Source: an uncultured Bacteroidota bacterium
GTDB lineage: Bacteria > Bacteroidota > Bacteroidia > Flavobacteriales > Flavobacteriaceae
Length of the DNA: 64,000 bases
Assembly: GCA_902626365.1 (NCBI GenBank)
Contig: CACOFE010000003.1
Coordinates: forward strand, 1 to 64,000
Reading direction: 5' to 3'
Shown here one piece after another: positions 1 through 64,000 of the stretch. Position numbers and translations under genes: made by a program. Numbering within the stretch: position 1 is the first letter of the stretch; every line of letters begins with the position of its first letter. The notes under the pieces were generated by a model. The model saw nothing but the letters and a program-made list of their open reading frames with translations. It was not told the DNA's origin and searched no databases.

Positions 1-1
1 A

Positions 2-265
2 GTTAAAGAAATAAGTGAAATAAGAAATGAGAAGGGGATCTATAACCTACAACTTTTATTTTATATGGTAGGTGTATATAAAGAAATAAAAGCAAAATTT
101 ATAAAAAGTGGAATTATATCCTTAAAAAATACTAATGATGGAGTATTAGAGGGCATTTTCGAGGGAAAAAATGGTTTAAGCGTAGAAAACATCATGAGTT
201 TTGAAAAAGAATTGATTACAATGATAAATGAGATCTTAGATAAGAATATTATGTTTGAAAAATAG
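2..265 (+). CDS. C-terminal end of a probable PD-(D/E)XK (RecB/AddB-like) nuclease, cut by the window edge
   Basis: The reading frame of the 66-aa ORF is open back to base 2, so this is the last ~87 residues of a longer gene and not a small gene starting at Met 65. The visible part has a QLLFYMV segment, which fits the glutamine/tyrosine motif IV of RecB-family nuclease domains. It is followed by a SGIISLKN strand and an acidic C-terminal helix that resemble the ends of AddB/RecB-like nuclease domains in flavobacteria. The catalytic D...D/ExK residues would lie upstream, outside the window. The family call rests on a short stretch and is tentative; the partial status is directly visible. Confidence 0.5.
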   Translation, partial: VKEISEIRNEKGIYNLQLLFYMVGVYKEIKAKFIKSGIISLKNTNDGVLEGIFEGKNGLSVENIMSFEKELITMINEILDKNIMFEK

Positions 266-395
266 TATTTTTACTTATATAAAAATGCTTGAATAAAATT
301 CAAAATTTGAGTATTAAAATATTATTTTATACATTTATATAATCAGTTAAATTAAGTATAAATAATAAAAAGAATGAATTATTTTATGTAAAGTT

Positions 396-1763
396 ATGAA
401 CATAAAAATAACAAAATCTACATACAAAACAAAAGAAAATAAAAGGGCTATAATTTATGATTGTAGTGCAAAAAATTACAGGAAAAAGATAAATACGGGG
501 ATATTTATCGAAGATGGGTATTTGAATAATCCAGAAATTACTCTTTCTATCGCCTTAAATATTACACTAGAAAAGCTTAAAGATAAAAAAGAGGATGCCT
601 TATCTAAATATTTAGAGAATAACTGGTCATATGCTGAGCTCGAGAATTACTTAAGAAAAGGAATTGACATTTATTCAATTGAAGAATATGTAAAAAATGA
701 CTTTGTAAAAAATAAAAACATAATAACAGGTAATGATTATTTTAATGTCATAAGGGTTTTTAAAAAGCATCTAAATAAAGTAAATATTAGCTTTAATGAT
801 CTGTTACACAATAACACAATATTAGAATTTAAATTAAAAGCACAAAGAAATGGTGTAAAAGTTTCATCGGTTAACTCTTATATAAAAAAAATTGGTGTAA
901 TTATGAATCAGGCATATCGAGATGGGTTTATAACAAGAAGGTTTGTAATACCCAAGTATGTACTTGAACCTAGGGAGAAAAAATTAGATAAAGTATTATT
1001 TGATAAGGATAAGTTTATAGATGCAATAAACAAATCAGACAATATATTTCAGGTTCAATCACTTTCAATTTTTTTAATGCTTATGGTTTGTGGTGGGATG
1101 AAGCCTTCGGATTTGATTAATTATGAAGTTCACAATAACTACGATAAAAATGATTTACTAGGATCAATGATTTATGATAATAATAGCTTCTTTTTAAAAT
1201 TTAAGAAATCAAATAAAGGGGTTATATTTAAATATGTGAAACTGAATTACATAAAAATTAAAATTATTGAGCTTGTCAAAACATTATTTTATATAACTCA
1301 TCAAAGAAAATATCCTTATATAATTTCTTCTTATTCTAACCAATTTAAAATATTCGATTTTAATATTGAAAAAGAAAATAACCTTTACAGAAATCTTTGG
1401 AACTTTTATCAGGTTAAAATAAAAGAGGTTTATGATTTAAAATTCAGCGACGCCAAAGGAATATATTATGAAAAATTAAATGAGATTGAAATGAACAAAA
1501 TAACAAGTGATATTTTATTTGCTAAGGCTAAAGAAGTTGAGCTTATTGGTTATGAAAAAACAAAAATATTAAAAGAAAACATTGAAAAATGTGAAAAGAA
1601 AATTTCAAGAATATTATCCGTTAATGAACTATTTCAAGTAATAATAAATAAACTGATTTTTTTAGGAATTGATTTAAATAATATCCGATTAGAAGATGTA
1701 AAAACTCCTATGGAATTTTCAAACTTTTTATTGAAAATTAGTAAGTATCGTAGAGGCTTATAA
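396..1763 (+). CDS. Degenerate tyrosine-recombinase-like protein
   Basis: 455 aa, very Lys/Asn/Ile rich. Residues ~85-190 look like the SAM-like core-binding domain of Bacteroidota tyrosine recombinases: a helical region ending in a SSVNSYIKKIGVIMNQAY segment. Residues ~225-245 (FLMLMVCGGMKPSDL) align with the usual 'fY.RGMR.sDl' start of the catalytic domain, but the first catalytic Arg is Lys here. I cannot find a HxxR box, the second Arg or a convincing nucleophile Tyr downstream; that part is replaced by a lysine-rich, probably coiled-coil stretch. It is therefore probably unable to cut and rejoin DNA. No att site or mobile cargo is visible. Its 3' end overlaps the convergent GH2 gene by 26 bp. 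It could be a domesticated DNA-binding protein or a decaying integrase. Confidence 0.5.
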   Translation: MNIKITKSTYKTKENKRAIIYDCSAKNYRKKINTGIFIEDGYLNNPEITLSIALNITLEKLKDKKEDALSKYLENNWSYAELENYLRKGIDIYSIEEYVKNDFVKNKNIITGNDYFNVIRVFKKHLNKVNISFNDLLHNNTILEFKLKAQRNGVKVSSVNSYIKKIGVIMNQAYRDGFITRRFVIPKYVLEPREKKLDKVLFDKDKFIDAINKSDNIFQVQSLSIFLMLMVCGGMKPSDLINYEVHNNYDKNDLLGSMIYDNNSFFLKFKKSNKGVIFKYVKLNYIKIKIIELVKTLFYITHQRKYPYIISSYSNQFKIFDFNIEKENNLYRNLWNFYQVKIKEVYDLKFSDAKGIYYEKLNEIEMNKITSDILFAKAKEVELIGYEKTKILKENIEKCEKKISRILSVNELFQVIINKLIFLGIDLNNIRLEDVKTPMEFSNFLLKISKYRRGL

Positions 1764-4317
1764 AACGAATGCTTTCTTCAAATGAGGTAGTAGAACTAAA
1801 ATTATCTCTGTTTATTCTGATTATTTTTTCTTTGTTTGGTAATAGATCAAAATAATTGTCTGAAAAATTATATTCTGAATTCGAATCTATAAATAAATTT
1901 TTTATCAAATTTTCAGAAATTAATTTGATTTCATAAGAATTACCTAATATATCAACATCATACTGAAATTTTGGTTTAGTTAGTTTAAGATTTTTTAAAG
2001 ATGTTAGATACTTTGTTTTTTCAGCGATAATTTCATCATCAAGTGTGACATAAGAGAAGATGAATTTATCTTCAAAATAGTCACTATCAATACTGATTGA
2101 TGATAAATTTATATTATGAATTAGCTTAGAATTGTTAGGCGTTGAATAAAACTCACCAGTCCAAGAATTATAAATTTTTCCAGAAAAATCAATTAATTGA
2201 AAATTATAATTATATTTTTCACTTCGTAATTTATCTGTTACAAAATATGCCTCTATCTCATTATTTTTTTTATGAAATGAAATAATAGACTCTTCAAATG
2301 ACTTTTTCGTTTGATAGTGTAATGCTTTCCATTTTCCATAGTAATCAATACTTGACCAAGATGCTACTGGCCAGCAATCATTTAATTGCCAATATAGACT
2401 GCCCATGCATACGTCCCTGTTTCTTCTTTGGGCCTCCATCCCTAATGAAATTCCCTCTGCTTGAAGTAATTGACTTACGTATAAAAAATGCTCAAATGAA
2501 TCAGGAACATTATAATCGCGGACCATGTATTCTTCAATTGTGCTATTTCCGATACTGGATCTTTGATGTGATTTCATAACATCCGAGTAAATGTCATAAT
2601 CTGATTGATTAGTATATTTTTTAATCGTCGAAAATTCAGGAAAAGATTGAAAACCAAATTCTGACATAAACCTTGGAATTTTCTCTTCATATGTACTAAA
2701 TGATTCTTTACCCCACCATACTCCCCAGTAATGCGCATCTCCACTTGTCAGGGATTCTGCTACACCTTGTGAGCTACTAGGCGAAGATGACCAATAATCT
2801 GTAGCGGGATTATATTCTTGAATCACTTTTGGTAATATTTTGTGAAAGATTTGATCATACGCCTTAAAAATAGTATCTGCAATTTCTTGTGATTGATTTT
2901 CAATAACATCTTTTTTCCAGCCCCAATTTTCCCATGCCGATAACACCTCATTATTACCACACCATAATGCAAGTGATGGGTGATTTCTTATTCTTTTTAC
3001 ATTATATATTGCTTCTTCTTCAACAGATTTTAAATAACTGTCGTTACCAGGATACATAGCACAGGCAAACATAAAGTCTTGCCAAACAAGTAAGCCATAT
3101 TTATCACATAATTCATAAAATAGATCTTTTTCATAAATACCTCCACCCCAAACCCTAATCATATTCATATTAGCATCGACTGCGGCTGAAATTATATTTT
3201 CATAATCAGAATCCTTTACTCTTGGTAAAAAAACGTCTTGTGGAATGTAATTAACCCCTTTCATAAATGTGGGAATCCCGTTTATCTTAAAGAAAAAATT
3301 ATTTCCGATAGAATCTTTTTGAGTAACCAGTTCAATTGTTCTTAATCCAATTGATTTTGAAGCTTCAGAAATATAATTTTCATGGGAAATTTCAAGCCTT
3401 GCATCGTAAAGCTTCTGACTTCCCATACCATTGGGCCACCATCTCTCGAATTCACCGATTGTAAAAGGAATTGAGAATTTATTATTTCCCTTTTTTAAAT
3501 GAACAATATCTTTAGTAATAATTTTATCATCAACATATATTTTTGCAGTTATATTCTGATTATCAAGCAAAGAAAGTACTTCAGCCTCAGCTTTTAAAAA
3601 AGCATTATCTTCTACTATTTTTTGTGTAAAATGAAGGTCTTTTATTTGAAAATTATTCCAAAAATTAATTTTTATTGGCCTCCAGATTCCTGAAGTTACA
3701 AGTCTAGGTCCCCAGTCCCAGCCAAAAGAGTAGGGTGCCTTTCTTGAAAAAACACCTACTTTTTTATTTTCTGGTACTTTACCAATTTCTGAAAGATCAT
3801 TTGCATTATCTGGCAACTCATATCCCAGCTTGTCATACTTCTCAATTCCTACATCAATGGGAGATTTAAATTTTATAAGTAAATTATTTTTCCCTTTTTT
3901 AATGTTTTTTTTAACATTCAATGTTTTTCCAACAAACATATTATCGAATGAATAAATTAGAGAATCATTTAAAAAAACATCAGCATATGTGTCTAAACCA
4001 AAAAAATCTAATTCTATAACCTCATAATCAAAATGAAAATCATTTACATCAAAACTTGTTCTATACTCCCAATCAAGTTTATCTATCCATTGTAGCTGGT
4101 GCTCGTTTAGTCTAAAAAATGGATCATCTATCTTTCCGTTTGCCAGTAAATCTAAATGAACAGTGCCTGGAACAGATGCAGGTAAGTACTCTTTATCATT
4201 TTCAGATTTAAATTCCCAATTTGAATTAAGCTCAACTATGTGTTCTTGCTTTGTAGTGGAGCATGATAATACAAAAAGAGTAAAAATTTGAAATATGATA
4301 AGTTTTATAATATTCAT
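1738..4317 (-). CDS. GH2 beta-mannosidase, lipoprotein
   Basis: 859 aa. The N-terminus is a lipoprotein signal (FVLSC, Cys19), so the enzyme is membrane-anchored outside the cytoplasm. It has the GH2 layout: jelly-roll domain, immunoglobulin-like domain, then a TIM barrel starting near residue 345. The likely acid/base is the Glu of WCGNNEV (~454) and the nucleophile the Glu of MSEFGF (~552). The WPNG and WGGGIYE motifs and the WQDFMFACAMYP segment match beta-mannosidases rather than beta-galactosidases. It would release terminal mannose from mannan or N-glycan-type oligosaccharides. It stands alone and is convergent with the recombinase-like gene. Nothing links it directly to the xylan locus further right. 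Confidence 0.9.
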   Translation of the reverse strand: MNIIKLIIFQIFTLFVLSCSTTKQEHIVELNSNWEFKSENDKEYLPASVPGTVHLDLLANGKIDDPFFRLNEHQLQWIDKLDWEYRTSFDVNDFHFDYEVIELDFFGLDTYADVFLNDSLIYSFDNMFVGKTLNVKKNIKKGKNNLLIKFKSPIDVGIEKYDKLGYELPDNANDLSEIGKVPENKKVGVFSRKAPYSFGWDWGPRLVTSGIWRPIKINFWNNFQIKDLHFTQKIVEDNAFLKAEAEVLSLLDNQNITAKIYVDDKIITKDIVHLKKGNNKFSIPFTIGEFERWWPNGMGSQKLYDARLEISHENYISEASKSIGLRTIELVTQKDSIGNNFFFKINGIPTFMKGVNYIPQDVFLPRVKDSDYENIISAAVDANMNMIRVWGGGIYEKDLFYELCDKYGLLVWQDFMFACAMYPGNDSYLKSVEEEAIYNVKRIRNHPSLALWCGNNEVLSAWENWGWKKDVIENQSQEIADTIFKAYDQIFHKILPKVIQEYNPATDYWSSSPSSSQGVAESLTSGDAHYWGVWWGKESFSTYEEKIPRFMSEFGFQSFPEFSTIKKYTNQSDYDIYSDVMKSHQRSSIGNSTIEEYMVRDYNVPDSFEHFLYVSQLLQAEGISLGMEAQRRNRDVCMGSLYWQLNDCWPVASWSSIDYYGKWKALHYQTKKSFEESIISFHKKNNEIEAYFVTDKLRSEKYNYNFQLIDFSGKIYNSWTGEFYSTPNNSKLIHNINLSSISIDSDYFEDKFIFSYVTLDDEIIAEKTKYLTSLKNLKLTKPKFQYDVDILGNSYEIKLISENLIKNLFIDSNSEYNFSDNYFDLLPNKEKIIRINRDNFSSTTSFEESIRFISLYDTY

Positions 4318-4397
4318 ATACTTAACAAATTATGAATTCTAAATTTTAAAGAAAAATGAATAATTTATAATTTTAAACTTCATATTAATTTCATTAA

Positions 4398-5303
4398 GTG
4401 AAAAAGACTTCAATTATAATTTTCCTAGCTCTTAATTTAACCACCTTTTCTCAGGAAAAAATAGCTGATACAACAAAAATTGATGGTTGGCAAAAATCTG
4501 GTAAAACAAGTTTTTTAATTAATCAGACGGCTTTTAGTAACTGGGTTTCTGGTGGTGAAAATAGTGTTGCTGGCACTCTTTCTGTTGATTATAATCTAAA
4601 TTACTATAGAAATGGATGGTCATGGGATACAAAAATGATAGGTTCATTTGGGGTAAATAAAAACAGTGATAGTAAGTTTTTTAAAAAAATTGATGACAGA
4701 ATAGAAATTAACTCTGTTATGGGTAAAAAGTTTATTGAAGAATTTAGCTTCTCTAGTTTTTTGAATTTTAAAACACAATTTGCAAAAGGATTTAAATATT
4801 CAACTAATGAAGAAGGAAATGAAATTAGAACCGAAAAAACAAGGATATTTTCCCCAGCTTATATCCAATTAGGGGTTGGTGTTTATTGGAAAGAAAGTAA
4901 CTCTCTTTGGGTAAATTTTGCACCAATTACTGGAAGATTAATTCTAGCAAGTAAAAAATTTACTAATGACTTGGATGAAGGTGAAGAATATTTTGGTATC
5001 CCACGAGGTCAGAATTCTAGGTTTGAACTAGGAGCCTCCATTAGCGCCTTTTATAAATTTGAATTAGTTGAAAATGTAACCATTGAGCAAAGAGTAAATC
5101 TATATTCAGATTATCTATACAAAGCAGATAATATTGATGTAGATTATACACTTTCGGCGTTTATGAAAATAAATGATTATTTATCTACAACACTTATCGT
5201 TCAGTGTTTGTATGATGATAATGCAATTAAAAAAATACAATTGAGAGAGGTATTTGGGCTAGCATTTGTCATTGATATAATGGAAATACCAAAAATTATC
5301 TAA
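4398..5303 (+). CDS. DUF3078 family outer-membrane protein
   Basis: 301 aa with a signal peptide ending near TTFSQ, and a GTG start. The segment GWQKSGKTSFLINQTAFSNW followed by alternating aromatic strands is characteristic of the Bacteroidota DUF3078 family, predicted to form an outer-membrane beta-barrel. No enzymatic motif is seen and the function of the family is unknown. It sits divergent from the GH2 gene (80 bp between starts) and abuts the Bax inhibitor-1 gene tail to tail with no gap. Confidence 0.8.
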   Translation: MKKTSIIIFLALNLTTFSQEKIADTTKIDGWQKSGKTSFLINQTAFSNWVSGGENSVAGTLSVDYNLNYYRNGWSWDTKMIGSFGVNKNSDSKFFKKIDDRIEINSVMGKKFIEEFSFSSFLNFKTQFAKGFKYSTNEEGNEIRTEKTRIFSPAYIQLGVGVYWKESNSLWVNFAPITGRLILASKKFTNDLDEGEEYFGIPRGQNSRFELGASISAFYKFELVENVTIEQRVNLYSDYLYKADNIDVDYTLSAFMKINDYLSTTLIVQCLYDDNAIKKIQLREVFGLAFVIDIMEIPKII

Positions 5304-6056
5304 TTATCTATTTTTCATTTTTGCCAATAATCTCAATAATTCTAAATAAAGCCAAATTAAAGTTACCAGAAGACCAAAAGCTCCATACCATTCCATATAT
5401 TTTGGCGCTCCCTTTTCAGATCCTTCTTCAATAAAATCAAAATCTATAACCAGATTTAATGCAGCGATAATCACAATTCCAAATGATAATCCTATACTTA
5501 ACATAGAAGAATTATTTGGACTTAACAGAGATATGCCTGAGCCAAAGAAGCTCATTATGAAACTAATTAAATAAAGGAGGAAAATTCCACCAGTTGCTGC
5601 AAATAAGCCTAATTTAAAGTTTTCGGTAGGTTTTATAATTTTAGACCTGTAAGCAAAAAGCAGAGAAAATAAAACGAGCACAGTTATTGAAATAGCTTGA
5701 AGTACAATTCCATCATATTGTAAGTTATAAATATATGAGATGGATCCAAGTGCTAATCCCTCTAAAACAGCATAAATGGGTACCGTAAATGGAGACCACT
5801 CTTTTTTAAATATTGTAATCAAAGCAGTGACAAAACCTCCAATGAATCCGATATAAATCATGCTTTCCATTCCAGATGAAAAAGTATAATAAGCTGAAAT
5901 AATCAGCAATACTAATGCTATAGCTGTTTTGTCAACAGTACCCTGAATTGTCATTGTTTTATCTAAAAACAGAGAGTTATTATCTACTGGATTCTTGAAA
6001 GTATTAGAATTCAATGCAGGATTAGATGTTCTGTAAGAGAGATGTGTTTTGTTCAT
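5304..6056 (-). CDS. Bax inhibitor-1 / YccA family membrane protein
   Basis: 250 aa. A ~50-residue soluble N-terminus, containing an NPALN and TMTIQGT segment typical of the flavobacterial members, is followed by seven hydrophobic segments. These proteins sit in the inner membrane, and some act as pH-sensitive calcium leak channels; the role here is not known. The C-terminal part has the conserved acidic DFDFIEEG and MEWYGAFGL segments of the family. A TAAATTTG box lies about 20 bp upstream on the same strand. Confidence 0.9.
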   Translation of the reverse strand: MNKTHLSYRTSNPALNSNTFKNPVDNNSLFLDKTMTIQGTVDKTAIALVLLIISAYYTFSSGMESMIYIGFIGGFVTALITIFKKEWSPFTVPIYAVLEGLALGSISYIYNLQYDGIVLQAISITVLVLFSLLFAYRSKIIKPTENFKLGLFAATGGIFLLYLISFIMSFFGSGISLLSPNNSSMLSIGLSFGIVIIAALNLVIDFDFIEEGSEKGAPKYMEWYGAFGLLVTLIWLYLELLRLLAKMKNR

Positions 6057-6075
6057 TTTTTAGCTAATTTTTAGT

Positions 6076-6083
6076 CAAATTTA
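6076..6083 (-). promoter_or_regulatory. -7 box (TAAATTTG) for the Bax inhibitor-1 gene
   Basis: Exact match to the Bacteroidota -7 consensus TAnnTTTG, 20 bp before the ATG at 6056. No clear -33 TTTG is seen at the usual distance. Confidence 0.45.
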
Positions 6084-6185
6084 GTGAATTTCAGCATTTT
6101 TTCTTAAACCATTGTAAATCAAGCAATAACAGATATGGATTTAGCAAAAAAAGGCTATATTATTTGCCGATATCGCAAAGAAAAA

Positions 6186-6214
6186 GTTGTTTTTTAAATA
6201 ATTTCGTATATTTG
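6186..6214 (+). promoter_or_regulatory. Promoter of the outer-membrane barrel gene
   Basis: A TTG at 6187-6189, a 17-nt gap and TATATTTG at 6207-6214 match the Bacteroidota -33/-7 promoter pattern. The ATG at 6243 leaves a leader of about 25 nt. Confidence 0.65.
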
Positions 6215-6242
6215 CATCATATTAACTAAAAATTGATTTAAA

Positions 6243-6806
6243 ATGAAAAAATTATTACTTTTTATTACGGTATTATTTTTCGGTATTTCTACTATTAATG
6301 CACAGGATGATGCTAGCTACGGTTATGAAGCTGGTGACTGGGTGCTTGGTGGTGGAGTAACATTCGGATCTATGGACATGGGTGGTGTTGAAACTAAAAT
6401 GAACACTATTGCCCCTCAGGTTGGATATTTCTTAAATGAAAATTCAGCTCTTGGTCTAAATTTAGGTCTTATGAGTACAGATGTTGATGGAGACAAAGTT
6501 TCCAACACTACTTTTGGTTTAGCTTACTATAACTATTTTATGGATTTAGGAGAAAAAACTAAAGTATGGTGGGCTGTAGGATTTGGTACATCGAGTGGTG
6601 ATAGTTTTGATGATGCTCAAACTAGATTAGGTTCTGGTATTGGTGTCAACTACTTTATGAGTGAAAACATCATCGTTAATTTCCAATTAGCAAATATACT
6701 TCAGTATGTTAAGCAAGGAGATGATTCTACAATGATGTTTGGCTGGGAAGGCACTATCAATAATATGAGTGCTACTCCAACTCTATCAGTTTTCTTTAAA
6801 CTATAA
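6243..6806 (+). CDS. Small outer-membrane beta-barrel protein
   Basis: 187 aa with a signal peptide (to about INAQ, residue 21). The mature part is glycine-rich with alternating polar/hydrophobic strands and ends in a phenylalanine-containing strand (VFFKL), as outer-membrane barrels do. The size suggests an OmpX/OmpW-like 8-stranded barrel. Its own promoter and a strong terminator make it a single-gene unit. GC and glycine content are higher than in the neighbours, which suggests high expression. Substrate or role unknown. Confidence 0.8.
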   Translation: MKKLLLFITVLFFGISTINAQDDASYGYEAGDWVLGGGVTFGSMDMGGVETKMNTIAPQVGYFLNENSALGLNLGLMSTDVDGDKVSNTTFGLAYYNYFMDLGEKTKVWWAVGFGTSSGDSFDDAQTRLGSGIGVNYFMSENIIVNFQLANILQYVKQGDDSTMMFGWEGTINNMSATPTLSVFFKL

Positions 6807-6830
6807 TAAAAAGAAAATTTGAAATAATTT

Positions 6831-6858
6831 AAAAAACCGCCCAATGGGCGGTTTTTTT
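6831..6858. terminator. Bidirectional intrinsic terminator
   Basis: Perfect stem CCGCCC-AAT-GGGCGG (6837-6851), with six A before and seven T after, so it works in both directions. It ends the barrel gene and also the convergent alpha/beta hydrolase gene, whose stop codon lies in the T tract. Confidence 0.9.
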
Positions 6859-7783
6859 ATTTCTTAATGATAAATTCAGATATTAAGCTGACCATACTAT
6901 TGTCAATTGGAAGATCTGGATTTCCATAAGTTTGTAAATTCAATAAGCGGTTATCACTGGCTTGCCTGAAAACGTGATTCATACCATCTATTATCTCCAA
7001 TCTAGAATTCTTTGCAGCTTTATGCAATATTAGCGCATCATTTACTTCAATTTGGATATCAGAACTGCCTTGAATTATCAAAATAGGTATATTTAATTTT
7101 GAGATTTCAACTGATGGATCATAGCTGGATGCATCGATAAGATACGACTGAACATCTGCTCTAAATAAACTATTAAGTAAGGGAGGAACTGAATCAACCA
7201 ATTTTTTATTTTTTAATTTTTCTATAATCGGCTCAGACATTGACTTAACAAAGGGTGGTTGAATTGACAACTGTCTTTCAATTAATGTTAAATAATCTTC
7301 GCCTGCACCAGCGATTGAAATATATCTGTCAGCTATTGATTGACTTGCAATCATGCCAATTAATGCGCCTTCACTATGTCCTATTACCACGACTTCTTTA
7401 AATTTTTTTGATTTCTTAAAGTGTTTAATTATACTAACCACATCATTTATATAGTCTGAAAATTTAATTTCATGTCCGCTTTTTAAGTCTCCTACACTTT
7501 TACCAACCCCTCTCTTATCATACCTATATGTGCTAATCCCATTTTCTTGAAGTCCTTCAGCTAACATCTTTAAATAATCGCTTTTCAAAGATGTATTATT
7601 GCCGTCTCTGTCTGTTGGACCGGATCCAGAAATGATTATGGCTAAAGTAGAATTTGTATTATTTAAATTGATTAATGTGCCGTGAATATTATGATTATCA
7701 AAACTATTAATTATATAATCACTAGCTGATATCGAACAAAAATTAAAAACAAAAAATAATGTAAATGCATAGTAATATTTCAT
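6857..7783 (-). CDS. Exported alpha/beta hydrolase (S33/Hydrolase_4 type)
   Basis: I place the start at the internal Met (7783) because a signal peptide (KYYYAFTLFFVF) begins there, and because a TACATTTG -7 box at 7799-7806 overlaps the ORF-track start (7810). This gives 308 aa. The fold is shown by the IISGSGPTDRDG oxyanion region, YRYDKRGVGKS, the nucleophile elbow GHSEG, a late Asp in IQGSSDIQI and a His in GMNHVF. Members hydrolyse esters or peptides; the substrate cannot be told. It is next to the DoxX gene on the same strand but has its own candidate promoter. Confidence 0.85.
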   Translation of the reverse strand: MKYYYAFTLFFVFNFCSISASDYIINSFDNHNIHGTLINLNNTNSTLAIIISGSGPTDRDGNNTSLKSDYLKMLAEGLQENGISTYRYDKRGVGKSVGDLKSGHEIKFSDYINDVVSIIKHFKKSKKFKEVVVIGHSEGALIGMIASQSIADRYISIAGAGEDYLTLIERQLSIQPPFVKSMSEPIIEKLKNKKLVDSVPPLLNSLFRADVQSYLIDASSYDPSVEISKLNIPILIIQGSSDIQIEVNDALILHKAAKNSRLEIIDGMNHVFRQASDNRLLNLQTYGNPDLPIDNSMVSLISEFIIKK

Positions 7784-7798
7784 GTTTTTAGTTTGTTT

Positions 7799-7806
7799 CA
7801 AATGTA
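7799..7806 (-). promoter_or_regulatory. -7 box (TACATTTG) for the alpha/beta hydrolase
   Basis: Exact TAnnTTTG match, 16 bp before the ATG at 7783. It supports the shorter start. No good -33 element is seen. Confidence 0.45.
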
Positions 7807-7825
7807 GCAACAGTAAGGGTTCTTA

Positions 7826-8194
7826 TTAACCCATTGTAAAATACATTATCAATGCTATCATAAATAAAATTGACAAAGCGGGATAAGACTTTTTTATAGG
7901 GTCTTTCACTTTGACATGCATAAATACTGCCGCAATCATTAATCCAGCTAAAGCAACCAGATTATATAAAAGTAATTCCTCCACCCAAAAGCTAATAATT
8001 AGCATAAGTGCGATAGAAACCTTCATTGCCCCAACAAAATACATAAGCCACACTGGTAGGCCGTATGCGATAAACTCTTCTTTCATATTTGTGGCATTTC
8101 CACCTCTATACTCTGTAGCTTTATTAAATCTAAAAAGCCAAACGTTTATTAGTCCAATTGCAATTATAAGCTGTAAAACCATTATAAGTGTCAT
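7826..8194 (-). CDS. DoxX-like small membrane protein
   Basis: 122 aa with four predicted membrane helices. The spacing of helices and the GLPVWLMYFVGAMKVSIALML segment fit the DoxX/DoxX-like family, whose members are linked to thiosulfate oxidation or redox stress in some bacteria. The biochemical role here is unknown. It lies between sixA and the alpha/beta hydrolase, all on the minus strand. Confidence 0.75.
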   Translation of the reverse strand: MTLIMVLQLIIAIGLINVWLFRFNKATEYRGGNATNMKEEFIAYGLPVWLMYFVGAMKVSIALMLIISFWVEELLLYNLVALAGLMIAAVFMHVKVKDPIKKSYPALSILFMIALIMYFTMG

Positions 8195-8232
8195 AATATT
8201 AAATATTTGGTTAGCTTCCTAAATATATAAAA

Positions 8233-8721
8233 TTATTTTAATTGGTTAGGGAATTTTATTTGAATAAGATTACCGTTGTTTAATGAAATATCATTCCATT
8301 TGATGCAATTAAAATCTATTTCGGCAATACCAGTTGTTGGCAAATTATCTAAATCAATATTTGTTAGCTCATTGATCAAATTTGTTAAACCCGGGTTATG
8401 TGCGATAATCGCAACTGAAGAAAAATTATCTGAATAATTCCTAATAAGATTTAATATTGAAAATGAAGAACTATGATACAAAGAATCGTCATATTTGATT
8501 TTATCAAATTTAATTCTATCTATAAAAAATTTAGAGGTTTCAAATGTTCTAACCGAACTACTAGAGTGTAGAAAACAAATCTTATTTATTTTGCTGCCCA
8601 AAAAGTTAGCCATTATGGGGCCATCTATTTTACCTCTTTTGTTTAATGGTCTATGAAAATCTCCGAGACTTAAGTCTTTCCATGAAGATTTTGAATGACG
8701 TATTATAATTAGTTTTTTCAA
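8233..8721 (-). CDS. sixA: SixA-type histidine phosphatase
   Basis: 162 aa, histidine phosphatase superfamily. The RHSKSSW motif at residues 8-14 is the phosphorylated-His RHG motif of the SixA branch, and the second catalytic His is in IAHNPGL. E. coli SixA dephosphorylates a phosphohistidine (HPt/PTS) domain; the target here is unknown. The start is TTG: the catalytic motif begins only seven residues in and no ATG lies between. A TAAATTTG sequence overlaps the TTG start and is probably chance. Confidence 0.85.
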   Translation of the reverse strand: MKKLIIIRHSKSSWKDLSLGDFHRPLNKRGKIDGPIMANFLGSKINKICFLHSSSSVRTFETSKFFIDRIKFDKIKYDDSLYHSSSFSILNLIRNYSDNFSSVAIIAHNPGLTNLINELTNIDLDNLPTTGIAEIDFNCIKWNDISLNNGNLIQIKFPNQLK

Positions 8722-8789
8722 ATTTAAATTTTAATAAAATTTTAAAGTTTTTAAGCTAATAAAAAACCTAATTTAGCATTTTTATTTTT

Positions 8790-9842
8790 ATGGATTCATT
8801 AACTCAAATTGTTTTAGGTGCATCAGTTGCAGAAGCAACCCTTGGAAAGAAAATAGGCAATAAAGCTATTGTACTTGGTGCAATAGCTGGAACTATTCCT
8901 GATTTAGATATAGTTACTAGATTTTTTGTTGATGATCTAACGGCATCTGTAATGCATAGAGGATTTTCTCATTCACTTATATTTCCATTCATTGCTGCAC
9001 CTATACTTGCATGGGTTTTAAAAAAAATTTATTCTAGCTATACAGATGTAAGTTTTAAAGATTGGTTCAAAATGTTCTTTTTAGCAATATTTACGCATCC
9101 ATTGCTCGATGCTCAAACAACGTGGGGGACTCAACTATTTTGGCCTTTTGAATGGCGTGTAGCAATTGAAAACATATTCATAATTGATCCAATATATACC
9201 CTTCCATTTTTAACATTCCTCATATTAACAGCATTTCAAGATAGACTTTCAAGAAAAAGAAAAATCTATAATTCATTAGGGCTAATTATAAGTTCTACAT
9301 ATCTACTTGCTACTTTAGTATTTAAAGGAATAGCTCATTATAAAATAGCAGAAGCACTAGAGAAAAATAATATTGAGTATAAAGATATTAATACAAGAGC
9401 CACATACTTTAATAGTATACTGTGGTCTTCTCAAATTGAATTAGAGGACTCTTATATGTTTACATACTACTCTTTGTTTGATAAATCAATGCCTGTTTTT
9501 ACCAAAAAGTTTCCTAAAAATCATGATATGCTAAAACCATTTATTGGTGAGAAAAAAATTCAGCAACTTATTATTTTGTCCAACGGCCACTACATCATGA
9601 CAAATGAAAATGATGAATTAATTTTTTGGAATTTAAAACTAGGGCAAAAAGGATTTGATAAAAATGCTTCTCCTTATATATGGTCTTATGTAATAGAAAA
9701 AAATAATAAAGAGCAAATTCAATTAGACGAAACAAATGAAAAAATGGATGCACTAAAAGTTAAAGAAATAAGATCATTCAGAAATAACAGAAAGTACTCA
9801 GAAGAATTTAGTAAGTTTTATGAGAGATTAAAAGGAATTTAA
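8790..9842 (+). CDS. YdjM/DUF457-type membrane metal-dependent hydrolase
   Basis: 350 aa. The N-terminal MDSLTQIVLGASVAEA, GTIPDLD and HRGFSHSL motifs are those of the LexA-regulated YdjM/DUF457 family, membrane proteins with conserved His/Asp residues predicted to bind metal. Four to five hydrophobic segments lie in the first ~190 residues; the C-terminal ~160 residues are soluble. The second HPLLDAQTTWG motif adds further ligands. Substrate unknown. It diverges from sixA. Confidence 0.8.
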   Translation: MDSLTQIVLGASVAEATLGKKIGNKAIVLGAIAGTIPDLDIVTRFFVDDLTASVMHRGFSHSLIFPFIAAPILAWVLKKIYSSYTDVSFKDWFKMFFLAIFTHPLLDAQTTWGTQLFWPFEWRVAIENIFIIDPIYTLPFLTFLILTAFQDRLSRKRKIYNSLGLIISSTYLLATLVFKGIAHYKIAEALEKNNIEYKDINTRATYFNSILWSSQIELEDSYMFTYYSLFDKSMPVFTKKFPKNHDMLKPFIGEKKIQQLIILSNGHYIMTNENDELIFWNLKLGQKGFDKNASPYIWSYVIEKNNKEQIQLDETNEKMDALKVKEIRSFRNNRKYSEEFSKFYERLKGI

Positions 9843-9856
9843 TCTAATTTTGATTT

Positions 9857-10021
9857 ATGTATACACCATTAATTATAATTATAACATTATTTGTCTTAAA
9901 CTGGATAATCAGAATTTTAATTAGAAAAAATCCTCAGAATAAATCACTTGTGAAACTAAGTTTTTTAATCAGTTTCAGTATGATTGCATATACAATATAT
10001 TATTTCTTTTTTATCAGATAA
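9857..10021 (+). CDS. Small two-helix membrane protein (54 aa), not in the ORF track
   Basis: An ATG 15 bp after the YdjM-like gene opens a 54-codon frame ending in TAA. It encodes two hydrophobic helices (PLIIIITLFVLNWI and LSFLISFSMIAYTIYYFFF) separated by a basic RKNPQNK turn. Close spacing suggests cotranscription. It overlaps the convergent GH43 gene by 22 bp. No known family recognised. Confidence 0.45.
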   Translation: MYTPLIIIITLFVLNWIIRILIRKNPQNKSLVKLSFLISFSMIAYTIYYFFFIR

Positions 10022-11676
10022 TTAACATAATCAAAAGAAGCTGAATCTTTTGTTTTTTTTCCATTTGAAGTTGCATAAAGACCTAAGTGAGCACCAGTAT
10101 ATCCATTACTTTTTAGTATAGAACCATCTAAATTGGCAAATAGATTAAAATGTGTTCCTTTTGTTGAAAAATAAAGTTTATAAGCTTCTTTGTCGGCAAT
10201 CACTTTAAATTTTATTTGACCTTTGAATTGTTCAAGGTGTTCTTTTTTTGTTGATATTAATTCACCGTTTTTGACAACATAGGCTTGAAGATAGTGTTTG
10301 CCATCATCTTTTATTAAAGTAAAATTAATGTAATTATCGTCTTTTTGAAAAAAACTAATTCCTGCCTCTGATCCATTGGTATTCGGTTCAAAATGCATTT
10401 GTGTTAAGTATTCAAAACTTGATTCAGTTTGTTTAAATCCCAATAGGGCGGCTCTACCTCTTTCTTTTATCTGATTTGGATGGCAAATTAAATTGAGACG
10501 TTTATCTTTTTTGTTTAAATGAAATATATTTTCAATAGGGTAGCGCCTAAAGTTCCATTTTAGATTCAGTTTATCTGATTCAAAATTGTCCTTAAAAGAT
10601 ATTTCTATATTTTGAATAGAGTTATTAAAGACAATATCATTTGACAATTCTATACGACCTGTTTTAGGAGATACTACTGGCCATAAGTGTTTAGTTTCTT
10701 TCCATTCAAAGGGCTCTCTTTCCCAAGTAATAGGGGCAAGAAAAGTTTCTCTTCCCATATTAGAACCTCTTTTAATTTGATTTCTAATACCCAATAAAAC
10801 AATGTAATTTCTTCCGTCATCTAATTGAATTATATCGCCATGACCTGTACTATTGACCCAATTATCATAAGAAAGGTGTCTTGATGTTATTATGGGATTT
10901 CTTGGATTTGATATGTAAGGGCCTTCAATATTATCACTTAATGCTACCATTACAGCATGATTAAAACTTGTACCTCCCTCTGCAATTAATAAATAATATC
11001 TTCCATCTTTTTTGTACATATGTGGCCCTTCAGCCCAAACACCTCCGCATGCACCTCTCCACAAGAGATATTTTTCCCCCACTAATTTAAATTCATTTAT
11101 ATCTAGCTCTTGAAGCCAAATCTCCCCTTCACCATTAAAATTGGGATTTTCAGGCATTTGATTACCTACATACCACACCTTGCCATCATCATCAAAAAAT
11201 AAGTCTGGATCAATTCCAGGAGCACCCAGAATATGTATTGGATCTGACCATGGGCCTGCAGGATTTTCAGCAGTAATAATAAAGTTTACCATGTCGGCCT
11301 TCTTCTGTTCCTCATCATAATAAACGTTAGTAGTTATTATATAATAAACTCCATCTTTATACCTTATAGTTGGAGCATGAATTCCGCCATTTGACTGAAC
11401 ATCGATCAAATTTACTGTTGAATCAACTTGAGATTTTCTGTGTAGTCCGTAACCTATTAACTCCCAATTAATAAGGTCTTTGCTTTTATGAATAGGTAAG
11501 CCTGGGAAATATTCAAAAGAAGAATTGACTAAATAGAAATTATCTCCTACTTTACAAATAGATGGGTCTGGATATCCACCCCTTATTATGGGATTTGAAA
11601 ATTTTTCTTGTCCATAGCTCGATAAGATAAAAATTATAAAAAAATATTTTATTGATTTCAATATTAGGTTTTTCAT
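10000..11676 (-). CDS. Secreted GH43 beta-xylosidase / alpha-L-arabinofuranosidase
   Basis: 558 aa with a signal peptide ending near SYGQ. Five-bladed propeller with the GH43 triad: Asp in GGYPDPS (~37), Asp in GIDPDLF (~154) and Glu in WAEGPHMY (~215). The C-terminal ~200 residues, containing GRAALLGFKQTESSF, match the beta-sandwich found in GH43 subfamilies such as GH43_11/12. It probably removes xylose or arabinose from xylo-oligosaccharides in the periplasm or at the surface. It follows the GH3 gene by 5 bp, so the two are a likely operon. Confidence 0.9.
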   Translation of the reverse strand: MKNLILKSIKYFFIIFILSSYGQEKFSNPIIRGGYPDPSICKVGDNFYLVNSSFEYFPGLPIHKSKDLINWELIGYGLHRKSQVDSTVNLIDVQSNGGIHAPTIRYKDGVYYIITTNVYYDEEQKKADMVNFIITAENPAGPWSDPIHILGAPGIDPDLFFDDDGKVWYVGNQMPENPNFNGEGEIWLQELDINEFKLVGEKYLLWRGACGGVWAEGPHMYKKDGRYYLLIAEGGTSFNHAVMVALSDNIEGPYISNPRNPIITSRHLSYDNWVNSTGHGDIIQLDDGRNYIVLLGIRNQIKRGSNMGRETFLAPITWEREPFEWKETKHLWPVVSPKTGRIELSNDIVFNNSIQNIEISFKDNFESDKLNLKWNFRRYPIENIFHLNKKDKRLNLICHPNQIKERGRAALLGFKQTESSFEYLTQMHFEPNTNGSEAGISFFQKDDNYINFTLIKDDGKHYLQAYVVKNGELISTKKEHLEQFKGQIKFKVIADKEAYKLYFSTKGTHFNLFANLDGSILKSNGYTGAHLGLYATSNGKKTKDSASFDYVNYLIKKK

Positions 11677-11681
11677 ATAAA

Positions 11682-13880
11682 TTATTGAACAGTGAAACTT
11701 ACCTCTTTTATCATCTTTCCAAGTTCTTTAGTTCGTTCCCCGGGTGAGCTTCCACCAACAAATATCTTAAAATTTCCTGGTTCTATTTCTTTCACACCCT
11801 TTTCATTGTAAGATGCCATCATGTTATCGTCAATGACTAAGTTAATTTTCTTTTTTTCGCCAGAGCCCAAGTATATTCTTTTAAAAAATATCAATGATGA
11901 ATTGGGTGTTCTAAAAGAAGCCTCTACATCATTTATGTATACTTGTACTACTTCTTCACCTGGAATATTACTATTATTAAAGACTTCAAAATTCAATTCT
12001 ATTGAACTGCCAATATCTATTTTATTTTTTTTGAGTGAAAGGTCCGAATAGTCAAAGCTGGAATAACTTAATCCAAATCCAAAAGGATACATTGGTTTAT
12101 GATTTGTGAATTTATAAGTTCTATTATCCATATTGTAATCGCTATACTCTGGAAGGTGAAATAGTGATTCGGGAATTGTTATTGGCAACTTCCCAGAAGG
12201 ATTAACATCGCCAAAAATAACATCAGCTATTGCATTTCCGCCTTGTTCTCCTAAATACCATGCATAAATAATAGCATCAGCATATTTAGAGATTTCTGAA
12301 AGATCTATAGCAGACCCTGATTTTATAACTAAAACTATCGGTTTATCACCGGCACTTTTTCTTAATTTTTTAAGATATTCAATTTGATTTTTTGGAAGAG
12401 ATATTGTATTTCTATCACCATTCGCGTCAGATGAAATTGCAGCGCCCTCTTCTCCTTCAATTAATGCAGAAATTCCCATTACAGCAACCGTAACATCACT
12501 TGAACCTGCCAAACTTGCCGACCAATCCATTCTATTATTATCACTAATAAGGTCAAGTCCCTGATTGAATCTTATTATTGTTCCATTGGAAACTTTTGTA
12601 GTAATACCCTCTAGTGGAGTAACAATATTTGGACTTAATCCATTATAGTTTGCAAGTAATGTATTTACATTTGCAGCATTTGGCCCAGTTATAAAAAGCC
12701 TATTTATATTTTTGGATAGTGGAAGGATATTATTTTTATTTTTCAATAGTACTATTGACTTTGAGGCTACTTCTTTTGCTAACTTAATATGATCTTTATT
12801 GTTTATATGACTCTCGTTTAAACCTACGTATGGATTATCATTAACTTTTGTTAATATTCCAAGCTTTAATCTTGTCATCAATAATCTTTTTAATGATTTA
12901 TCTAAATCTTTTTCGGTTAGATAGCCCTTTTCAATGGCTTTAGGAATTAAATTATATAATGATCCACAATTAAGATCAACACCGCCCCTTATTGCATATG
13001 CAACACTTTCCTCATCTGAAATTGTAAAATTATGATTTGACTTTATATCGTTTATAGCGCCACAATCTGAAACAATATGTCCTTTGAACCCCCAATTTTC
13101 TCTAAGTAGATCATTTAATAAGGACTTACTTCCACAGCATGGCTCATCATTTAATCTATTATATGCACACATTACTATTTCCACATTTGCTTCAATCAAC
13201 TCTTTAAAAGCGGGTAGATATGTTTCATTTAAATCCTGAGGACTAACTTTTACATTAAAACTATGCCTAATTGCCTCTGGACCTGAATGAACGGCAAAAT
13301 GTTTTGCGCCTGCCGCAACCTTCAAATACTTAGGGTGATTTCCCTGTAATCCGTTAACAAAGGCTTTTCCAATTTTTCCCGTTAAATAAGGATCTTCCCC
13401 ATAGGTCTCATGGCCTCTTCCCCATCTTGGATCTCTAAAAATATTGATATTGGGTGACCAGAAGGTTAAGCCAGTATATTCCAATCTCATTCCTTTTTTA
13501 TTAAAAATATTATACATAGCCCTAGCTTCAGTTGAAATGGCATCTGCAGTATTTCTAATCAGATCAGGATCAAATGTTGCTCCCATCGCAATTGCCTGAG
13601 GAAATACAGTTGCTTTTGCTGATCTGGCAACTCCATGTAATGCTTCATTCCACCAATTGTACATTTCTATTCCATGCTCAGGAATAGATCTAGAAGTGCT
13701 TAACATTTGTGAAGCTTTTTGCTCAATTGTTAAAAGAGAAATTATACTATCAGCAATCTTATGAAATGAGTTGATTACTTCAGATGAAGGATTATAATCA
13801 ATTTCGGTTGAATTAGACTCAAAAGAAATTAAAGCAATGATTAAAAAGAATAACAAAAATTTTAATTTATTTTGCCTCAT
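11682..13880 (-). CDS. GH3 beta-xylosidase, secreted
   Basis: 732 aa with a signal peptide. The motif WWNEALHGVARS is typical of the xylosidase branch of GH3. The nucleophile is the Asp of VSDCGAI (~272). The order is GH3 N-domain, C-domain (~400-610, with GEEGAAISSDANGDR) and a fibronectin III-like domain near the C-terminus. It would release xylose from the non-reducing end of xylo-oligosaccharides. First gene of a two-gene unit with GH43, 9-19 kb from the main PUL, and functionally it fits the same substrate. Confidence 0.9.
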   Translation of the reverse strand: MRQNKLKFLLFFLIIALISFESNSTEIDYNPSSEVINSFHKIADSIISLLTIEQKASQMLSTSRSIPEHGIEMYNWWNEALHGVARSAKATVFPQAIAMGATFDPDLIRNTADAISTEARAMYNIFNKKGMRLEYTGLTFWSPNINIFRDPRWGRGHETYGEDPYLTGKIGKAFVNGLQGNHPKYLKVAAGAKHFAVHSGPEAIRHSFNVKVSPQDLNETYLPAFKELIEANVEIVMCAYNRLNDEPCCGSKSLLNDLLRENWGFKGHIVSDCGAINDIKSNHNFTISDEESVAYAIRGGVDLNCGSLYNLIPKAIEKGYLTEKDLDKSLKRLLMTRLKLGILTKVNDNPYVGLNESHINNKDHIKLAKEVASKSIVLLKNKNNILPLSKNINRLFITGPNAANVNTLLANYNGLSPNIVTPLEGITTKVSNGTIIRFNQGLDLISDNNRMDWSASLAGSSDVTVAVMGISALIEGEEGAAISSDANGDRNTISLPKNQIEYLKKLRKSAGDKPIVLVIKSGSAIDLSEISKYADAIIYAWYLGEQGGNAIADVIFGDVNPSGKLPITIPESLFHLPEYSDYNMDNRTYKFTNHKPMYPFGFGLSYSSFDYSDLSLKKNKIDIGSSIELNFEVFNNSNIPGEEVVQVYINDVEASFRTPNSSLIFFKRIYLGSGEKKKINLVIDDNMMASYNEKGVKEIEPGNFKIFVGGSSPGERTKELGKMIKEVSFTVQ

Positions 13881-13905
13881 ATTCTAATTTACAATAAAAA
13901 TTAAC

Positions 13906-14580
13906 ATGGATGTATTAATCACCGGAAGTACTGGAATGGTTGGAAAATCAGTTTTAAATGAATGTATTAATGATAATAGAATATCAAAAATTTATTTGAT
14001 TAATAGAGTTCCAGTTAATTTAAAAAGTTCTAAAGTTTATGAATTCATTTTAGATGACTTTTTAAAAATGGGTGAATTAAAAAATAAAATTAATCATTGT
14101 GATGCGTGTTTTCATTGTATGGGCATAACATCTTTTGGGCAAAAGTCCGATTACTATTATAGGGTCACTTTTGAAATGACCAGAGTATTAACTGATCTTG
14201 TTTACGAAATTAATCCTAACTCAATAATGACATATGTTTCAGGTGAAGGAACAAGTAAAAATGAAAACAGTAAAATTCCATGGGCAAATATAAAAGGAAA
14301 GACAGAGAACTATATTTTAAATAAAGGTCTGAAAGATGCCTACATGATAAGGCTAGGGCTATTAATTCCTGAAAATGGTGTTACAGCAAAAACCAAATTA
14401 TATAATTTGTTTTACACATTAATGATTCCCTTTTATCCATTAATGAAATTAATTCCAACAATAACAACTAGTAGTAAATTAGGTCTAGCAATGATTAATT
14501 GTTTATATTTTCCCTTAAATGATAAATACCTAGATAATAAAAAAATAAATAAGCTATCCGAAATGCACATTAAAAATTAA
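13906..14580 (+). CDS. NAD(P)-binding atypical SDR / epimerase-like protein
   Basis: 224 aa. The Rossmann motif GSTGMVGKS is at the N-terminus. CFHCMGIT and YVSGEGTS segments lie at the active-site strand and WANIKGKTENYIL at the usual YxxxK region, with the Tyr apparently replaced. It belongs with extended/atypical SDRs (HTATIP2-like), function unknown. Its stop overlaps the GH53 start (TAATG), so translation is probably coupled. It diverges from the GH3 gene with 25 bp between starts. Confidence 0.7.
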   Translation: MDVLITGSTGMVGKSVLNECINDNRISKIYLINRVPVNLKSSKVYEFILDDFLKMGELKNKINHCDACFHCMGITSFGQKSDYYYRVTFEMTRVLTDLVYEINPNSIMTYVSGEGTSKNENSKIPWANIKGKTENYILNKGLKDAYMIRLGLLIPENGVTAKTKLYNLFYTLMIPFYPLMKLIPTITTSSKLGLAMINCLYFPLNDKYLDNKKINKLSEMHIKN

Positions 14581-15656
14581 TGAATAGATTAACGTACATA
14601 TTAATAATTATATTAGTTTTTGGTTGTCAATCAAACTCAGAAAATAATGATCATTGGGGAGGTGTATCACCAGATTTAATATCTGCTGTTGATATTTCAT
14701 ATTTTCCTACAATTGCTGAATCAAACCCGTTATTTTATAATGCTCAGGGAGATCAAGTAGACTTCCTTAACTCGTTGCTAGACTCTGGTGTTAATACAAT
14801 TCGATTGAGATTATGGGTTAATCCAACTGAGGATGTGTCTTCATTGCAAGGAATTAAAGAATTTTCAACATTACTAAAATCACTAGGATTTAGAATTTGG
14901 ATAACTCCTCATTTTTCTGATACATGGGCGCATCCGGGACAGCAGATTTTACCATCTGAATGGGAATCTTTAAATTTTGATGAATTAAAGGAAGAATTAT
15001 ATTCTCACATTAATCTAATAATGACAGAAATTGAACCTGAATATATTCAGATCGGAAATGAAATAAATACCGGTATTTTATTTCCACATGGTGATATTGT
15101 AAATAATCCAAATCAATTTTTAGAGCTAATTAATCAGGGGGTAAGTGCTGTAAGAAGTTTATCGTCAACGACTAAAATAATATTGCATTTTGCTGGATAC
15201 GAAGCTTCCCAATGGTTTTATAACTTAGTTGATGAAGTTGATTATGATGTTATTGGAATTTCATATTATCCAAAATGGCATGGAAAATCATTAGAAGAAT
15301 TGGAGGGTCAATTATCAAATCTTTCTGAAAACTTTGGGAAAGAGATTTTAATCGCTGAAACTGCGTACCCATTTACATTAGGGTGGAATGATTGGACTAA
15401 TAATATTGTAGGGCTAGACGAACATCTGATATTACCAGACTACCCAGCAACCCCTGAGGGGCAAAGAAATTTTTTAAGAGATTTAAAAACAGTTGTTTTG
15501 GGGGTTAGTGGTGGAGTTGGTTTTTGTTACTGGGGTGCAGAATTAATTGCCTGGGACGGAGAAAATTCTGAAAACGGTTCAGTTTGGGAGAATCAAGCAC
15601 TATTTGATTTCAACAATGTTGAATTACCCGTATTACAGGAATTTAATTTAAATTAG
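14580..15656 (+). CDS. GH53 endo-beta-1,4-galactanase, lipoprotein
   Basis: 358 aa. Lipoprotein signal (VFGCQSN, Cys16). GH53 features are clear: AVDISYFP, VNTIRLRLWVNP, the acid/base Glu of QIGNEINTG (~160), YYPKWHG, and the nucleophile Glu of IAETAYPF (~260). The family cuts beta-1,4-galactan, such as arabinogalactan side chains. No galactose-specific uptake or catabolic genes are near. The last 4 bp overlap the convergent Asp-box gene. Confidence 0.9.
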   Translation: MNRLTYILIIILVFGCQSNSENNDHWGGVSPDLISAVDISYFPTIAESNPLFYNAQGDQVDFLNSLLDSGVNTIRLRLWVNPTEDVSSLQGIKEFSTLLKSLGFRIWITPHFSDTWAHPGQQILPSEWESLNFDELKEELYSHINLIMTEIEPEYIQIGNEINTGILFPHGDIVNNPNQFLELINQGVSAVRSLSSTTKIILHFAGYEASQWFYNLVDEVDYDVIGISYYPKWHGKSLEELEGQLSNLSENFGKEILIAETAYPFTLGWNDWTNNIVGLDEHLILPDYPATPEGQRNFLRDLKTVVLGVSGGVGFCYWGAELIAWDGENSENGSVWENQALFDFNNVELPVLQEFNLN

Positions 15657-18600
15657 TTTTTTACCAATCTAAATACAACCCTTTTATTTTCGGCAACTAT
15701 TGTTAGAAAATAAACTCCTGGACTTTCATTTATATTTAAATTGAAAACTCTTCCCTGATTATATGATCTTTCAATTATTTTTCTTCCAAGAATATCGTTT
15801 AATTGTATTATAACATTATTATAATTTTTTCGTAGATCAATTGAAACATTACCATCCGTTGGGTTTGGATATATGATTGGGTTTTCTGGAAAAGTATTTT
15901 CAATTATTCCTAATGAAGATTCCACAATAACCACAGAATAATCTTCAGTCTCACCATATGTAGTTTCAACACAAGGATCAATGGGTACGTCAGCTGCCCA
16001 ATTTGCTTTAGCTCTTAATATGTGTTGACCTAAAGTTGCATCCTCCGGAATAATTAAGTTTATTGTTTCTGTATAAACTCCGCCAGCGACTCCAGGTGCA
16101 ATAATATGGTTATTTACAACAACTTCATCCTCGGTAAAATCAAGGTCATCATTGTAATCAATCCAGACCTTAATATATTGATCTCCATATCCTGTTGTAA
16201 CGGTTAATTCATATTCCATTCCTTGTTCCAAATCAGTTGATAAAGAAGTAAAATCTCCATAACCTTCACAACCAGAACTGTTGTCTATATCTTGTAACTG
16301 GAATAATTGAAAGCCATCGTTGTAGTCACAATTCATAGATGGTGTACATAAAACATTTGCTCTTACTTCATACATAAACCTATAAGTTTCAGAAACTAAC
16401 CCTTCATTGGATTCAGCAAAGACTTTGAAAAATACTTTTGTCCCAGCTTCAAAATTAGGAATAGCTGAATTTGATATCCATTCGTCATTTTCTGAATTAG
16501 ACATTTGTATTGTATCAGAGTCTGATTGTGTTGACCATTCAACATAAACACTACTTAAATCACCATCGTACTCTATGGTTGAAGTAACAAATTGATCTAA
16601 GCCTTCCTTTGGCTGAGTGTCTGTAGGTTGATTAGAAATAGTTGTTGTTTTTATTGATGGATAATTTTCTCTTCCCACAAGAGAATATTCCCAAACACCT
16701 CTTCCCCAAGTTGTTCCTCTCAAAGTATTTGACCCATATACAACTTCCAACTCCATCATAGTTGTATTTGGTAAATTTTCATTATATAATTCCCAAGAGG
16801 TTTCAGACATTGATTTTTTATAAACTCCAATTTCAGCTCCTAAATAAATCGTTGAATTTTCAGTGTGATCGATTACCACACTTCTAATCGGCATATTGCC
16901 TAAATTGTATGTGATGTTTTCCCAGCTATTTCCCTGATCATTAGTTATATAAACTTTTTGGTTGTTGTTTGAATAAGTTCCATAAGTTACTATAATTGTA
17001 TCGTCGTTATTTGGGTCAAAAGCAATGTCATTAATAAACTGATTTGGTAAAGATTGAGAAACCTCTACAAAATTTAATCCTCCATCATTTGAAATTTTTA
17101 GTCTATTATAATTAGATATGGCTAAAATGTCAGAATTGTTTTCAGCAATTGCAGCATTTTGAATATTTCCTCCGAAAAAACTATTGGCCAGTGTTGTCCA
17201 GTTAGAACCAAAATCATCACTTCGATATAAAATATTAGTCATCGTATAAATGCTCATTTGATTATTTGGGTCATACATCAAGGGAGTAACCCAATCACCG
17301 CTAAAATCATCTGGGTTTACACCATCCTGATTATAACCTCCATCTTTAGTTCTTCGTTTACCTCCAAATTGCAAACTACCAATCATCCAATCATCATTTA
17401 ACGGATGTATAATTCCCTCCATACCATCTGCACCATAAAATTCTATCCAATTATTTTCATTTTTAATACTAGTTCCATTATCCTGCGACCCCGTTATAGT
17501 TCTAAAATGATTTGACTGACTTACACCTAAACAATAGTTTTCTCTAATTGATTGCCCTTCAAAAATTTCCCAGGTTATACCATTATCAACACTCTTTCCT
17601 AAAAGCCCATCTGTATTCACCCAAAACACTCCATTATAACTTCTTGACCCTCTAATATCAGCATGAACATATTGACCTGTAGTGTCATAGTTGGCATTAC
17701 CTGTTGCCCAATAAGTTACTTGGTTCCAGGTCTGACCTCCATCATTACTCATATGTGTATCAATATCACCAAATAACATATAATTTTCATCCGTATCGCT
17801 AACAGCGAAGGCACCATAATTTGCAAGATTTGGATTTCCTTGTAATGTAAAGCTGTCAGCTATATTATCAGATTTCCAAACACCATCACTAGAACCAACA
17901 AATACACAATTCTCACATGCAGCAGAAACTGACAATTGAATATTACTATTGTTTCCTGGAATTGATCCAGATTGAACAAAACTTTGTCCTCTATCTGATG
18001 AAACATATATCTGAGAATCATTATTAAAAGTTGATGCATATATTATATTTTCATCCGTTGGATGAAATTCGATATAATCGTAATCTTGATTATATTCCCA
18101 CGAGTTACCGGTCTGAACAAAAGAAAATGATTCAAAATTATTATCTGACCTAAAAAGCCCTTCACTAGTTCCAGCAAAAACGAGATTTGGAATTGTTGGA
18201 TGGTACATTATTTTATAAATTCTATTGTTTGTACCTAGACCCCCCCAATTCAAATTGTCAGGGTTGAAATTCGTAATTGTCCAAGTATCACCTCCATCAA
18301 GAGATTCATAAATCCCATGGGTAGTTCCATTGTAAGAATTTCTTACATTGATCAAAACTCTATTTGGATTATCCGGAGAAACAGCAATTGTATTTACTCC
18401 GGATGCAAATAAAAAATCTGTTGTATTTTCCCAAGTTTGTCCACCATCTAAAGTCTTCCAAAAACCTCCACTCCTTGAGCCTAAAAATATTCTGTTATCA
18501 TTATTTAAATCAATGTAAAATGTCTCTATCCTTCCAAGTCCAACTGCATAATGTCCAGTGACTTCTTCAATATAATAAGGACCTAACTCCTCCCATCCGT

Positions 18601-18910
18601 TTTCAAAATTAGATTTCTTTGACGAGGGATTTTTGGAAATAAATTCTTTGTATTCTTTTGAAACAAAATTTGACTCAACATTATTTCTGACTCCGGAGGG
18701 ATAATATTTTGGCTCATTTTCATATAGCCATCTTTGATATGCCTTCCAGCCAGAACCTTTTTTTGTTTTATCAATATTTTCAAAATATGCTTCAGCTTCA
18801 GCTACAACTTCATATAGGTTGACGTTTATATCGTTAGCCATTTCTTTCCATTGCTGAGAATATGAAAGATTAATAAATCCAATACATAATATTAATAGTA
18901 ACTGTCTCAA
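15653..18910 (-). CDS. Large T9SS-secreted Asp-box (sortilin-like) propeller protein with GEVED domain
   Basis: 1085 aa with a signal peptide (to about SYSQ). Residues ~120-720 carry many Asp-box repeats of the S/T-x-D-x-G-x-x-W/F kind, for example LDGGQTW, LDGGDTW, SDRGQSF, NDGGQTW and TNDQGNSW, as in sortilin/VPS10-like or GH74-like propellers. Residues ~860-1000 hold a GEVED domain (WIDYNDDLDF). The end has a T9SS type A sorting domain (IYPNPTDGNV). Such proteins are common and abundant on flavobacterial surfaces; whether this one is an enzyme or a binding protein cannot be said. A promoter matching both Bacteroidota elements precedes it. Confidence 0.8.
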   Translation of the reverse strand: MRQLLLILCIGFINLSYSQQWKEMANDINVNLYEVVAEAEAYFENIDKTKKGSGWKAYQRWLYENEPKYYPSGVRNNVESNFVSKEYKEFISKNPSSKKSNFENGWEELGPYYIEEVTGHYAVGLGRIETFYIDLNNDNRIFLGSRSGGFWKTLDGGQTWENTTDFLFASGVNTIAVSPDNPNRVLINVRNSYNGTTHGIYESLDGGDTWTITNFNPDNLNWGGLGTNNRIYKIMYHPTIPNLVFAGTSEGLFRSDNNFESFSFVQTGNSWEYNQDYDYIEFHPTDENIIYASTFNNDSQIYVSSDRGQSFVQSGSIPGNNSNIQLSVSAACENCVFVGSSDGVWKSDNIADSFTLQGNPNLANYGAFAVSDTDENYMLFGDIDTHMSNDGGQTWNQVTYWATGNANYDTTGQYVHADIRGSRSYNGVFWVNTDGLLGKSVDNGITWEIFEGQSIRENYCLGVSQSNHFRTITGSQDNGTSIKNENNWIEFYGADGMEGIIHPLNDDWMIGSLQFGGKRRTKDGGYNQDGVNPDDFSGDWVTPLMYDPNNQMSIYTMTNILYRSDDFGSNWTTLANSFFGGNIQNAAIAENNSDILAISNYNRLKISNDGGLNFVEVSQSLPNQFINDIAFDPNNDDTIIVTYGTYSNNNQKVYITNDQGNSWENITYNLGNMPIRSVVIDHTENSTIYLGAEIGVYKKSMSETSWELYNENLPNTTMMELEVVYGSNTLRGTTWGRGVWEYSLVGRENYPSIKTTTISNQPTDTQPKEGLDQFVTSTIEYDGDLSSVYVEWSTQSDSDTIQMSNSENDEWISNSAIPNFEAGTKVFFKVFAESNEGLVSETYRFMYEVRANVLCTPSMNCDYNDGFQLFQLQDIDNSSGCEGYGDFTSLSTDLEQGMEYELTVTTGYGDQYIKVWIDYNDDLDFTEDEVVVNNHIIAPGVAGGVYTETINLIIPEDATLGQHILRAKANWAADVPIDPCVETTYGETEDYSVVIVESSLGIIENTFPENPIIYPNPTDGNVSIDLRKNYNNVIIQLNDILGRKIIERSYNQGRVFNLNINESPGVYFLTIVAENKRVVFRLVKN

Positions 18911-18930
18911 AATAAATACATTTTAAAATA

Positions 18931-18962
18931 CAAAAGTACACATCATATGCTTGCAGTACAAA
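18931..18962 (-). promoter_or_regulatory. Promoter of the Asp-box T9SS gene
   Basis: On the minus strand, TTTG (18959-18962), a 20-nt gap and TACTTTTG (18931-18938) match the Bacteroidota -33/-7 pattern, 21 bp before the ATG at 18910. Confidence 0.6.
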
Positions 18963-19012
18963 CGTGCAATAATAATTTTATTTTACATATTTTTAGACTA
19001 AATAAGTACCAC

Positions 19013-20698
19013 ATGAAAAATATATTATTTCTAATTATAATTACATTAAGTCTAAAATCATATTCTCAAGATAGAATCACCGGTGAATTATTCTCAACTA
19101 GGTCAGAAGTCATTGCTGAGAATGGTATGGTGGCTACAAGTCATCCTTTAGCAACACAAGTAGGGATTGATATTTTAAAAAACGGTGGAAATGCAATTGA
19201 TGCAGCTATTGCTGCCAATGCTGCAATTGGTCTTATGGAGCCTACTGGAAATGGAATTGGTGGTGACTTATTTGCTATAATTTGGGTTGAAAAAGATAAA
19301 AAACTATATGGTTTAAATGCAAGTGGGAGATCTCCAAAAAACCTAACCTTAGACTATTTTAAGAATAAAAGTTTTTCTGAAATACCCGCATATGGTCCAT
19401 TGCCTGTAAGTGTTCCTGGGTGTGTAGATGGGTGGTTTGAAATGCATGACAAATTTGGAAGTATTGCTATGCATGAGGTACTAAGTCCGGCCATCGAATA
19501 CGCTGATAACGGATTCCCCGTTACAGAACTTGTTTCATATTACATGCAAAAAGCTAGCTTGAACTTTGATAAATATCCTAACTTTAAAGAAACCTACTAT
19601 ATTAACGGATCAACCCCAAAAAAAGGCCAAATTTTTCAAAATAAAGATTTAGCAAATACATTAAGAATAATTGCAAAAAAGGGGAGAAAAGGATTTTATG
19701 AAGGGGAAATTGCTAAAGTAATGTCAGACTTTATTATTGAGCAAGGCGGATTCCTTTCATATAATGACTTAAAAAATCATAAGTCTGAATGGATTGATCC
19801 AGTCTCCACAAATTACAGAGGTTTTGATGTTTGGGAACTACCACCAAACGGGCAAGGAATTGCCGCACTTCAAATTTTAAATTTATTGGAAGCATATGAT
19901 ATTAAATCTATGGGGTTTGGTTCAGCAGAATATATTCACCATTTTACTGAAGCCAAAAAAATTGCTTTTGCTGATAGGGCAAAGTATTATGCAGACATGG
20001 ATTTTAACAAAATCCCTGTTGATTATTTAATTTCAAAAGAGTACTCAGAATTAAGAAGAACTGAAATCAATTCAAATAAAGCTGCCTTAAAAGTGAGTGC
20101 AGGTGAAATCGAGAGTGGAGATACAATTTACCTAACAACAGCAGATAAGGATGGTAATATGGTCTCACTTATTCAAAGTAATTATCGTGGGATGGGGTCT
20201 GGAATGGTGCCTCCTGGTTTAGGCTTTATGTTACAAGATAGAGGAGAATTATTTTCATTAGAAGATGGGCATTTCAATGTCTATGAGCCAGAAAAAAGAC
20301 CATTTCACACAATAATTCCAGCATTCATAACAAAGGATAATAAACCCTATGTCAGCTTTGGATTAATGGGTGGGGCAATGCAACCACAAGGGCATGCTCA
20401 AATAGTAATTAATTTAATTGATTTTGGAATGAATCTACAGGAGGCTGGAGATGCACCAAGAATGAGACATTTATCAAATCAACAACCAACGGGTGGTAAT
20501 ATGCTCAATGGAGGTGAACTTTCACTTGAGTCTGGATTTGATTATAAGGAAATTCGTCAACTAATAGAATTAGGACACAAAGTAGTTTTCGATCTAGGTT
20601 CATTTGGTGGATATCAAGCAATAATGTATGATGATAAAATGGGTGTGTATTTTGGTGCTTCAGAATCAAGAAAAGATGGTAGCGCAATGGGATATTAA
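19013..20698 (+). CDS. ggt: Gamma-glutamyltransferase, exported
   Basis: I use the internal ATG at 19013, where a signal peptide (KNILFLIIITLSLKSYSQ) starts; the ORF-track start adds 22 residues without that pattern. This gives 561 aa. Family motifs: GMVATSHPLATQVG, AIGLMEPTGNGIGGD, PPNGQG, and the processing site near DTIYLTTADKDG, where the Thr would become the N-terminal nucleophile of the small subunit. The usual TTH sequence is TIY here. GGXMQPQGHAQ is conserved. It would split glutathione or gamma-glutamyl peptides outside the cytoplasm. Confidence 0.85.
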   Translation: MKNILFLIIITLSLKSYSQDRITGELFSTRSEVIAENGMVATSHPLATQVGIDILKNGGNAIDAAIAANAAIGLMEPTGNGIGGDLFAIIWVEKDKKLYGLNASGRSPKNLTLDYFKNKSFSEIPAYGPLPVSVPGCVDGWFEMHDKFGSIAMHEVLSPAIEYADNGFPVTELVSYYMQKASLNFDKYPNFKETYYINGSTPKKGQIFQNKDLANTLRIIAKKGRKGFYEGEIAKVMSDFIIEQGGFLSYNDLKNHKSEWIDPVSTNYRGFDVWELPPNGQGIAALQILNLLEAYDIKSMGFGSAEYIHHFTEAKKIAFADRAKYYADMDFNKIPVDYLISKEYSELRRTEINSNKAALKVSAGEIESGDTIYLTTADKDGNMVSLIQSNYRGMGSGMVPPGLGFMLQDRGELFSLEDGHFNVYEPEKRPFHTIIPAFITKDNKPYVSFGLMGGAMQPQGHAQIVINLIDFGMNLQEAGDAPRMRHLSNQQPTGGNMLNGGELSLESGFDYKEIRQLIELGHKVVFDLGSFGGYQAIMYDDKMGVYFGASESRKDGSAMGY

Positions 20699-20701
20699 AA
20701 T

Positions 20702-20775
20702 GGGGATGTAGCTCAGCTGGCTAGAGCGCTTGACTGGCAGTCAAGAGGTCGTGGGTTCGAGTCCCATCTTCTCCA
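20702..20775 (+). tRNA. tRNA-Ala (GGC)
   Basis: A cloverleaf can be folded. The anticodon stem CTTGA/TCAAG encloses loop CTGGCAG, giving anticodon GGC. The acceptor stem has the G3:U70 pair that identifies alanine tRNAs. T arm GTGGG-TTCGAGT-CCCAT. CCA is not encoded. One U-U mismatch is present at position 6 of the acceptor stem. The gene starts 3 bp after the ggt stop. Confidence 0.95.
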
Positions 20776-20811
20776 CTTCAATTAATAAGAAGAATGTAGT
20801 AAATTTGTATT

Positions 20812-21021
20812 ATGGAAGAAAAGAATGATCCTTTAGGGCTTGAGAATAAACTATACACAATCGAAGAGTTTGGTTCTATAATAAGAAATAAATTTGGAGG
20901 AGATAATTATATTTCTGACGTTATATTAGGTGAATTATTTCTTGCTAAATATCCCTTCTATTCTTGTAAAATTAAAAAATCTGAAAACTACATTCCCAAA
21001 AAAAACTGTGGGTGTTGTTAA
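20812..21021 (+). CDS. Small protein with Cys-rich C-terminus (69 aa)
   Basis: Unknown family. The frame has normal codon use and ends in KKNCGCC, with another Cys at about residue 51, so a metal-binding or redox role is possible. It lies 36 bp after the tRNA gene. A TAAATTTG box at 20800-20807 sits so close to the ATG that transcription would begin at or just after it; the gene may instead be read from upstream, or the box may be chance. Confidence 0.6.
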   Translation: MEEKNDPLGLENKLYTIEEFGSIIRNKFGGDNYISDVILGELFLAKYPFYSCKIKKSENYIPKKNCGCC

Positions 21022-21048
21022 GGTTTTTGAATATTACTGTCAGCTGAT

Positions 21049-21258
21049 TTATTTCTTCTTCTTGTTCCCTAAATAGCCAATTATAAAAAACAAAAATATT
21101 GTTAATACAGCATAACCAATAAGATCTGAGATTTCACCTTGATAATTCTGGGATTCTAATATATCATTAATAATAGCATTATCTCCATCATATTTATAAG
21201 TACAAGAAGATGCAAGTGAAATATAAAATAATGATATAAATTTTTTTGAAAATTTCAT
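21049..21258 (-). CDS. Small exported/membrane protein (69 aa)
   Basis: The ORF track starts at 21351, but the Met at 21258 is preferred. It begins a signal-like segment (MKFSKKFISLFYISLASSC) and its ATG overlaps the stop of the upstream gene (TAATG). A second hydrophobic helix (YAVLTIFLFFIIGYLG) precedes a KKKK tail. The acidic middle part (YDGDNAIINDILES) has no family I recognise. Last gene of a four-gene minus-strand run. Confidence 0.6.
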   Translation of the reverse strand: MKFSKKFISLFYISLASSCTYKYDGDNAIINDILESQNYQGEISDLIGYAVLTIFLFFIIGYLGNKKKK

Positions 21259-21659
21259 TAACTGGTAGATTTCCAATAAATAATAGTTAATGTATTTATG
21301 ATCAATGTAATGAATGTAAGTATTATTGTTAATAGATGTAATACTGTCCATAGTTGGTCATTTAAAGAATCTTTAGCTTCATTAATCATTGGAGTGATTA
21401 AATAGCAAACTAGCATAAGTACAAAACTTATGAAAGAAATGTATTTAAATAAATTTTGATTTGAGTTAATTATTAAAATTATGAAAGAGGCCAATGAAAT
21501 AATTGCGATGATAATAAAAAATTTAGGCCAAATATATCTTAAGAAAACACTTGAATCTTCAGCATTAATGAGTTTATTGATTGCTGGGGCAACAAGCGCT
21601 GATTGAAATAAAGTGATTCCAACAATCATTGCTGAAAACACTAACGGTAGATTTTTCAT
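21258..21659 (-). CDS. Four-helix membrane protein (DUF4149/DUF1772-like)
   Basis: 133 aa, four hydrophobic helices. The first helix has SALVAPAINKLI and the third is followed by TPMINEAKDSLNDQLWTVLHLL, a pattern like the small DUF1772/DUF4149 membrane families, although the match is weak. Its ATG overlaps the stop of a 41-aa frame upstream (ATGA) and its stop overlaps the next start (TAATG). It appears to be the core gene of a tightly coupled small-gene operon. Confidence 0.65.
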   Translation of the reverse strand: MKNLPLVFSAMIVGITLFQSALVAPAINKLINAEDSSVFLRYIWPKFFIIIAIISLASFIILIINSNQNLFKYISFISFVLMLVCYLITPMINEAKDSLNDQLWTVLHLLTIILTFITLIINTLTIIYWKSTS

Positions 21660-21781
21660 ATTTGTAATAAATTAATTCTAACGGTTTTGCATTTTTTACT
21701 ACTAAGCCTAATATCAAAATATAGGCCATAGACGATGAATAATGCGATATAGTAAGATAATTTTATATACAAGGTTCTCAT
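21656..21781 (-). CDS. Very small membrane protein (41 aa), too short for the ORF track
   Basis: An ATG at 21781 opens a 41-codon frame with one hydrophobic helix (YYIALFIVYGLYF) and a basic C-terminus. It starts 3 bp after the stop of the 49-aa basic protein, and its TGA overlaps the ATG of the next gene. The spacing is the main evidence. No family recognised. Confidence 0.4.
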   Translation of the reverse strand: MRTLYIKLSYYIALFIVYGLYFDIRLSSKKCKTVRINLLQI

Positions 21782-21784
21782 TTA

Positions 21785-21934
21785 TTACCCCCCTCGTCCT
21801 ACTTTTCTAACACCTCCAGATTTGGCTCTGTTGTTTTGATTCTGAGCTTTATTTTTTGCAGATTTTTTATTAGAATTTTTTCCTTTATTATTTGATTGCT
21901 TGTCAAATCTATTTCCAAAAAATTTACTAGGCAT
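21785..21934 (-). CDS. Small basic Gly/Arg/Asn/Lys-rich protein (49 aa), too short for the ORF track
   Basis: The frame runs from ATG at 21934 to TAA at 21785. It starts MPSKFFGNRFDK, has a Lys/Asn-rich middle and ends GGVRKVGRGG. This looks like the short basic proteins starting with 'KFFGN' and ending 'VRKVGRG' that I associate with flavobacterial genomes; their function is unknown and RNA binding is only a guess from charge. It leads the small-gene run. Confidence 0.55.
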   Translation of the reverse strand: MPSKFFGNRFDKQSNNKGKNSNKKSAKNKAQNQNNRAKSGGVRKVGRGG

Positions 21935-22007
21935 TGCTTTCTTTTAATTATATATTTTAAGTTATCAAATTTTTGATTAATTTCAGCAATTAACCAAAAA
22001 AAATAAC

Positions 22008-22463
22008 ATGAAGAAAATTCTTTTTACAATCGTTTTAGCAGCGCTTTTATTCAATTGTGAAACACCTGAAAAAAGTCAATACAATAAAAATGAAATAATC
22101 TTTGTAGTTGATATGAATTCAAATGAGGGTAAATCAGAAGATGATATTGCTGAGTTTTCTAAGTATTACACAGATGCTATTGACATGAATGAGCCCAACT
22201 CTCTTGGGTGGGGTTTTTACAATTCAGGCGATAAAGTAATTTTAATTGAAAGATACTTAGACGGAAATGCGATGATGCAGCATGGTAAAAATATTTCTGA
22301 GGGAGGACCACTAGAAACCCATTTTGCTAAATTCATGGAACATTTTACGATTAACAAAATAGATGTTTATGGCACTGCATCTGATGAATTAAAAGAATTT
22401 GTAAAACCTTTCGGGTTACCTTTCTATTTTCATCCTGATTTTGCAAAATTTAGCAGAAATTAA
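22008..22463 (+). CDS. Lipoprotein with ABM-like (dimeric alpha/beta barrel) fold
   Basis: 151 aa. Signal peptide with Cys17 (ALLFNCETP), probably a lipoprotein. The mature part has a ferredoxin-like beta-alpha-beta pattern (IIFVVDMNS, WGFYNSGDKVILIERYLDGNAMMQHGKN, FMEHFTINKIDVYG) that resembles antibiotic-biosynthesis monooxygenase-type proteins. Catalysis is not shown. The stop overlaps the start of the FGE gene (TAATG), so the two are likely translated together. Confidence 0.6.
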   Translation: MKKILFTIVLAALLFNCETPEKSQYNKNEIIFVVDMNSNEGKSEDDIAEFSKYYTDAIDMNEPNSLGWGFYNSGDKVILIERYLDGNAMMQHGKNISEGGPLETHFAKFMEHFTINKIDVYGTASDELKEFVKPFGLPFYFHPDFAKFSRN

Positions 22464-23515
22464 TGTATTACTTATCAAGATTTTTTTTCCTAATTTTTAC
22501 ATTAATTTTTTCTTGTGTTGATGCAACTAAAACCGTTGAGAGCTCATTCATTAATCCTGAAGGAATGATTTGGGTTGAGGGTAAATCTTACACAAAAGGT
22601 GCAAAGAATAATGACTCTTTTGCAATGATGAGGGAAAAACCATCCCACGAAGTTTACATTGATGGTTTTTTTATTGATGCAACTGAAGTTACAAATAATC
22701 AATTCGAAAAGTTTGTTAATGAAACGGGATATATTACAGTAGCTGAAAGGGAAATAGATTGGGAAGAAATGAAAAAAAATCTTCCAGTTGGAACACCAAA
22801 ACCTCACGACTCGATTTTACAGCCTGGTAGTTTAATATTTAATGATCAAATAAAAACCGTTGAGAATATGGAAAATTATTTTCAATGGTGGAGATGGCAA
22901 ACAGGTGCAAATTGGAAAGCGCCAAAAGGGCCAGGATCAAGCATTGAGAATAAGGGTAATTTTCCAGTTGTTCATATTGCATACGAAGATGCAATAGCCT
23001 ACTGTGATTGGGCTAACAGAAGATTACCCACTGAAGCTGAATGGGAATCAGCGGCTCAAGGAAATTATAAAAATGCCGTTTTTCCTTGGGGAGATGATGT
23101 AGATTTATTGAACTCAAATGCAAATACCTGGCAAGGTAATTTTCCTATTAAAAATGAATCAATTGATGGATATGAGATGGTTGCCCCAGTAAAATCTTTT
23201 CCTGCAAATAGCATTGGTATATTTGATATGGTTGGAAATGTTTGGGAGATTACAGACGATTTATTTAATGTCAATTACTATTCAGAAATAAGCACTGAAA
23301 CTGAACTAAAAAATCTCAAAGGCGCTAGTAGTTGCTACAACCCAAGCAACCCATACGAAATACAATATGTAATGAAAGGTGGATCGTTTTTATGTCATGA
23401 TTCTTATTGTGCAAGCTATAGAATTTCTGCAAGGATGGGAGTCAGTATAGATTCAGGCTCTGACCACACCGGATTTAGAACAGTTGCAACACCTGAAATG
23501 CTTCTAAATAAATAA
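22463..23515 (+). CDS. Formylglycine-generating enzyme (sulfatase-modifying factor), exported
   Basis: 350 aa. An N-terminal signal with FTLIFSC (Cys18) suggests export, probably as a lipoprotein. The SUMF1/FGE fold is shown by MIWVEGKSYTKGA, EVTNNQFEKFVNETGY, RLPTEAEWESAAQG, MVGNVWEITDD and GGSFLCHDSYC...SDHTGFR. Both active-site cysteines of true FGEs are present (~C311 and C316, spacing CHDSYC), unlike many FGE-like proteins that lack them. It would convert the Cys of sulfatase CxP/AxR motifs to formylglycine with O2 and copper. All four sulfatases in the window are Cys-type. It is the only maturase gene seen here. Confidence 0.85.
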   Translation: MYYLSRFFFLIFTLIFSCVDATKTVESSFINPEGMIWVEGKSYTKGAKNNDSFAMMREKPSHEVYIDGFFIDATEVTNNQFEKFVNETGYITVAEREIDWEEMKKNLPVGTPKPHDSILQPGSLIFNDQIKTVENMENYFQWWRWQTGANWKAPKGPGSSIENKGNFPVVHIAYEDAIAYCDWANRRLPTEAEWESAAQGNYKNAVFPWGDDVDLLNSNANTWQGNFPIKNESIDGYEMVAPVKSFPANSIGIFDMVGNVWEITDDLFNVNYYSEISTETELKNLKGASSCYNPSNPYEIQYVMKGGSFLCHDSYCASYRISARMGVSIDSGSDHTGFRTVATPEMLLNK

Positions 23516-23585
23516 CTCTTTTATTAAGCTTTAATACTCTATTTTTTTATATTTAGTATTGATAAAATAAACTAACTAATTTCAA

Positions 23586-25070
23586 ATGTATTATCTGGGT
23601 CTAGATGTTGGTAGTTCTTCTGTAAAGGCAGCTTTAGTTGAAGCAAATTCAGGCAAGAGTATTCTAAGTGTACATGAACCAAAAAATGAAATGAGTATAA
23701 GCTCATTAAAAAATGACTGGGCAGAGCAAGATCCAAATGTCTGGTGGAAGTACACGTGCACTGCTATAAAAAGAGTTTATAAAGAATCTAATATTGATCC
23801 TAAAAAAATTATTTCGATTGGGATTTCATATCAAATGCACGGACTAGTAATAGTTGATAAAAATGGGGAGTCACTTAGAGATTCTATTATTTGGTGTGAT
23901 AGTAGAGCGGTCAATATTGGAAATGATGCTTATGAAAAGTTGGGTGAGGATAAGTGTATGTCACATCTGCTAAATTCACCTGGAAACTTTACGGCATCAA
24001 AGTTAAAATGGGTAAAAGAAAATGAACCTGAGGTCTATGAAAAAATATATAAATATATGTTGCCTGGAGATTTTATCGCATATAAACTAACTGGTGAAAT
24101 TAACACAACAAGAAATGGTTTATCTGAAGGAATAATTTGGGATTATAAAAACAATGAAATCGCAAATTGGTTGCTAGACTTCTATGGTATTAATCCCAAT
24201 CTAACTCCTGATTTAGTTGACAACTTTACGAATCAAGGAGCTACCAATTCGAAATCATCTGAAGAAACTGGATTAAATATTGGAATTCCAATTACCTACA
24301 GAGCTGGCGATCAGCCAAACAATGCCCTTGCTTTAAATGTTTTTGATAATGGTGAAGTAGCAGCATCAGGCGGAACTTCAGGGGTTATTTATTCAATTAC
24401 AAACGATATTAACTCTAAGGAACCGTCTCGAATAAATCATTTTGCTCATGTTAATTATAATGATAACAACAAATCCATTGGAAAATTACTATGTATTAAT
24501 GGAGCAGGCATACAGTACAGATGGCTTAGAAATCATAGTGTTGGCAAATCATATGAAAAGATGAATGAAGCAGCATCAAGTATTCCAGTTGGGTCTGAAG
24601 GAATTTCGGTTATACCATTTGGTAATGGAGCTGAAAGAATGTTAAATAATAAAAATATAGGAACACATATATGTAACATTAATTTGAATCAACATAGCCA
24701 TGGTCATTTATACAGATCATCATTAGAGGGAATTGCTTTCTCTTTTATGTACGGAATGGAAATTTTAAAAAATGACAATGCGTTAATCAATGTGGTTAGG
24801 ACTGGTAATGATAATTTATTTAGATCTAAAATTTTTGCAAATACTGTTGCTACCTTAATAGGTCATGAAATTGAAATCTATAATACAACTGGTGCGTTTG
24901 GTGCTGCCAGAGCATCAGGAATTATGAATGATAATTTGGATTCATTTAGAAAAAAAATAACTAAAAACGATCACGTAATGACATTTTTACCACTTAAGAA
25001 TAGATCTGAATATGAAGATGCATATTCAAGATGGAAAGAAGATTTACAAGGAATATTAAAAAACAAATAA
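23586..25070 (+). CDS. xylB: Xylulokinase
   Basis: 494 aa, FGGY kinase. N-terminal [13 protein letters not shown] is the ATPase phosphate-binding loop. [12 protein letters not shown] and IIWCDSRA match the sugar-binding region of xylulokinases (QMHG), and [11 protein letters not shown] and AFGAARASG the second ATPase lobe. It phosphorylates D-xylulose to xylulose-5-phosphate. It is followed by xylA at 7 bp, and the 70 bp before it are the only sizeable gap in the block, so a promoter there is likely although I find no exact TAnnTTTG box. Confidence 0.93.
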
Positions 25071-25077
25071 TATAATT

Positions 25078-26391
25078 ATGAGTAAAGAATATTATAAGGG
25101 AATAGAAAAAATTCAATACGAGGGTGCTGACTCAGACAACCCTCTTGCTTTTAAATATTATGATCCTGGTAAGGTAGTTGCTGGAAAAACAATGAAAGAA
25201 CATTTCAAATTTGCAATTGCTTATTGGCATTCATTCTGTGGGGTTGGATCTGATCCTTTTGGACCAGGAACATTGAACTTTGAATGGGATAAAAATCCTG
25301 ACCCGATTAAGGCTGCAAAAGATAAAGCTGATGCTGCATTTGAATTTATAGGCAAAATGGGATTTGATTATTTCTGTTTCCACGATTTTGATTTAGTCAG
25401 GGAAGCTACAACGTTTTCAGAATCAGAAAAAAGACTTGAAACAATAGTTGACTACATAAAAAATAAAAAAGAGGAAAGTGGAATTAAGCTTCTTTGGGGA
25501 ACAGCAAACTGTTTTTCAAACCCAAGATATATGAATGGGGCAGCTACCAATCCAAATTTTAACGTAGTTGCTCATGCTGGTGCTCAGGTAAAATTAGCCT
25601 TAGATGCAACAATTGCTTTAGGTGGAGAAAATTATGTGTTCTGGGGTGGAAGAGAAGGCTACATGTCTTTGCTAAATACTGACATGGGAAGGGAACTTGA
25701 TCACATGGCAAGGTTTTTAACCATGGCTAAAGATTATGCTAGATCTCAAGGATTCAAAGGAACTTTTTTCATTGAACCAAAACCAATGGAGCCAATGAAG
25801 CATCAATATGATTTTGACTCTGCAACTGCAATTGGATTTCTTAAAGAATATGGACTTGATAAAGACTTTAAACTAAATATTGAAGTTAATCATGCAACCC
25901 TTGCGCAGCATACTATGCAACACGAGCTTGCTGTAGCTGCAAAAGCAGGGATGCTTGGAAGTATTGATGCCAATAGAGGTGACTACCAAAATGGCTGGGA
26001 TACTGACCAATTTCCAAATAATGTTTTTGAAACAACTGAAGCAATGTTAGTATTCCTTCAAGCTGGTGGACTTCAAGGCGGAGGAATAAACTTTGATGCT
26101 AAAATCAGAAGAAACTCTACAGATATTGAGGATATATTTTATGCACATATTGGAGGTGCAGATACTTTTGCGCGTGCACTAATTGCAGCTGATAAAATTA
26201 TGACATCATCATCCTATTCTGATCTAAGAAAAAGAAGATATGAAACTTTTGATAGCGGTAAAGGAAAGGACTTTGAAAATGGAAAATTGGAATTGAATGA
26301 TTTGTATAACATTGCTAAAGATGCAAACGAAATAAATCTCGAAAGTGGAAAGCAGGAGTTATTTGAAAATATTTTGAACCAGTATTTATAA
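25078..26391 (+). CDS. xylA: Xylose isomerase
   Basis: 437 aa, the usual length of the larger class II xylose isomerases. Active-site motifs are present: FCFHDFDL (catalytic His), [48 protein letters not shown] and SIDANRGD (metal ligands). It converts D-xylose to D-xylulose in the cytoplasm. It lies between xylB and a symporter with gaps of 7 and 6 bp. Confidence 0.96.
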
Positions 26392-26397
26392 TATATT

Positions 26398-28050
26398 TTG
26401 ACAACAGTATTAGAGGGTTTAGATTGGATTGTCTTAGGAATATATTTTCTTGCACTGATTCTTGTTGCAGTTTGGGTTGTTTTACAAAAAAATAAAAATA
26501 CAGAAGACTATTTTCTGGCCGGAAGAAATGTTGGGTGGTTTGTAATTGGTGCTTCAATTTTTGCTTCTAATATTGGGTCAGAGCATGTAGTCGGTCTTGC
26601 CGGAACCGGATTTGAATCTGGAACTCCTATGGCTCATTACGAACTTCATGCATGGATAGTCTTGTTATTGGGTTGGTTGTTTTTACCATTTTATATTAGG
26701 AGCGGAGCTTTTACAATGCCTGAGTTTTTAGAGAAACGATTTGATTCAAAATCAAGATGGTTTTTATCTCTTTTTTCTCTAATTGCATATGTATTAACAA
26801 AAGTTTCCGTTACGATATACGCAGGTGGAATAGTTGTTTCTGAATTGCTAGGAATACCCTTTTGGTACGGAGCTATTGGAGTAGTAGTTTTTACTGGAAT
26901 ATATACTGTGATTGGAGGAATGAAAGCTGTAATTTATACCGAAACTCTACAGGCTATTATTCTTATTCTAGGGTCAATAATAATTACTTATCTTGGGTTA
27001 CAAGAAGTCGGTGGATGGGTTGAATTAAGAAACACCGTTGTTGCTGCAAGCCCTGATCATTTTAACATGTGGAGACCAATGTCAGATCCTGATTTTCCAT
27101 GGACTGGATTATTATTTGGTGGGACAATCGTAGGTGTTTGGTATTGGTGTACAGATCAATATATTGTTCAAAGGACCCTTGCTGCCAACAATATTAAAAT
27201 TGGAAGACGTGGTGCTATTTTTGGAGCATATTTAAAACTATTGCCTATATTCATTTTCTTGATACCTGGAATTATTGCATTTGCATTATCAATTCAAAAT
27301 CCAGAAATGTTTTCTGTTGAAAAAGCGGATAGAGCCTTCCCGATGCTTGTTAAAACTTTACTTCCTGTTGGGCTCAAAGGCTTAGTTGCTGGAGGTCTTA
27401 TGGCAGCACTTATGAGCTCACTTGCATCAGTATTTAATTCATGCTCAACGATATTTACAATCGATATTTACAAAAAATTAAAACCTAATGAATCAGAGAA
27501 AAAATTATTAAGTATTGGTAAGCTGGCTACTACTGTAATAGTAATTCTTGGAATAATTTGGATTCCTATTATGGAAAAAATCGGTGGTGGTGTTATGTAT
27601 CAGTATCTTCAAAATGTTCAATCCTATATTGCCCCACCAGTAGCTGCTGTTTTCATTTTAGGTATTCTTTGGAAAAGGGTTAATTCAAAAGCAGCTATAA
27701 CAACTCTGATGGCTGGTTTAATTCTATTAATTATGAGGCTTAGTTCAGAAATTTATTTTCAGCCTGAAATATCATCAGATACAATAGTTGATAGTTATAT
27801 GTTTGTTTTTGCCACAATTAATTTCTCACATATGGCAATACTGATGTTTATTTTTTCAATTCTATTGTGTGTAAGTGTGACGCTTTCTACGACTGAACCC
27901 GAATATAGTAAAATTGTAGGTTTATCATTTGGAACATTAACAAAGGAGCAGAAGTTAGAAAATAAAAATAGCTATGAAAAAGTAGATTTGGTTTTATCAG
28001 TGATTCTAGTAATCATAGTTGTTGCAATTTTAAACTATTTTACTGGCTAA
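26398..28050 (+). CDS. Sodium/solute symporter (SSS), probable xylose importer
   Basis: 550 aa with about 14 membrane helices. The NTEDYFLAGRNVGWFVIGASIF and ASNIGSEHVVGLAGTG segments are those of SGLT-like SSS transporters. Start is TTG, 6 bp after xylA; no ATG lies near. Position in the operon with xylA and xylB suggests xylose as substrate; the family also carries glucose, galactose and others. It abuts the esterase gene tail to tail with no gap. Confidence 0.88.
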   Translation: MTTVLEGLDWIVLGIYFLALILVAVWVVLQKNKNTEDYFLAGRNVGWFVIGASIFASNIGSEHVVGLAGTGFESGTPMAHYELHAWIVLLLGWLFLPFYIRSGAFTMPEFLEKRFDSKSRWFLSLFSLIAYVLTKVSVTIYAGGIVVSELLGIPFWYGAIGVVVFTGIYTVIGGMKAVIYTETLQAIILILGSIIITYLGLQEVGGWVELRNTVVAASPDHFNMWRPMSDPDFPWTGLLFGGTIVGVWYWCTDQYIVQRTLAANNIKIGRRGAIFGAYLKLLPIFIFLIPGIIAFALSIQNPEMFSVEKADRAFPMLVKTLLPVGLKGLVAGGLMAALMSSLASVFNSCSTIFTIDIYKKLKPNESEKKLLSIGKLATTVIVILGIIWIPIMEKIGGGVMYQYLQNVQSYIAPPVAAVFILGILWKRVNSKAAITTLMAGLILLIMRLSSEIYFQPEISSDTIVDSYMFVFATINFSHMAILMFIFSILLCVSVTLSTTEPEYSKIVGLSFGTLTKEQKLENKNSYEKVDLVLSVILVIIVVAILNYFTG

Positions 28051-28878
28051 TTATTTTATTGTTGGTGGCCCAGATAAATACCAATTGGATTTTAAGAAAA
28101 TATCTGTCTGCAAAACTGTATCTACAAAATCATCACCCCTATTAAAGAATGCATGTTCAGCGCCTTCATACAAAATCAAATCACATCTACTGCCTATAGA
28201 CTCCATTCTTTTTTTATAGTTTTTGACCAATTCTACGGGAACTATTTTATCTTCTGTTCCAGTCAATATAATTGTTGGTGGAGCACCTTTTTTCAAATTT
28301 TCATATGGCGAAGCATCCGATGGATTTTTTATCCATTGCCATTTTCGACCAAAATGCAAAACCGGATTATAAAGGATTAATAAGTTAGGCTTTGAGCTTA
28401 CACTTAAATCCTCATTGGGGTTTTCAAATAAATCAATATTTCCGGCTACAGCAGCCAAATGCCCCCCCGCAGATCCACCTGCAGCAGCTATTAGATTTGG
28501 ATTAACAGAAAATAATTTAGCATTTGATCTTATAAATCTGATTGCTGATTTTGCATCTTCCATAGCCTCAATTGGGCTTGTTCCATGTTTATTCCTTATT
28601 CTATATTCAACGGAAAATGCAACCATTCCTCTTGATGCAAAATATATTGATTGTCTTTCGAATTGTTTATAATCTCCTGAGTTCCAACCTCCCCCATGAA
28701 AAAAAACGATGCAACTATAAGTTTGAGATTTATTAAAATCAACTGGCTTATAAACAAATAGATTAAGGTCTGCTTGATCTGTTGATTTATAAAGCACCCT
28801 TTCAGGGCTAATTTGAGAAAAGATTAAATTAAAAAAGAATAAAAAAAGTGTAACTAAAGAAAAATTAAATTTCTGCAT
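28051..28878 (-). CDS. Exported alpha/beta hydrolase, possible acetyl-xylan or feruloyl esterase
   Basis: 275 aa with a signal peptide (to about LIFSQ). HSL/BD-FAE-type features: oxyanion HGGGW (61-65), nucleophile GGSAGG (Ser136), Asp210 in GTEDKIVPVE and His242 in GAEHAFFN. Related carbohydrate esterases remove acetyl or aromatic groups from xylan. Its position at the head of the sulfatase/xylanase region supports an esterase that strips xylan decorations, but the specificity is inferred. 11 bp separate it from the sulfatase gene upstream on the same strand. Confidence 0.75.
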   Translation of the reverse strand: MQKFNFSLVTLFLFFFNLIFSQISPERVLYKSTDQADLNLFVYKPVDFNKSQTYSCIVFFHGGGWNSGDYKQFERQSIYFASRGMVAFSVEYRIRNKHGTSPIEAMEDAKSAIRFIRSNAKLFSVNPNLIAAAGGSAGGHLAAVAGNIDLFENPNEDLSVSSKPNLLILYNPVLHFGRKWQWIKNPSDASPYENLKKGAPPTIILTGTEDKIVPVELVKNYKKRMESIGSRCDLILYEGAEHAFFNRGDDFVDTVLQTDIFLKSNWYLSGPPTIK

Positions 28879-28889
28879 AAAGTTTGAAT

Positions 28890-30794
28890 TTACTTTCTAA
28901 GTTCATTCATTTTTTCTCTTTCTAATTCACTGATTCTTTCAAATTGTTTCTTTGTGAATTTACTCAAAAGTTGTTGCGAAATCATTGAAAAAGTTTCTTT
29001 ATAAATCGCTTCAATTTCATCATTTGAAAGACCCTTGGAAGATGTAAGCTCATTGTTTCTAGCATACTTATCATAAAGAGTTTCTTGTAAAAATTTAGCT
29101 TGATTTTTATTCATCTGCATTTCAGCAGCTACATATCTACTTATGACTTTTGATCGTTCATTTGCCCATTTATTATTTGGTGCTGCTTTTATATATTGTT
29201 TGGTTACTTTATTATTGACTGGCTCAGGCTCATTAACAATTTGGGTGTTAAAAAATCTAGCTGCTAAAGTTTGAAATGTAGTCTTGATTCTTTGTTGTTC
29301 AGGGTAATTAATTATATTGTCCGTTTCAAGAGGGTCATTGTCATAATCATATAATTCTTCAGCAAATATGTCTTCAATATATATAGGTTCAGTACTCTTT
29401 TTATTTTTTACCCATACGGTATATCGATGTCTTTTAGTTCTAAAACTATAGCCCATAATATTTCCATGTCTTGGATATTGACTGACGGCAAATATTTTTG
29501 AAGTTGTTTGTTCTCCCATTATTTGAGACCTTAAACTTATTCCGTCAAGAACCTCTGGAATTTCTAATTCTGCCAAGTCACAAAGTGTCGGAAATACATC
29601 GATAAATTCAGTTGGAGAATTTACACTTACTGTTTTTTTAATTCTTGGATCTTTTATTAATAATGGTGATCTAGTTGATTGCTCAAAATTTGTGTGTTTA
29701 GTCCACATACTATGATCACCTAGGTGAAAACCATGATCACCCCATAAAACGATAATTGTATTTTTATCTAAGCCTTTTTCTTTTAATTTGGCAATAACTT
29801 TACCTATTTGTGCATCAATATAACTTGTTGCTGCATAATAACCATGAATTAATTTTCTTTGAATATCATCTGGGAGAATTAAAAGACCTTCATCATTTTC
29901 TATATATTCAATTCCAGGAGCTTTATATGTATTTATTTCCCATCCACCTTTATAAGCAATATCAACGGGGTTTTTTGACTTGGTTTGAAACTCTGCTAAT
30001 TGAACTTCTTCCTCTTTATATAAATTCCAATATTTAGTAGGCGCATTAAAAGGCAAGTGAGGTCTTAAAAAACCAACGGCTAGAAAAAATGGTTTTGTAG
30101 TATCCATTTGGTCCAATAATTCAACTGCTCTATTTGCGATTGCACCATCCATATACGCACCGTCAGGAACATCAGCATTTTCATACGGAGGCTTAAATCT
30201 ATCTGACTCGTACTTATTCAAGTTATTAACCCCTTTATCAATAGCCTCTTGTCTAAGCTTTGCTCTTACAGCTCTATTCTCTTTGCCTTGATAAAAGCCC
30301 CCAGATGGAAAACTATATCCATCGGAAAATGTTAATTGATTTTGAGTTACAAAAGGAACAGACCATGACCTTCTGTCTCTCCCACCGTCAACCGCTCTTG
30401 GGTCATAAATTTTTCCAACGCCAATTGTCTGATATCCGTTATTTTTAAAATGTTCAGGTAGTGTAAGAACCTCTGGGTTCACATCTCTCATCTTTGTTTT
30501 CAGATCCCAAACTTTTGTTTTATCAGGTCTTAGGCCAGTCAAAAAGCTGACCCTTGAAGCAGCGCAAATAGCAAGTTGATTTTGATTATTTAAAAAAACT
30601 GTTGCATCTTTTGAAAGTTCATCAATATTTGGTGTTACTGCAAACTCATCACCAAAGCTGCCAATACTGGGTTTTAAATCATCTACTGAAATAAATAAAA
30701 TATTTGGTTTCTGATTTTCTTGAGAATAGAAAGTAGTTAAAGTTGTTAGAAAAAAGCAAAAGACTAATGATTTTAAGAAATTCATAGCATTCAT
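28890..30794 (-). CDS. Sulfatase (iduronate-2-sulfatase-like) with C-terminal helical extension
   Basis: 634 aa; signal peptide to about TTFYSQ (the Met at residue 4 is an equally good start). Metal ligands are in FISVDDLKP and the formylglycine site is CAASR (Cys77), followed by SFLTGLRPDKTK. LPEHFKNNGYQTIGVGKIY, FFLAVGFLRPHLPF and WGDHGFHLGDHSMWTKHTNFEQ place it with S1_7-type iduronate-2-sulfatase-like enzymes. The catalytic domain ends near residue 500. The last ~110 residues form an unusual helical tail containing two Gln-bearing repeats (NKNQAKFLQE and FTKKQFERI), reminiscent of Spy/LTxxQ proteins. Probably periplasmic. Confidence 0.88.
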   Translation of the reverse strand: MNAMNFLKSLVFCFFLTTLTTFYSQENQKPNILFISVDDLKPSIGSFGDEFAVTPNIDELSKDATVFLNNQNQLAICAASRVSFLTGLRPDKTKVWDLKTKMRDVNPEVLTLPEHFKNNGYQTIGVGKIYDPRAVDGGRDRRSWSVPFVTQNQLTFSDGYSFPSGGFYQGKENRAVRAKLRQEAIDKGVNNLNKYESDRFKPPYENADVPDGAYMDGAIANRAVELLDQMDTTKPFFLAVGFLRPHLPFNAPTKYWNLYKEEEVQLAEFQTKSKNPVDIAYKGGWEINTYKAPGIEYIENDEGLLILPDDIQRKLIHGYYAATSYIDAQIGKVIAKLKEKGLDKNTIIVLWGDHGFHLGDHSMWTKHTNFEQSTRSPLLIKDPRIKKTVSVNSPTEFIDVFPTLCDLAELEIPEVLDGISLRSQIMGEQTTSKIFAVSQYPRHGNIMGYSFRTKRHRYTVWVKNKKSTEPIYIEDIFAEELYDYDNDPLETDNIINYPEQQRIKTTFQTLAARFFNTQIVNEPEPVNNKVTKQYIKAAPNNKWANERSKVISRYVAAEMQMNKNQAKFLQETLYDKYARNNELTSSKGLSNDEIEAIYKETFSMISQQLLSKFTKKQFERISELEREKMNELRK

Positions 30795-30795
30795 T

Positions 30796-31188
30796 TTATT
30801 TTTGAATTATTCTAAGTATTAAAATTGCTAGTTTAGAAACTGAAAAAGTAAAAAGTCCAAATAGAGGGGATAATAAAGCTACTTTTAGGCCTCCTGCAAT
30901 TATTGCTGGCTCAGCTGCTCCGCTTGCTTCAAGAACATCAAAAGCAGATATTAATCCTAAAAAAGCTCCCATTACTCCAAAAGCTAAGCCTAAAGTACCA
31001 CTATCACTTATGTGTTTAAGAATTTTTTTTGAAACTTCTTTATCCGTTTTGATTTTTAAAATAGATTTTACTGTAAAAAATATTGACATCAATAAACAGA
31101 TAAGAATTAGAGACATAAATAGTGATCCCCCTTCTAAAAATCTATCAAATAATGTAATTCCTAATATTGTTGTAATTATTGTCATCAT
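30796..31188 (-). CDS. MotA/TolQ/ExbB-like membrane protein without partner genes
   Basis: 130 aa with three hydrophobic helices. The GTLGLAFGVMGAFLGLISAFDVLEASGAAEPAIIAGGLKVALLSPLFGL segment is close to the core of TolQ/ExbB/MotA proton-channel proteins (a 'GL.GTV.G...AF' pattern). It is shorter than true ExbB and no ExbD/TolR is next to it. It lies 1 bp upstream of the sulfatase gene on the same strand. A proton-channel role is inferred from similarity only. Confidence 0.65.
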   Translation of the reverse strand: MMTIITTILGITLFDRFLEGGSLFMSLILICLLMSIFFTVKSILKIKTDKEVSKKILKHISDSGTLGLAFGVMGAFLGLISAFDVLEASGAAEPAIIAGGLKVALLSPLFGLFTFSVSKLAILILRIIQK

Positions 31189-31264
31189 TTTTTAATTTAC
31201 TATTTACTAAATATCAATAAAAATTAATAATTATCATAACTTTATTTAAGGTGAAAAAGTAAAT

Positions 31265-32473
31265 ATGAAAGGAATAATAACTCGTGCTTTATGCGTCATT
31301 GTTATAATGTCATTAGATATACAATCCCAGAATTATAATAAAGATGCTTTTCTTAAAGATTATTCACGAGATTTAATTATTACGACTCAGGTAAGAGGTG
31401 AGAGAAATAAAGCAATTTTACGCGGTACTGAAGCAGAAAAAAACAGGGAGTTTGTTTTAAAAAATTATACTGGAATACAGCCATCAATATACCCAGCGTG
31501 GGATGGAGGATTTTGGCCAAAGAAAAAACCAAATTCATTAAAGGATTTTAAAATAGAAACAAAATATTTTGATGAATTAGTTAACTGGGGAATAGAAAAT
31601 GAATTTCATATAATGCATCATTGTTTGATTTTTCCAAACAAATATTTTCCAGCATGGTTTTCAAAAACAAATTACAATGCAGAAGAGCTAGAGTATATTA
31701 TTGAGCTGTTTGTGTCTAATGTTTTGAATGCTAATGATAACAAAAACAAAGTTGATGTATTCAATGTAATAAATGAAATTTTTGCAATGGGTAAATCTGG
31801 AAAATATAGAGTTTCTGGAAACGAAAAAGAGGATTGTAAATGGATGGATATGGGTTTTGAAAAAGATATGTCAGGACTTGAGGGAGAACAAAAAATTAAT
31901 GACGAACATCCAATATTTGTGAGAAAAGTTTTTGATGTGGCATCTGATTTAACTAATGCAAAATTGGAAATCAGAGATTTTAATATTGCTTTTGGAGGAA
32001 AAAAAGCCGATGGAGTTTACCAATTAATTAAGCATTTAAAAAATACTGGAGTTAGAGTTGATGCTGTTGGTTTTCAATGTCATTTAAATGCTGGATTAAA
32101 TTACAACTATGAGAATTTGAGAAAAAATATCTTACGATTTATTGATTTAGGTGTTGAGGTTTATATAACCGAGCTTGACGTGGGTCTAAATCTTTGGGGG
32201 CAAGGGGGGAATCATAAAAAAGTTTCAGATGTTATAAAGTCAGAGGATGACTGGAAATGGTTTTTTGATGAACAAAATAAAATATATTATAACCTTGTTA
32301 AAACAGCAAAAGAAGCTGGTGTAAAAATAATTAGCGACTGGGGATTTAGAGATGACATTCCATATGGAGGATGGAGAAAAGATCAAAAGGCGTGGATGGT
32401 AAATAAAGATTATTCTAGAAAAGGAGCATATTATGCTGTTTTAAAAGCATTATATGATGCAGAAAAAAATTAG
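31265..32473 (+). CDS. Divergent GH10 family protein
   Basis: 402 aa with a signal peptide. The GH10 barrel is supported by DVFNVINEIFAMG (acid/base Glu), RVDAVGFQCHLNAGLNY, VEVYITELDVGL (nucleophile Glu) and SDWGFRDDIPYG near the end. The very conserved 'H.L.WH.Q' strand is changed to MHHCLIFPNKYFPAWF and 'WDVVNEA' to FNVINEI, so the -1/-2 subsites should differ from ordinary xylanases. It may act on an unusual (mixed-linkage or sulfated) xylan, or be specialised for short products. It is divergent from the ExbB-like/sulfatase pair. Confidence 0.75.
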   Translation: MKGIITRALCVIVIMSLDIQSQNYNKDAFLKDYSRDLIITTQVRGERNKAILRGTEAEKNREFVLKNYTGIQPSIYPAWDGGFWPKKKPNSLKDFKIETKYFDELVNWGIENEFHIMHHCLIFPNKYFPAWFSKTNYNAEELEYIIELFVSNVLNANDNKNKVDVFNVINEIFAMGKSGKYRVSGNEKEDCKWMDMGFEKDMSGLEGEQKINDEHPIFVRKVFDVASDLTNAKLEIRDFNIAFGGKKADGVYQLIKHLKNTGVRVDAVGFQCHLNAGLNYNYENLRKNILRFIDLGVEVYITELDVGLNLWGQGGNHKKVSDVIKSEDDWKWFFDEQNKIYYNLVKTAKEAGVKIISDWGFRDDIPYGGWRKDQKAWMVNKDYSRKGAYYAVLKALYDAEKN

Positions 32474-32591
32474 AAAATTCATTTATGTGAATCATTTTAT
32501 ACTGCACATTTCCTGAAAAGGGTTCTACAATATCAAAATTGTACTTTTTTTCAAAGAATTCAAGTGTTTTATTTTGAAGATTTTTTTTCAT
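32415..32591 (-). pseudogene. Possible gene remnant or short ORF (58 aa) after the cytosolic GH43
   Basis: An ATG 9 bp after the GH43 stop opens a 58-codon frame. The first ~33 residues (KTLEFFEKKYNFDIVEPF) look protein-like, then the frame runs into the antisense of the GH10 3' end, overlapping it by 59 bp. This would fit a gene truncated when the GH10 segment arrived, but chance coding cannot be excluded. Confidence 0.25.
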
Positions 32592-32600
32592 AATAAAAAG

Positions 32601-33641
32601 TCAATTTTGCCCGTATGGTTCTAAGGTTTTAATATTGCCATCTTTATCATACTTAATCTCAGCAATTTTTACTGATCTCAAATGGGTAACCCCTTTTGAA
32701 AGTGAGGAGTCATGATAAAATAAGTACCACTTTCCTTTAAATTCACATATAGAATGATGTGACGTCCAACCTACTACTGGATTTAAAATTCTTCCTTTAT
32801 AAGTGAATGGCCCATAAGGATTATCTCCTATGGCATAGCATATAAAATGGGTGTCGCCGGTTGAATAAGAGAAATAATATTTGCCATTATATTTGTGAAG
32901 CCAAGCAGCTTCAAAAAATCTTCTGTCATTGTCTCCAGCCAAAAGTAACTTTCCGTTTTCATCTAATATTTGAACCTCCTTTGGTTTTTCACAAAACTCT
33001 AATAAATCATCCGACATCTTAGCAACTAAAGGCATTAGGGCGGTTTCATTGTCATTAGGTAGAAATGCTGTAGGGCTTTCAGGCTGATTTCCGTTGAAAA
33101 CTCCTGTTCGCCATCTTTGTAATTGACCTCCCCAAATTCCACCATAATACATATAGTATGATCCGTCATCATCTTTAAATACTGCAGGATCAATTGAATA
33201 ACTGCCTTTGATTGGTTCATCTTGTGGAATAAATGGACCATAAGGTTTATCACCTATAGCAACGCCAATTCTAAAAATTCCATCATAATCTTTGGCAGGA
33301 AAAAAGAGATAGAACTTTCCATCTTTTTCATTAGCATCGGGGGCCCACATTTGTCTTTCAGCCCATTTAACATCATCAACATGAAGAGCCATTCCATGGT
33401 CGGTAATATGACCACCAATATTATCCATTGAAAGAACATGATAATCCTCCATTGCAAAATGACTGCCCAAATCATCAAAAGCATCACCCGTATCAATGTC
33501 ATGAGACGGATAAATATAAATTTTCTCGCCAAAAACATGTGCCGAAGGATCAGCAGTATATAAGTGAGTTACAATTGGTTTAGAAATTGCTCTTTTGTTT
33601 AAGTCTTCAAAATCTATATGATCTATACTTTCTTCAGGCAT
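32601..33641 (-). CDS. Cytosolic GH43 beta-xylosidase / arabinofuranosidase
   Basis: 346 aa with no signal peptide, so intracellular. GH43 motifs: YTADPSAHVF (base Asp), SYSIDPAVFKDDDG (second Asp), RRFFEAAWLHKYNGKYYFSYS (acid Glu). The sequence pattern suits GH43_1-type beta-xylosidases. It is 11 bp downstream of the GPH transporter, which fits uptake of xylo-oligosaccharides followed by cleavage to xylose inside the cell. Confidence 0.88.
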   Translation of the reverse strand: MPEESIDHIDFEDLNKRAISKPIVTHLYTADPSAHVFGEKIYIYPSHDIDTGDAFDDLGSHFAMEDYHVLSMDNIGGHITDHGMALHVDDVKWAERQMWAPDANEKDGKFYLFFPAKDYDGIFRIGVAIGDKPYGPFIPQDEPIKGSYSIDPAVFKDDDGSYYMYYGGIWGGQLQRWRTGVFNGNQPESPTAFLPNDNETALMPLVAKMSDDLLEFCEKPKEVQILDENGKLLLAGDNDRRFFEAAWLHKYNGKYYFSYSTGDTHFICYAIGDNPYGPFTYKGRILNPVVGWTSHHSICEFKGKWYLFYHDSSLSKGVTHLRSVKIAEIKYDKDGNIKTLEPYGQN

Positions 33642-33652
33642 AATAAATCGAA

Positions 33653-35086
33653 TTAATCCTTTCTTCTATTCAATAAATCTTGTTCAATTTTATCTTCAAG
33701 ATTCTTGTCAATGATATAAAATAACAGTAGTCCTGCTGCAAGTAAAAATGGTATTGATGGAAATACACTAACAAGCATTTTAGTTCCTAAAATCGCGGAT
33801 TCAGTTTGCTCACCAGCACTGTTGGGAATATATCCATAACTTGCTAATATAGATGCTACTAATGCACCCCCAATACTTAAGCCAAGCTTTAGGCCTACCA
33901 TCATTGCTGAAAAAATTATTGCTGTAGCTCTTCTATTGTTTTTCCACTCTGAATAATCTGCTACATCAGCAATCATAGCCCAGAGCAGTGGTATTGTTAT
34001 ACCATAAAAGAAACCATGAAATATCTGAGCTCCAAAAATCAAACTAATTGAATCAGGTGAAAGAATATAAAAGACTAAAATAAATAAGGTTGAAATAAAT
34101 AAAAAGACTGCAAATACATTTCTTTTGCCATACTTATCAGCTAACATTTTTGATAAACCAATTCCAATTATCATAAATATAATTCCACCTGCATTAAACA
34201 ATCCAAAGCCAGCAGAAACAGGATCATTCCCAAAAAAATTAATACCAATATTTGATAAAAAATCTATTATTGGAGAGATGAAATCACTCAAAGAATTTTT
34301 TGAAACATAGTTCTCAAAATAATAGACATATGCGCCCCCTTTCATAGCAAGGGTAGTGAACTGTAAAATGGTAACCGTTAGCATGATAACCCATGGAATA
34401 TTTTTTACTAAATCTTTCAAATCATCCGATAAACTAGATGATTGTTCAGGCTTAGGAACAATTCTTTCCTTAGTGGTTATGAATGTGATGAGTAATAAAA
34501 TAGTTCCTATTACAGCAAGCCATGTCATAGTTATTTCGATCCCAAGTGCTTTATCTCCATCACCAACATAATTTATAATAGGGAGCATGAAAACCTGAAC
34601 AAAGAATTGGGCAAACATTACAGCAACAAACCTATAAGCTGAAATACTATTTCTCTCTTTCATGTCGCCGGTAATTACTCCACTTAATGCCGAGTACGGA
34701 AGATTGCTTCCAGCATATAATAACAATAATAATGTGTAGGTAACTACAGCATAAATAACTTTGCCACTGTATGAAAAGTCAGGCGTAGTAAATGCTAGTA
34801 AGGATGTAATACCTAAAGGTACCGCAGTCCATAATATCCAGGGTCTAAACTTTCCCCATTTACTATTTGTTCTATCAGCTAATGCCCCAACTATTGGGTT
34901 AAAAGCAAAAGCAGCAACAGTTCCAACGGTAAATATAATTTTAGTTGCATCATCAGCATTTAATCCATAAATATCAGTGTAGAAATATGCTAAGTATGTG
35001 ATTAAAGTTTGGAATACAAGATTAGCTGATAAGTCTCCAAGACTATATCCAATTTTTTCTTTTATAGAAAGTGGTTGTGTTATCAT
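33653..35086 (-). CDS. GPH-family (MelB-like) symporter, probable xyloside importer
   Basis: 477 aa with 12 predicted helices. KIGYSLGDLSANLVFQT and GALADRTNSKWGKFRPWILW are signature motifs of glycoside-pentoside-hexuronide:cation symporters, as in XynT/XylP/MelB. GITIPLLWAMIADVADYSEWKN is the second family motif. Placed between a secreted GH10 (3 bp gap) and an intracellular GH43 (11 bp gap), it most likely imports xylobiose or longer xylosides with H+ or Na+. Confidence 0.9.
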   Translation of the reverse strand: MITQPLSIKEKIGYSLGDLSANLVFQTLITYLAYFYTDIYGLNADDATKIIFTVGTVAAFAFNPIVGALADRTNSKWGKFRPWILWTAVPLGITSLLAFTTPDFSYSGKVIYAVVTYTLLLLLYAGSNLPYSALSGVITGDMKERNSISAYRFVAVMFAQFFVQVFMLPIINYVGDGDKALGIEITMTWLAVIGTILLLITFITTKERIVPKPEQSSSLSDDLKDLVKNIPWVIMLTVTILQFTTLAMKGGAYVYYFENYVSKNSLSDFISPIIDFLSNIGINFFGNDPVSAGFGLFNAGGIIFMIIGIGLSKMLADKYGKRNVFAVFLFISTLFILVFYILSPDSISLIFGAQIFHGFFYGITIPLLWAMIADVADYSEWKNNRRATAIIFSAMMVGLKLGLSIGGALVASILASYGYIPNSAGEQTESAILGTKMLVSVFPSIPFLLAAGLLLFYIIDKNLEDKIEQDLLNRRKD

Positions 35087-35089
35087 ATA

Positions 35090-36202
35090 TTATTTAATAT
35101 TTGAAAGATCAATCTCAAGTAGCTCAAAATATGCAGGCTTCTTATTGTAGACTCTATCGAATAATAAGGGGTAGTCTGTTCTGCCTCTAATAGGATTTTC
35201 ATTTCTCCACGTATACTTATCGGTAGTTCCCCAAAAAGTTACCCTGCTAATTTTATCATGATGTTTCAGAAATAGCTCAAAAATCTCTTTATATCTATTG
35301 GTTAATTTTTTCTGGATATTGTGAGGTATTCCCGATTGATATGGATCCCATTTTTTATCACCTTCAAATTTTTTAAATTCTTCTCTTGCAATTCCCGCCA
35401 ACTCATATGGGTTTGGTATTACCGTTATGTCAAGTTCAGTTATCATTACATCAACTCCAGTGGCTGCTAGATCAACAATTGTTTCTTCAATTTCTTTAAT
35501 GCTTGGAAAGTGAAGATCCCAATGAGCTTGGATTCCAACAGCATCAATTCTAATTCCTTTTTCTTTTAAAGAATTAATGATTTTAATTGCACCCTTTCTC
35601 TTTTTTGGTTTCCAAAGATTATAATCATTATAGGCAAGTTCAACATTTGGATCAGAATCATTTGCATATTGAAATGCTTTTTCAATGTAATCATCCCCAA
35701 TCATTTCAAGAAATACAGTCTCTCTCAAAGTTCCATCATCATTTAAGGCTTCGTTTACAACATCCCACATGTCAACTTTTCCTTTGAATCTTGTAACTAG
35801 TTGGAATATGTGATTTTTTAAATGTAGATTGAATTTAGCTTTGTCGTTAATTTCCGAAACATACTCAGGAACTTGATTGTGCCAAACTAAGGCATGGCCC
35901 AACAAATACATGTCATTATCTTTAGCAAAATCTGTAATTTTCTGAGCATTTGAAAATGTAAACTTTGAATACTCTGGATGAGAGTGCATCCACTTCATTG
36001 AATTTTCTGGAGTTACAGAACTAAAATCTTCAGAAACAATTTTTAAAATCTTTTCGTCTTTATCGATAATTTGATAATCCTCCTGATTAATAGTTGCTCC
36101 AATTAAAAAGTAATCTGCAAATTTTTCTTTTAAACTTTCTTTTTCTTGTGAATAAGCAAAGAAAGGTATAGAAGCAAAGAGAAAAATAAATATCTTTTTC
36201 AT
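35090..36202 (-). CDS. GH10 endo-beta-1,4-xylanase
   Basis: 370 aa with a signal peptide (to about FFAYSQ). All standard GH10 motifs are present: GHALVWHNQVPEYV, VDMWDVVNEALNDDG (acid/base Glu), RIDAVGIQAHWDLHFPS, VMITELDITVIP (nucleophile Glu) and VTFWGTTDKYTWR. No CBM or sorting domain, so probably periplasmic or outer-membrane associated. It starts the GH10-GPH-GH43 group after a terminator-like hairpin. Confidence 0.95.
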   Translation of the reverse strand: MKKIFIFLFASIPFFAYSQEKESLKEKFADYFLIGATINQEDYQIIDKDEKILKIVSEDFSSVTPENSMKWMHSHPEYSKFTFSNAQKITDFAKDNDMYLLGHALVWHNQVPEYVSEINDKAKFNLHLKNHIFQLVTRFKGKVDMWDVVNEALNDDGTLRETVFLEMIGDDYIEKAFQYANDSDPNVELAYNDYNLWKPKKRKGAIKIINSLKEKGIRIDAVGIQAHWDLHFPSIKEIEETIVDLAATGVDVMITELDITVIPNPYELAGIAREEFKKFEGDKKWDPYQSGIPHNIQKKLTNRYKEIFELFLKHHDKISRVTFWGTTDKYTWRNENPIRGRTDYPLLFDRVYNKKPAYFELLEIDLSNIK

Positions 36203-36223
36203 AGTGGTTTAAATTATTTAAAA

Positions 36224-36251
36224 AATGCCAGATAAAAATTTATCTGGCATT
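36224..36251 (-). terminator. Terminator-like hairpin inside the PUL
   Basis: Inverted repeat AATGCCAGATAAA / TTTATCTGGCATT. Read on the minus strand it is followed by a T-rich run, as in intrinsic terminators. It lies between the T9SS binding-protein gene and the GH10 gene, so it may lower or end transcription before the GH10-GPH-GH43 group. Confidence 0.75.
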
Positions 36252-36273
36252 CTTTATTTATAGGCTTAATAAA

Positions 36274-38010
36274 TTATCTAACAACTAGTTTAGATACTTT
36301 ACTTTGTCCATTGATTGTAACCTTAAGCATATAGAATCCGCTGTTGAATGAACTCACATCTAATGTGTTTCCATTAATAACAGTATCCATTACTTTTCTA
36401 CCAGTTACAGTGAATACTTGGATTTCTTTTGATCCTTGTACCGGAGATAGAATATTAACGTAGTTACCATCTACTGGGTTAGGATAAACCATCATATCAA
36501 GTATTTCATTATCTGCTGTAGAAAGTCCAGCTTGAACGCACACATCATCAATATACCAGTCGTCACCGTCATCATTTGTCATAACAAATGCAACATAAAT
36601 TGGGACTCCGATATAATCAGCTAAGCTAAATTCAATTGATGTGAATTCACTTGGCTCAAAATCAGCTTCAGTCCAAGTAGCTATGTCAGTAAAGTCAGCA
36701 TGTGTTGTTTGACTTACTGTAGAAACTTTTACAGCGTATGTAGAACCATAATCCGATCCATAAGCTTGTCTGTGGCTGAATGAAATATGATTATTTGAAG
36801 CATCAGGAATAAACATTGGTGTAACTAACCAGTCTTCTGCAAGACCACCGGTAACATTTTCATACCTAACGTGAGCTGAATTAGCTCCACTAACTGAATA
36901 TGTTGAACTAGCTTCCCAGTCATATCCTTCACCAAGGCCATTTTCGCCTCTGAATGTTGCCCAACCTTCAACTGGGAATGATTCTCCATCAAAATCCTCA
37001 CACCAGGATCCTTCAAGGGGAGCATCTGAAGGATTAATAGATTCCATAGCAAATAAAATTTGTTGAATATCCATTGAGCCTGCCGATGCGACAGCTCCAT
37101 CACCTGGATTTTCAACTAGCTGGAACCACCAGTTTGCTTGAGTCCCATTCCAATTAGTAAATGCTGATAAATCTACTTCAACTGTTTGAGCTTCAGCGGA
37201 ATTTGGGGTCATATCAGAAGTTGAAAATTCATTTCCTCCACTTGGTGATACAAATGTTAATTTATTTTTAGGTGAATTATTTACAAGTGTTACCTGAACA
37301 TATTTATAAGTATCAGCATCAACACTATAAAGCCCTGTTTGTTCCAACTTAGGGTAAGGACTTTGGTTTGCTATTTCAAGATGAAGTTCTCCAGCAACTG
37401 GCTGGGACATAGTAACACCATTAGCCGTGGTAAATCCTTCAGAATCAGAAGTATCATCAAAAGTATAATCAACTCTTGGTGTTGCGGGAATTGATTCAAC
37501 TATTTCAATATGATCAAATAAAACATCTCCTGCATATACATTGTTGTTAACACCATTTCCCTGTTTAAATCTAAAGTTAATCGTGTCAACTGTCCCGCTC
37601 CAATTTGCATTACTACTCATATTTATATAATGAGTAACAAAATCTGAATTGTTAGATGAAAGTCCGTCAAAGTTTGTGAAGGCATTACTACCATTCACAG
37701 TTGTTATGACTTGTAATTTAGCATTACCTGTCAAATTCTGCATGGTAATAGCAACATAATTTCCTGCGGATGTATCAATATTAGCTGATGTATTTTTGAA
37801 ATTTGGATTGGCTGAATCACCATTTCCATCACCATCATTATCCACTATAGTGTAAGTAAGATAAGTGTCCCCAACAGCTAAATTAGAATAGTTTTGAGCA
37901 ACAAACCCATGGTCTGTTCCATTAAAATCCCAAGGCGGACCATCCTGAGCAAATAAACTTATATTAAAAAACATCAAAAAAGCTACAACAATTGAGTAAA
38001 GTTTTTTCAT
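36274..38010 (-). CDS. T9SS-secreted multi-module carbohydrate-binding protein
   Basis: 578 aa. Signal peptide (to about LFAQ), two related jelly-roll-like modules (~25-180 and ~185-330, ending VLFDHIEIVES and IQQILFAMES), a choice-of-anchor J/cleaved-adhesin module (~335-485, WCEDFDGESFPVEGW...DDWYIDDVCVQ) and a T9SS type A domain (MVYPNPVDGNYV). No catalytic motif is seen. It is likely a surface-exposed glycan-binding protein, doing the job of a SusE/F-type protein, which this PUL lacks. Codon use and composition suggest high expression. A hairpin terminator follows. Confidence 0.75.
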   Translation of the reverse strand: MKKLYSIVVAFLMFFNISLFAQDGPPWDFNGTDHGFVAQNYSNLAVGDTYLTYTIVDNDGDGNGDSANPNFKNTSANIDTSAGNYVAITMQNLTGNAKLQVITTVNGSNAFTNFDGLSSNNSDFVTHYINMSSNANWSGTVDTINFRFKQGNGVNNNVYAGDVLFDHIEIVESIPATPRVDYTFDDTSDSEGFTTANGVTMSQPVAGELHLEIANQSPYPKLEQTGLYSVDADTYKYVQVTLVNNSPKNKLTFVSPSGGNEFSTSDMTPNSAEAQTVEVDLSAFTNWNGTQANWWFQLVENPGDGAVASAGSMDIQQILFAMESINPSDAPLEGSWCEDFDGESFPVEGWATFRGENGLGEGYDWEASSTYSVSGANSAHVRYENVTGGLAEDWLVTPMFIPDASNNHISFSHRQAYGSDYGSTYAVKVSTVSQTTHADFTDIATWTEADFEPSEFTSIEFSLADYIGVPIYVAFVMTNDDGDDWYIDDVCVQAGLSTADNEILDMMVYPNPVDGNYVNILSPVQGSKEIQVFTVTGRKVMDTVINGNTLDVSSFNSGFYMLKVTINGQSKVSKLVVR

Positions 38011-38039
38011 AAATAAAATTTTAATAATAATTTAATGAT

Positions 38040-38576
38040 TTATATTGAGATGGATACATCGTCTAAGAAAAATTCTGTTCCCTCAGTCATGTACCAAAAT
38101 CTAATTGCTTGGTTTGAACTATCAGATTTTAAACTAAAAGTATGAGAATATTTAGTCCAATCTTCGGTAAGAATAAAATCCTTTCCTTGATAACTTCCTT
38201 GAACATCGGACTGAATAACTAATTTCATTTTTCCCTTTCCGCCCTTATTCTTCGCATGAAAAGTTATTGTTACCGCATCTCCTTCTTTGCCCTTAAACTT
38301 TTGATTGTACTGTGAACTTAAATGAAAACCTTTTTCACCCAGCCTATGAGTTTCTACTTTAAGGGCCCTTTGACTGCCTGGGTTTGTATCGAAGTCTTCT
38401 ACAGAAAATGTAGCATCAGCCCCTTTTCGTGTTACGTTATTCCACCACCAAAACTTACCCTCAGGGCTTACGCCTTCCAAATTTGAATTCTTTAATTCTA
38501 AACTTTTTTGAGAAAACGAATTGGTGTAAAATAGAAATGTAAATAGAGCTAAAATAAATTTAATTGTTAGTTTCAT
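38040..38576 (-). CDS. Stand-alone CBM-like protein (CBM4/9/22 type)
   Basis: 178 aa; signal peptide (to about NSFSQ) and then a single jelly-roll module. KGFHLSSQYNQ, MKLVIQSDVQGSYQG, SHTFSLKSDSSNQAIRFWYM and EFFLDDVSISI align closely with the N-terminal module of the GH30 protein in the same locus. Such modules bind xylan in CBM4/CBM22 families. It is probably a secreted or periplasmic xylan-binding protein; it lacks a lipobox and a sorting domain. Confidence 0.75.
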   Translation of the reverse strand: MKLTIKFILALFTFLFYTNSFSQKSLELKNSNLEGVSPEGKFWWWNNVTRKGADATFSVEDFDTNPGSQRALKVETHRLGEKGFHLSSQYNQKFKGKEGDAVTITFHAKNKGGKGKMKLVIQSDVQGSYQGKDFILTEDWTKYSHTFSLKSDSSNQAIRFWYMTEGTEFFLDDVSISI

Positions 38577-38601
38577 AATTGATTATTTAGTTTATATAAT
38601 A

Positions 38602-41097
38602 TTATTGTTTTATTAACCTTAAGGTTTTTAATTGCCTGGTATTTATATCTTCAATTATTATAAAGTAAATCCCCAAATCAAGATTTGAAATATTGATAGA
38701 AATTGAATTATTTTCAATATTATTTATTTGAATGGATTTATAATTTTTTCCTAATATGTCATAGATAGAAATATTTTTTTCTGAATAAATATTATTAATA
38801 CTGACAATGTTTTCTGCAGGATTTGGAGATAAATATATATTTTCAATATAGTTTTCCGAAATGGATAATGGATCGAAAACCGTAACCTCCACCTGACTAC
38901 TTGTAGAATTTCCAGAATAATCAGAGGCTGTAAAAGTAACTAGGTATATGCCTGTTGTTGATGTATCTACATTATGAGAAACATCGTAGCTAACATTACC
39001 ATCACAATTATCTGTTACCGTTGGCGGTTCGATATCATCTACATCAAATGTCGAATCTATCTCATACTCATAATTACATCCTGGTCCTCCACAATCTGAT
39101 AATTCTATTACAGGCGGAGTCGTATCATTTGCACATTCATTAAAACTAAACTCATATGCTCCGATATCAACTATATCTCCAGAATTTTCAAAATCAACCT
39201 CAGGAGAGCCTTGAGTAACAAGTGAAAAATCATCAATATAATAGTCAGCTCCAACACCGCCTTGAACCGGTGGTCCTTTCACATACAAAAAGAAATTATT
39301 AGAAATATTGTGAGTAAAATCAGCAGTTAATAAAGTCCATTGTTGATCTGAAGCATCAATAGGCTCAGTTAAATTATAATACTCGTTTTGATCTGTATCC
39401 TTTATAGTTAATTGAGAGGTGCCTGTTTCTCCCTCAGCTAATTTTACCCAAACATAAAATGTATATGTCTCACCTTGATCTAATAAATTGTTTAATACAA
39501 TTCTAGGGCTATGCCAATTAGCTGTCCTGTCTGTTGTAAATAAACTTCTATCGCCAGACAATGATTGATCAGATGTTGTTTCAATTGTGGACCCAAATGC
39601 GGTCCATCCGCCAGTTGCATTTTCAAAGCTTGTGGATGCAATTGCGCTGCCCACAACCGGTCTTGGGTTTCCTTCTATATCATGAGTAGGGCTGTAACTT
39701 GGGTTTCCAGCATTTATTGCTGGAGACCCTTCAGTAAGTGAAAAATCAGTTCCTTCAATAGTCAATGGGCCATCGACAGTTTCAGGTGCTGAAGTAAACA
39801 TAGGATCTACATTGATAAGGTTATTGCTTTCAGTAGCCGGCCATGCATAGGTACCATTTACAATTATATTGTCAACGGCAACTCTCGTGCCGTATACATT
39901 ATTTAACTGAAGGGCTGAAAACTCATTATCTCTAGTTACTATTATATTATTTACAACAGTTGCATTTAACACATGGTTTGCTTTTATCCCGCCTACTTTT
40001 TGTCCTCTATGTGCTGGATTACCTTCAGCTTCAGAGATGTCTTGTATAATTTCATGGACACCATTATAGTAAAGCGTATTGTTTTGATAAATTGCCGAGG
40101 CAGAGTGTGAATGGTCAAAATTAATTCCATTTTTACCATTATTTAAACATAAGTTATTTTCAAATAAGAAAGTTCCGTTATAGTCAGGATCACTTCTTGT
40201 TACATATATTCCTTGACCATCCCATATAGATTGAAAATTTGCTGTTCCATAATTTGGATTATTATTACCTGAATTATCTGGAAGTTGAGTCACATAAAAT
40301 CGAATTCTATTCCAATTATTATAAACAATATTTCCACGAATTATCATTTTAATATCATTAGTATTATCACCTGAAACCGCAACAGATTCAGCCAAAACAA
40401 TTGCACTGGAAGCTGAGGAAGTCCACCAGTTAGAGTTATAAACTATATTGTTTTCTATTAATATATGATCGCTGTCATTGAATCTAATTGCAGAACCACA
40501 AGTGTCATGTACAATATTATTTCTTATTATGATATTGTGGTGAGCTCCGTAGCCTCCCCAAATTCCTTTTCCTCCAAAATAAGAATGGTTATAATTTGTG
40601 GAATCATCTTCATCTTCGGCCATCTCAATTTTATAATTTCTGTCTGCCTCTGCCATTTCATAATCAATGTCTTGTGCTGGCCCTTCAACCTCAAATCCCT
40701 GGACAATTATATAATTCATATTATTAGAAATAACTATACCACCTCTTCCATCAAATTGAATTTTGGGTGTATGTCCTGGGTAATTTCTTAATGTAATATA
40801 TGCACCTTCAGCCCCTGATTTATTTATAGTAACCACGTGTGGATTATCCATGTTCGTATTTGTTGAAGGGTCAACAGTACCATAATTTGCGTTTTGATAA
40901 ATACCATCCATAACATATACTGTTCCACCAGCACTTACCATTGAAATTCCTTTATTTATGGTCTTAAAAGGAGACTCAATTGTTCCTGAATTATTGTCTG
41001 AACCATTTGAATCAGAAACATAGAAGTCCTGTGCTGTCACCAACTGAATACTTAAAAAGAAAAAAAGAAAAAATATATATGTTTTGAATATTGTCAT
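38602..41097 (-). CDS. T9SS-secreted right-handed beta-helix protein with CBM-like module
   Basis: 831 aa. Signal peptide, DUF1565-like start (FYVSDSNGSDNNSGTIESPFKTIN), a beta-helix to about residue 470 rich in NNIV/ENNLC turns, a jelly-roll CBM4/22-like module (~485-640, ending YYIDDFSLV), an Ig/HYR-like module (~660-740, VTDNCDGNVSYDV) and a T9SS type A domain (YLSPNPAENIV). Beta-helix carbohydrate enzymes include lyases (PL6, PL9) and hydrolases (GH120, GH141), some acting on xylosides. I cannot assign it to one of these. Its place in the PUL suggests a surface enzyme for a side chain or unusual linkage. Confidence 0.7.
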   Translation of the reverse strand: MTIFKTYIFFLFFFLSIQLVTAQDFYVSDSNGSDNNSGTIESPFKTINKGISMVSAGGTVYVMDGIYQNANYGTVDPSTNTNMDNPHVVTINKSGAEGAYITLRNYPGHTPKIQFDGRGGIVISNNMNYIIVQGFEVEGPAQDIDYEMAEADRNYKIEMAEDEDDSTNYNHSYFGGKGIWGGYGAHHNIIIRNNIVHDTCGSAIRFNDSDHILIENNIVYNSNWWTSSASSAIVLAESVAVSGDNTNDIKMIIRGNIVYNNWNRIRFYVTQLPDNSGNNNPNYGTANFQSIWDGQGIYVTRSDPDYNGTFLFENNLCLNNGKNGINFDHSHSASAIYQNNTLYYNGVHEIIQDISEAEGNPAHRGQKVGGIKANHVLNATVVNNIIVTRDNEFSALQLNNVYGTRVAVDNIIVNGTYAWPATESNNLINVDPMFTSAPETVDGPLTIEGTDFSLTEGSPAINAGNPSYSPTHDIEGNPRPVVGSAIASTSFENATGGWTAFGSTIETTSDQSLSGDRSLFTTDRTANWHSPRIVLNNLLDQGETYTFYVWVKLAEGETGTSQLTIKDTDQNEYYNLTEPIDASDQQWTLLTADFTHNISNNFFLYVKGPPVQGGVGADYYIDDFSLVTQGSPEVDFENSGDIVDIGAYEFSFNECANDTTPPVIELSDCGGPGCNYEYEIDSTFDVDDIEPPTVTDNCDGNVSYDVSHNVDTSTTGIYLVTFTASDYSGNSTSSQVEVTVFDPLSISENYIENIYLSPNPAENIVSINNIYSEKNISIYDILGKNYKSIQINNIENNSISINISNLDLGIYFIIIEDINTRQLKTLRLIKQ

Positions 41098-41100
41098 GAC

Positions 41101-42540
41101 TTAATTTGATTGATTTTGAAAAGGGTCATCATTTACATAATTTCTCATTTCTTCTAATTTAATACTATATTTTTTAACTAACTCCTTATTTTCGGGTAGT
41201 TTCGAAATATCTATATTTTGCTTTTTATCGTTTTTCATGTCATAAAGCATATTTCCTAAATATTTTTCTCCTATTACAAATTCAGTGTATGAATAGTTTT
41301 TGTCTATAACTGCTTCACCCTGCTTATATCTTGTATAAATCTCATCTTTTAAAATAGTTTTTGGGTTTTTAAGAACTGGTGTTAAGCTTTGTCCCTGTAT
41401 GTAATTTGGTGGTTTTATTCCCGCAAGTTCACAAAGCGTTGGATATATATCAACTAACTCTGTGAAAGAATCTGAATTGTCTTTCGCGCTATATTTTGGA
41501 GAAGATATAATCAACGGAATTTGGACTGCTTCGTAAAAAGTACTATGCTTACACCAGAAGCCATGTTCACCCAAGAAGTATCCGTGATCACTCCATAAAA
41601 TTATTGTTGTATTTTCTCTTAATCCAGCTTCTTCTAATCCTTCAATTAATTTTCCAATCATTGCATCCATGTATGAAACACTGGCATAATAACCATGAAT
41701 CAAATCCTTTGATAATTCATCGTCAAGTAGACCTTCTGCGGGAATTCCAAGATAATTTTTTCTTAATTCAGCTGAATTATGCTGTGCTTCAATTGCTATG
41801 TCAGGTGAATTTAAGGGTTGATATAAGTTGTCTGCTAATTTAATTTTATCATGGTCATACATATCCCAATATTTTTTGGGTTGTATAAAAGGAAGGTGTG
41901 GAGAAACATATCCGATAGCCATAAAAAAAGGTTTTCCATTGCTACTAAACTCATTAAATTTTTTAATGGCTTTAAGTGTAATTTTTCCATCATTATACGC
42001 ATAGTCATCTACATCTGGATATTCAACAATGGGATTTTTCTTTCCGTACTCACCTGTTTCGGCATTGTCTCTTAATCTAATAGATTCGGGATCTTGAAAA
42101 TCAGCCTGATCAGCACCTCCATCTTTCTCAGTCCAATGTTGTGCAAAGTCATCGTTATGATGATAAATTTTTCCATATGAAATAGTTTCATATCCGTTCT
42201 CCTTAAAAATCTGATTTAGTGGAATTGCATGTGGAGCATCAACTGATGCTCTTGTAGAGAAGTCATTGAACCTTTTCTCACTAGGTCTAACACCGGTCAT
42301 AATACTTGCTCTGCTTGCGCCACATACTGCTATGTTTGTAAAAGCATTATTAAATTGTACACCCTCCGATGCTAACTTATCCATGTAAGGGGTAATCATT
42401 GTTTCCTCTTCATAATTATATGAGTTCATGGTTGGTCTTAAGTCATCAATTGAAATAAAAAGTATATTGTGTTTTTGTTCAACTTTATTATTGCATGAAA
42501 TTAGAAATACTCCTAAAATGATTACTAAAATTTTTTTCAT
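41101..42540 (-). CDS. Sulfatase lipoprotein (iduronate-2-sulfatase-like)
   Basis: 479 aa. Lipobox LISC (Cys16). Metal site FISIDDLRP, formylglycine site CGASR (Cys73) followed by ASIMTGVRPSEKR. FFMAIGYVSPHLPF and WSDHGYFLGEHGFWCKH resemble S1_7-type enzymes, like the sulfatase at 28.9-30.8 kb but without the helical tail. It would remove sulfate from polysaccharide fragments, anchored outside the cytoplasm. 3 bp from the beta-helix gene and 7 bp from the next sulfatase. Confidence 0.9.
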   Translation of the reverse strand: MKKILVIILGVFLISCNNKVEQKHNILFISIDDLRPTMNSYNYEEETMITPYMDKLASEGVQFNNAFTNIAVCGASRASIMTGVRPSEKRFNDFSTRASVDAPHAIPLNQIFKENGYETISYGKIYHHNDDFAQHWTEKDGGADQADFQDPESIRLRDNAETGEYGKKNPIVEYPDVDDYAYNDGKITLKAIKKFNEFSSNGKPFFMAIGYVSPHLPFIQPKKYWDMYDHDKIKLADNLYQPLNSPDIAIEAQHNSAELRKNYLGIPAEGLLDDELSKDLIHGYYASVSYMDAMIGKLIEGLEEAGLRENTTIILWSDHGYFLGEHGFWCKHSTFYEAVQIPLIISSPKYSAKDNSDSFTELVDIYPTLCELAGIKPPNYIQGQSLTPVLKNPKTILKDEIYTRYKQGEAVIDKNYSYTEFVIGEKYLGNMLYDMKNDKKQNIDISKLPENKELVKKYSIKLEEMRNYVNDDPFQNQSN

Positions 42541-42547
42541 TATAAAT

Positions 42548-44203
42548 TTAGTTTGATGTTATTTCTGAAGCCTTATATCCGATCCTAATTGCTCTTGCAA
42601 CAATTTTTTGTTTATCTCCGATTGTAATCGGTGTGTGATATAAGCTCCAACTATTGGTTCCTATTTTTTCATCTATTTGATAGCCTATTGATGCTCCATT
42701 TGTAATTGAAGTCAATTCATATAATCCGTCATTCCTAATTTTAAACTCAACATTTTCTGTCTTTGGTTGAATCATGTTTGGCCAAAATGATTCAACTAAT
42801 TTATTCTCAGGAATAAAGCCCTGATCATTAATTTCTTTCTGCCAATTTTCTAAAGCAATTCTAAAGTTGTTTATCCTGTCCGCATGTTTTGGGTCATCGA
42901 TAATATTATTAACCTCATAAGGATCATTAAGTAAATCATAAAACTCCTCTAAAGGCTTTGTTTTCATAAATATGTATTTTGCATCTCCATCCAACATATC
43001 TAAACTGTCCATTTGAATAAGTTTAGAGTTCATTGTAATTCGCTCTCTATATTTATTACGATAAATCAAAGGTTGCTCTGGCATAAAGTTTTTGATATAG
43101 ACATATCTTCCATCTAAAACAGACCTTTGCATATCAGTACTTTCATCGAATCGATCTGCTGTACCAAATGCATATTGTCTAGGACTATCTTCATATATTC
43201 CAGCTATAGCCTTGCCATCATAATGCTTAGGAGGCTCAATATTTAAAAGAGATAGTACAGTAGGACCTAGATCCATTAACGAAACTATTCTTTCATCAAC
43301 TTTACCGGCATCCATTTTATTTGGGTATCTAATAATTAAAGGGACATTTAGCCCACTGTTTCCAACAGCTCTTTTTTGTCTAAGTAAATTTCCTCCATGG
43401 TCGCTCCAAAACATAATAATAGTGTTTTCCAACAACCCATCCTCTTCTAGTTGGCTAATCAGCTCTCCAACTTTTTTATCCATTGCTTCAATATTAGAAT
43501 ACTTTCTTGCAATATCAGTTCTAACTTCTGGAATGTCTGGGAAATATGATGGAATTATAATATCCTCTGGGCTAACCGTTAGAGGTTGATTGCTTCTTTC
43601 CCATATTCTAGATTCGTGTGTTAGTAAAGTATTCCATACATAAAAAAATGGCTTATCTTTTGGTGCGTCCCTATAACTTACTGTTGACGAAACCTCATCC
43701 CAAGCTGTAAATGGGGCGTTGAATTGATAATCACATTTAAAGTTATTGGCGCAATAATATCCATTAGTTCTCAGAATCTCAGTAAATGGTTTGACATAAG
43801 TTGGAGGGACAACTTCGTATTCAGGAATATTTTTTCCTTCTTTATCAATAACACCAATATTTTTTCTGTATGATACCTGTTCAGGAGTTTTATAATTATG
43901 ATAATCTCCTGTCCTCATATTATGAGCTCCAAGCCTAGCTGAATACATTCCGGTTATAACAGAAAATCGACTTGGTGCACATACTCCAGCAGTTGAATAG
44001 GCATTAGTATATCTAACCCCCTCAGATGCAAGCTTATCAAGGTTTGGTGTTTTGATTATGTCATTTCCATATGACCCCAAAATAGGTCCCATATCTTCAC
44101 AGCTTATCCATACAATGTTAAGAGGCTTTTCGAGAACTTTTAAATTATTAGAGCATGAATAAAAAAGCAACAAAAAGGATAATATGAGTTTGATTTTATA
44201 CAT
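42548..44203 (-). CDS. Sulfatase lipoprotein (heparan N-sulfatase-like, S1_8 type)
   Basis: I place the start at the Met at 44203, not 44248: it begins a lipoprotein signal (ILSFLLLFYSC, Cys17) and lies 1 bp after the stop of the upstream sulfatase. This gives 551 aa. The metal site is WISCEDMGP, the modification site CAPSR (Cys75). WSDHGGNLLRQKRAVGNSG and the C-terminal module (GASIGYQIDE...ARAIRIGYKASE) are typical of sulfamidase-like enzymes with a chitobiase C-terminal-like domain. The sugar substrate cannot be read from sequence; the locus suggests sulfated xylan. Confidence 0.88.
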   Translation of the reverse strand: MYKIKLILSFLLLFYSCSNNLKVLEKPLNIVWISCEDMGPILGSYGNDIIKTPNLDKLASEGVRYTNAYSTAGVCAPSRFSVITGMYSARLGAHNMRTGDYHNYKTPEQVSYRKNIGVIDKEGKNIPEYEVVPPTYVKPFTEILRTNGYYCANNFKCDYQFNAPFTAWDEVSSTVSYRDAPKDKPFFYVWNTLLTHESRIWERSNQPLTVSPEDIIIPSYFPDIPEVRTDIARKYSNIEAMDKKVGELISQLEEDGLLENTIIMFWSDHGGNLLRQKRAVGNSGLNVPLIIRYPNKMDAGKVDERIVSLMDLGPTVLSLLNIEPPKHYDGKAIAGIYEDSPRQYAFGTADRFDESTDMQRSVLDGRYVYIKNFMPEQPLIYRNKYRERITMNSKLIQMDSLDMLDGDAKYIFMKTKPLEEFYDLLNDPYEVNNIIDDPKHADRINNFRIALENWQKEINDQGFIPENKLVESFWPNMIQPKTENVEFKIRNDGLYELTSITNGASIGYQIDEKIGTNSWSLYHTPITIGDKQKIVARAIRIGYKASEITSN

Positions 44204-44204
44204 G

Positions 44205-45605
44205 CTAATAATGGAGTTTAACATAATCGTCATCATTAAGTTTACCAATTAAATCATCTGGAACGTTGTTCCATTTAGACTTTTTATCCAAAGGATGAAG
44301 AGTAGGCTTCAATACTGAAATTGGATTGTCTAAAAGAAAATCCTCTTGACTTTTCATCCAATTTTCAAGAGCAACTGACAGCCTGTTTCTTATTTGTTTG
44401 TATTTAGGATTGTCTATTAGATTTACTTTTTGATATGGATCTTTTTCCAAGTCATATAATTCTTCATAAGGAACATTTGGAAACGATTCAGCTCCAATTT
44501 TAGCAAATTCATTTATAACTGGGTTGTTGCCTAAGTTTGAATTAACAACTTCAACAGAATTAAAGTTTCTTATTAGCTTATACCTGTTACCTCTTATCAT
44601 TCTTGATGGAAATATTTTACATTCTCTTATGTTTTGTCTTGTCGAAACCCCAAAAACATAATCATGAATTTTCATCTTACTTCCATTTAAAGTCTCAAGA
44701 AAACTCTTTCCATCTATTTCGCTTGGAATTTCAGTATTGGAAACTTCTAATATAGTGGGCAAAACATCAACAAGGGTCAACAATGTTTCAGATTTAGTGT
44801 TTGGCTTAATTTTTCCAGGCCACCTAACAATAAATGGCACTCGCAATCCCTGCTCTTTTAAACTCCACTTGCCACTTAAGCCGTGGTCTGATGCATAAAT
44901 AAACATTGTATTTTCTTTAAGGCCATAATTATCAACCATATTTAAAACTTGCCCTAGTTGATCATTATCATCTTGAATATTTTGATAATAACCTGGCTTG
45001 TGATTTCCTATATAAGATGGGTCGTATGGTAATTTAAAAATATCTGCTTTACTATAATTTGATGTTTGTGGATATGGGCCATGTGGATAATCTGATGCAA
45101 TAATTAAACAAAAAGGGTTGTTTACATTTTTTAGGTAATCATCAATTTGGTCAAGAGGTAAGTACCTATTATTAATTTTTGGAAAATAATGAGTCCAGTC
45201 AAATACTTTGTTTGGTTTAACATGGCTTTTTCCTGCTAAAACTACTTCATAACCTGATTCCTTTAATAATGATGTGATGCTTTTAATATCAGGTTTAACA
45301 CCAATATGATTAGCCATACATCCGTTTTTCACAGGATACATTCCTGTAAAAATTTGAGATCTACTAGGGGCGCATATTGCCTGACCTGTGTAAAAGTTTG
45401 AAAACTTCATGCCTTGGCTAGCAAGAAGATCAGCATTACTCGTTTGAACATTTGGGTTTCCATACACCCCATAATCTAGTAAATCCTGATCATCAGAAAG
45501 ATAAAAAACTATGTTAGGTGTTTTTGGTTCTTGCTGAGCATAAAAGGGGTTGAAATACAATAAAGATATTAGGAGAATATAATAAGTAAGTCTGTTTTTT
45601 CTCAT
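44205..45605 (-). CDS. Secreted sulfatase (S1_8-like)
   Basis: 466 aa with a signal peptide (to about PFYAQ) and no lipobox. Metal site FYLSDDQD, modification site CAPSR (Cys78) followed by SQIFTGMYPVKNG. YASDHGLSGKWSLKEQGLRVPFIVRWPG is conserved. It is related to heparan-sulfamidase-like sulfatases but lacks the C-terminal module of its neighbour. The ATG overlaps the GH30 stop (ATGA), so translation of the two is probably coupled. Confidence 0.9.
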   Translation of the reverse strand: MRKNRLTYYILLISLLYFNPFYAQQEPKTPNIVFYLSDDQDLLDYGVYGNPNVQTSNADLLASQGMKFSNFYTGQAICAPSRSQIFTGMYPVKNGCMANHIGVKPDIKSITSLLKESGYEVVLAGKSHVKPNKVFDWTHYFPKINNRYLPLDQIDDYLKNVNNPFCLIIASDYPHGPYPQTSNYSKADIFKLPYDPSYIGNHKPGYYQNIQDDNDQLGQVLNMVDNYGLKENTMFIYASDHGLSGKWSLKEQGLRVPFIVRWPGKIKPNTKSETLLTLVDVLPTILEVSNTEIPSEIDGKSFLETLNGSKMKIHDYVFGVSTRQNIRECKIFPSRMIRGNRYKLIRNFNSVEVVNSNLGNNPVINEFAKIGAESFPNVPYEELYDLEKDPYQKVNLIDNPKYKQIRNRLSVALENWMKSQEDFLLDNPISVLKPTLHPLDKKSKWNNVPDDLIGKLNDDDYVKLHY

Positions 45606-47758
45606 TGCTTAATTATCTTTTTAGTCGTTGTCTTATGATTAAATGTGGATGTAATATTGAGTAAATATGTGCCGTGTTCTAAAGTTGATATATCAATTAT
45701 AACTTCTTTATTATTACCAAACCTTTCAATTAATTTTTGACCCTGCAAATTAAAAATCTTAATATTATAATTTGAATAATCAGGTAGAATCAAATTGAGT
45801 TGATCTTCTGCTGGATTAGGGAATAACTCAACTTGAAAATCATTATTATTTACATAATTAAACTCACTGCTAGAAAGAGACTCGTCAATATCAAAGACTA
45901 GTGAAGTTAGAGATAGTTCGGGCAGAGTAGCTGTAAAATATCTATTATAATAATCTATTTGATTTATGCCCAACGATGAAAACTCCTCAGAATCATTATT
46001 AGTAGTTAAAAAAGTTTCCACTGATGTTGCGCCAAGCGGAACATCTATTGAAAAATCTTTTTCATTTCCCTCATTAAATATTTGAACTATTACTTTAGAT
46101 TCATCATCTGAAATAAAACCCCCAACATAAACTCCGTTTTCGTCGGTGGAATTTGAACTTATCAAACTATAGCCTTTCTTAACAAGGTTTGTAAAATGCT
46201 TAAATGAATAGTATCTTTTTGGTAAAATTATTTCACCTGTAGGGGTCCACGCAACTAAACTAGAATAACCATTGTTATCAGCTTCCTCATAAAATAAGTG
46301 TAGCATATAAGCAGTAACTCCACCTTCATTAAACCCTCTTATTATCCACTTAATATAATTTGCTGCATCTGTCATTGATTGATCTGTACTATTGAGATTA
46401 GCAGATTCTGTTACCCATACTGGTTTACCATTAGCCGCTACTTTTAATGCATTCCAATTAGCATTATGATTTGGGTCTGCATAAGTATGGGTGCCGACAA
46501 TGTCAATAGCAGCTTCAACAGCTGAATTTTCAAACATTGTGTTAATATAATTTGTAGCAGAGGTTCCCGAATTTTGAGATTCAACTCTAAAGCATTCGGG
46601 TGAAACTATATTAATATGATCCAAGCCAGAATTTGATAACCTAGCATTTAAGTTTATTAATATACTTGATAATTCTGAAGGTGTGGTATTCATTGACTCG
46701 TATGAAACCTCATAATCAGGCTCATTTGTAGGAGAAATTGCAGTGACTTCAATTCCATATCTAGACTCCATACCATTTAAAAATGCAACAAGAAATTCAC
46801 TAAATTCAGACTCTCCTCCAGATATTAAAGTTCCTCCATTATCATGCTGACCATTAGTCTTTAACCATCCAGGAGCGCTATTACAATTTCCAATAATATG
46901 ATCAAAGCCATTGATACTTAAGTCAAAGGCATTTTGTAGAGCTTCACCAACATAACGAGTTCTCCAAATATTAGGATCACTGTCATATCTTGTCCAATCA
47001 AGCTGTGATTCGTCTAAGTCGTAAGGATCATCATTATCATTTTCAGGTTCTAAATCATGATATACAAAAAAGCGAATCATATTAACCTCTAGGTCACTAA
47101 AACAATATTCCTCAATCTGCTCTCTAAAAGAATCATTTAACACATATAATTGTTCAGTTCTCCTTTTAATTCCAGCCCCAAAACCATCAACTATTTGCAA
47201 TTTTTCATTAGGTGCAAAAGTGATTCTATCACCAGGAGAAATACTTACTTCGTCTAAGAAATATGTAACATCGGACTGCATATACCAAAACCGAACCCTA
47301 TTGTTATCACTAGAGTGCTCAACGGTAAAGGTGTGACTATATCTTTGCCATTCATTTGTAATCCAAATATTTTGACCTTGATAACTTCCGGAAACCTCTG
47401 ATTGAAAAACAAGTTTCATTTGTCTGGAGTCAGCTCCTTCAACTTTTGCATAAAAAGTAACGGTATACTTTTGGCCGGCAATCACTTGAAATGGATATTC
47501 GCTTTTTGAGCTAACATGCCATCCATTTGTGCCAAGTGAGTGTACTTCACACTTCAAGGCTTTAGTACTTCCTTCAACTAAATCATCAGTTGCAATTGAA
47601 TATGTTGCATCGCCCCCTTCGTTGGCTTGATGACTCCAATATTGAAAATCATTATTTTCAATATCTTCTAAAAAACCATTAGCAAGAGGAAGTTGATTCT
47701 GTGATATCGACGGATACCAAAATAAATTAAGTAATATTATTAATACTAATTTCCTCAC
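45602..47758 (-). CDS. GH30 xylanase with N-terminal CBM and T9SS sorting domain
   Basis: 718 aa, GTG start, signal peptide (to about SISQ). Module order: jelly-roll CBM (~25-175, MKLVFQSEVSGSYQG...YFLDEVSIS), GH30 barrel plus side beta-domain (~180-620) and T9SS type A domain (LFPNPAEDQLN). The acid/base is the Glu of PTNEPDY (~345) and the nucleophile that of WVTESANL (~450). FGAGIKRR and NCNSAPGWLKTNGQ fit GH30. Whether it has the Arg that recognises glucuronic acid (GH30_8) cannot be decided by eye. First enzyme gene after susD, separated by a hairpin; cell-surface endo-acting. Confidence 0.88.
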   Translation of the reverse strand: MRKLVLIILLNLFWYPSISQNQLPLANGFLEDIENNDFQYWSHQANEGGDATYSIATDDLVEGSTKALKCEVHSLGTNGWHVSSKSEYPFQVIAGQKYTVTFYAKVEGADSRQMKLVFQSEVSGSYQGQNIWITNEWQRYSHTFTVEHSSDNNRVRFWYMQSDVTYFLDEVSISPGDRITFAPNEKLQIVDGFGAGIKRRTEQLYVLNDSFREQIEEYCFSDLEVNMIRFFVYHDLEPENDNDDPYDLDESQLDWTRYDSDPNIWRTRYVGEALQNAFDLSINGFDHIIGNCNSAPGWLKTNGQHDNGGTLISGGESEFSEFLVAFLNGMESRYGIEVTAISPTNEPDYEVSYESMNTTPSELSSILINLNARLSNSGLDHINIVSPECFRVESQNSGTSATNYINTMFENSAVEAAIDIVGTHTYADPNHNANWNALKVAANGKPVWVTESANLNSTDQSMTDAANYIKWIIRGFNEGGVTAYMLHLFYEEADNNGYSSLVAWTPTGEIILPKRYYSFKHFTNLVKKGYSLISSNSTDENGVYVGGFISDDESKVIVQIFNEGNEKDFSIDVPLGATSVETFLTTNNDSEEFSSLGINQIDYYNRYFTATLPELSLTSLVFDIDESLSSSEFNYVNNNDFQVELFPNPAEDQLNLILPDYSNYNIKIFNLQGQKLIERFGNNKEVIIDISTLEHGTYLLNITSTFNHKTTTKKIIKQ

Positions 47759-47772
47759 TCTTATAAATTATA

Positions 47773-47805
47773 ATGCTACCACTAATAATTTACTAATGGC
47801 AGCAT
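47773..47805 (-). promoter_or_regulatory. Intergenic RNA hairpin between susD and the GH30 gene
   Basis: Long imperfect inverted repeat (minus strand ATGCTGCCATTAGTAA / TTATTAGTGGTAGCAT) that pairs along its length if G-U pairs are allowed. It is followed by an A/T-rich stretch rather than a clean T run. It probably limits read-through or protects the 3' end of the susCD message, so that susCD is made in excess over the enzymes. Confidence 0.6.
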
Positions 47806-47821
47806 ATTGTAAATTTAATTT

Positions 47822-49345
47822 TTAGTCAATTAAATCATTGGTATTGATTTCAATTAACGGAATCGGTAATGACATTACTTGAGCCTCATCAGTACTCAAT
47901 GTTAGGTCAACAGAAGGGTTGTGGATAGGATTATTGTTGTGGAATAAAATCGTTTTATTTAAAAAATAATCGAACCCTCTTCTTCTATTGTTGTGAGCGT
48001 CTTCGCCTTCACCTAACATTTCAAATCTATATTCATACATTACTGCCTCTCTAAACTCATCTTGAGTTCCAAAATAAGCACCTTGCGGGCTCATTCCCAC
48101 TCTACTTAAAAGCTCTGTAATAAATCCTAATTGTTGCCCATTATCTAATTCATTAGAAATTTCGGCCAACATTATTAATACTTCACCATACCTGTATATA
48201 ATTACATTTTGATCTCCATATTGATTGCTGTGTTGTGTGTCCTTTTCAGTGAATTTAAAAAAGTATGGATGTGCTTTTGAAAAATTTGGCCTACCTGGAT
48301 TTGAAGGATAGACAGTTATTAGATTGCCATTGTCTGCTCTATTATAACTATGCAAATAGGTTCCTTCTAATCTAGGATCATTTGGATATGTCGAAGCATG
48401 GTGGTCATGAACATCTGCGCTAACTCTTAACCATCCAAAATGCTGTCCTAATTTATATTTCCAAGGGGTAAAGTTTCTTCCCATCTGTGAGTTAGCTGCA
48501 TCTTGACTAATTTGTAATTCCCATATTGACTCAGGTGAATTTTCATTAGTATCTGTAAATAAACTGCTGTAGTCAGCAACCAAACTATATTGACCATAAA
48601 CCTGCATTGCTTGATCATAGGCTAATTGCCAATAATCCATTTCACTTACTCCAGCAGCTCTTAAATCTGGATTAGTAGCTAGTGTCATATAAACTTTTGC
48701 TAATAACATATTAGCAGCATACTGTTTAGGATATCCTGTTCCAAAATTACCATTCATTAGAGAAGCTGCCATTTCAGCGTCAGCAATTATTTGCGCATAA
48801 ACATCTTTTGACGGAGAAGTTGCTAAATGTAAATTTTCATTGTTAGGTAATGACAACCAAAGTGGGATATCGCCCCAAAGTCTAGTCAATGAAAAATATG
48901 ACCATGCCCTAACAAAATATGCTTGACCCGCAATATCGTTGAAGCCAGATTCATCTGAAGTTGAAGGCTCTATAACAGTTACCACATTTTGTATCGCGCC
49001 ATTACATCTTGCGATTACAGAATATAATCCTCCCCACATTGCCTCCGAGTCAGCATCATAAGTTGGCTTAAGTGAAAAAAGGTTTGCATTATTTATGTTG
49101 TTTACATTATTGCCGCCATTTTTTCCTGCAGTAAATAATCCAGAAAATCCATTGATTGCAAATATTCTTCTTTCTTGCGCATTGTAGCTAGTCAATGCCT
49201 GGTAGATCCCATCTAATGCGCCTTTTGCAACATTTATATCAGTGTATACCGCTTCAGAATCTAAAAATATAGGATCTTCATCAAGGTCACATGACATTGA
49301 GAATAACCCAATTATAGCTAATAATATTATTTTAAAATTTTTCAT
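47822..49345 (-). CDS. susD: SusD-like glycan-binding lipoprotein
   Basis: 507 aa. Lipobox SMSC (Cys19), then DLDEDPIFLDSEAVYTD, the usual SusD N-terminus. Helical SusD/RagB fold: GQAYFVRAWSYFSLTRLWGDIP and a C-terminal EYRFEMLGEGEDAHNNRRRGFDY. It caps the SusC pore at the outer membrane and binds the incoming glycan. It follows susC by 29 bp. Confidence 0.95.
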   Translation of the reverse strand: MKNFKIILLAIIGLFSMSCDLDEDPIFLDSEAVYTDINVAKGALDGIYQALTSYNAQERRIFAINGFSGLFTAGKNGGNNVNNINNANLFSLKPTYDADSEAMWGGLYSVIARCNGAIQNVVTVIEPSTSDESGFNDIAGQAYFVRAWSYFSLTRLWGDIPLWLSLPNNENLHLATSPSKDVYAQIIADAEMAASLMNGNFGTGYPKQYAANMLLAKVYMTLATNPDLRAAGVSEMDYWQLAYDQAMQVYGQYSLVADYSSLFTDTNENSPESIWELQISQDAANSQMGRNFTPWKYKLGQHFGWLRVSADVHDHHASTYPNDPRLEGTYLHSYNRADNGNLITVYPSNPGRPNFSKAHPYFFKFTEKDTQHSNQYGDQNVIIYRYGEVLIMLAEISNELDNGQQLGFITELLSRVGMSPQGAYFGTQDEFREAVMYEYRFEMLGEGEDAHNNRRRGFDYFLNKTILFHNNNPIHNPSVDLTLSTDEAQVMSLPIPLIEINTNDLID

Positions 49346-49374
49346 AATTAAAGAATTTAGTTTTTTTAATTTTT

Positions 49375-52300
49375 TTAAAATCCAACGTTAAGCCCTACAA
49401 TAAATGTTCTTGCATTTGCTCGACCATTCCAATCAACTCCATTTATTAAACCATTATAAAGGAAGCTTGAAATTTCAGGGTCATATCCTGAGTAGTCTGT
49501 CCAAGTAAGTAAATTTTGTCCGGCTATAAATAATTTTAAATTACTGATTGAATCATTATTATTTACGTCAAAGTCATAACTAACAGTTAAATTACTTAAC
49601 CTCAAATAGCTTCCATCCTCAATAATTCTATCAGTCATTGCTGGTTGTCCATTAGTTGAATAACCAATTCTTGGGTAGGTGTTTGTTTGGGCGTCAGGTC
49701 TCCAAGCATTATAATAAGCATCGGGTGCTATATTTAAATATGTTAAGCCCTCTGCATTATCTAATTGTAGTAGATTACCATTAGCTATATCATTACCATA
49801 AACACCATTAAATAGAATACTCGCTGTTAGTCTTTTGTAGGTTAGGTTAAAATTAAATCCATAAATAAAATCAGGGTTTGGATTACCGATGAAAGTTCTG
49901 TCATTTAAGTCAATTATTCCGTCTCCATTTTGATCAACAATTCGAACATCACCGGGAACAGCAGTTGTTCCAAAAACATCTGGTAAAATATCTCCTGTTT
50001 GGTAAATTCCGTCTGTTTCTAAACCATAAAATAAACTTGTTTCTTCACCTTCAACAAATACATTTGCTGGATACCTAAATAAATTACTTCTAGTGACCTC
50101 AGATCCAAAATAGAATCTTCTTTCTTCTGCTATTCCATCAACATAAAACTCATCCAAAGGTTGTGAAGATAAATCAGTTATTTTTGTTTTATTAAAACCA
50201 ATATTTCCTCCCATTGTTAGCTGTAAATCATTGCCAGAAATTAGATCCATGTTTAATGAAATTTCCAGTCCCTTGTTTGTTATTTCTCCTTGGTTAACCA
50301 GAATATTAGAAAAACCTGACGATGTTGGAATACTAACTCTTTGAAGAAGGTCTTTAGTTACCTTTTCATAAATATCAACTGTACCTGTTATTTTTTTATT
50401 ATTTGTAGCAAAGTCAGCCCCAAAATTTACCTGCTCTGTTGTTTCCCAAGTTAAATCAGGATTTGCAACATTTTGTAAAGCAATTGGAACATTTGTTCCT
50501 CCGTCAGAATTTCCGTATAAATTTGGTGAAACCCCGTAATTAGATAAAGTTCCATAGGATCCGATTCCATGATTACCAATTTGACCCCAACCAGCTCTTA
50601 ACTTAAGTTCTTCAAATAACTTTAAGTCATTGTTCTGATGAACATTCCATGCTAGTGCAAAAGACGGGAAAAAACCATAACGATTATTTTGAGCAAACTT
50701 TGAAACACCATCTTTTCTAAACGTTGCTGTTAAGATATATGTGTTATCATAAGTATAATTAAATCTTCCTAATAAAGAGAAAATTTGCTGATCGCCCTTA
50801 ATGTAGGTTAGTGGTCTTGTTATAACCTGACCATAGGCAGGGTTTTGTGTTGTAAATTGTGTTGTAACAAAATCCTCAACAGCATAAATATTATTAGACA
50901 CCTTTCTTACGTCATAAGTGACACCAAGTACACTATTAATCCTATGCTTTCTTTTTAAAGTTCTATTAAACCTTAAAAAATTATTCACTTGAAAAGATGA
51001 ATTATTCAGTCCCGTAATTTGCAATGATCCGTTAGCATTGTTTCCTTGCCATGTGGTTGTTCCAAAAAATCTTCTTCTTTCTTTATTTCGAATATTACCG
51101 CCAACTTTAACCTGATATCTTAAACCTTGTACCGGTAATTTATATGTTAATGCAAGGTTACCAATATACCTGCTTTCTTTGGAAATATCTTCAAAATCAT
51201 TTATCCATGCATAAGGATTAGAAATGTCTAAATCTTCACCAAAATCTTCAAACTCTTCTGTAATGATAGGCCTAAATGAAATTGCTTGTTTAATAAAGCT
51301 TTGATTTGATCCACCCAATAAATCACCACTTTCAGCGAAATTTGTTGAACTAATATAACCACTCATTCTTGCTTCAAGTATTAACTTATCGTTTAAATCC
51401 TGATTGAAATTTATTCTCATATCACCACTTTGAAAAGATGATGTAGGAACAATACCTTCTTGATCATCAAATCCCGCAGAGATATAGTAGTTTCCATTGT
51501 CAGTTCCTCCAGAAACAGAACCTCCAACTTTTCTGCTAATACCATTTCGATAGATTTCATCCTGCCAATGATAAGAACGGGCTGGGATGCCTGAAATAGT
51601 ACCATCCGATTCAACACCATAAATTGCGTAATCATCATCTACAAAATATCTTGGAGCTAAACCATTGTTTGCCTGTACTTCATTTGCGTAAGCAGCAAAA
51701 CCATAAGGATCTAAAACATCATATTTTTTTGACATGACTCTAACCGAAGTATTTGAAAAGGTTTCGATTTTAACTTTTCCGCTCTTACCTTTTTTTGTGG
51801 TTATTAACACAACTCCATTAGCACCTCTGGAACCATAGATTGCAGTTGCTGACGCATCTTTTAAAACCTGAATACTTTCAATATCTCTTGGATTAATGCC
51901 ATTTAAACCATTTTGGCTTTCTTGGCCTAAATTTCCTACCCCTGCTGGTAACACATCTTCCCCGGCAGATGAAATAATTACGCCATCTACAACATATAAT
52001 GGTTCGTTATTACCTCTCAAACTATTTGTTCCTCTAATTTTAACACTTATTCCAGCGCCTGGCGTAGCAGAATTTTGAACTACTTGAACACCTGCGGCTC
52101 TACCCTGCAATAATTGATCAATAGAGTTAGATTGATTTGCAACTTCTTCCTCGACCTCGACCTGAGACAATGAACCTGTTAAATCTTTTTTCAATACCGA
52201 TCCATAGCCTATTACTACAACTTCCTCAAGCTGCTCAAGATCTGGTATCATCATAATACTAATATTATCTGAGGACGAAACATCAACCTCCTGAGTTGTG

Positions 52301-52524
52301 TAGCCTAAATAAGAAAATATCAAGACCTTTTCTTTATCAGATGGAATTGCGATTGAATAGTTTCCATCAAAGTCTGTCAAAGCTCCAATATTAGAGTTCT
52401 GAACGGTGATATTCACCCCCACTAGTGGAAGATTATTTTCATCATTAACAGTTCCCGAAATCGTTTTCGTTTGTGAGAAAACTAAAATTGGGAAAAGAAT
52501 AAATACTACAAGTAAGTTTTTCAT
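49375..52524 (-). CDS. susC: SusC-like TonB-dependent outer-membrane transporter
   Basis: The start is set at the Met at 52524, which begins a signal peptide (MKNLLVVFILFPILVFSQ); the ORF-track start adds 15 residues. 1049 aa. CarboxypepD_reg-like domain (TISGTVNDENNLPLVGVNITV), plug with VVVIGYGSVLKKDLTGS and ASATAIYGSRGANGVVLITTKKG, then a 22-strand barrel ending in FIVGLNVGF. It imports oligosaccharides together with SusD. It heads the PUL; the upstream region is shared with a divergent T9SS gene. Confidence 0.95.
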   Translation of the reverse strand: MKNLLVVFILFPILVFSQTKTISGTVNDENNLPLVGVNITVQNSNIGALTDFDGNYSIAIPSDKEKVLIFSYLGYTTQEVDVSSSDNISIMMIPDLEQLEEVVVIGYGSVLKKDLTGSLSQVEVEEEVANQSNSIDQLLQGRAAGVQVVQNSATPGAGISVKIRGTNSLRGNNEPLYVVDGVIISSAGEDVLPAGVGNLGQESQNGLNGINPRDIESIQVLKDASATAIYGSRGANGVVLITTKKGKSGKVKIETFSNTSVRVMSKKYDVLDPYGFAAYANEVQANNGLAPRYFVDDDYAIYGVESDGTISGIPARSYHWQDEIYRNGISRKVGGSVSGGTDNGNYYISAGFDDQEGIVPTSSFQSGDMRINFNQDLNDKLILEARMSGYISSTNFAESGDLLGGSNQSFIKQAISFRPIITEEFEDFGEDLDISNPYAWINDFEDISKESRYIGNLALTYKLPVQGLRYQVKVGGNIRNKERRRFFGTTTWQGNNANGSLQITGLNNSSFQVNNFLRFNRTLKRKHRINSVLGVTYDVRKVSNNIYAVEDFVTTQFTTQNPAYGQVITRPLTYIKGDQQIFSLLGRFNYTYDNTYILTATFRKDGVSKFAQNNRYGFFPSFALAWNVHQNNDLKLFEELKLRAGWGQIGNHGIGSYGTLSNYGVSPNLYGNSDGGTNVPIALQNVANPDLTWETTEQVNFGADFATNNKKITGTVDIYEKVTKDLLQRVSIPTSSGFSNILVNQGEITNKGLEISLNMDLISGNDLQLTMGGNIGFNKTKITDLSSQPLDEFYVDGIAEERRFYFGSEVTRSNLFRYPANVFVEGEETSLFYGLETDGIYQTGDILPDVFGTTAVPGDVRIVDQNGDGIIDLNDRTFIGNPNPDFIYGFNFNLTYKRLTASILFNGVYGNDIANGNLLQLDNAEGLTYLNIAPDAYYNAWRPDAQTNTYPRIGYSTNGQPAMTDRIIEDGSYLRLSNLTVSYDFDVNNNDSISNLKLFIAGQNLLTWTDYSGYDPEISSFLYNGLINGVDWNGRANARTFIVGLNVGF

Positions 52525-52749
52525 GATTAGTTTATTTCTGTTATTAAATATAATGGCTAAATATAACACTATAGCTTATTTTAGAAAAGGTGTTTGTAAA
52601 TAATACTGTAAATTTTTGATGTTTTAATATTTTTATAGCTCAAATGCTGCAATATTCATAAGTTTTTATAGAATAATTTGTCAATTTTCTCACGAAGCAT
52701 TCATTAAAAAATCCTTCGCATGCATAGTATTTTTTTTTATATTCGAATC
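52525..52749. promoter_or_regulatory. Divergent regulatory region between susC and the duplicated-module T9SS gene
   Basis: 225 bp without a gene. It contains the inverted repeat CGAAGCAT (52693-52700) / ATCCTTCG (52711-52718), 10 bp apart, ending 31 bp before the ATG at 52750. This is a candidate operator. No exact TAnnTTTG box is found; near matches are TATATTTA on the susC side and TATATTCG next to the other gene, which would fit an activator-dependent promoter. Confidence 0.4.
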
Positions 52750-54057
52750 ATGAAAAAAAATAGTAGCTACTTCTTATTTATTCTATGCTCTTTATTTTTT
52801 ATAAATCCAATTGAGGCGCAAATCAATTTACCTATAGATTTTGAGAATGAGCAAATTACTAATGATGATATTATTCATTTTAATGGTGGCTCAGGATATG
52901 TTGTGTATAATCCTCAAATCGATAATGACAACCCAAGTGAATATGTTGGTGTAATCATAAGAGATGGGGGTGATATTTGGGCGGGAACCTATATTGAACT
53001 TGATAGTTATTTAGACTTTTCAACCAATACTACGTTAAACATGCGTGTTCTTTCACCCTACCCAGGTTTATTGGTCAAGTTTAAAATTGAAGGTGATCAA
53101 GGAGCTTTTCCCTCTGAACCAGCAACAGAAAGGGATAGTTATACAACTAAGACTAATGAGTGGGAAATACTATCATGGGATTTCTCTGGCGAACCTTCAA
53201 ACACATATAGAAAGCTTGTTTTAATGTTTGATTTTGGAAATGTTGGTGACGGTACTGCCAACTCTACATTTTATTATGATGATATTTATCAAACTGACCC
53301 AAGTGGAGGTCTTAGTCAAATGGATTTACCAGTTACCTTTGAAGATCCTGGTGTATATTATGTATTGACAGACTTTGGAGGGAACGGTCCTTCAACAATT
53401 TTAGAAACAGTTGACGGCAATTACGCAAGAGTAGAAAAAAATAGCGGCGCTGAAACATGGGCTGGAGTTACAATCGGTTCTGGAGCTGGATTTTTGAACG
53501 ATATTCCAATTACGAATAACGATAAAAAAATGTTTGTACATGTTTATGTCTCTGGCACAACTCAAACTGGGATTCCTATAAAATTAAAAATCGAAAATTC
53601 ACAGGACCCTACTCAATCCGTTGAAACGGACACCTATACGACAGTTGCTGGGGAATGGGAAATAATGGAGTTTGACTTTTCAAATGAGTCAGAAGGAACA
53701 GCTGCACTTAACACAAATTATGTTTTTGACATGGCCTCTATATTTTTTGATTTTGGATCTACTGGAAATCAAAATACGGTATATTATTTTGACAATGTTT
53801 CATTTGGCTCTCCGCTTAATGTTGATGAAAGCTTATTTTTATCCTATAGAGTTTATCCGAACCCATTTACAGAAATAATTAATATTTTTGGAATTGAAGG
53901 GGCTGAAATCATTGTTGTTAATGATATTCTTGGAAAGGAGATGTTTAGAGGAGTTGGGGTTAGAAAAATTAATTTATCAAATTATCAAAAAGGAACATAT
54001 TTCTTGACCGTTACAAAAAATACACTAAGTAGTACTTTTAAAATCATAAAAAAATAA
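52750..54057 (+). CDS. T9SS-secreted protein with two tandem CBM-like modules
   Basis: 435 aa from the internal Met at 52750, which precedes the signal peptide (FLFILCSLFFINPIEAQ). Two copies of a ~170-residue jelly-roll module are visible: each has an 'LPxxFE' start, a 'GxxWAGxxI' segment, a 'SYTT/TYTT...WE' segment and ends FYYDDI or YYFDNV. A T9SS type A domain follows (VYPNPFTEIIN). No catalytic residues recognised. Its divergent position to susC suggests a surface glycan-binding protein used with SusCD. Confidence 0.75.
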   Translation: MKKNSSYFLFILCSLFFINPIEAQINLPIDFENEQITNDDIIHFNGGSGYVVYNPQIDNDNPSEYVGVIIRDGGDIWAGTYIELDSYLDFSTNTTLNMRVLSPYPGLLVKFKIEGDQGAFPSEPATERDSYTTKTNEWEILSWDFSGEPSNTYRKLVLMFDFGNVGDGTANSTFYYDDIYQTDPSGGLSQMDLPVTFEDPGVYYVLTDFGGNGPSTILETVDGNYARVEKNSGAETWAGVTIGSGAGFLNDIPITNNDKKMFVHVYVSGTTQTGIPIKLKIENSQDPTQSVETDTYTTVAGEWEIMEFDFSNESEGTAALNTNYVFDMASIFFDFGSTGNQNTVYYFDNVSFGSPLNVDESLFLSYRVYPNPFTEIINIFGIEGAEIIVVNDILGKEMFRGVGVRKINLSNYQKGTYFLTVTKNTLSSTFKIIKK

Positions 54058-54061
54058 ATTT

Positions 54062-54241
54062 ATGAGTAATTTTTGGAATCCATATAATTATCGTAGACTT
54101 TTCAATCTAGCTATTTTTTTAATACTTCTTGGCGGAGTGCTTTCTATTATAGAATTACTTACTGAAAATAGTAGCTCAATATTTATCTCTGGAGTTGTTT
54201 TGATAATCCTAATAAATATTTTTAAATCAAAGTTTCACTAG
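54062..54241 (+). CDS. Small two-helix membrane protein (59 aa), not in the ORF track
   Basis: The ATG lies 4 bp after the T9SS gene. 59 codons with helices LAIFLILLGGVLSII and SIFISGVVLIILINIF, and aromatic residues at the start (FWNPYNYRR). It ends 3 bp before the convergent DUF2179 gene. Good codon use; function unknown. Confidence 0.5.
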   Translation: MSNFWNPYNYRRLFNLAIFLILLGGVLSIIELLTENSSSIFISGVVLIILINIFKSKFH

Positions 54242-54244
54242 ATC

Positions 54245-54742
54245 TTATTTTCTAAGTGAAGTAGGATTTGCAAAGTCTGTAGTAACATACGCATCAGGAT
54301 TTACTGACCTGATTATTCCAAGCACCTTGCTCAGTTTTTTCCTAGGAACAATACACCAAGAAATAGTTACAGCCCCATCTCTACCTTTTGCATTTATGTC
54401 TGTTACTAAGAAGCCCTTTTCTCTAAGTATTTTAGAAATGCTTGTTGACTTAGAAGGGCTAAAAACTCGTACTACTGCACTGCCTAAACCAATAAATTTT
54501 TCAAGCTGAATACCTAGTAATGTGCCTGCGGCAAAACCAAATGCATAAGCAGCAATTAAAAATGGGTCATTTATATCTTTGATCACTTGTGAAACAGCCA
54601 CGATCCAGATTGCTGATTCGATTAAACCAATAAATGCACCAAGCACTGGGTTTTTTGTTACTACTAAGGCCCTAACTGTAGTTAGAGACTGGTCGATTAG
54701 TCTTAGCACAAAGATTAAAAGTGCTGATAAGAAAAGAGTCAT
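54245..54742 (-). CDS. UPF0316 / DUF2179 membrane protein
   Basis: 165 aa. Three hydrophobic helices with LRLIDQSLTTVRALVVTKNPVLGAFIGLIESAIWI, the signature of the UPF0316 (DUF5698) family, then a soluble DUF2179 domain (~95-155; GRDGAVTISWCIVPRKKLSKVLGIIRSVNPDAYVT). DUF2179 domains are ligand-binding-like; the role is unknown. It is cotranscribed with the small gene upstream (3 bp). Confidence 0.85.
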   Translation of the reverse strand: MTLFLSALLIFVLRLIDQSLTTVRALVVTKNPVLGAFIGLIESAIWIVAVSQVIKDINDPFLIAAYAFGFAAGTLLGIQLEKFIGLGSAVVRVFSPSKSTSISKILREKGFLVTDINAKGRDGAVTISWCIVPRKKLSKVLGIIRSVNPDAYVTTDFANPTSLRK

Positions 54743-54745
54743 ATA

Positions 54746-54967
54746 CTATTTTTTATATATATCAACTTTAGGAATATTACTTTTTTTAATTCTTACAATA
54801 TCTCCTGTCCTTGTATCTAGTCTATACAAAATGCCTGAATCAGACATGGTAGCTATTTGATATGTTCCTGTTTCATTTTTTTGAATTTCTGAAATAGATA
54901 ATAGCAAAGACAAAGTGCCTATACAAGCTAAAGAATAAAGTAGTGAATATTTTAATTTATTTTTCAT
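54746..54967 (-). CDS. Small exported protein (73 aa)
   Basis: A hydrophobic N-terminus (YSLLYSLACIGTLSLLLSI) acts as signal or anchor. The short mature part (YQIATMSDSGILYRLDTRTGDIVRI) looks like one or two beta strands, similar to a single PQQ/propeller-type repeat. Family unknown. 3 bp before the DUF2179 gene. Confidence 0.6.
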   Translation of the reverse strand: MKNKLKYSLLYSLACIGTLSLLLSISEIQKNETGTYQIATMSDSGILYRLDTRTGDIVRIKKSNIPKVDIYKK

Positions 54968-55026
54968 GATAAAAATTTGAAATTAGTATTATCTAAAATT
55001 AGATGATTTTATAAAGCATTTAATTT

Positions 55027-55034
55027 TAAATTTG
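55027..55034 (+). promoter_or_regulatory. -7 box (TAAATTTG) for the GNAT-MATE pair
   Basis: Exact TAnnTTTG match, 20 bp before the ATG at 55054. The -33 region is T-rich (TTTT at 55007) without an exact TTTG. Confidence 0.5.
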
Positions 55035-55053
55035 TTTTTTTATTCACTTATTT

Positions 55054-55554
55054 ATGATAAGGCCTGCTAATATTTCTGAAATTGATCCGATACTGAATAT
55101 TACAAAGTCTTGTGCGCTGCATATGATTGATAATGGTATATTTCAGTGGAATGAATATTATCCAGACAAAGAATCATTTATTAATGATGCAGAAAATCAG
55201 GAGTTATATGTTTATGTCTTAAACGGTAAAGTGGTTGCATGTATTTCTCTTTGTCTGCATATGGATGAAGTTTATTTGCCAGTAAAATGGAAAACCAAAA
55301 ATGATAATAATTTATATGTTCATCGATTAGCTGTTCACCCTGATTTTCAAAAAAAAGGCTTGGGAAAATCTTTGATGGACTTTGCAGAAAATTATGCAAA
55401 GGATAACAGCCATGTTTCAGTACGACTTGACACATTTTCAAAAAACAAAAGAAATTTAAAATTTTACGAATCAAGAGGATACCAAAGACTAGACGGAATT
55501 TATTTTCCAAAACAAAGTGAGTTTCCTTTTTATTGTTATGAACTAATCCTTTGA
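55054..55554 (+). CDS. GNAT family N-acetyltransferase
   Basis: 166 aa. The acetyl-CoA site is seen in LYVHRLAVHPDFQKKGLGKSLMDFAE (motif A, QxxGLG). The C-terminal VRLDTFSKNKRNLKFYESRGY is typical motif B. Substrate unknown. The last codon overlaps the TTG start of the MATE gene. Confidence 0.88.
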   Translation: MIRPANISEIDPILNITKSCALHMIDNGIFQWNEYYPDKESFINDAENQELYVYVLNGKVVACISLCLHMDEVYLPVKWKTKNDNNLYVHRLAVHPDFQKKGLGKSLMDFAENYAKDNSHVSVRLDTFSKNKRNLKFYESRGYQRLDGIYFPKQSEFPFYCYELIL

Positions 55555-56876
55555 CAAAATCTATTAAAATTTCCGACATTCAAAAACTGGCAATACCTGC
55601 TTTAATTTCTGGTATTGCAGAACCAATTTTATCAATAACTGATACAATCATTGTAGGAAATATGGCTGAAAATGCAACCATATCGCTTGGAGCAGTTGGT
55701 ATTGTAGGTAGTTTTATTTCCATGTTAATTTGGGTGTTTGGTCAAACAAGAAGTGTAATTGCCTCTATTATTGCTCAAGCACTCGGTCAAAAAAAATTAG
55801 AGGAAGTTGAGGATCTCCCTGCTCAAGGAATTTTAATCATTATATCCAGTAGCTTTCTGATTATATTGCTAACATACTTTAACTCCGAGGGTTTATTTAA
55901 ATTTTACAATGCAAGCGGTAATCTTCTCAAATTTTGCGTTGAATATTTTAATATTAGGGTTTGGGGGCTGCCCTTTACTTTATTAACCATAGGCATATTT
56001 GGAATATTTCGAGGATTGCAAAACACATATTACCCGATGATAATTGCTATTGTTGGGACGATATTAAATATAGTATTAGATATAATTTTAGTATATGGAA
56101 TTGAAGGTTTTATAAATCCAATGTTTATTCAAGGAGCTGCCTATGCTAGCTTGGTTGCTCAAGTAACTATGGCATTTCTTGCCGTTATATTGTTGTACAA
56201 AAAAACAAATATCAAGCTTGCTGTCAAATTTCCTTTTAATCCCAAGATTAAATCTTTTATGCAAATGTTTGGAAATTTAGTAATTAGAACTGCTTCACTT
56301 AATGTGACCTTATATTTCTGTAATGCCTTTGCTACTAAATACGGGGATGAGTTTATCGCTGCTTATACCATAGCAATTAATTTGTGGTTCCTTGTCGCGT
56401 TTATTATTGATGGCTACTCAAGTGCAGGGACAATACTTTCCGGAAAATTATATGGTGAAAAATCATATGGTGTGCTGATGAAATTTGGAAATGATTTAAC
56501 AAAAATCGGTGTCAAAATCGGTTTTATTATGTGTATTATTGGGTTTGTTTTTTATTATCCTCTAGGAAGAATATTTAATAATGACCCTGTTGTTTTACAA
56601 GAGTTTTACAATATTTTTTGGATTGTATTAGCGATGCTCCCACTTTGCTCAATTGCATTTATTTTTGATGGTATATATAAAGGTTTAGGGTGGATGAAAG
56701 GTCTTAGAAATGTATTATTATTCTCAACTTTTATAATCTTTGTTCCCTTTGTTATTTTATTTGACCATTATGATCTTGGGCTGCATGGAATCTTTTACGC
56801 GTTTACTCTTTGGATTTTATCAAGATCAATTCCGCTAATAATTAAATTCAGAAAAACATTTAATAAGCTTTCATAA
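55551..56876 (+). CDS. MATE family efflux transporter
   Basis: 441 aa, 12 helices. IAEPILSITDTIIVGNM and IFRGLQNTYYPMIIAIVGTILNIVLDI are MATE features. Start is TTG overlapping the GNAT stop (TTGA), so translation is probably coupled. Related MATEs export cationic drugs or other small molecules using Na+ or H+. Substrate unknown. Confidence 0.88.
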   Translation: MTKSIKISDIQKLAIPALISGIAEPILSITDTIIVGNMAENATISLGAVGIVGSFISMLIWVFGQTRSVIASIIAQALGQKKLEEVEDLPAQGILIIISSSFLIILLTYFNSEGLFKFYNASGNLLKFCVEYFNIRVWGLPFTLLTIGIFGIFRGLQNTYYPMIIAIVGTILNIVLDIILVYGIEGFINPMFIQGAAYASLVAQVTMAFLAVILLYKKTNIKLAVKFPFNPKIKSFMQMFGNLVIRTASLNVTLYFCNAFATKYGDEFIAAYTIAINLWFLVAFIIDGYSSAGTILSGKLYGEKSYGVLMKFGNDLTKIGVKIGFIMCIIGFVFYYPLGRIFNNDPVVLQEFYNIFWIVLAMLPLCSIAFIFDGIYKGLGWMKGLRNVLLFSTFIIFVPFVILFDHYDLGLHGIFYAFTLWILSRSIPLIIKFRKTFNKLS

Positions 56877-56882
56877 AAAATG

Positions 56883-56890
56883 TACATTTG
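56883..56890 (+). promoter_or_regulatory. -7 box (TACATTTG) for queD
   Basis: Exact TAnnTTTG match, 19 bp before the ATG at 56910. No exact -33 element. Confidence 0.45.
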
Positions 56891-56909
56891 GAGCTCAATA
56901 ATTAACTAA

Positions 56910-57359
56910 ATGCCAAAGATTAGAATTACCAAAAAGTTTAGATTTGAAGCTGCACATGCTCTTTATGGTTATGATGGAAAATGTAAAAATATTCATGGTC
57001 ATAACTACAATCTTTTTGTAACCGTAATCGGAGTTCCTGTTAGTGATAATTCTAACGTAAAGTGTGGAATGGTTATGGATTTTGGTGATCTAAAAAAAAT
57101 AGTCAATTCTGAAGTTATTGAGAAATTTGATCACTCTGTAATTTTTAATAAAAACTCACCACATAAAGAGCTTGCTAAAAATTTAGCAAATGATGGCCAC
57201 AAAGTGGTTATGGCTAATTATCAGCCAACAATTGAAGAAATGGTAATAGATTTTGCGAATAAAATCTCATCAAAGCTTCCTGATTATATCAGTCTTCACT
57301 CGCTAAAATTAGAGGAAACTGAAACATCATATTCAGAATGGTTTGCTGCTGACAATTAA
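56910..57359 (+). CDS. queD: 6-carboxytetrahydropterin synthase / 6-pyruvoyl-tetrahydropterin synthase family
   Basis: 149 aa. Zn ligands in FEAAHALYG and HGHNYNLFV; catalytic Cys in CGMVMDFGDLKK; FDHSVIF; and the end motif LEETETSYSEWF with the Glu that anchors the pterin. It fits QueD of queuosine (preQ0) synthesis. Other preQ0 genes are not in the window, and a biopterin role is possible. Confidence 0.9.
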   Translation: MPKIRITKKFRFEAAHALYGYDGKCKNIHGHNYNLFVTVIGVPVSDNSNVKCGMVMDFGDLKKIVNSEVIEKFDHSVIFNKNSPHKELAKNLANDGHKVVMANYQPTIEEMVIDFANKISSKLPDYISLHSLKLEETETSYSEWFAADN

Positions 57360-57368
57360 TCTTTTACA

Positions 57369-57376
57369 TATCTTTG
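57369..57376 (+). promoter_or_regulatory. -7 box (TATCTTTG) for lpxH
   Basis: Exact TAnnTTTG match, 12 bp before the ATG at 57389. A TTTG at 57342 is 23 bp upstream, longer than usual. Confidence 0.4.
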
Positions 57377-57388
57377 AGCTAAGAAGTC

Positions 57389-58141
57389 ATGAAAGTAACT
57401 GAAGGAAAAAAAATATATTTTGCATCTGACAACCACTTAGGTCTTCCGAACTCAAAATCTAGTTTACTTCGCGAAAAGAAGTTTGTTAAATGGTTGGATA
57501 TTATTAAAGAAGATGCACATTCAATTTATCTTCTGGGAGATCTATTTGATTTTTGGTTTGAATACAAAACCGTTATCCCTAAGGGATTTACCAGGGTCTT
57601 AGGAAAAATCGCGGAAATTTCTGATTCTGGAACTCCAATTTACTTCTTCACTGGAAATCATGATATGTGGGTAAACGACTACTTCCAAATGGAGCTTGGA
57701 ATAAAAGTGATCACTGAACCCCAGCAATTTGAAATGAATGAAAAAAGCTTTTTTATTGGCCATGGAGATGGTTTGGGTCCAGGCGATAAATCTTATAAAT
57801 TGATGAAAAAATTCGTGACTAATAACAAATTTTTTAAATGGTGCTTTAGCTGGATTCACCCTGACATAGGAGTTAAGCTAGGTCAATTTTTATCAAGAGA
57901 AAAGAAAATCATGTCTGCAAAAAAGGACATTGGAGACATTGAAAATCAATGGCTAACCCAATACTGCAGAAAAAAGTTAGAAACTAACAATTACAATTAT
58001 TTCATATTTGGGCATTCACACACTCCAGTTGAGTTAGAGTTAAATTCTGAGTCCAAATACATAAATCTTGGGGATTGGATTACAAATTTTACCTATGCTG
58101 AATTCGACGGGGAAAATTTATCCCTAAATAGATTTGATTAA
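57389..58141 (+). CDS. lpxH: UDP-2,3-diacylglucosamine diphosphatase
   Basis: 250 aa calcineurin-like phosphoesterase. Metal ligands are in SDNHLG, LLGDLFDFWFEY, FTGNHDMW, IGHGDGLGPGD and FGHSHTP; the FDFWFEY and HGDGLGPGD segments mark the LpxH branch. It cuts UDP-diacylglucosamine to lipid X in lipid A synthesis. The stop overlaps the convergent TonB receptor gene by 4 bp. Confidence 0.9.
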   Translation: MKVTEGKKIYFASDNHLGLPNSKSSLLREKKFVKWLDIIKEDAHSIYLLGDLFDFWFEYKTVIPKGFTRVLGKIAEISDSGTPIYFFTGNHDMWVNDYFQMELGIKVITEPQQFEMNEKSFFIGHGDGLGPGDKSYKLMKKFVTNNKFFKWCFSWIHPDIGVKLGQFLSREKKIMSAKKDIGDIENQWLTQYCRKKLETNNYNYFIFGHSHTPVELELNSESKYINLGDWITNFTYAEFDGENLSLNRFD

Positions 58142-60105
58142 AAATTAGTTGACAAACTAAATAAATAGGATCTTAAACTTGCAGGCTCATAAAATCTGTT
58201 GCCAAATGCATTTAGCCTAATGTTGTCAAAATACTTTTCGTCAAATAAATTTCGTATTTGCAGGCCTGCTGTAATTTCTAAATCTTTTATTCTGTAGGAG
58301 TTTTTTAAAGCAAGATTTGACAAGAAAAATGAAGGAACTTTAACCTGATTCATATCATCAGCAAATAATGAATGTGCATACTTTAGGTCAAACTTTGCAT
58401 AAAAGCTGTCTTTATTATAAATCCATTCAACTGAAAAATTTGATTTCGGCACACCAGGTAGCTGCCCATTAATAAGTTGGTTTGTGAACTCATAATTTGC
58501 TTGAGTATAAGAAGCATTAAAAGTGTTTAGCTTACTTGGCCTGTAAGACCCTTCGAGTTCAATTCCATATCTTTTTGAGGTTCCGAGGTTTCTATAATAA
58601 TTCATTCCCCAAATTTCATAACTCACAATTTCATCTTCAGTATCAATATAAAAAGCTGTTAAATTATAAGAAATATTTTTATGAGATTTTCTAAAACCTA
58701 GATCTGCACCTTTTGAAATCATTGGTGATAGTTCTTCGTTAAAACCTGATCCAAACGGGTTTGATGAAAGCTCGCTTAGCGAAGGTGTTTCATAGGCATG
58801 ACCATAGTTAATATAAATTTCTCCATTTTTAGTTGCTTTAAAAATTAATCCCAGATTTGGCGATAATGCGTTTAATGATTTTGAGTAGTCAATATATTGT
58901 TGGTCTATCCCAATATTGTCATCCAAAGAAATTTCATGCCCGTCATATCTCAACCCAGCTTGTATACTATATTTTGGTTTATTATATGAGCCCAAAATAA
59001 ATGCTCCATAAGACCTGAAGGATTCTATTTGGTCCATTACTTTGACTCCTTTTTCACCGTCATTGTTTTCAAATCTTTTTCTGTCATCTTTCTGACCTTG
59101 AATAGATGTACCGACTATCCATTCAAAATTCTGAGATTTGTCTTTAATACTTAATTCTACTCCAGAAAAATCTCTGTTTAATTCAACATAACCTCCATTT
59201 GTAAATGGAAGTAGTCCAACAAAATCTCTATTACTGTAATATAAGTTTGAATTAATCTGGCCTAGTTTTGTATCCCATTCTAAAACCACCCCCGTTTGTA
59301 TTTGTTTGATTGATTCTTGGGAATTGTAAAGCACATTTCTATCCCTAGCTTGAGATCTGTTTTCCTCTACTGATTCAATATTTAATCCTCCAGGATCAAA
59401 AGCATACGGGCTATCAAAATAAAGCAAATTGAATTTCAAATTCATGTTTTGAAATTTCCTGGCATGCTTAAAAAACAAGGACTTATTTAAGTAGCTGCTA
59501 TGATCTCTATAGCCATCACTCTCAGCTTGAGAGATGTTTAAAATAGTGGATGACTTTTCACTTTCTTTTGAATATATTCCTCTGATATTTTTATATCCAT
59601 AACTTCCATAGCCAGCTTCAATAATATAATCGTCAGAAAGATTAGAATAGGTGTTTATACTTACTAACCCTCCAGAAGCATTACCATGTCTTGTGGATGA
59701 CAGGCTTTTCATAATCTCAACATTCTCAATTAGCTCAAAAGGGATGTTATCTACTTGTGATTGGCCATCTGGTGTTGTAAGTGGTATTCCATCTAGAATA
59801 ATTTTTAACCCCCTAATTCCAAAAGCTGAACGGGCACCAAAACCCCTAATTGCCATTCGGTTGTCTTGTGCTTGATTTTCACTATTTGTAATCCAAAGTC
59901 CAGCAGAAAAATCAATTGCATCTTGAAAATTCACAGGTCTAATTTGATATTCATCATAAGAAATTTCTGATACCGATAGTGCAGGGTTAGTCTGATTAAT
60001 TAGTGCGCTCTTAAGCACCACCTCATCCAAATTCAAAGTGTCTGATTGTATGGCAAATACATTGATTTGAATAAAAAACAAAACAAATGAAAATGTTTTT
60101 TTCAT
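58138..60105 (-). CDS. TonB-dependent outer-membrane receptor
   Basis: 655 aa with a signal peptide (to about VFAIQ). The plug has RMAIRGFGARSAFGIRGLKIILDGIPLTTPDGQ and IENVEIMKSLSSTRHGNASGG; the barrel ends in LFSLSTNF. It lacks the N-terminal extension of SusC proteins and resembles iron-complex or small-molecule receptors. An MFS exporter lies 3 bp upstream on the same strand, which may point to siderophore handling, but no biosynthesis gene is seen. Confidence 0.88.
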   Translation of the reverse strand: MKKTFSFVLFFIQINVFAIQSDTLNLDEVVLKSALINQTNPALSVSEISYDEYQIRPVNFQDAIDFSAGLWITNSENQAQDNRMAIRGFGARSAFGIRGLKIILDGIPLTTPDGQSQVDNIPFELIENVEIMKSLSSTRHGNASGGLVSINTYSNLSDDYIIEAGYGSYGYKNIRGIYSKESEKSSTILNISQAESDGYRDHSSYLNKSLFFKHARKFQNMNLKFNLLYFDSPYAFDPGGLNIESVEENRSQARDRNVLYNSQESIKQIQTGVVLEWDTKLGQINSNLYYSNRDFVGLLPFTNGGYVELNRDFSGVELSIKDKSQNFEWIVGTSIQGQKDDRKRFENNDGEKGVKVMDQIESFRSYGAFILGSYNKPKYSIQAGLRYDGHEISLDDNIGIDQQYIDYSKSLNALSPNLGLIFKATKNGEIYINYGHAYETPSLSELSSNPFGSGFNEELSPMISKGADLGFRKSHKNISYNLTAFYIDTEDEIVSYEIWGMNYYRNLGTSKRYGIELEGSYRPSKLNTFNASYTQANYEFTNQLINGQLPGVPKSNFSVEWIYNKDSFYAKFDLKYAHSLFADDMNQVKVPSFFLSNLALKNSYRIKDLEITAGLQIRNLFDEKYFDNIRLNAFGNRFYEPASLRSYLFSLSTNF

Positions 60106-60108
60106 TAT

Positions 60109-61371
60109 TTATTTATTATCGTTCATGTCTTTAGTTAAATCTAATTTTCTAAATGTTGGAAATTTAATTGCCGTAAACCCAACTGTCAATATTGTCATCA
60201 CCCCTCCAAAAACCACAGCAGGCACAGTTCCCATTAGTTTTGCAGTTGCACCACTTTCAAATGCCCCTAGCTCATTAGATGAACCTACAAATATTGAATT
60301 CACAGAAGCAACTCTTCCTCTGAATTCATCTGGGGTTTTTAATTGTAAGATTGTTTGTCTTATAATCATTGAAACTCCATCGGTTAACCCATACATAAAC
60401 AAAGCAAAGACCGATAGCCAGAATATGTCGGAAACTCCAAATACAATTATGGAAATTCCAAAACAGAAGATAGCAAAGAGCAACTTCTTACCAGCATTTC
60501 TTGTAAGCGGTATATGTGCAGAAGCAATCATCATTAAAACTGAGCCAACGGCTGGTGCTGCCCTTAAAATTCCAAACCCCTCTGATCCCACATTTAATAT
60601 GTCTTGAGCATAAATTGGAAGTAGTGCAATAGCTCCTCCAAATAATACGGCAACCATATCAAGAGTCAATGCAACTAGTATAGATTTTGTTTTGTAAACA
60701 AAATTTAGTCCAGCCTTAAGGCTTTGAAATATTGGTTCGCCAATCTTGGGATTTAAAATAGGTTTCTTTTTTATAAATCCGATTAATAAAAGTCCTATTA
60801 CAATTGTAGCAAGTACTATTCCCATTGAATTGTGAACACCAATCCAAGCAATGGAAAATCCTGCAAATGCTGGGCCTAAGACTACAGCTAATTGCCAGGT
60901 TGAACTACTCCAGGTTGCTGCGTTTGGATAGACACGTTTTGGCACAATCAAAGCAACTAATGAAAAAATTGTTGGACCAATAAACGCTCTTACAAATCCA
61001 CCAATAAATACTAATATATAGATGCCAATTAAGATTTCAGAGTTTTCATAATTTTCATAAGCATAGGGGCTTGTAATGAAATAGTAGCCTATGGCAACCA
61101 ATAAAAATGCTGTAATACATTGAAGAAATAGCATCTTTTTTTCCCGTTGATCAACTATGTGGCCCGCAAACAGTGCTGTTGAAATTGCAGGGACAACTTC
61201 CACTAGCCCAATCAAACCTAATGATAAGGGGTCTTTTGTTAAACTGTAAACCTCCCACTCAACGATTATAAACTGCATGGACCAGCCAAAGACTAGAATG
61301 AATCTTATGACAAGAAAAAAGTTAAATTCCTTAAATCTTAGTGCTGCGTACGGGTCTAGTTTTTCTTCCAA
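60109..61371 (-). CDS. MFS transporter (EntS/MFS_3-like)
   Basis: 420 aa, 12 helices. FNFFLVIRFILVFGWSMQFIIVEWEVY and GHIVDQREKKMLF match the EntS-like MFS_3 branch, which includes siderophore and drug exporters. The start is TTG, 1 bp after the stop of the nuclease gene; no ATG is near. Paired with the TonB receptor downstream. Substrate inferred only from context. Confidence 0.82.
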   Translation of the reverse strand: MEEKLDPYAALRFKEFNFFLVIRFILVFGWSMQFIIVEWEVYSLTKDPLSLGLIGLVEVVPAISTALFAGHIVDQREKKMLFLQCITAFLLVAIGYYFITSPYAYENYENSEILIGIYILVFIGGFVRAFIGPTIFSLVALIVPKRVYPNAATWSSSTWQLAVVLGPAFAGFSIAWIGVHNSMGIVLATIVIGLLLIGFIKKKPILNPKIGEPIFQSLKAGLNFVYKTKSILVALTLDMVAVLFGGAIALLPIYAQDILNVGSEGFGILRAAPAVGSVLMMIASAHIPLTRNAGKKLLFAIFCFGISIIVFGVSDIFWLSVFALFMYGLTDGVSMIIRQTILQLKTPDEFRGRVASVNSIFVGSSNELGAFESGATAKLMGTVPAVVFGGVMTILTVGFTAIKFPTFRKLDLTKDMNDNK

Positions 61372-61372
61372 G

Positions 61373-62152
61373 CTAATTGCTTAATTCTTTTGCTTGATCA
61401 ATCAAAAATTCTGCCTCTTTTTTCATCTCTGGTAATTTTAAATGTACATAGTCATCATAATTCGGATGTAAAACTAGCAAGTTCATTGAACTGATTTTCT
61501 TTTGATAGTACTTTTCAATTATATATTTATAAACATTTTGTTGAAGTGTGTATCTGTTAAAACTATTGTCTGCTACGTGAGATAAGCCATCATAACCAAA
61601 GTTAAAATCCTTCAAAATGGGGTGATTGTTTTGATCAATCAATTTCGAAGTTCTTTTCCAGTCAAAAATAAATAGTTCGCCGTTTTCTTTTTCATAAACC
61701 ATGTCAACAGTACCAGCTAATGAAAGATGTTCGTCATAAATTCTCCACTCTGTTCTGTATGCTTTTAATCTTTTGTATTTATTGTGAAAATTTTTAAAGT
61801 ATTGAAACTCAGGAGGATACTCTTTGTGGAGTTTTGAGTTGTAAAAATCTTCTATCTTCTCATGTAATATGGTCCCTTTTGATGCTGCATCAACTCTCTT
61901 ATTTTCCCAATCATCCAAGATTTGTTTTATAACTGACTCTAATATTTCAGAATCATAATCAATATAATCTCGTTCTAATTTTTCTTTAGCCTTTCTTTCT
62001 GCCCAGTAAGCTTTATCAAATTTTGGGAAAAACTTATCAATTATTTCTGTAACTGAAAATTTAATCTTTTTGCCATCAACAAAATAATTGTGATTAGCCT
62101 CATCAAAACTAATCCTGTCATCGTTTATATGTCTATTAGATTCTGCTAACAA
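61373..62152 (-). CDS. PD-(D/E)XK nuclease superfamily protein
   Basis: 259 aa, TTG start. Catalytic core GTVDMVYEKENGELFIFDWKRT gives the D...DxK pattern, with GTILHEKIEDFY upstream (motif with His/Glu) and TLQQNVYKYIIEKYY as the Gln/Tyr motif of RecB/Cas4/lambda-exonuclease-type proteins. It is a stand-alone domain with no helicase or CRISPR genes near. A DNA repair role is probable. 2 bp after the OsmC gene in the minus-strand run. Confidence 0.8.
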   Translation of the reverse strand: MLAESNRHINDDRISFDEANHNYFVDGKKIKFSVTEIIDKFFPKFDKAYWAERKAKEKLERDYIDYDSEILESVIKQILDDWENKRVDAASKGTILHEKIEDFYNSKLHKEYPPEFQYFKNFHNKYKRLKAYRTEWRIYDEHLSLAGTVDMVYEKENGELFIFDWKRTSKLIDQNNHPILKDFNFGYDGLSHVADNSFNRYTLQQNVYKYIIEKYYQKKISSMNLLVLHPNYDDYVHLKLPEMKKEAEFLIDQAKELSN

Positions 62153-62154
62153 TT

Positions 62155-62571
62155 TTAATTGTACTTAATTTCAATTTTAACTTTAGAAAATCCTCTAAAC
62201 ATTTCCATTACTCCGCAATATCTTGTTACAGATAAATCAACAGATTTTTTTATTTTATCTTTGTCTAAATCTGTTCCGAAAAAATGATATTCAACTGTGA
62301 CTTCATTATAATATCTTGGGTGCTCATCTGTCAATGACGCTGTTGTATTTATTTTAAAATCGTCTAATTCAACTCTCATTTTTTTAAGAATTGCAATAAC
62401 ATCCAGGCCTGAGCATACTGCCAGCGACCCTAACATAATTGCTTTAGGTGAAGCAATTTTTTCTTCTCCATCCGTACTAGTTCCCAGAATTGTTGAAACG
62501 CCATTTGGGTTAATGCATTCAAACTCTGTCGTTCCTTTTTTCCAATTTGTAATAACTGTATTTGTATCCAT
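62155..62571 (-). CDS. OsmC family peroxiredoxin-like protein
   Basis: 138 aa. The two reactive Cys of the family are present (LAVCSGLDVIAIL and RYCGVMEM). The form is close to the YhfA branch of OsmC. It reduces organic hydroperoxides in known members. 5 bp after rsmI. Confidence 0.88.
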   Translation of the reverse strand: MDTNTVITNWKKGTTEFECINPNGVSTILGTSTDGEEKIASPKAIMLGSLAVCSGLDVIAILKKMRVELDDFKINTTASLTDEHPRYYNEVTVEYHFFGTDLDKDKIKKSVDLSVTRYCGVMEMFRGFSKVKIEIKYN

Positions 62572-62576
62572 ATTTT

Positions 62577-63245
62577 TTAGTTTGGTGAAAGGACAATTAC
62601 AAATTCTCCTTTCGGTTTCTTTTTTTCAAAGTGCTCAATTGCATCTTTAATTTTTCCACGAAAAGTTTCCTCATGGATTTTTGTAAGCTCTCTAGAAACA
62701 CTTACGCTACTCTCTTCATTATAGTAAGTTGATAAATCATTTAATGTTTTTAGAATCCTATGAGGAGATTCATAAAATATAACTGTCCTGTTCTCTTCTG
62801 ATATTTCCTTTAATCTTTTAGTTCTTCCTTTTTTTACCGGTAAAAAACCCTCAAATAAAAATCTGTCAGACGGCAAACCTGAATTAACCAGAGCTGGAAT
62901 CAAGGCTGTTGCACCAGGCAGGCATTCAATCTCAATATTGTTCTTAATGGACTCACGAATCAATAAAAATCCTGGATCAGAAATCCCAGGTGTTCCTGCA
63001 TCAGAAATTAACGCAATTTCAAAACCACTATTTAACTTATCAATGATTGATATTAGCTTTTTGTGCTCATTGTGCATGTGATAAGACTCAACGCTGTTTT
63101 CAATATTGTAATGCTTTAATAATTTTAATGAGGTTCTGGTATCCTCAGCTAAAATTAAGTCAACTGATTTAAGAGTTTCAATTGCTCGAAATGTGATATC
63201 AGCTAAATTCCCTATTGGTGTTGGTACAATGAATAGCTTACTCAT
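62577..63245 (-). CDS. rsmI: 16S rRNA (cytidine(1402)-2'-O)-methyltransferase
   Basis: 222 aa. LFIVPTPIGNLADITFRAIETLKSVDLILAEDTRTS is the highly conserved RsmI start; ISDAGTPGISDPG and PSDRFLFEGFLP follow, with the SAM-binding tetrapyrrole-methylase fold. It methylates the ribose of C1402 of 16S rRNA. The first gene of the minus-strand run to the TonB receptor, divergent from tdk. Confidence 0.95.
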   Translation of the reverse strand: MSKLFIVPTPIGNLADITFRAIETLKSVDLILAEDTRTSLKLLKHYNIENSVESYHMHNEHKKLISIIDKLNSGFEIALISDAGTPGISDPGFLLIRESIKNNIEIECLPGATALIPALVNSGLPSDRFLFEGFLPVKKGRTKRLKEISEENRTVIFYESPHRILKTLNDLSTYYNEESSVSVSRELTKIHEETFRGKIKDAIEHFEKKKPKGEFVIVLSPN

Positions 63246-63358
63246 TAAAAATCTTTAAATTAAATTTAACTTAGGTTAATATCAGCTTGTTTTTTACTAA
63301 ATTTATTTGATTCAATTTTAAAAATCAATTAAGCTATCAACTTTTTTAAATTTACAAA

Positions 63359-63973
63359 ATGTTTCTTGAAAATACTTTAAACTTTAATAAACAAACTGGA
63401 TGGATTGAGGTTGTTTGTGGATCAATGTTTTCTGGAAAAACTGAGGAGTTGATAAGAAGAATTCGAAGGGCTCAGTATGCTAACCTTAATGTGATAATTT
63501 TTAAGCCCAAATTGGATACAAGGGATAAAAAAAACACTGTAGTGTCTCATGATGGCACAGTTATTCAATGTGAAACAATTAGGAAATCTGAAGAAATCTA
63601 TAAAAGAGTAAAAGATTATAAAGTTGTAGGAATTGATGAAGCACAATTTTTCGATGATGGTATTGTTGAGGTTTGTAATACGCTTGCTGATCGTGGAATA
63701 AGGCTTGTCGTTGCTGGACTTGATATGGACTATAAAGGAGTTCCTTTTAAAAATATGGCCAATCTTATGGCAACCGCTGAATATGTCACCAAAGTCCACG
63801 CTATATGTCCAAAAACCGGCGGGCTTGCTCAATATAGTTACAGAAAAACAAAGAGTAAAAAAAGAATTCTATTAGGAAAAGAAGATGAATACATGCCTTT
63901 AAGCCGAGCAGCATACGTTGAAAAATCTGTCAAGAAAGCAAAAAAGGTGTCAGGAAAAAAAAATAAAGATTGA
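63359..63973 (+). CDS. tdk: Thymidine kinase (type II)
   Basis: 204 aa. Walker A GSMFSGKTEELIRR (~21-34) and DEAQFFDD. The lasso region AICPKTGGLAQYSYR has only one of the usual Zn-binding Cys, and the second pair (YMPLSRAAY) is missing, so the structural zinc of classical type II enzymes is probably absent. It phosphorylates thymidine. The stop overlaps a TTG start of the next gene (TTGA). Confidence 0.93.
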   Translation: MFLENTLNFNKQTGWIEVVCGSMFSGKTEELIRRIRRAQYANLNVIIFKPKLDTRDKKNTVVSHDGTVIQCETIRKSEEIYKRVKDYKVVGIDEAQFFDDGIVEVCNTLADRGIRLVVAGLDMDYKGVPFKNMANLMATAEYVTKVHAICPKTGGLAQYSYRKTKSKKRILLGKEDEYMPLSRAAYVEKSVKKAKKVSGKKNKD

Positions 63974-64000
63974 AAAAAACAATATTAGAAATTGACCTTA
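63970..64000 (+). CDS. alr: Start of a probable alanine racemase, cut by the window edge
   Basis: A TTG overlapping the tdk stop reads M-KKTILEIDL, which matches the N-terminus of flavobacterial alanine racemases (T-x-LEIDLxALxHN). Only ten codons are visible. As I recall, alr often follows tdk in this group; that is from memory and not from this sequence. Confidence 0.5.
   Translation, partial: MKKTILEIDL

Follow-up and report, generated by a model that had tools for sequence, protein, structure and literature searches.

Where does a formylglycine-generating enzyme (FGE) act when it carries an export signal of its own, and does its place among xylose genes say anything about its function? 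Sulfated algal glycans are degraded to a large extent by marine Bacteroidota, whose sulfatases require formylglycine. The question is raised by an open reading frame (ORF) at positions 22463..23515 (+ strand) of the window, the whole 64-kb stretch of DNA analyzed here. From its PF03781 match, PDB matches and an AlphaFold (AF2) model, the ORF encodes a 350-amino-acid FGE that is predicted to be exported and lipid anchored.

A Pfam profile search identified a single full-length FGE-sulfatase domain in this ORF (PF03781; 223 bits; E 7e-66; profile positions 3-254 of 255 covered). The closest solved structures by sequence in the PDB are those of the Thermomonospora curvata FGE (T. curvata; 6s07, with copper) and human FGE. 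The stretch GGSFLC311HDSYC316 aligns with GGSxxCHxSYC of both enzymes, bearing out the preliminary description, which had noted both catalytic cysteines; the CHDSYC motif (23393..23410, +) thus contains the predicted catalytic copper-binding pair, C311 and C316. Residues S308, C311, Y315 and C316 show no substitution in 51/51 aligned flavobacterial homologues. In addition, the AF2 model, built from 51 family sequences (pLDDT of 90.4), matches human FGE in Foldseek (TM of 0.89 by target length; E 8e-32), as well as copper-bound bacterial FGEs. By its domain, predicted fold and catalytic residues, the ORF is a true FGE, for which copper- and oxygen-dependent activity is predicted. Assignments as GldK or GldJ were rejected, as the NCBIfam equivalog scores equal 103.7 bits (cutoff of 350) and 43.4 bits (cutoff of 458.2), respectively. 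In the host genome assembly (1.3 Mb; 63 contigs; 68% complete), this is the only FGE with the Cys pair that was found, and the search proposed in the preliminary description for a second FGE or an anSME detected neither. Two further PF03781 proteins of this genome, in frames of 551 and 572 amino acids, are taken to be GldK/GldJ-type lipoproteins, based on their size and the matched region.

The N terminus of the FGE, MYYLSRFFFLIFTLIFSC-VDATK, resembles a signal peptide with a lipobox (I-F-S-C18; 22463..22516, +) ending at Cys18, as called by the simple hydropathy and lipobox-rule script used for export calls here. Cys18 is invariant in 51/51 aligned flavobacterial homologues; in the same alignment, identity in the other columns of residues 1-31 is at most 0.69 and mostly 0.2 to 0.4. 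Because the signal and lipobox sequence coincide with deep conservation of the lipid-bearing Cys, export of the FGE is well supported, and the secretion/lipoprotein signal noted in the preliminary description is confirmed at this level. Its remark that well-studied bacterial FGEs are cytoplasmic likewise agrees with the published account, in which prokaryotic FGE resides in the cytosol (PMC4505483).

The residues behind the lipobox bear on the membrane face. An acidic run after the lipid Cys defines the lipoprotein export signal (LES) (PMC5080379). No LES-type acidic run was found after Cys18 of the window FGE (CVDATK), and the mean number of acidic residues at positions +2 to +6 equals 0.7 in the FGEs and 0.69 in sulfatase lipoproteins, versus 2.5 in four SusD proteins. 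As the residues following Cys18 lack the LES acidic run of the SusD proteins, the sequence favors a lipid-anchored FGE that faces the periplasm, the same face as the sulfatase lipoproteins. As a separate observation, the N-terminal extensions of some other FGEs (L048, L057, L250, L251, L258 and L262) contain a sulfatase-motif-like C-x(1-3)-P-x-R, with the variants CGTPSR, CTPSR and CMQVPSR. This motif is possibly a pseudo-substrate; it is absent from the FGE of the window.

Four PF00884 sulfatases were found in the 68% complete host genome, all located within the window at 28.9-45.6 kb, and each combines a Cys-type motif with an export-type N terminus. These presumed substrates, all on the - strand, comprise a Sec-exported sulfatase (CAASR; 28890..30794; PF00884, motif and N terminus), two lipoprotein-type sulfatases (CGASR; 41101..42540; PF00884, motif and N terminus; and CAPSR; 42548..44203; PF00884 and motif; longest ORF reaching 44248, from TTG) and a second Sec-exported sulfatase (CAPSR; 44205..45605; PF00884 and motif). 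The genes around the FGE are of a xylan type, encoding two GH10 enzymes, two GH43 enzymes, a GH3 enzyme, a GH59/GH-cc enzyme and an esterase-like hydrolase, and the same locus contains SusC/D-type proteins (named from sequence), XylA, XylB and a symporter. The preliminary description had stated that the FGE lies beside no sulfatase. Literally this holds, since the nearest sulfatase ORF begins 5.4 kb away, but it is misleading, as all four sulfatases found share the cluster of the FGE and lie at most 22 kb from it. Because the xylan-type locus of the FGE also contains all four sulfatases, a link between the FGE and the entire glycan pathway is a simpler reading than a coupling to xylose.

The FGE gene is directly preceded by an ORF for a 151-amino-acid putative lipoprotein (22008..22463, +), whose end shares 1 base with the FGE start (TAATG). 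This ORF has no match in Pfam and NCBIfam searches and lies ahead of the FGE in some close relatives but not in others. Downstream lie genes for a xylB-like FGGY carbohydrate kinase (23586..25070, +; PF00370/PF02782), a xylA-like xylose isomerase (25078..26391, +; PF01261) and an SSF-family sugar symporter (26398..28050, +; PF00474). Ten close relatives (L010-L017, L028 and L033) share the order FGE-xylB-xylA, with the symporter following xylA wherever the contig extends far enough. The gap between the FGE and xylB (23516..23585, +) measures 69-70 bp in all close relatives, and their alignment reveals an AT-rich block, CTCTATTTTTTTATATTTA, at 23537-23555. This block is identical in 10 sequences, one of which accompanies an FGE of just 67% identity, and occurs once in the window (the block itself) versus 0.5 expected copies, with no repeats elsewhere in the 64 kb. 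Promoter and terminator scans yielded chance-level outcomes; CTCTATTTTTTTATATTTA may be a separate xylB promoter. Outside the clade of the window FGE, no FGE-xylose linkage was seen, and a sulfatase directly adjoins the FGE in 11/46 loci. The placement of the FGE in a xylA/xylB block, as proposed earlier, therefore stands for the 10 close relatives and is absent in other Flavobacteriaceae, and coupling to xylose catabolism is not supported as a general property.

The FGE recurs among relatives, one example being the culturable Leeuwenhoekiella marinoflava (L019). At E <= 1e-40, it was detected in 51/121 sampled family genomes, nearly always as a single copy, and at least three PF00884 matches are present in 46 of the 51 genomes with an FGE versus 17 of the 70 without (Fisher P of ~1e-13, a nominal value, as the genomes are related and the comparison is phylogenetically confounded). 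No anSME (TIGR03942, E <= 1e-40) was found in the 121 genomes. All TIGR03942 matches fall below the cutoff, and the weak ones, at 19-42 bits, were rejected as anSMEs and taken as other radical-SAM proteins. In a phylum-wide sample, 48/396 Bacteroidota genomes contain an FGE, and 25 of the 27 newly fetched loci have a lipoprotein-like N terminus when judged by eye. A 97-row tree unites the lipoprotein FGEs in a single clade (57 rows) that requires one change (support of 89/45). For six flavobacterial rows with only a signal or TM call by the script, the lipoprotein label was assigned by eye, as their hydrophobic stretch ends in a Cys. The grouping of the lipoprotein FGEs recurs in 91% of bootstrap trees. 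The neighbors of this clade are exported FGEs of Planctomycetota and one delta-proteobacterial bin; the Pseudomonadota and Actinomycetota FGEs are mostly cytosolic. Because human FGE clusters with bacterial sequences of the cytosolic type in this tree, bacterial FGE export and export into the ER look like separate events.

Sulfatases encoded near FGEs tend to share their compartment. Based on script calls, 33/34 sulfatases near exported FGEs are exported, and among 12 near cytosolic FGEs, nine are not exported, two are Tat-like and one is Sec exported (Fisher P of 1.9e-6, phylogenetically confounded). Sec substrates cross the membrane unfolded and can hence be modified outside, whereas for cytosolic and Tat substrates modification has to occur inside; the pattern fits this logic. 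As five of the nine non-exported sulfatases come from Bradyrhizobium and the comparison includes two phylogenetically independent pairs only, the match between sulfatases and neighboring FGEs is suggestive, not proof.

Some relatives complicate the picture. Seventeen sulfatase-rich family genomes are without an intact FGE of the lipoprotein kind (G002, G014, G017, G019, G023, G025, G032, G040, G053, G067, G082, G083, G085, G087, G096, G110 and G120), and no anSME was found in these 17. In eight of them (G002, G017, G019, G032, G053, G083, G085 and G120), the sampled sulfatases (L189-L208) have Cys-type motifs and export-type N termini. Divergent FGEs were considered in the FGE-lacking genomes and rejected, as the proteins read are GldK/GldJ types or other FGE folds without the Cys pair. 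In G085, which keeps many sulfatases, the FGE (L120) is broken into pieces in different frames, representing either a pseudogene or an assembly error. Since FGE-lacking relatives keep exported Cys-type sulfatases where sampled and yielded no anSME, the family seems to have another way of maturing sulfatases, which could operate in the host of the window too. A third maturation system has been proposed for Escherichia coli (E. coli; Benjdia et al. 2007, as cited in PMC6189696).

Taken together, we consider it probable that the window encodes a Sec-exported, Cys18-anchored, copper- and oxygen-dependent FGE that faces the periplasm and matures Sec-exported Cys-type sulfatases; its periplasmic face, its activity and its timing relative to Sec are what we infer here. 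The enzyme would leave the cytoplasm by Sec and become lipid anchored via Cys18, most probably on the periplasmic side. In that compartment, using O2 and Cu(I) held by C311/C316, it would act on sulfatases newly arrived across the inner membrane by Sec and convert the Cys of their C-x-(P/A)-x-R motif before they fold. Its clients would be the four sulfatases of the xylan-type locus close by, all exported and of the Cys type, possibly joined by others encoded in the missing third of the host genome.

Three other readings have to be weighed against this periplasmic maturase. That the FGE functions in xylose catabolism, in one operon with xylA and xylB, is unlikely: the conserved FGE-xylB-xylA-symporter order and the constant gap length in the 10 close relatives speak for it, but the linkage is absent outside the clade and the invariant block in the gap may be a separate promoter. 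This reading is also compatible with a periplasmic maturase. As the link disappears outside the clade, where sulfatases often adjoin the FGE instead, the xylose "coupling" is best read as placement of the FGE inside a xylan-type locus, local to one clade.

The compartment itself could also be questioned, since the literature places characterized prokaryotic FGEs in the cytosol (PMC4505483) and Met35 offers a possible internal start that would omit the signal. The FGE might then act either within the cytoplasm or on the inner membrane face, before or during its own export, and the anchor would only place it later. A purely cytosolic role leaves the invariance of the lipid Cys unexplained, and export is nearly universal among the sulfatases beside exported FGEs, which makes this reading quite improbable. 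Bacteroidota do repurpose FGE-fold lipoproteins (PMC12421860), and the 17 sulfatase-rich relatives manage without a lipoprotein-type FGE, so the protein could have a nonenzymatic or different role, like GldK/GldJ/PorK, with the sulfatases matured by the route of those relatives. However, the Cys pair is missing from PorK-like proteins (PMC12421860), whereas the four catalytic positions are invariant here, and the FGE gene co-occurs with and adjoins sulfatase genes; we regard this reading as very improbable.

If the periplasmic maturase is correct, the conserved clade of lipid-anchored FGEs implies that sulfatases are matured outside the cytoplasm, after Sec, which would guide the expression of active sulfatases and localization work. 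In addition, the sulfatase-rich relatives in which neither an FGE nor an anSME was found provide defined genomes in which to seek the third system that has been put forward for E. coli (Benjdia et al. 2007, as cited in PMC6189696). A broader generalization can be offered tentatively, and we lean slightly against it: the periplasmic lipid-anchored FGE would be the standard aerobic route by which Bacteroidota mature Sec-exported sulfatases, a bacterial counterpart of the ER system with a separate origin, and FGE-lacking flavobacteria would use a third maturase. No description of an exported bacterial FGE was found in the open-access papers searched.

Compared to known systems, the FGE of the window belongs to a known enzyme family as a variant rather than as a new kind of enzyme, and represents a conserved exported, lipid-anchored type. 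The anSMEs likewise form formylglycine in sulfatases; however, they are oxygen-independent radical-SAM enzymes unrelated to FGE and were not found in the family sample. GldK, GldJ and PorK are also exported Bacteroidota lipoproteins with an FGE fold, but they are without the catalytic Cys pair and serve as structural parts of the T9SS and gliding machinery (PMC12421860). The FGEs of Streptomyces coelicolor (2q17/6muj) and T. curvata (6s07) share the family, catalytic residues and copper site; they differ in that prokaryotic FGE is described as cytosolic (PMC4505483), while the window FGE is predicted to be exported. Human FGE (SUMF1) has the same fold and the same CHxSYC copper pair, and it works after Sec translocation in an oxidizing compartment, the ER lumen, as the window FGE would do in its own setting. 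It differs in being soluble and ER retained, whereas the flavobacterial enzyme is predicted to be lipid anchored.
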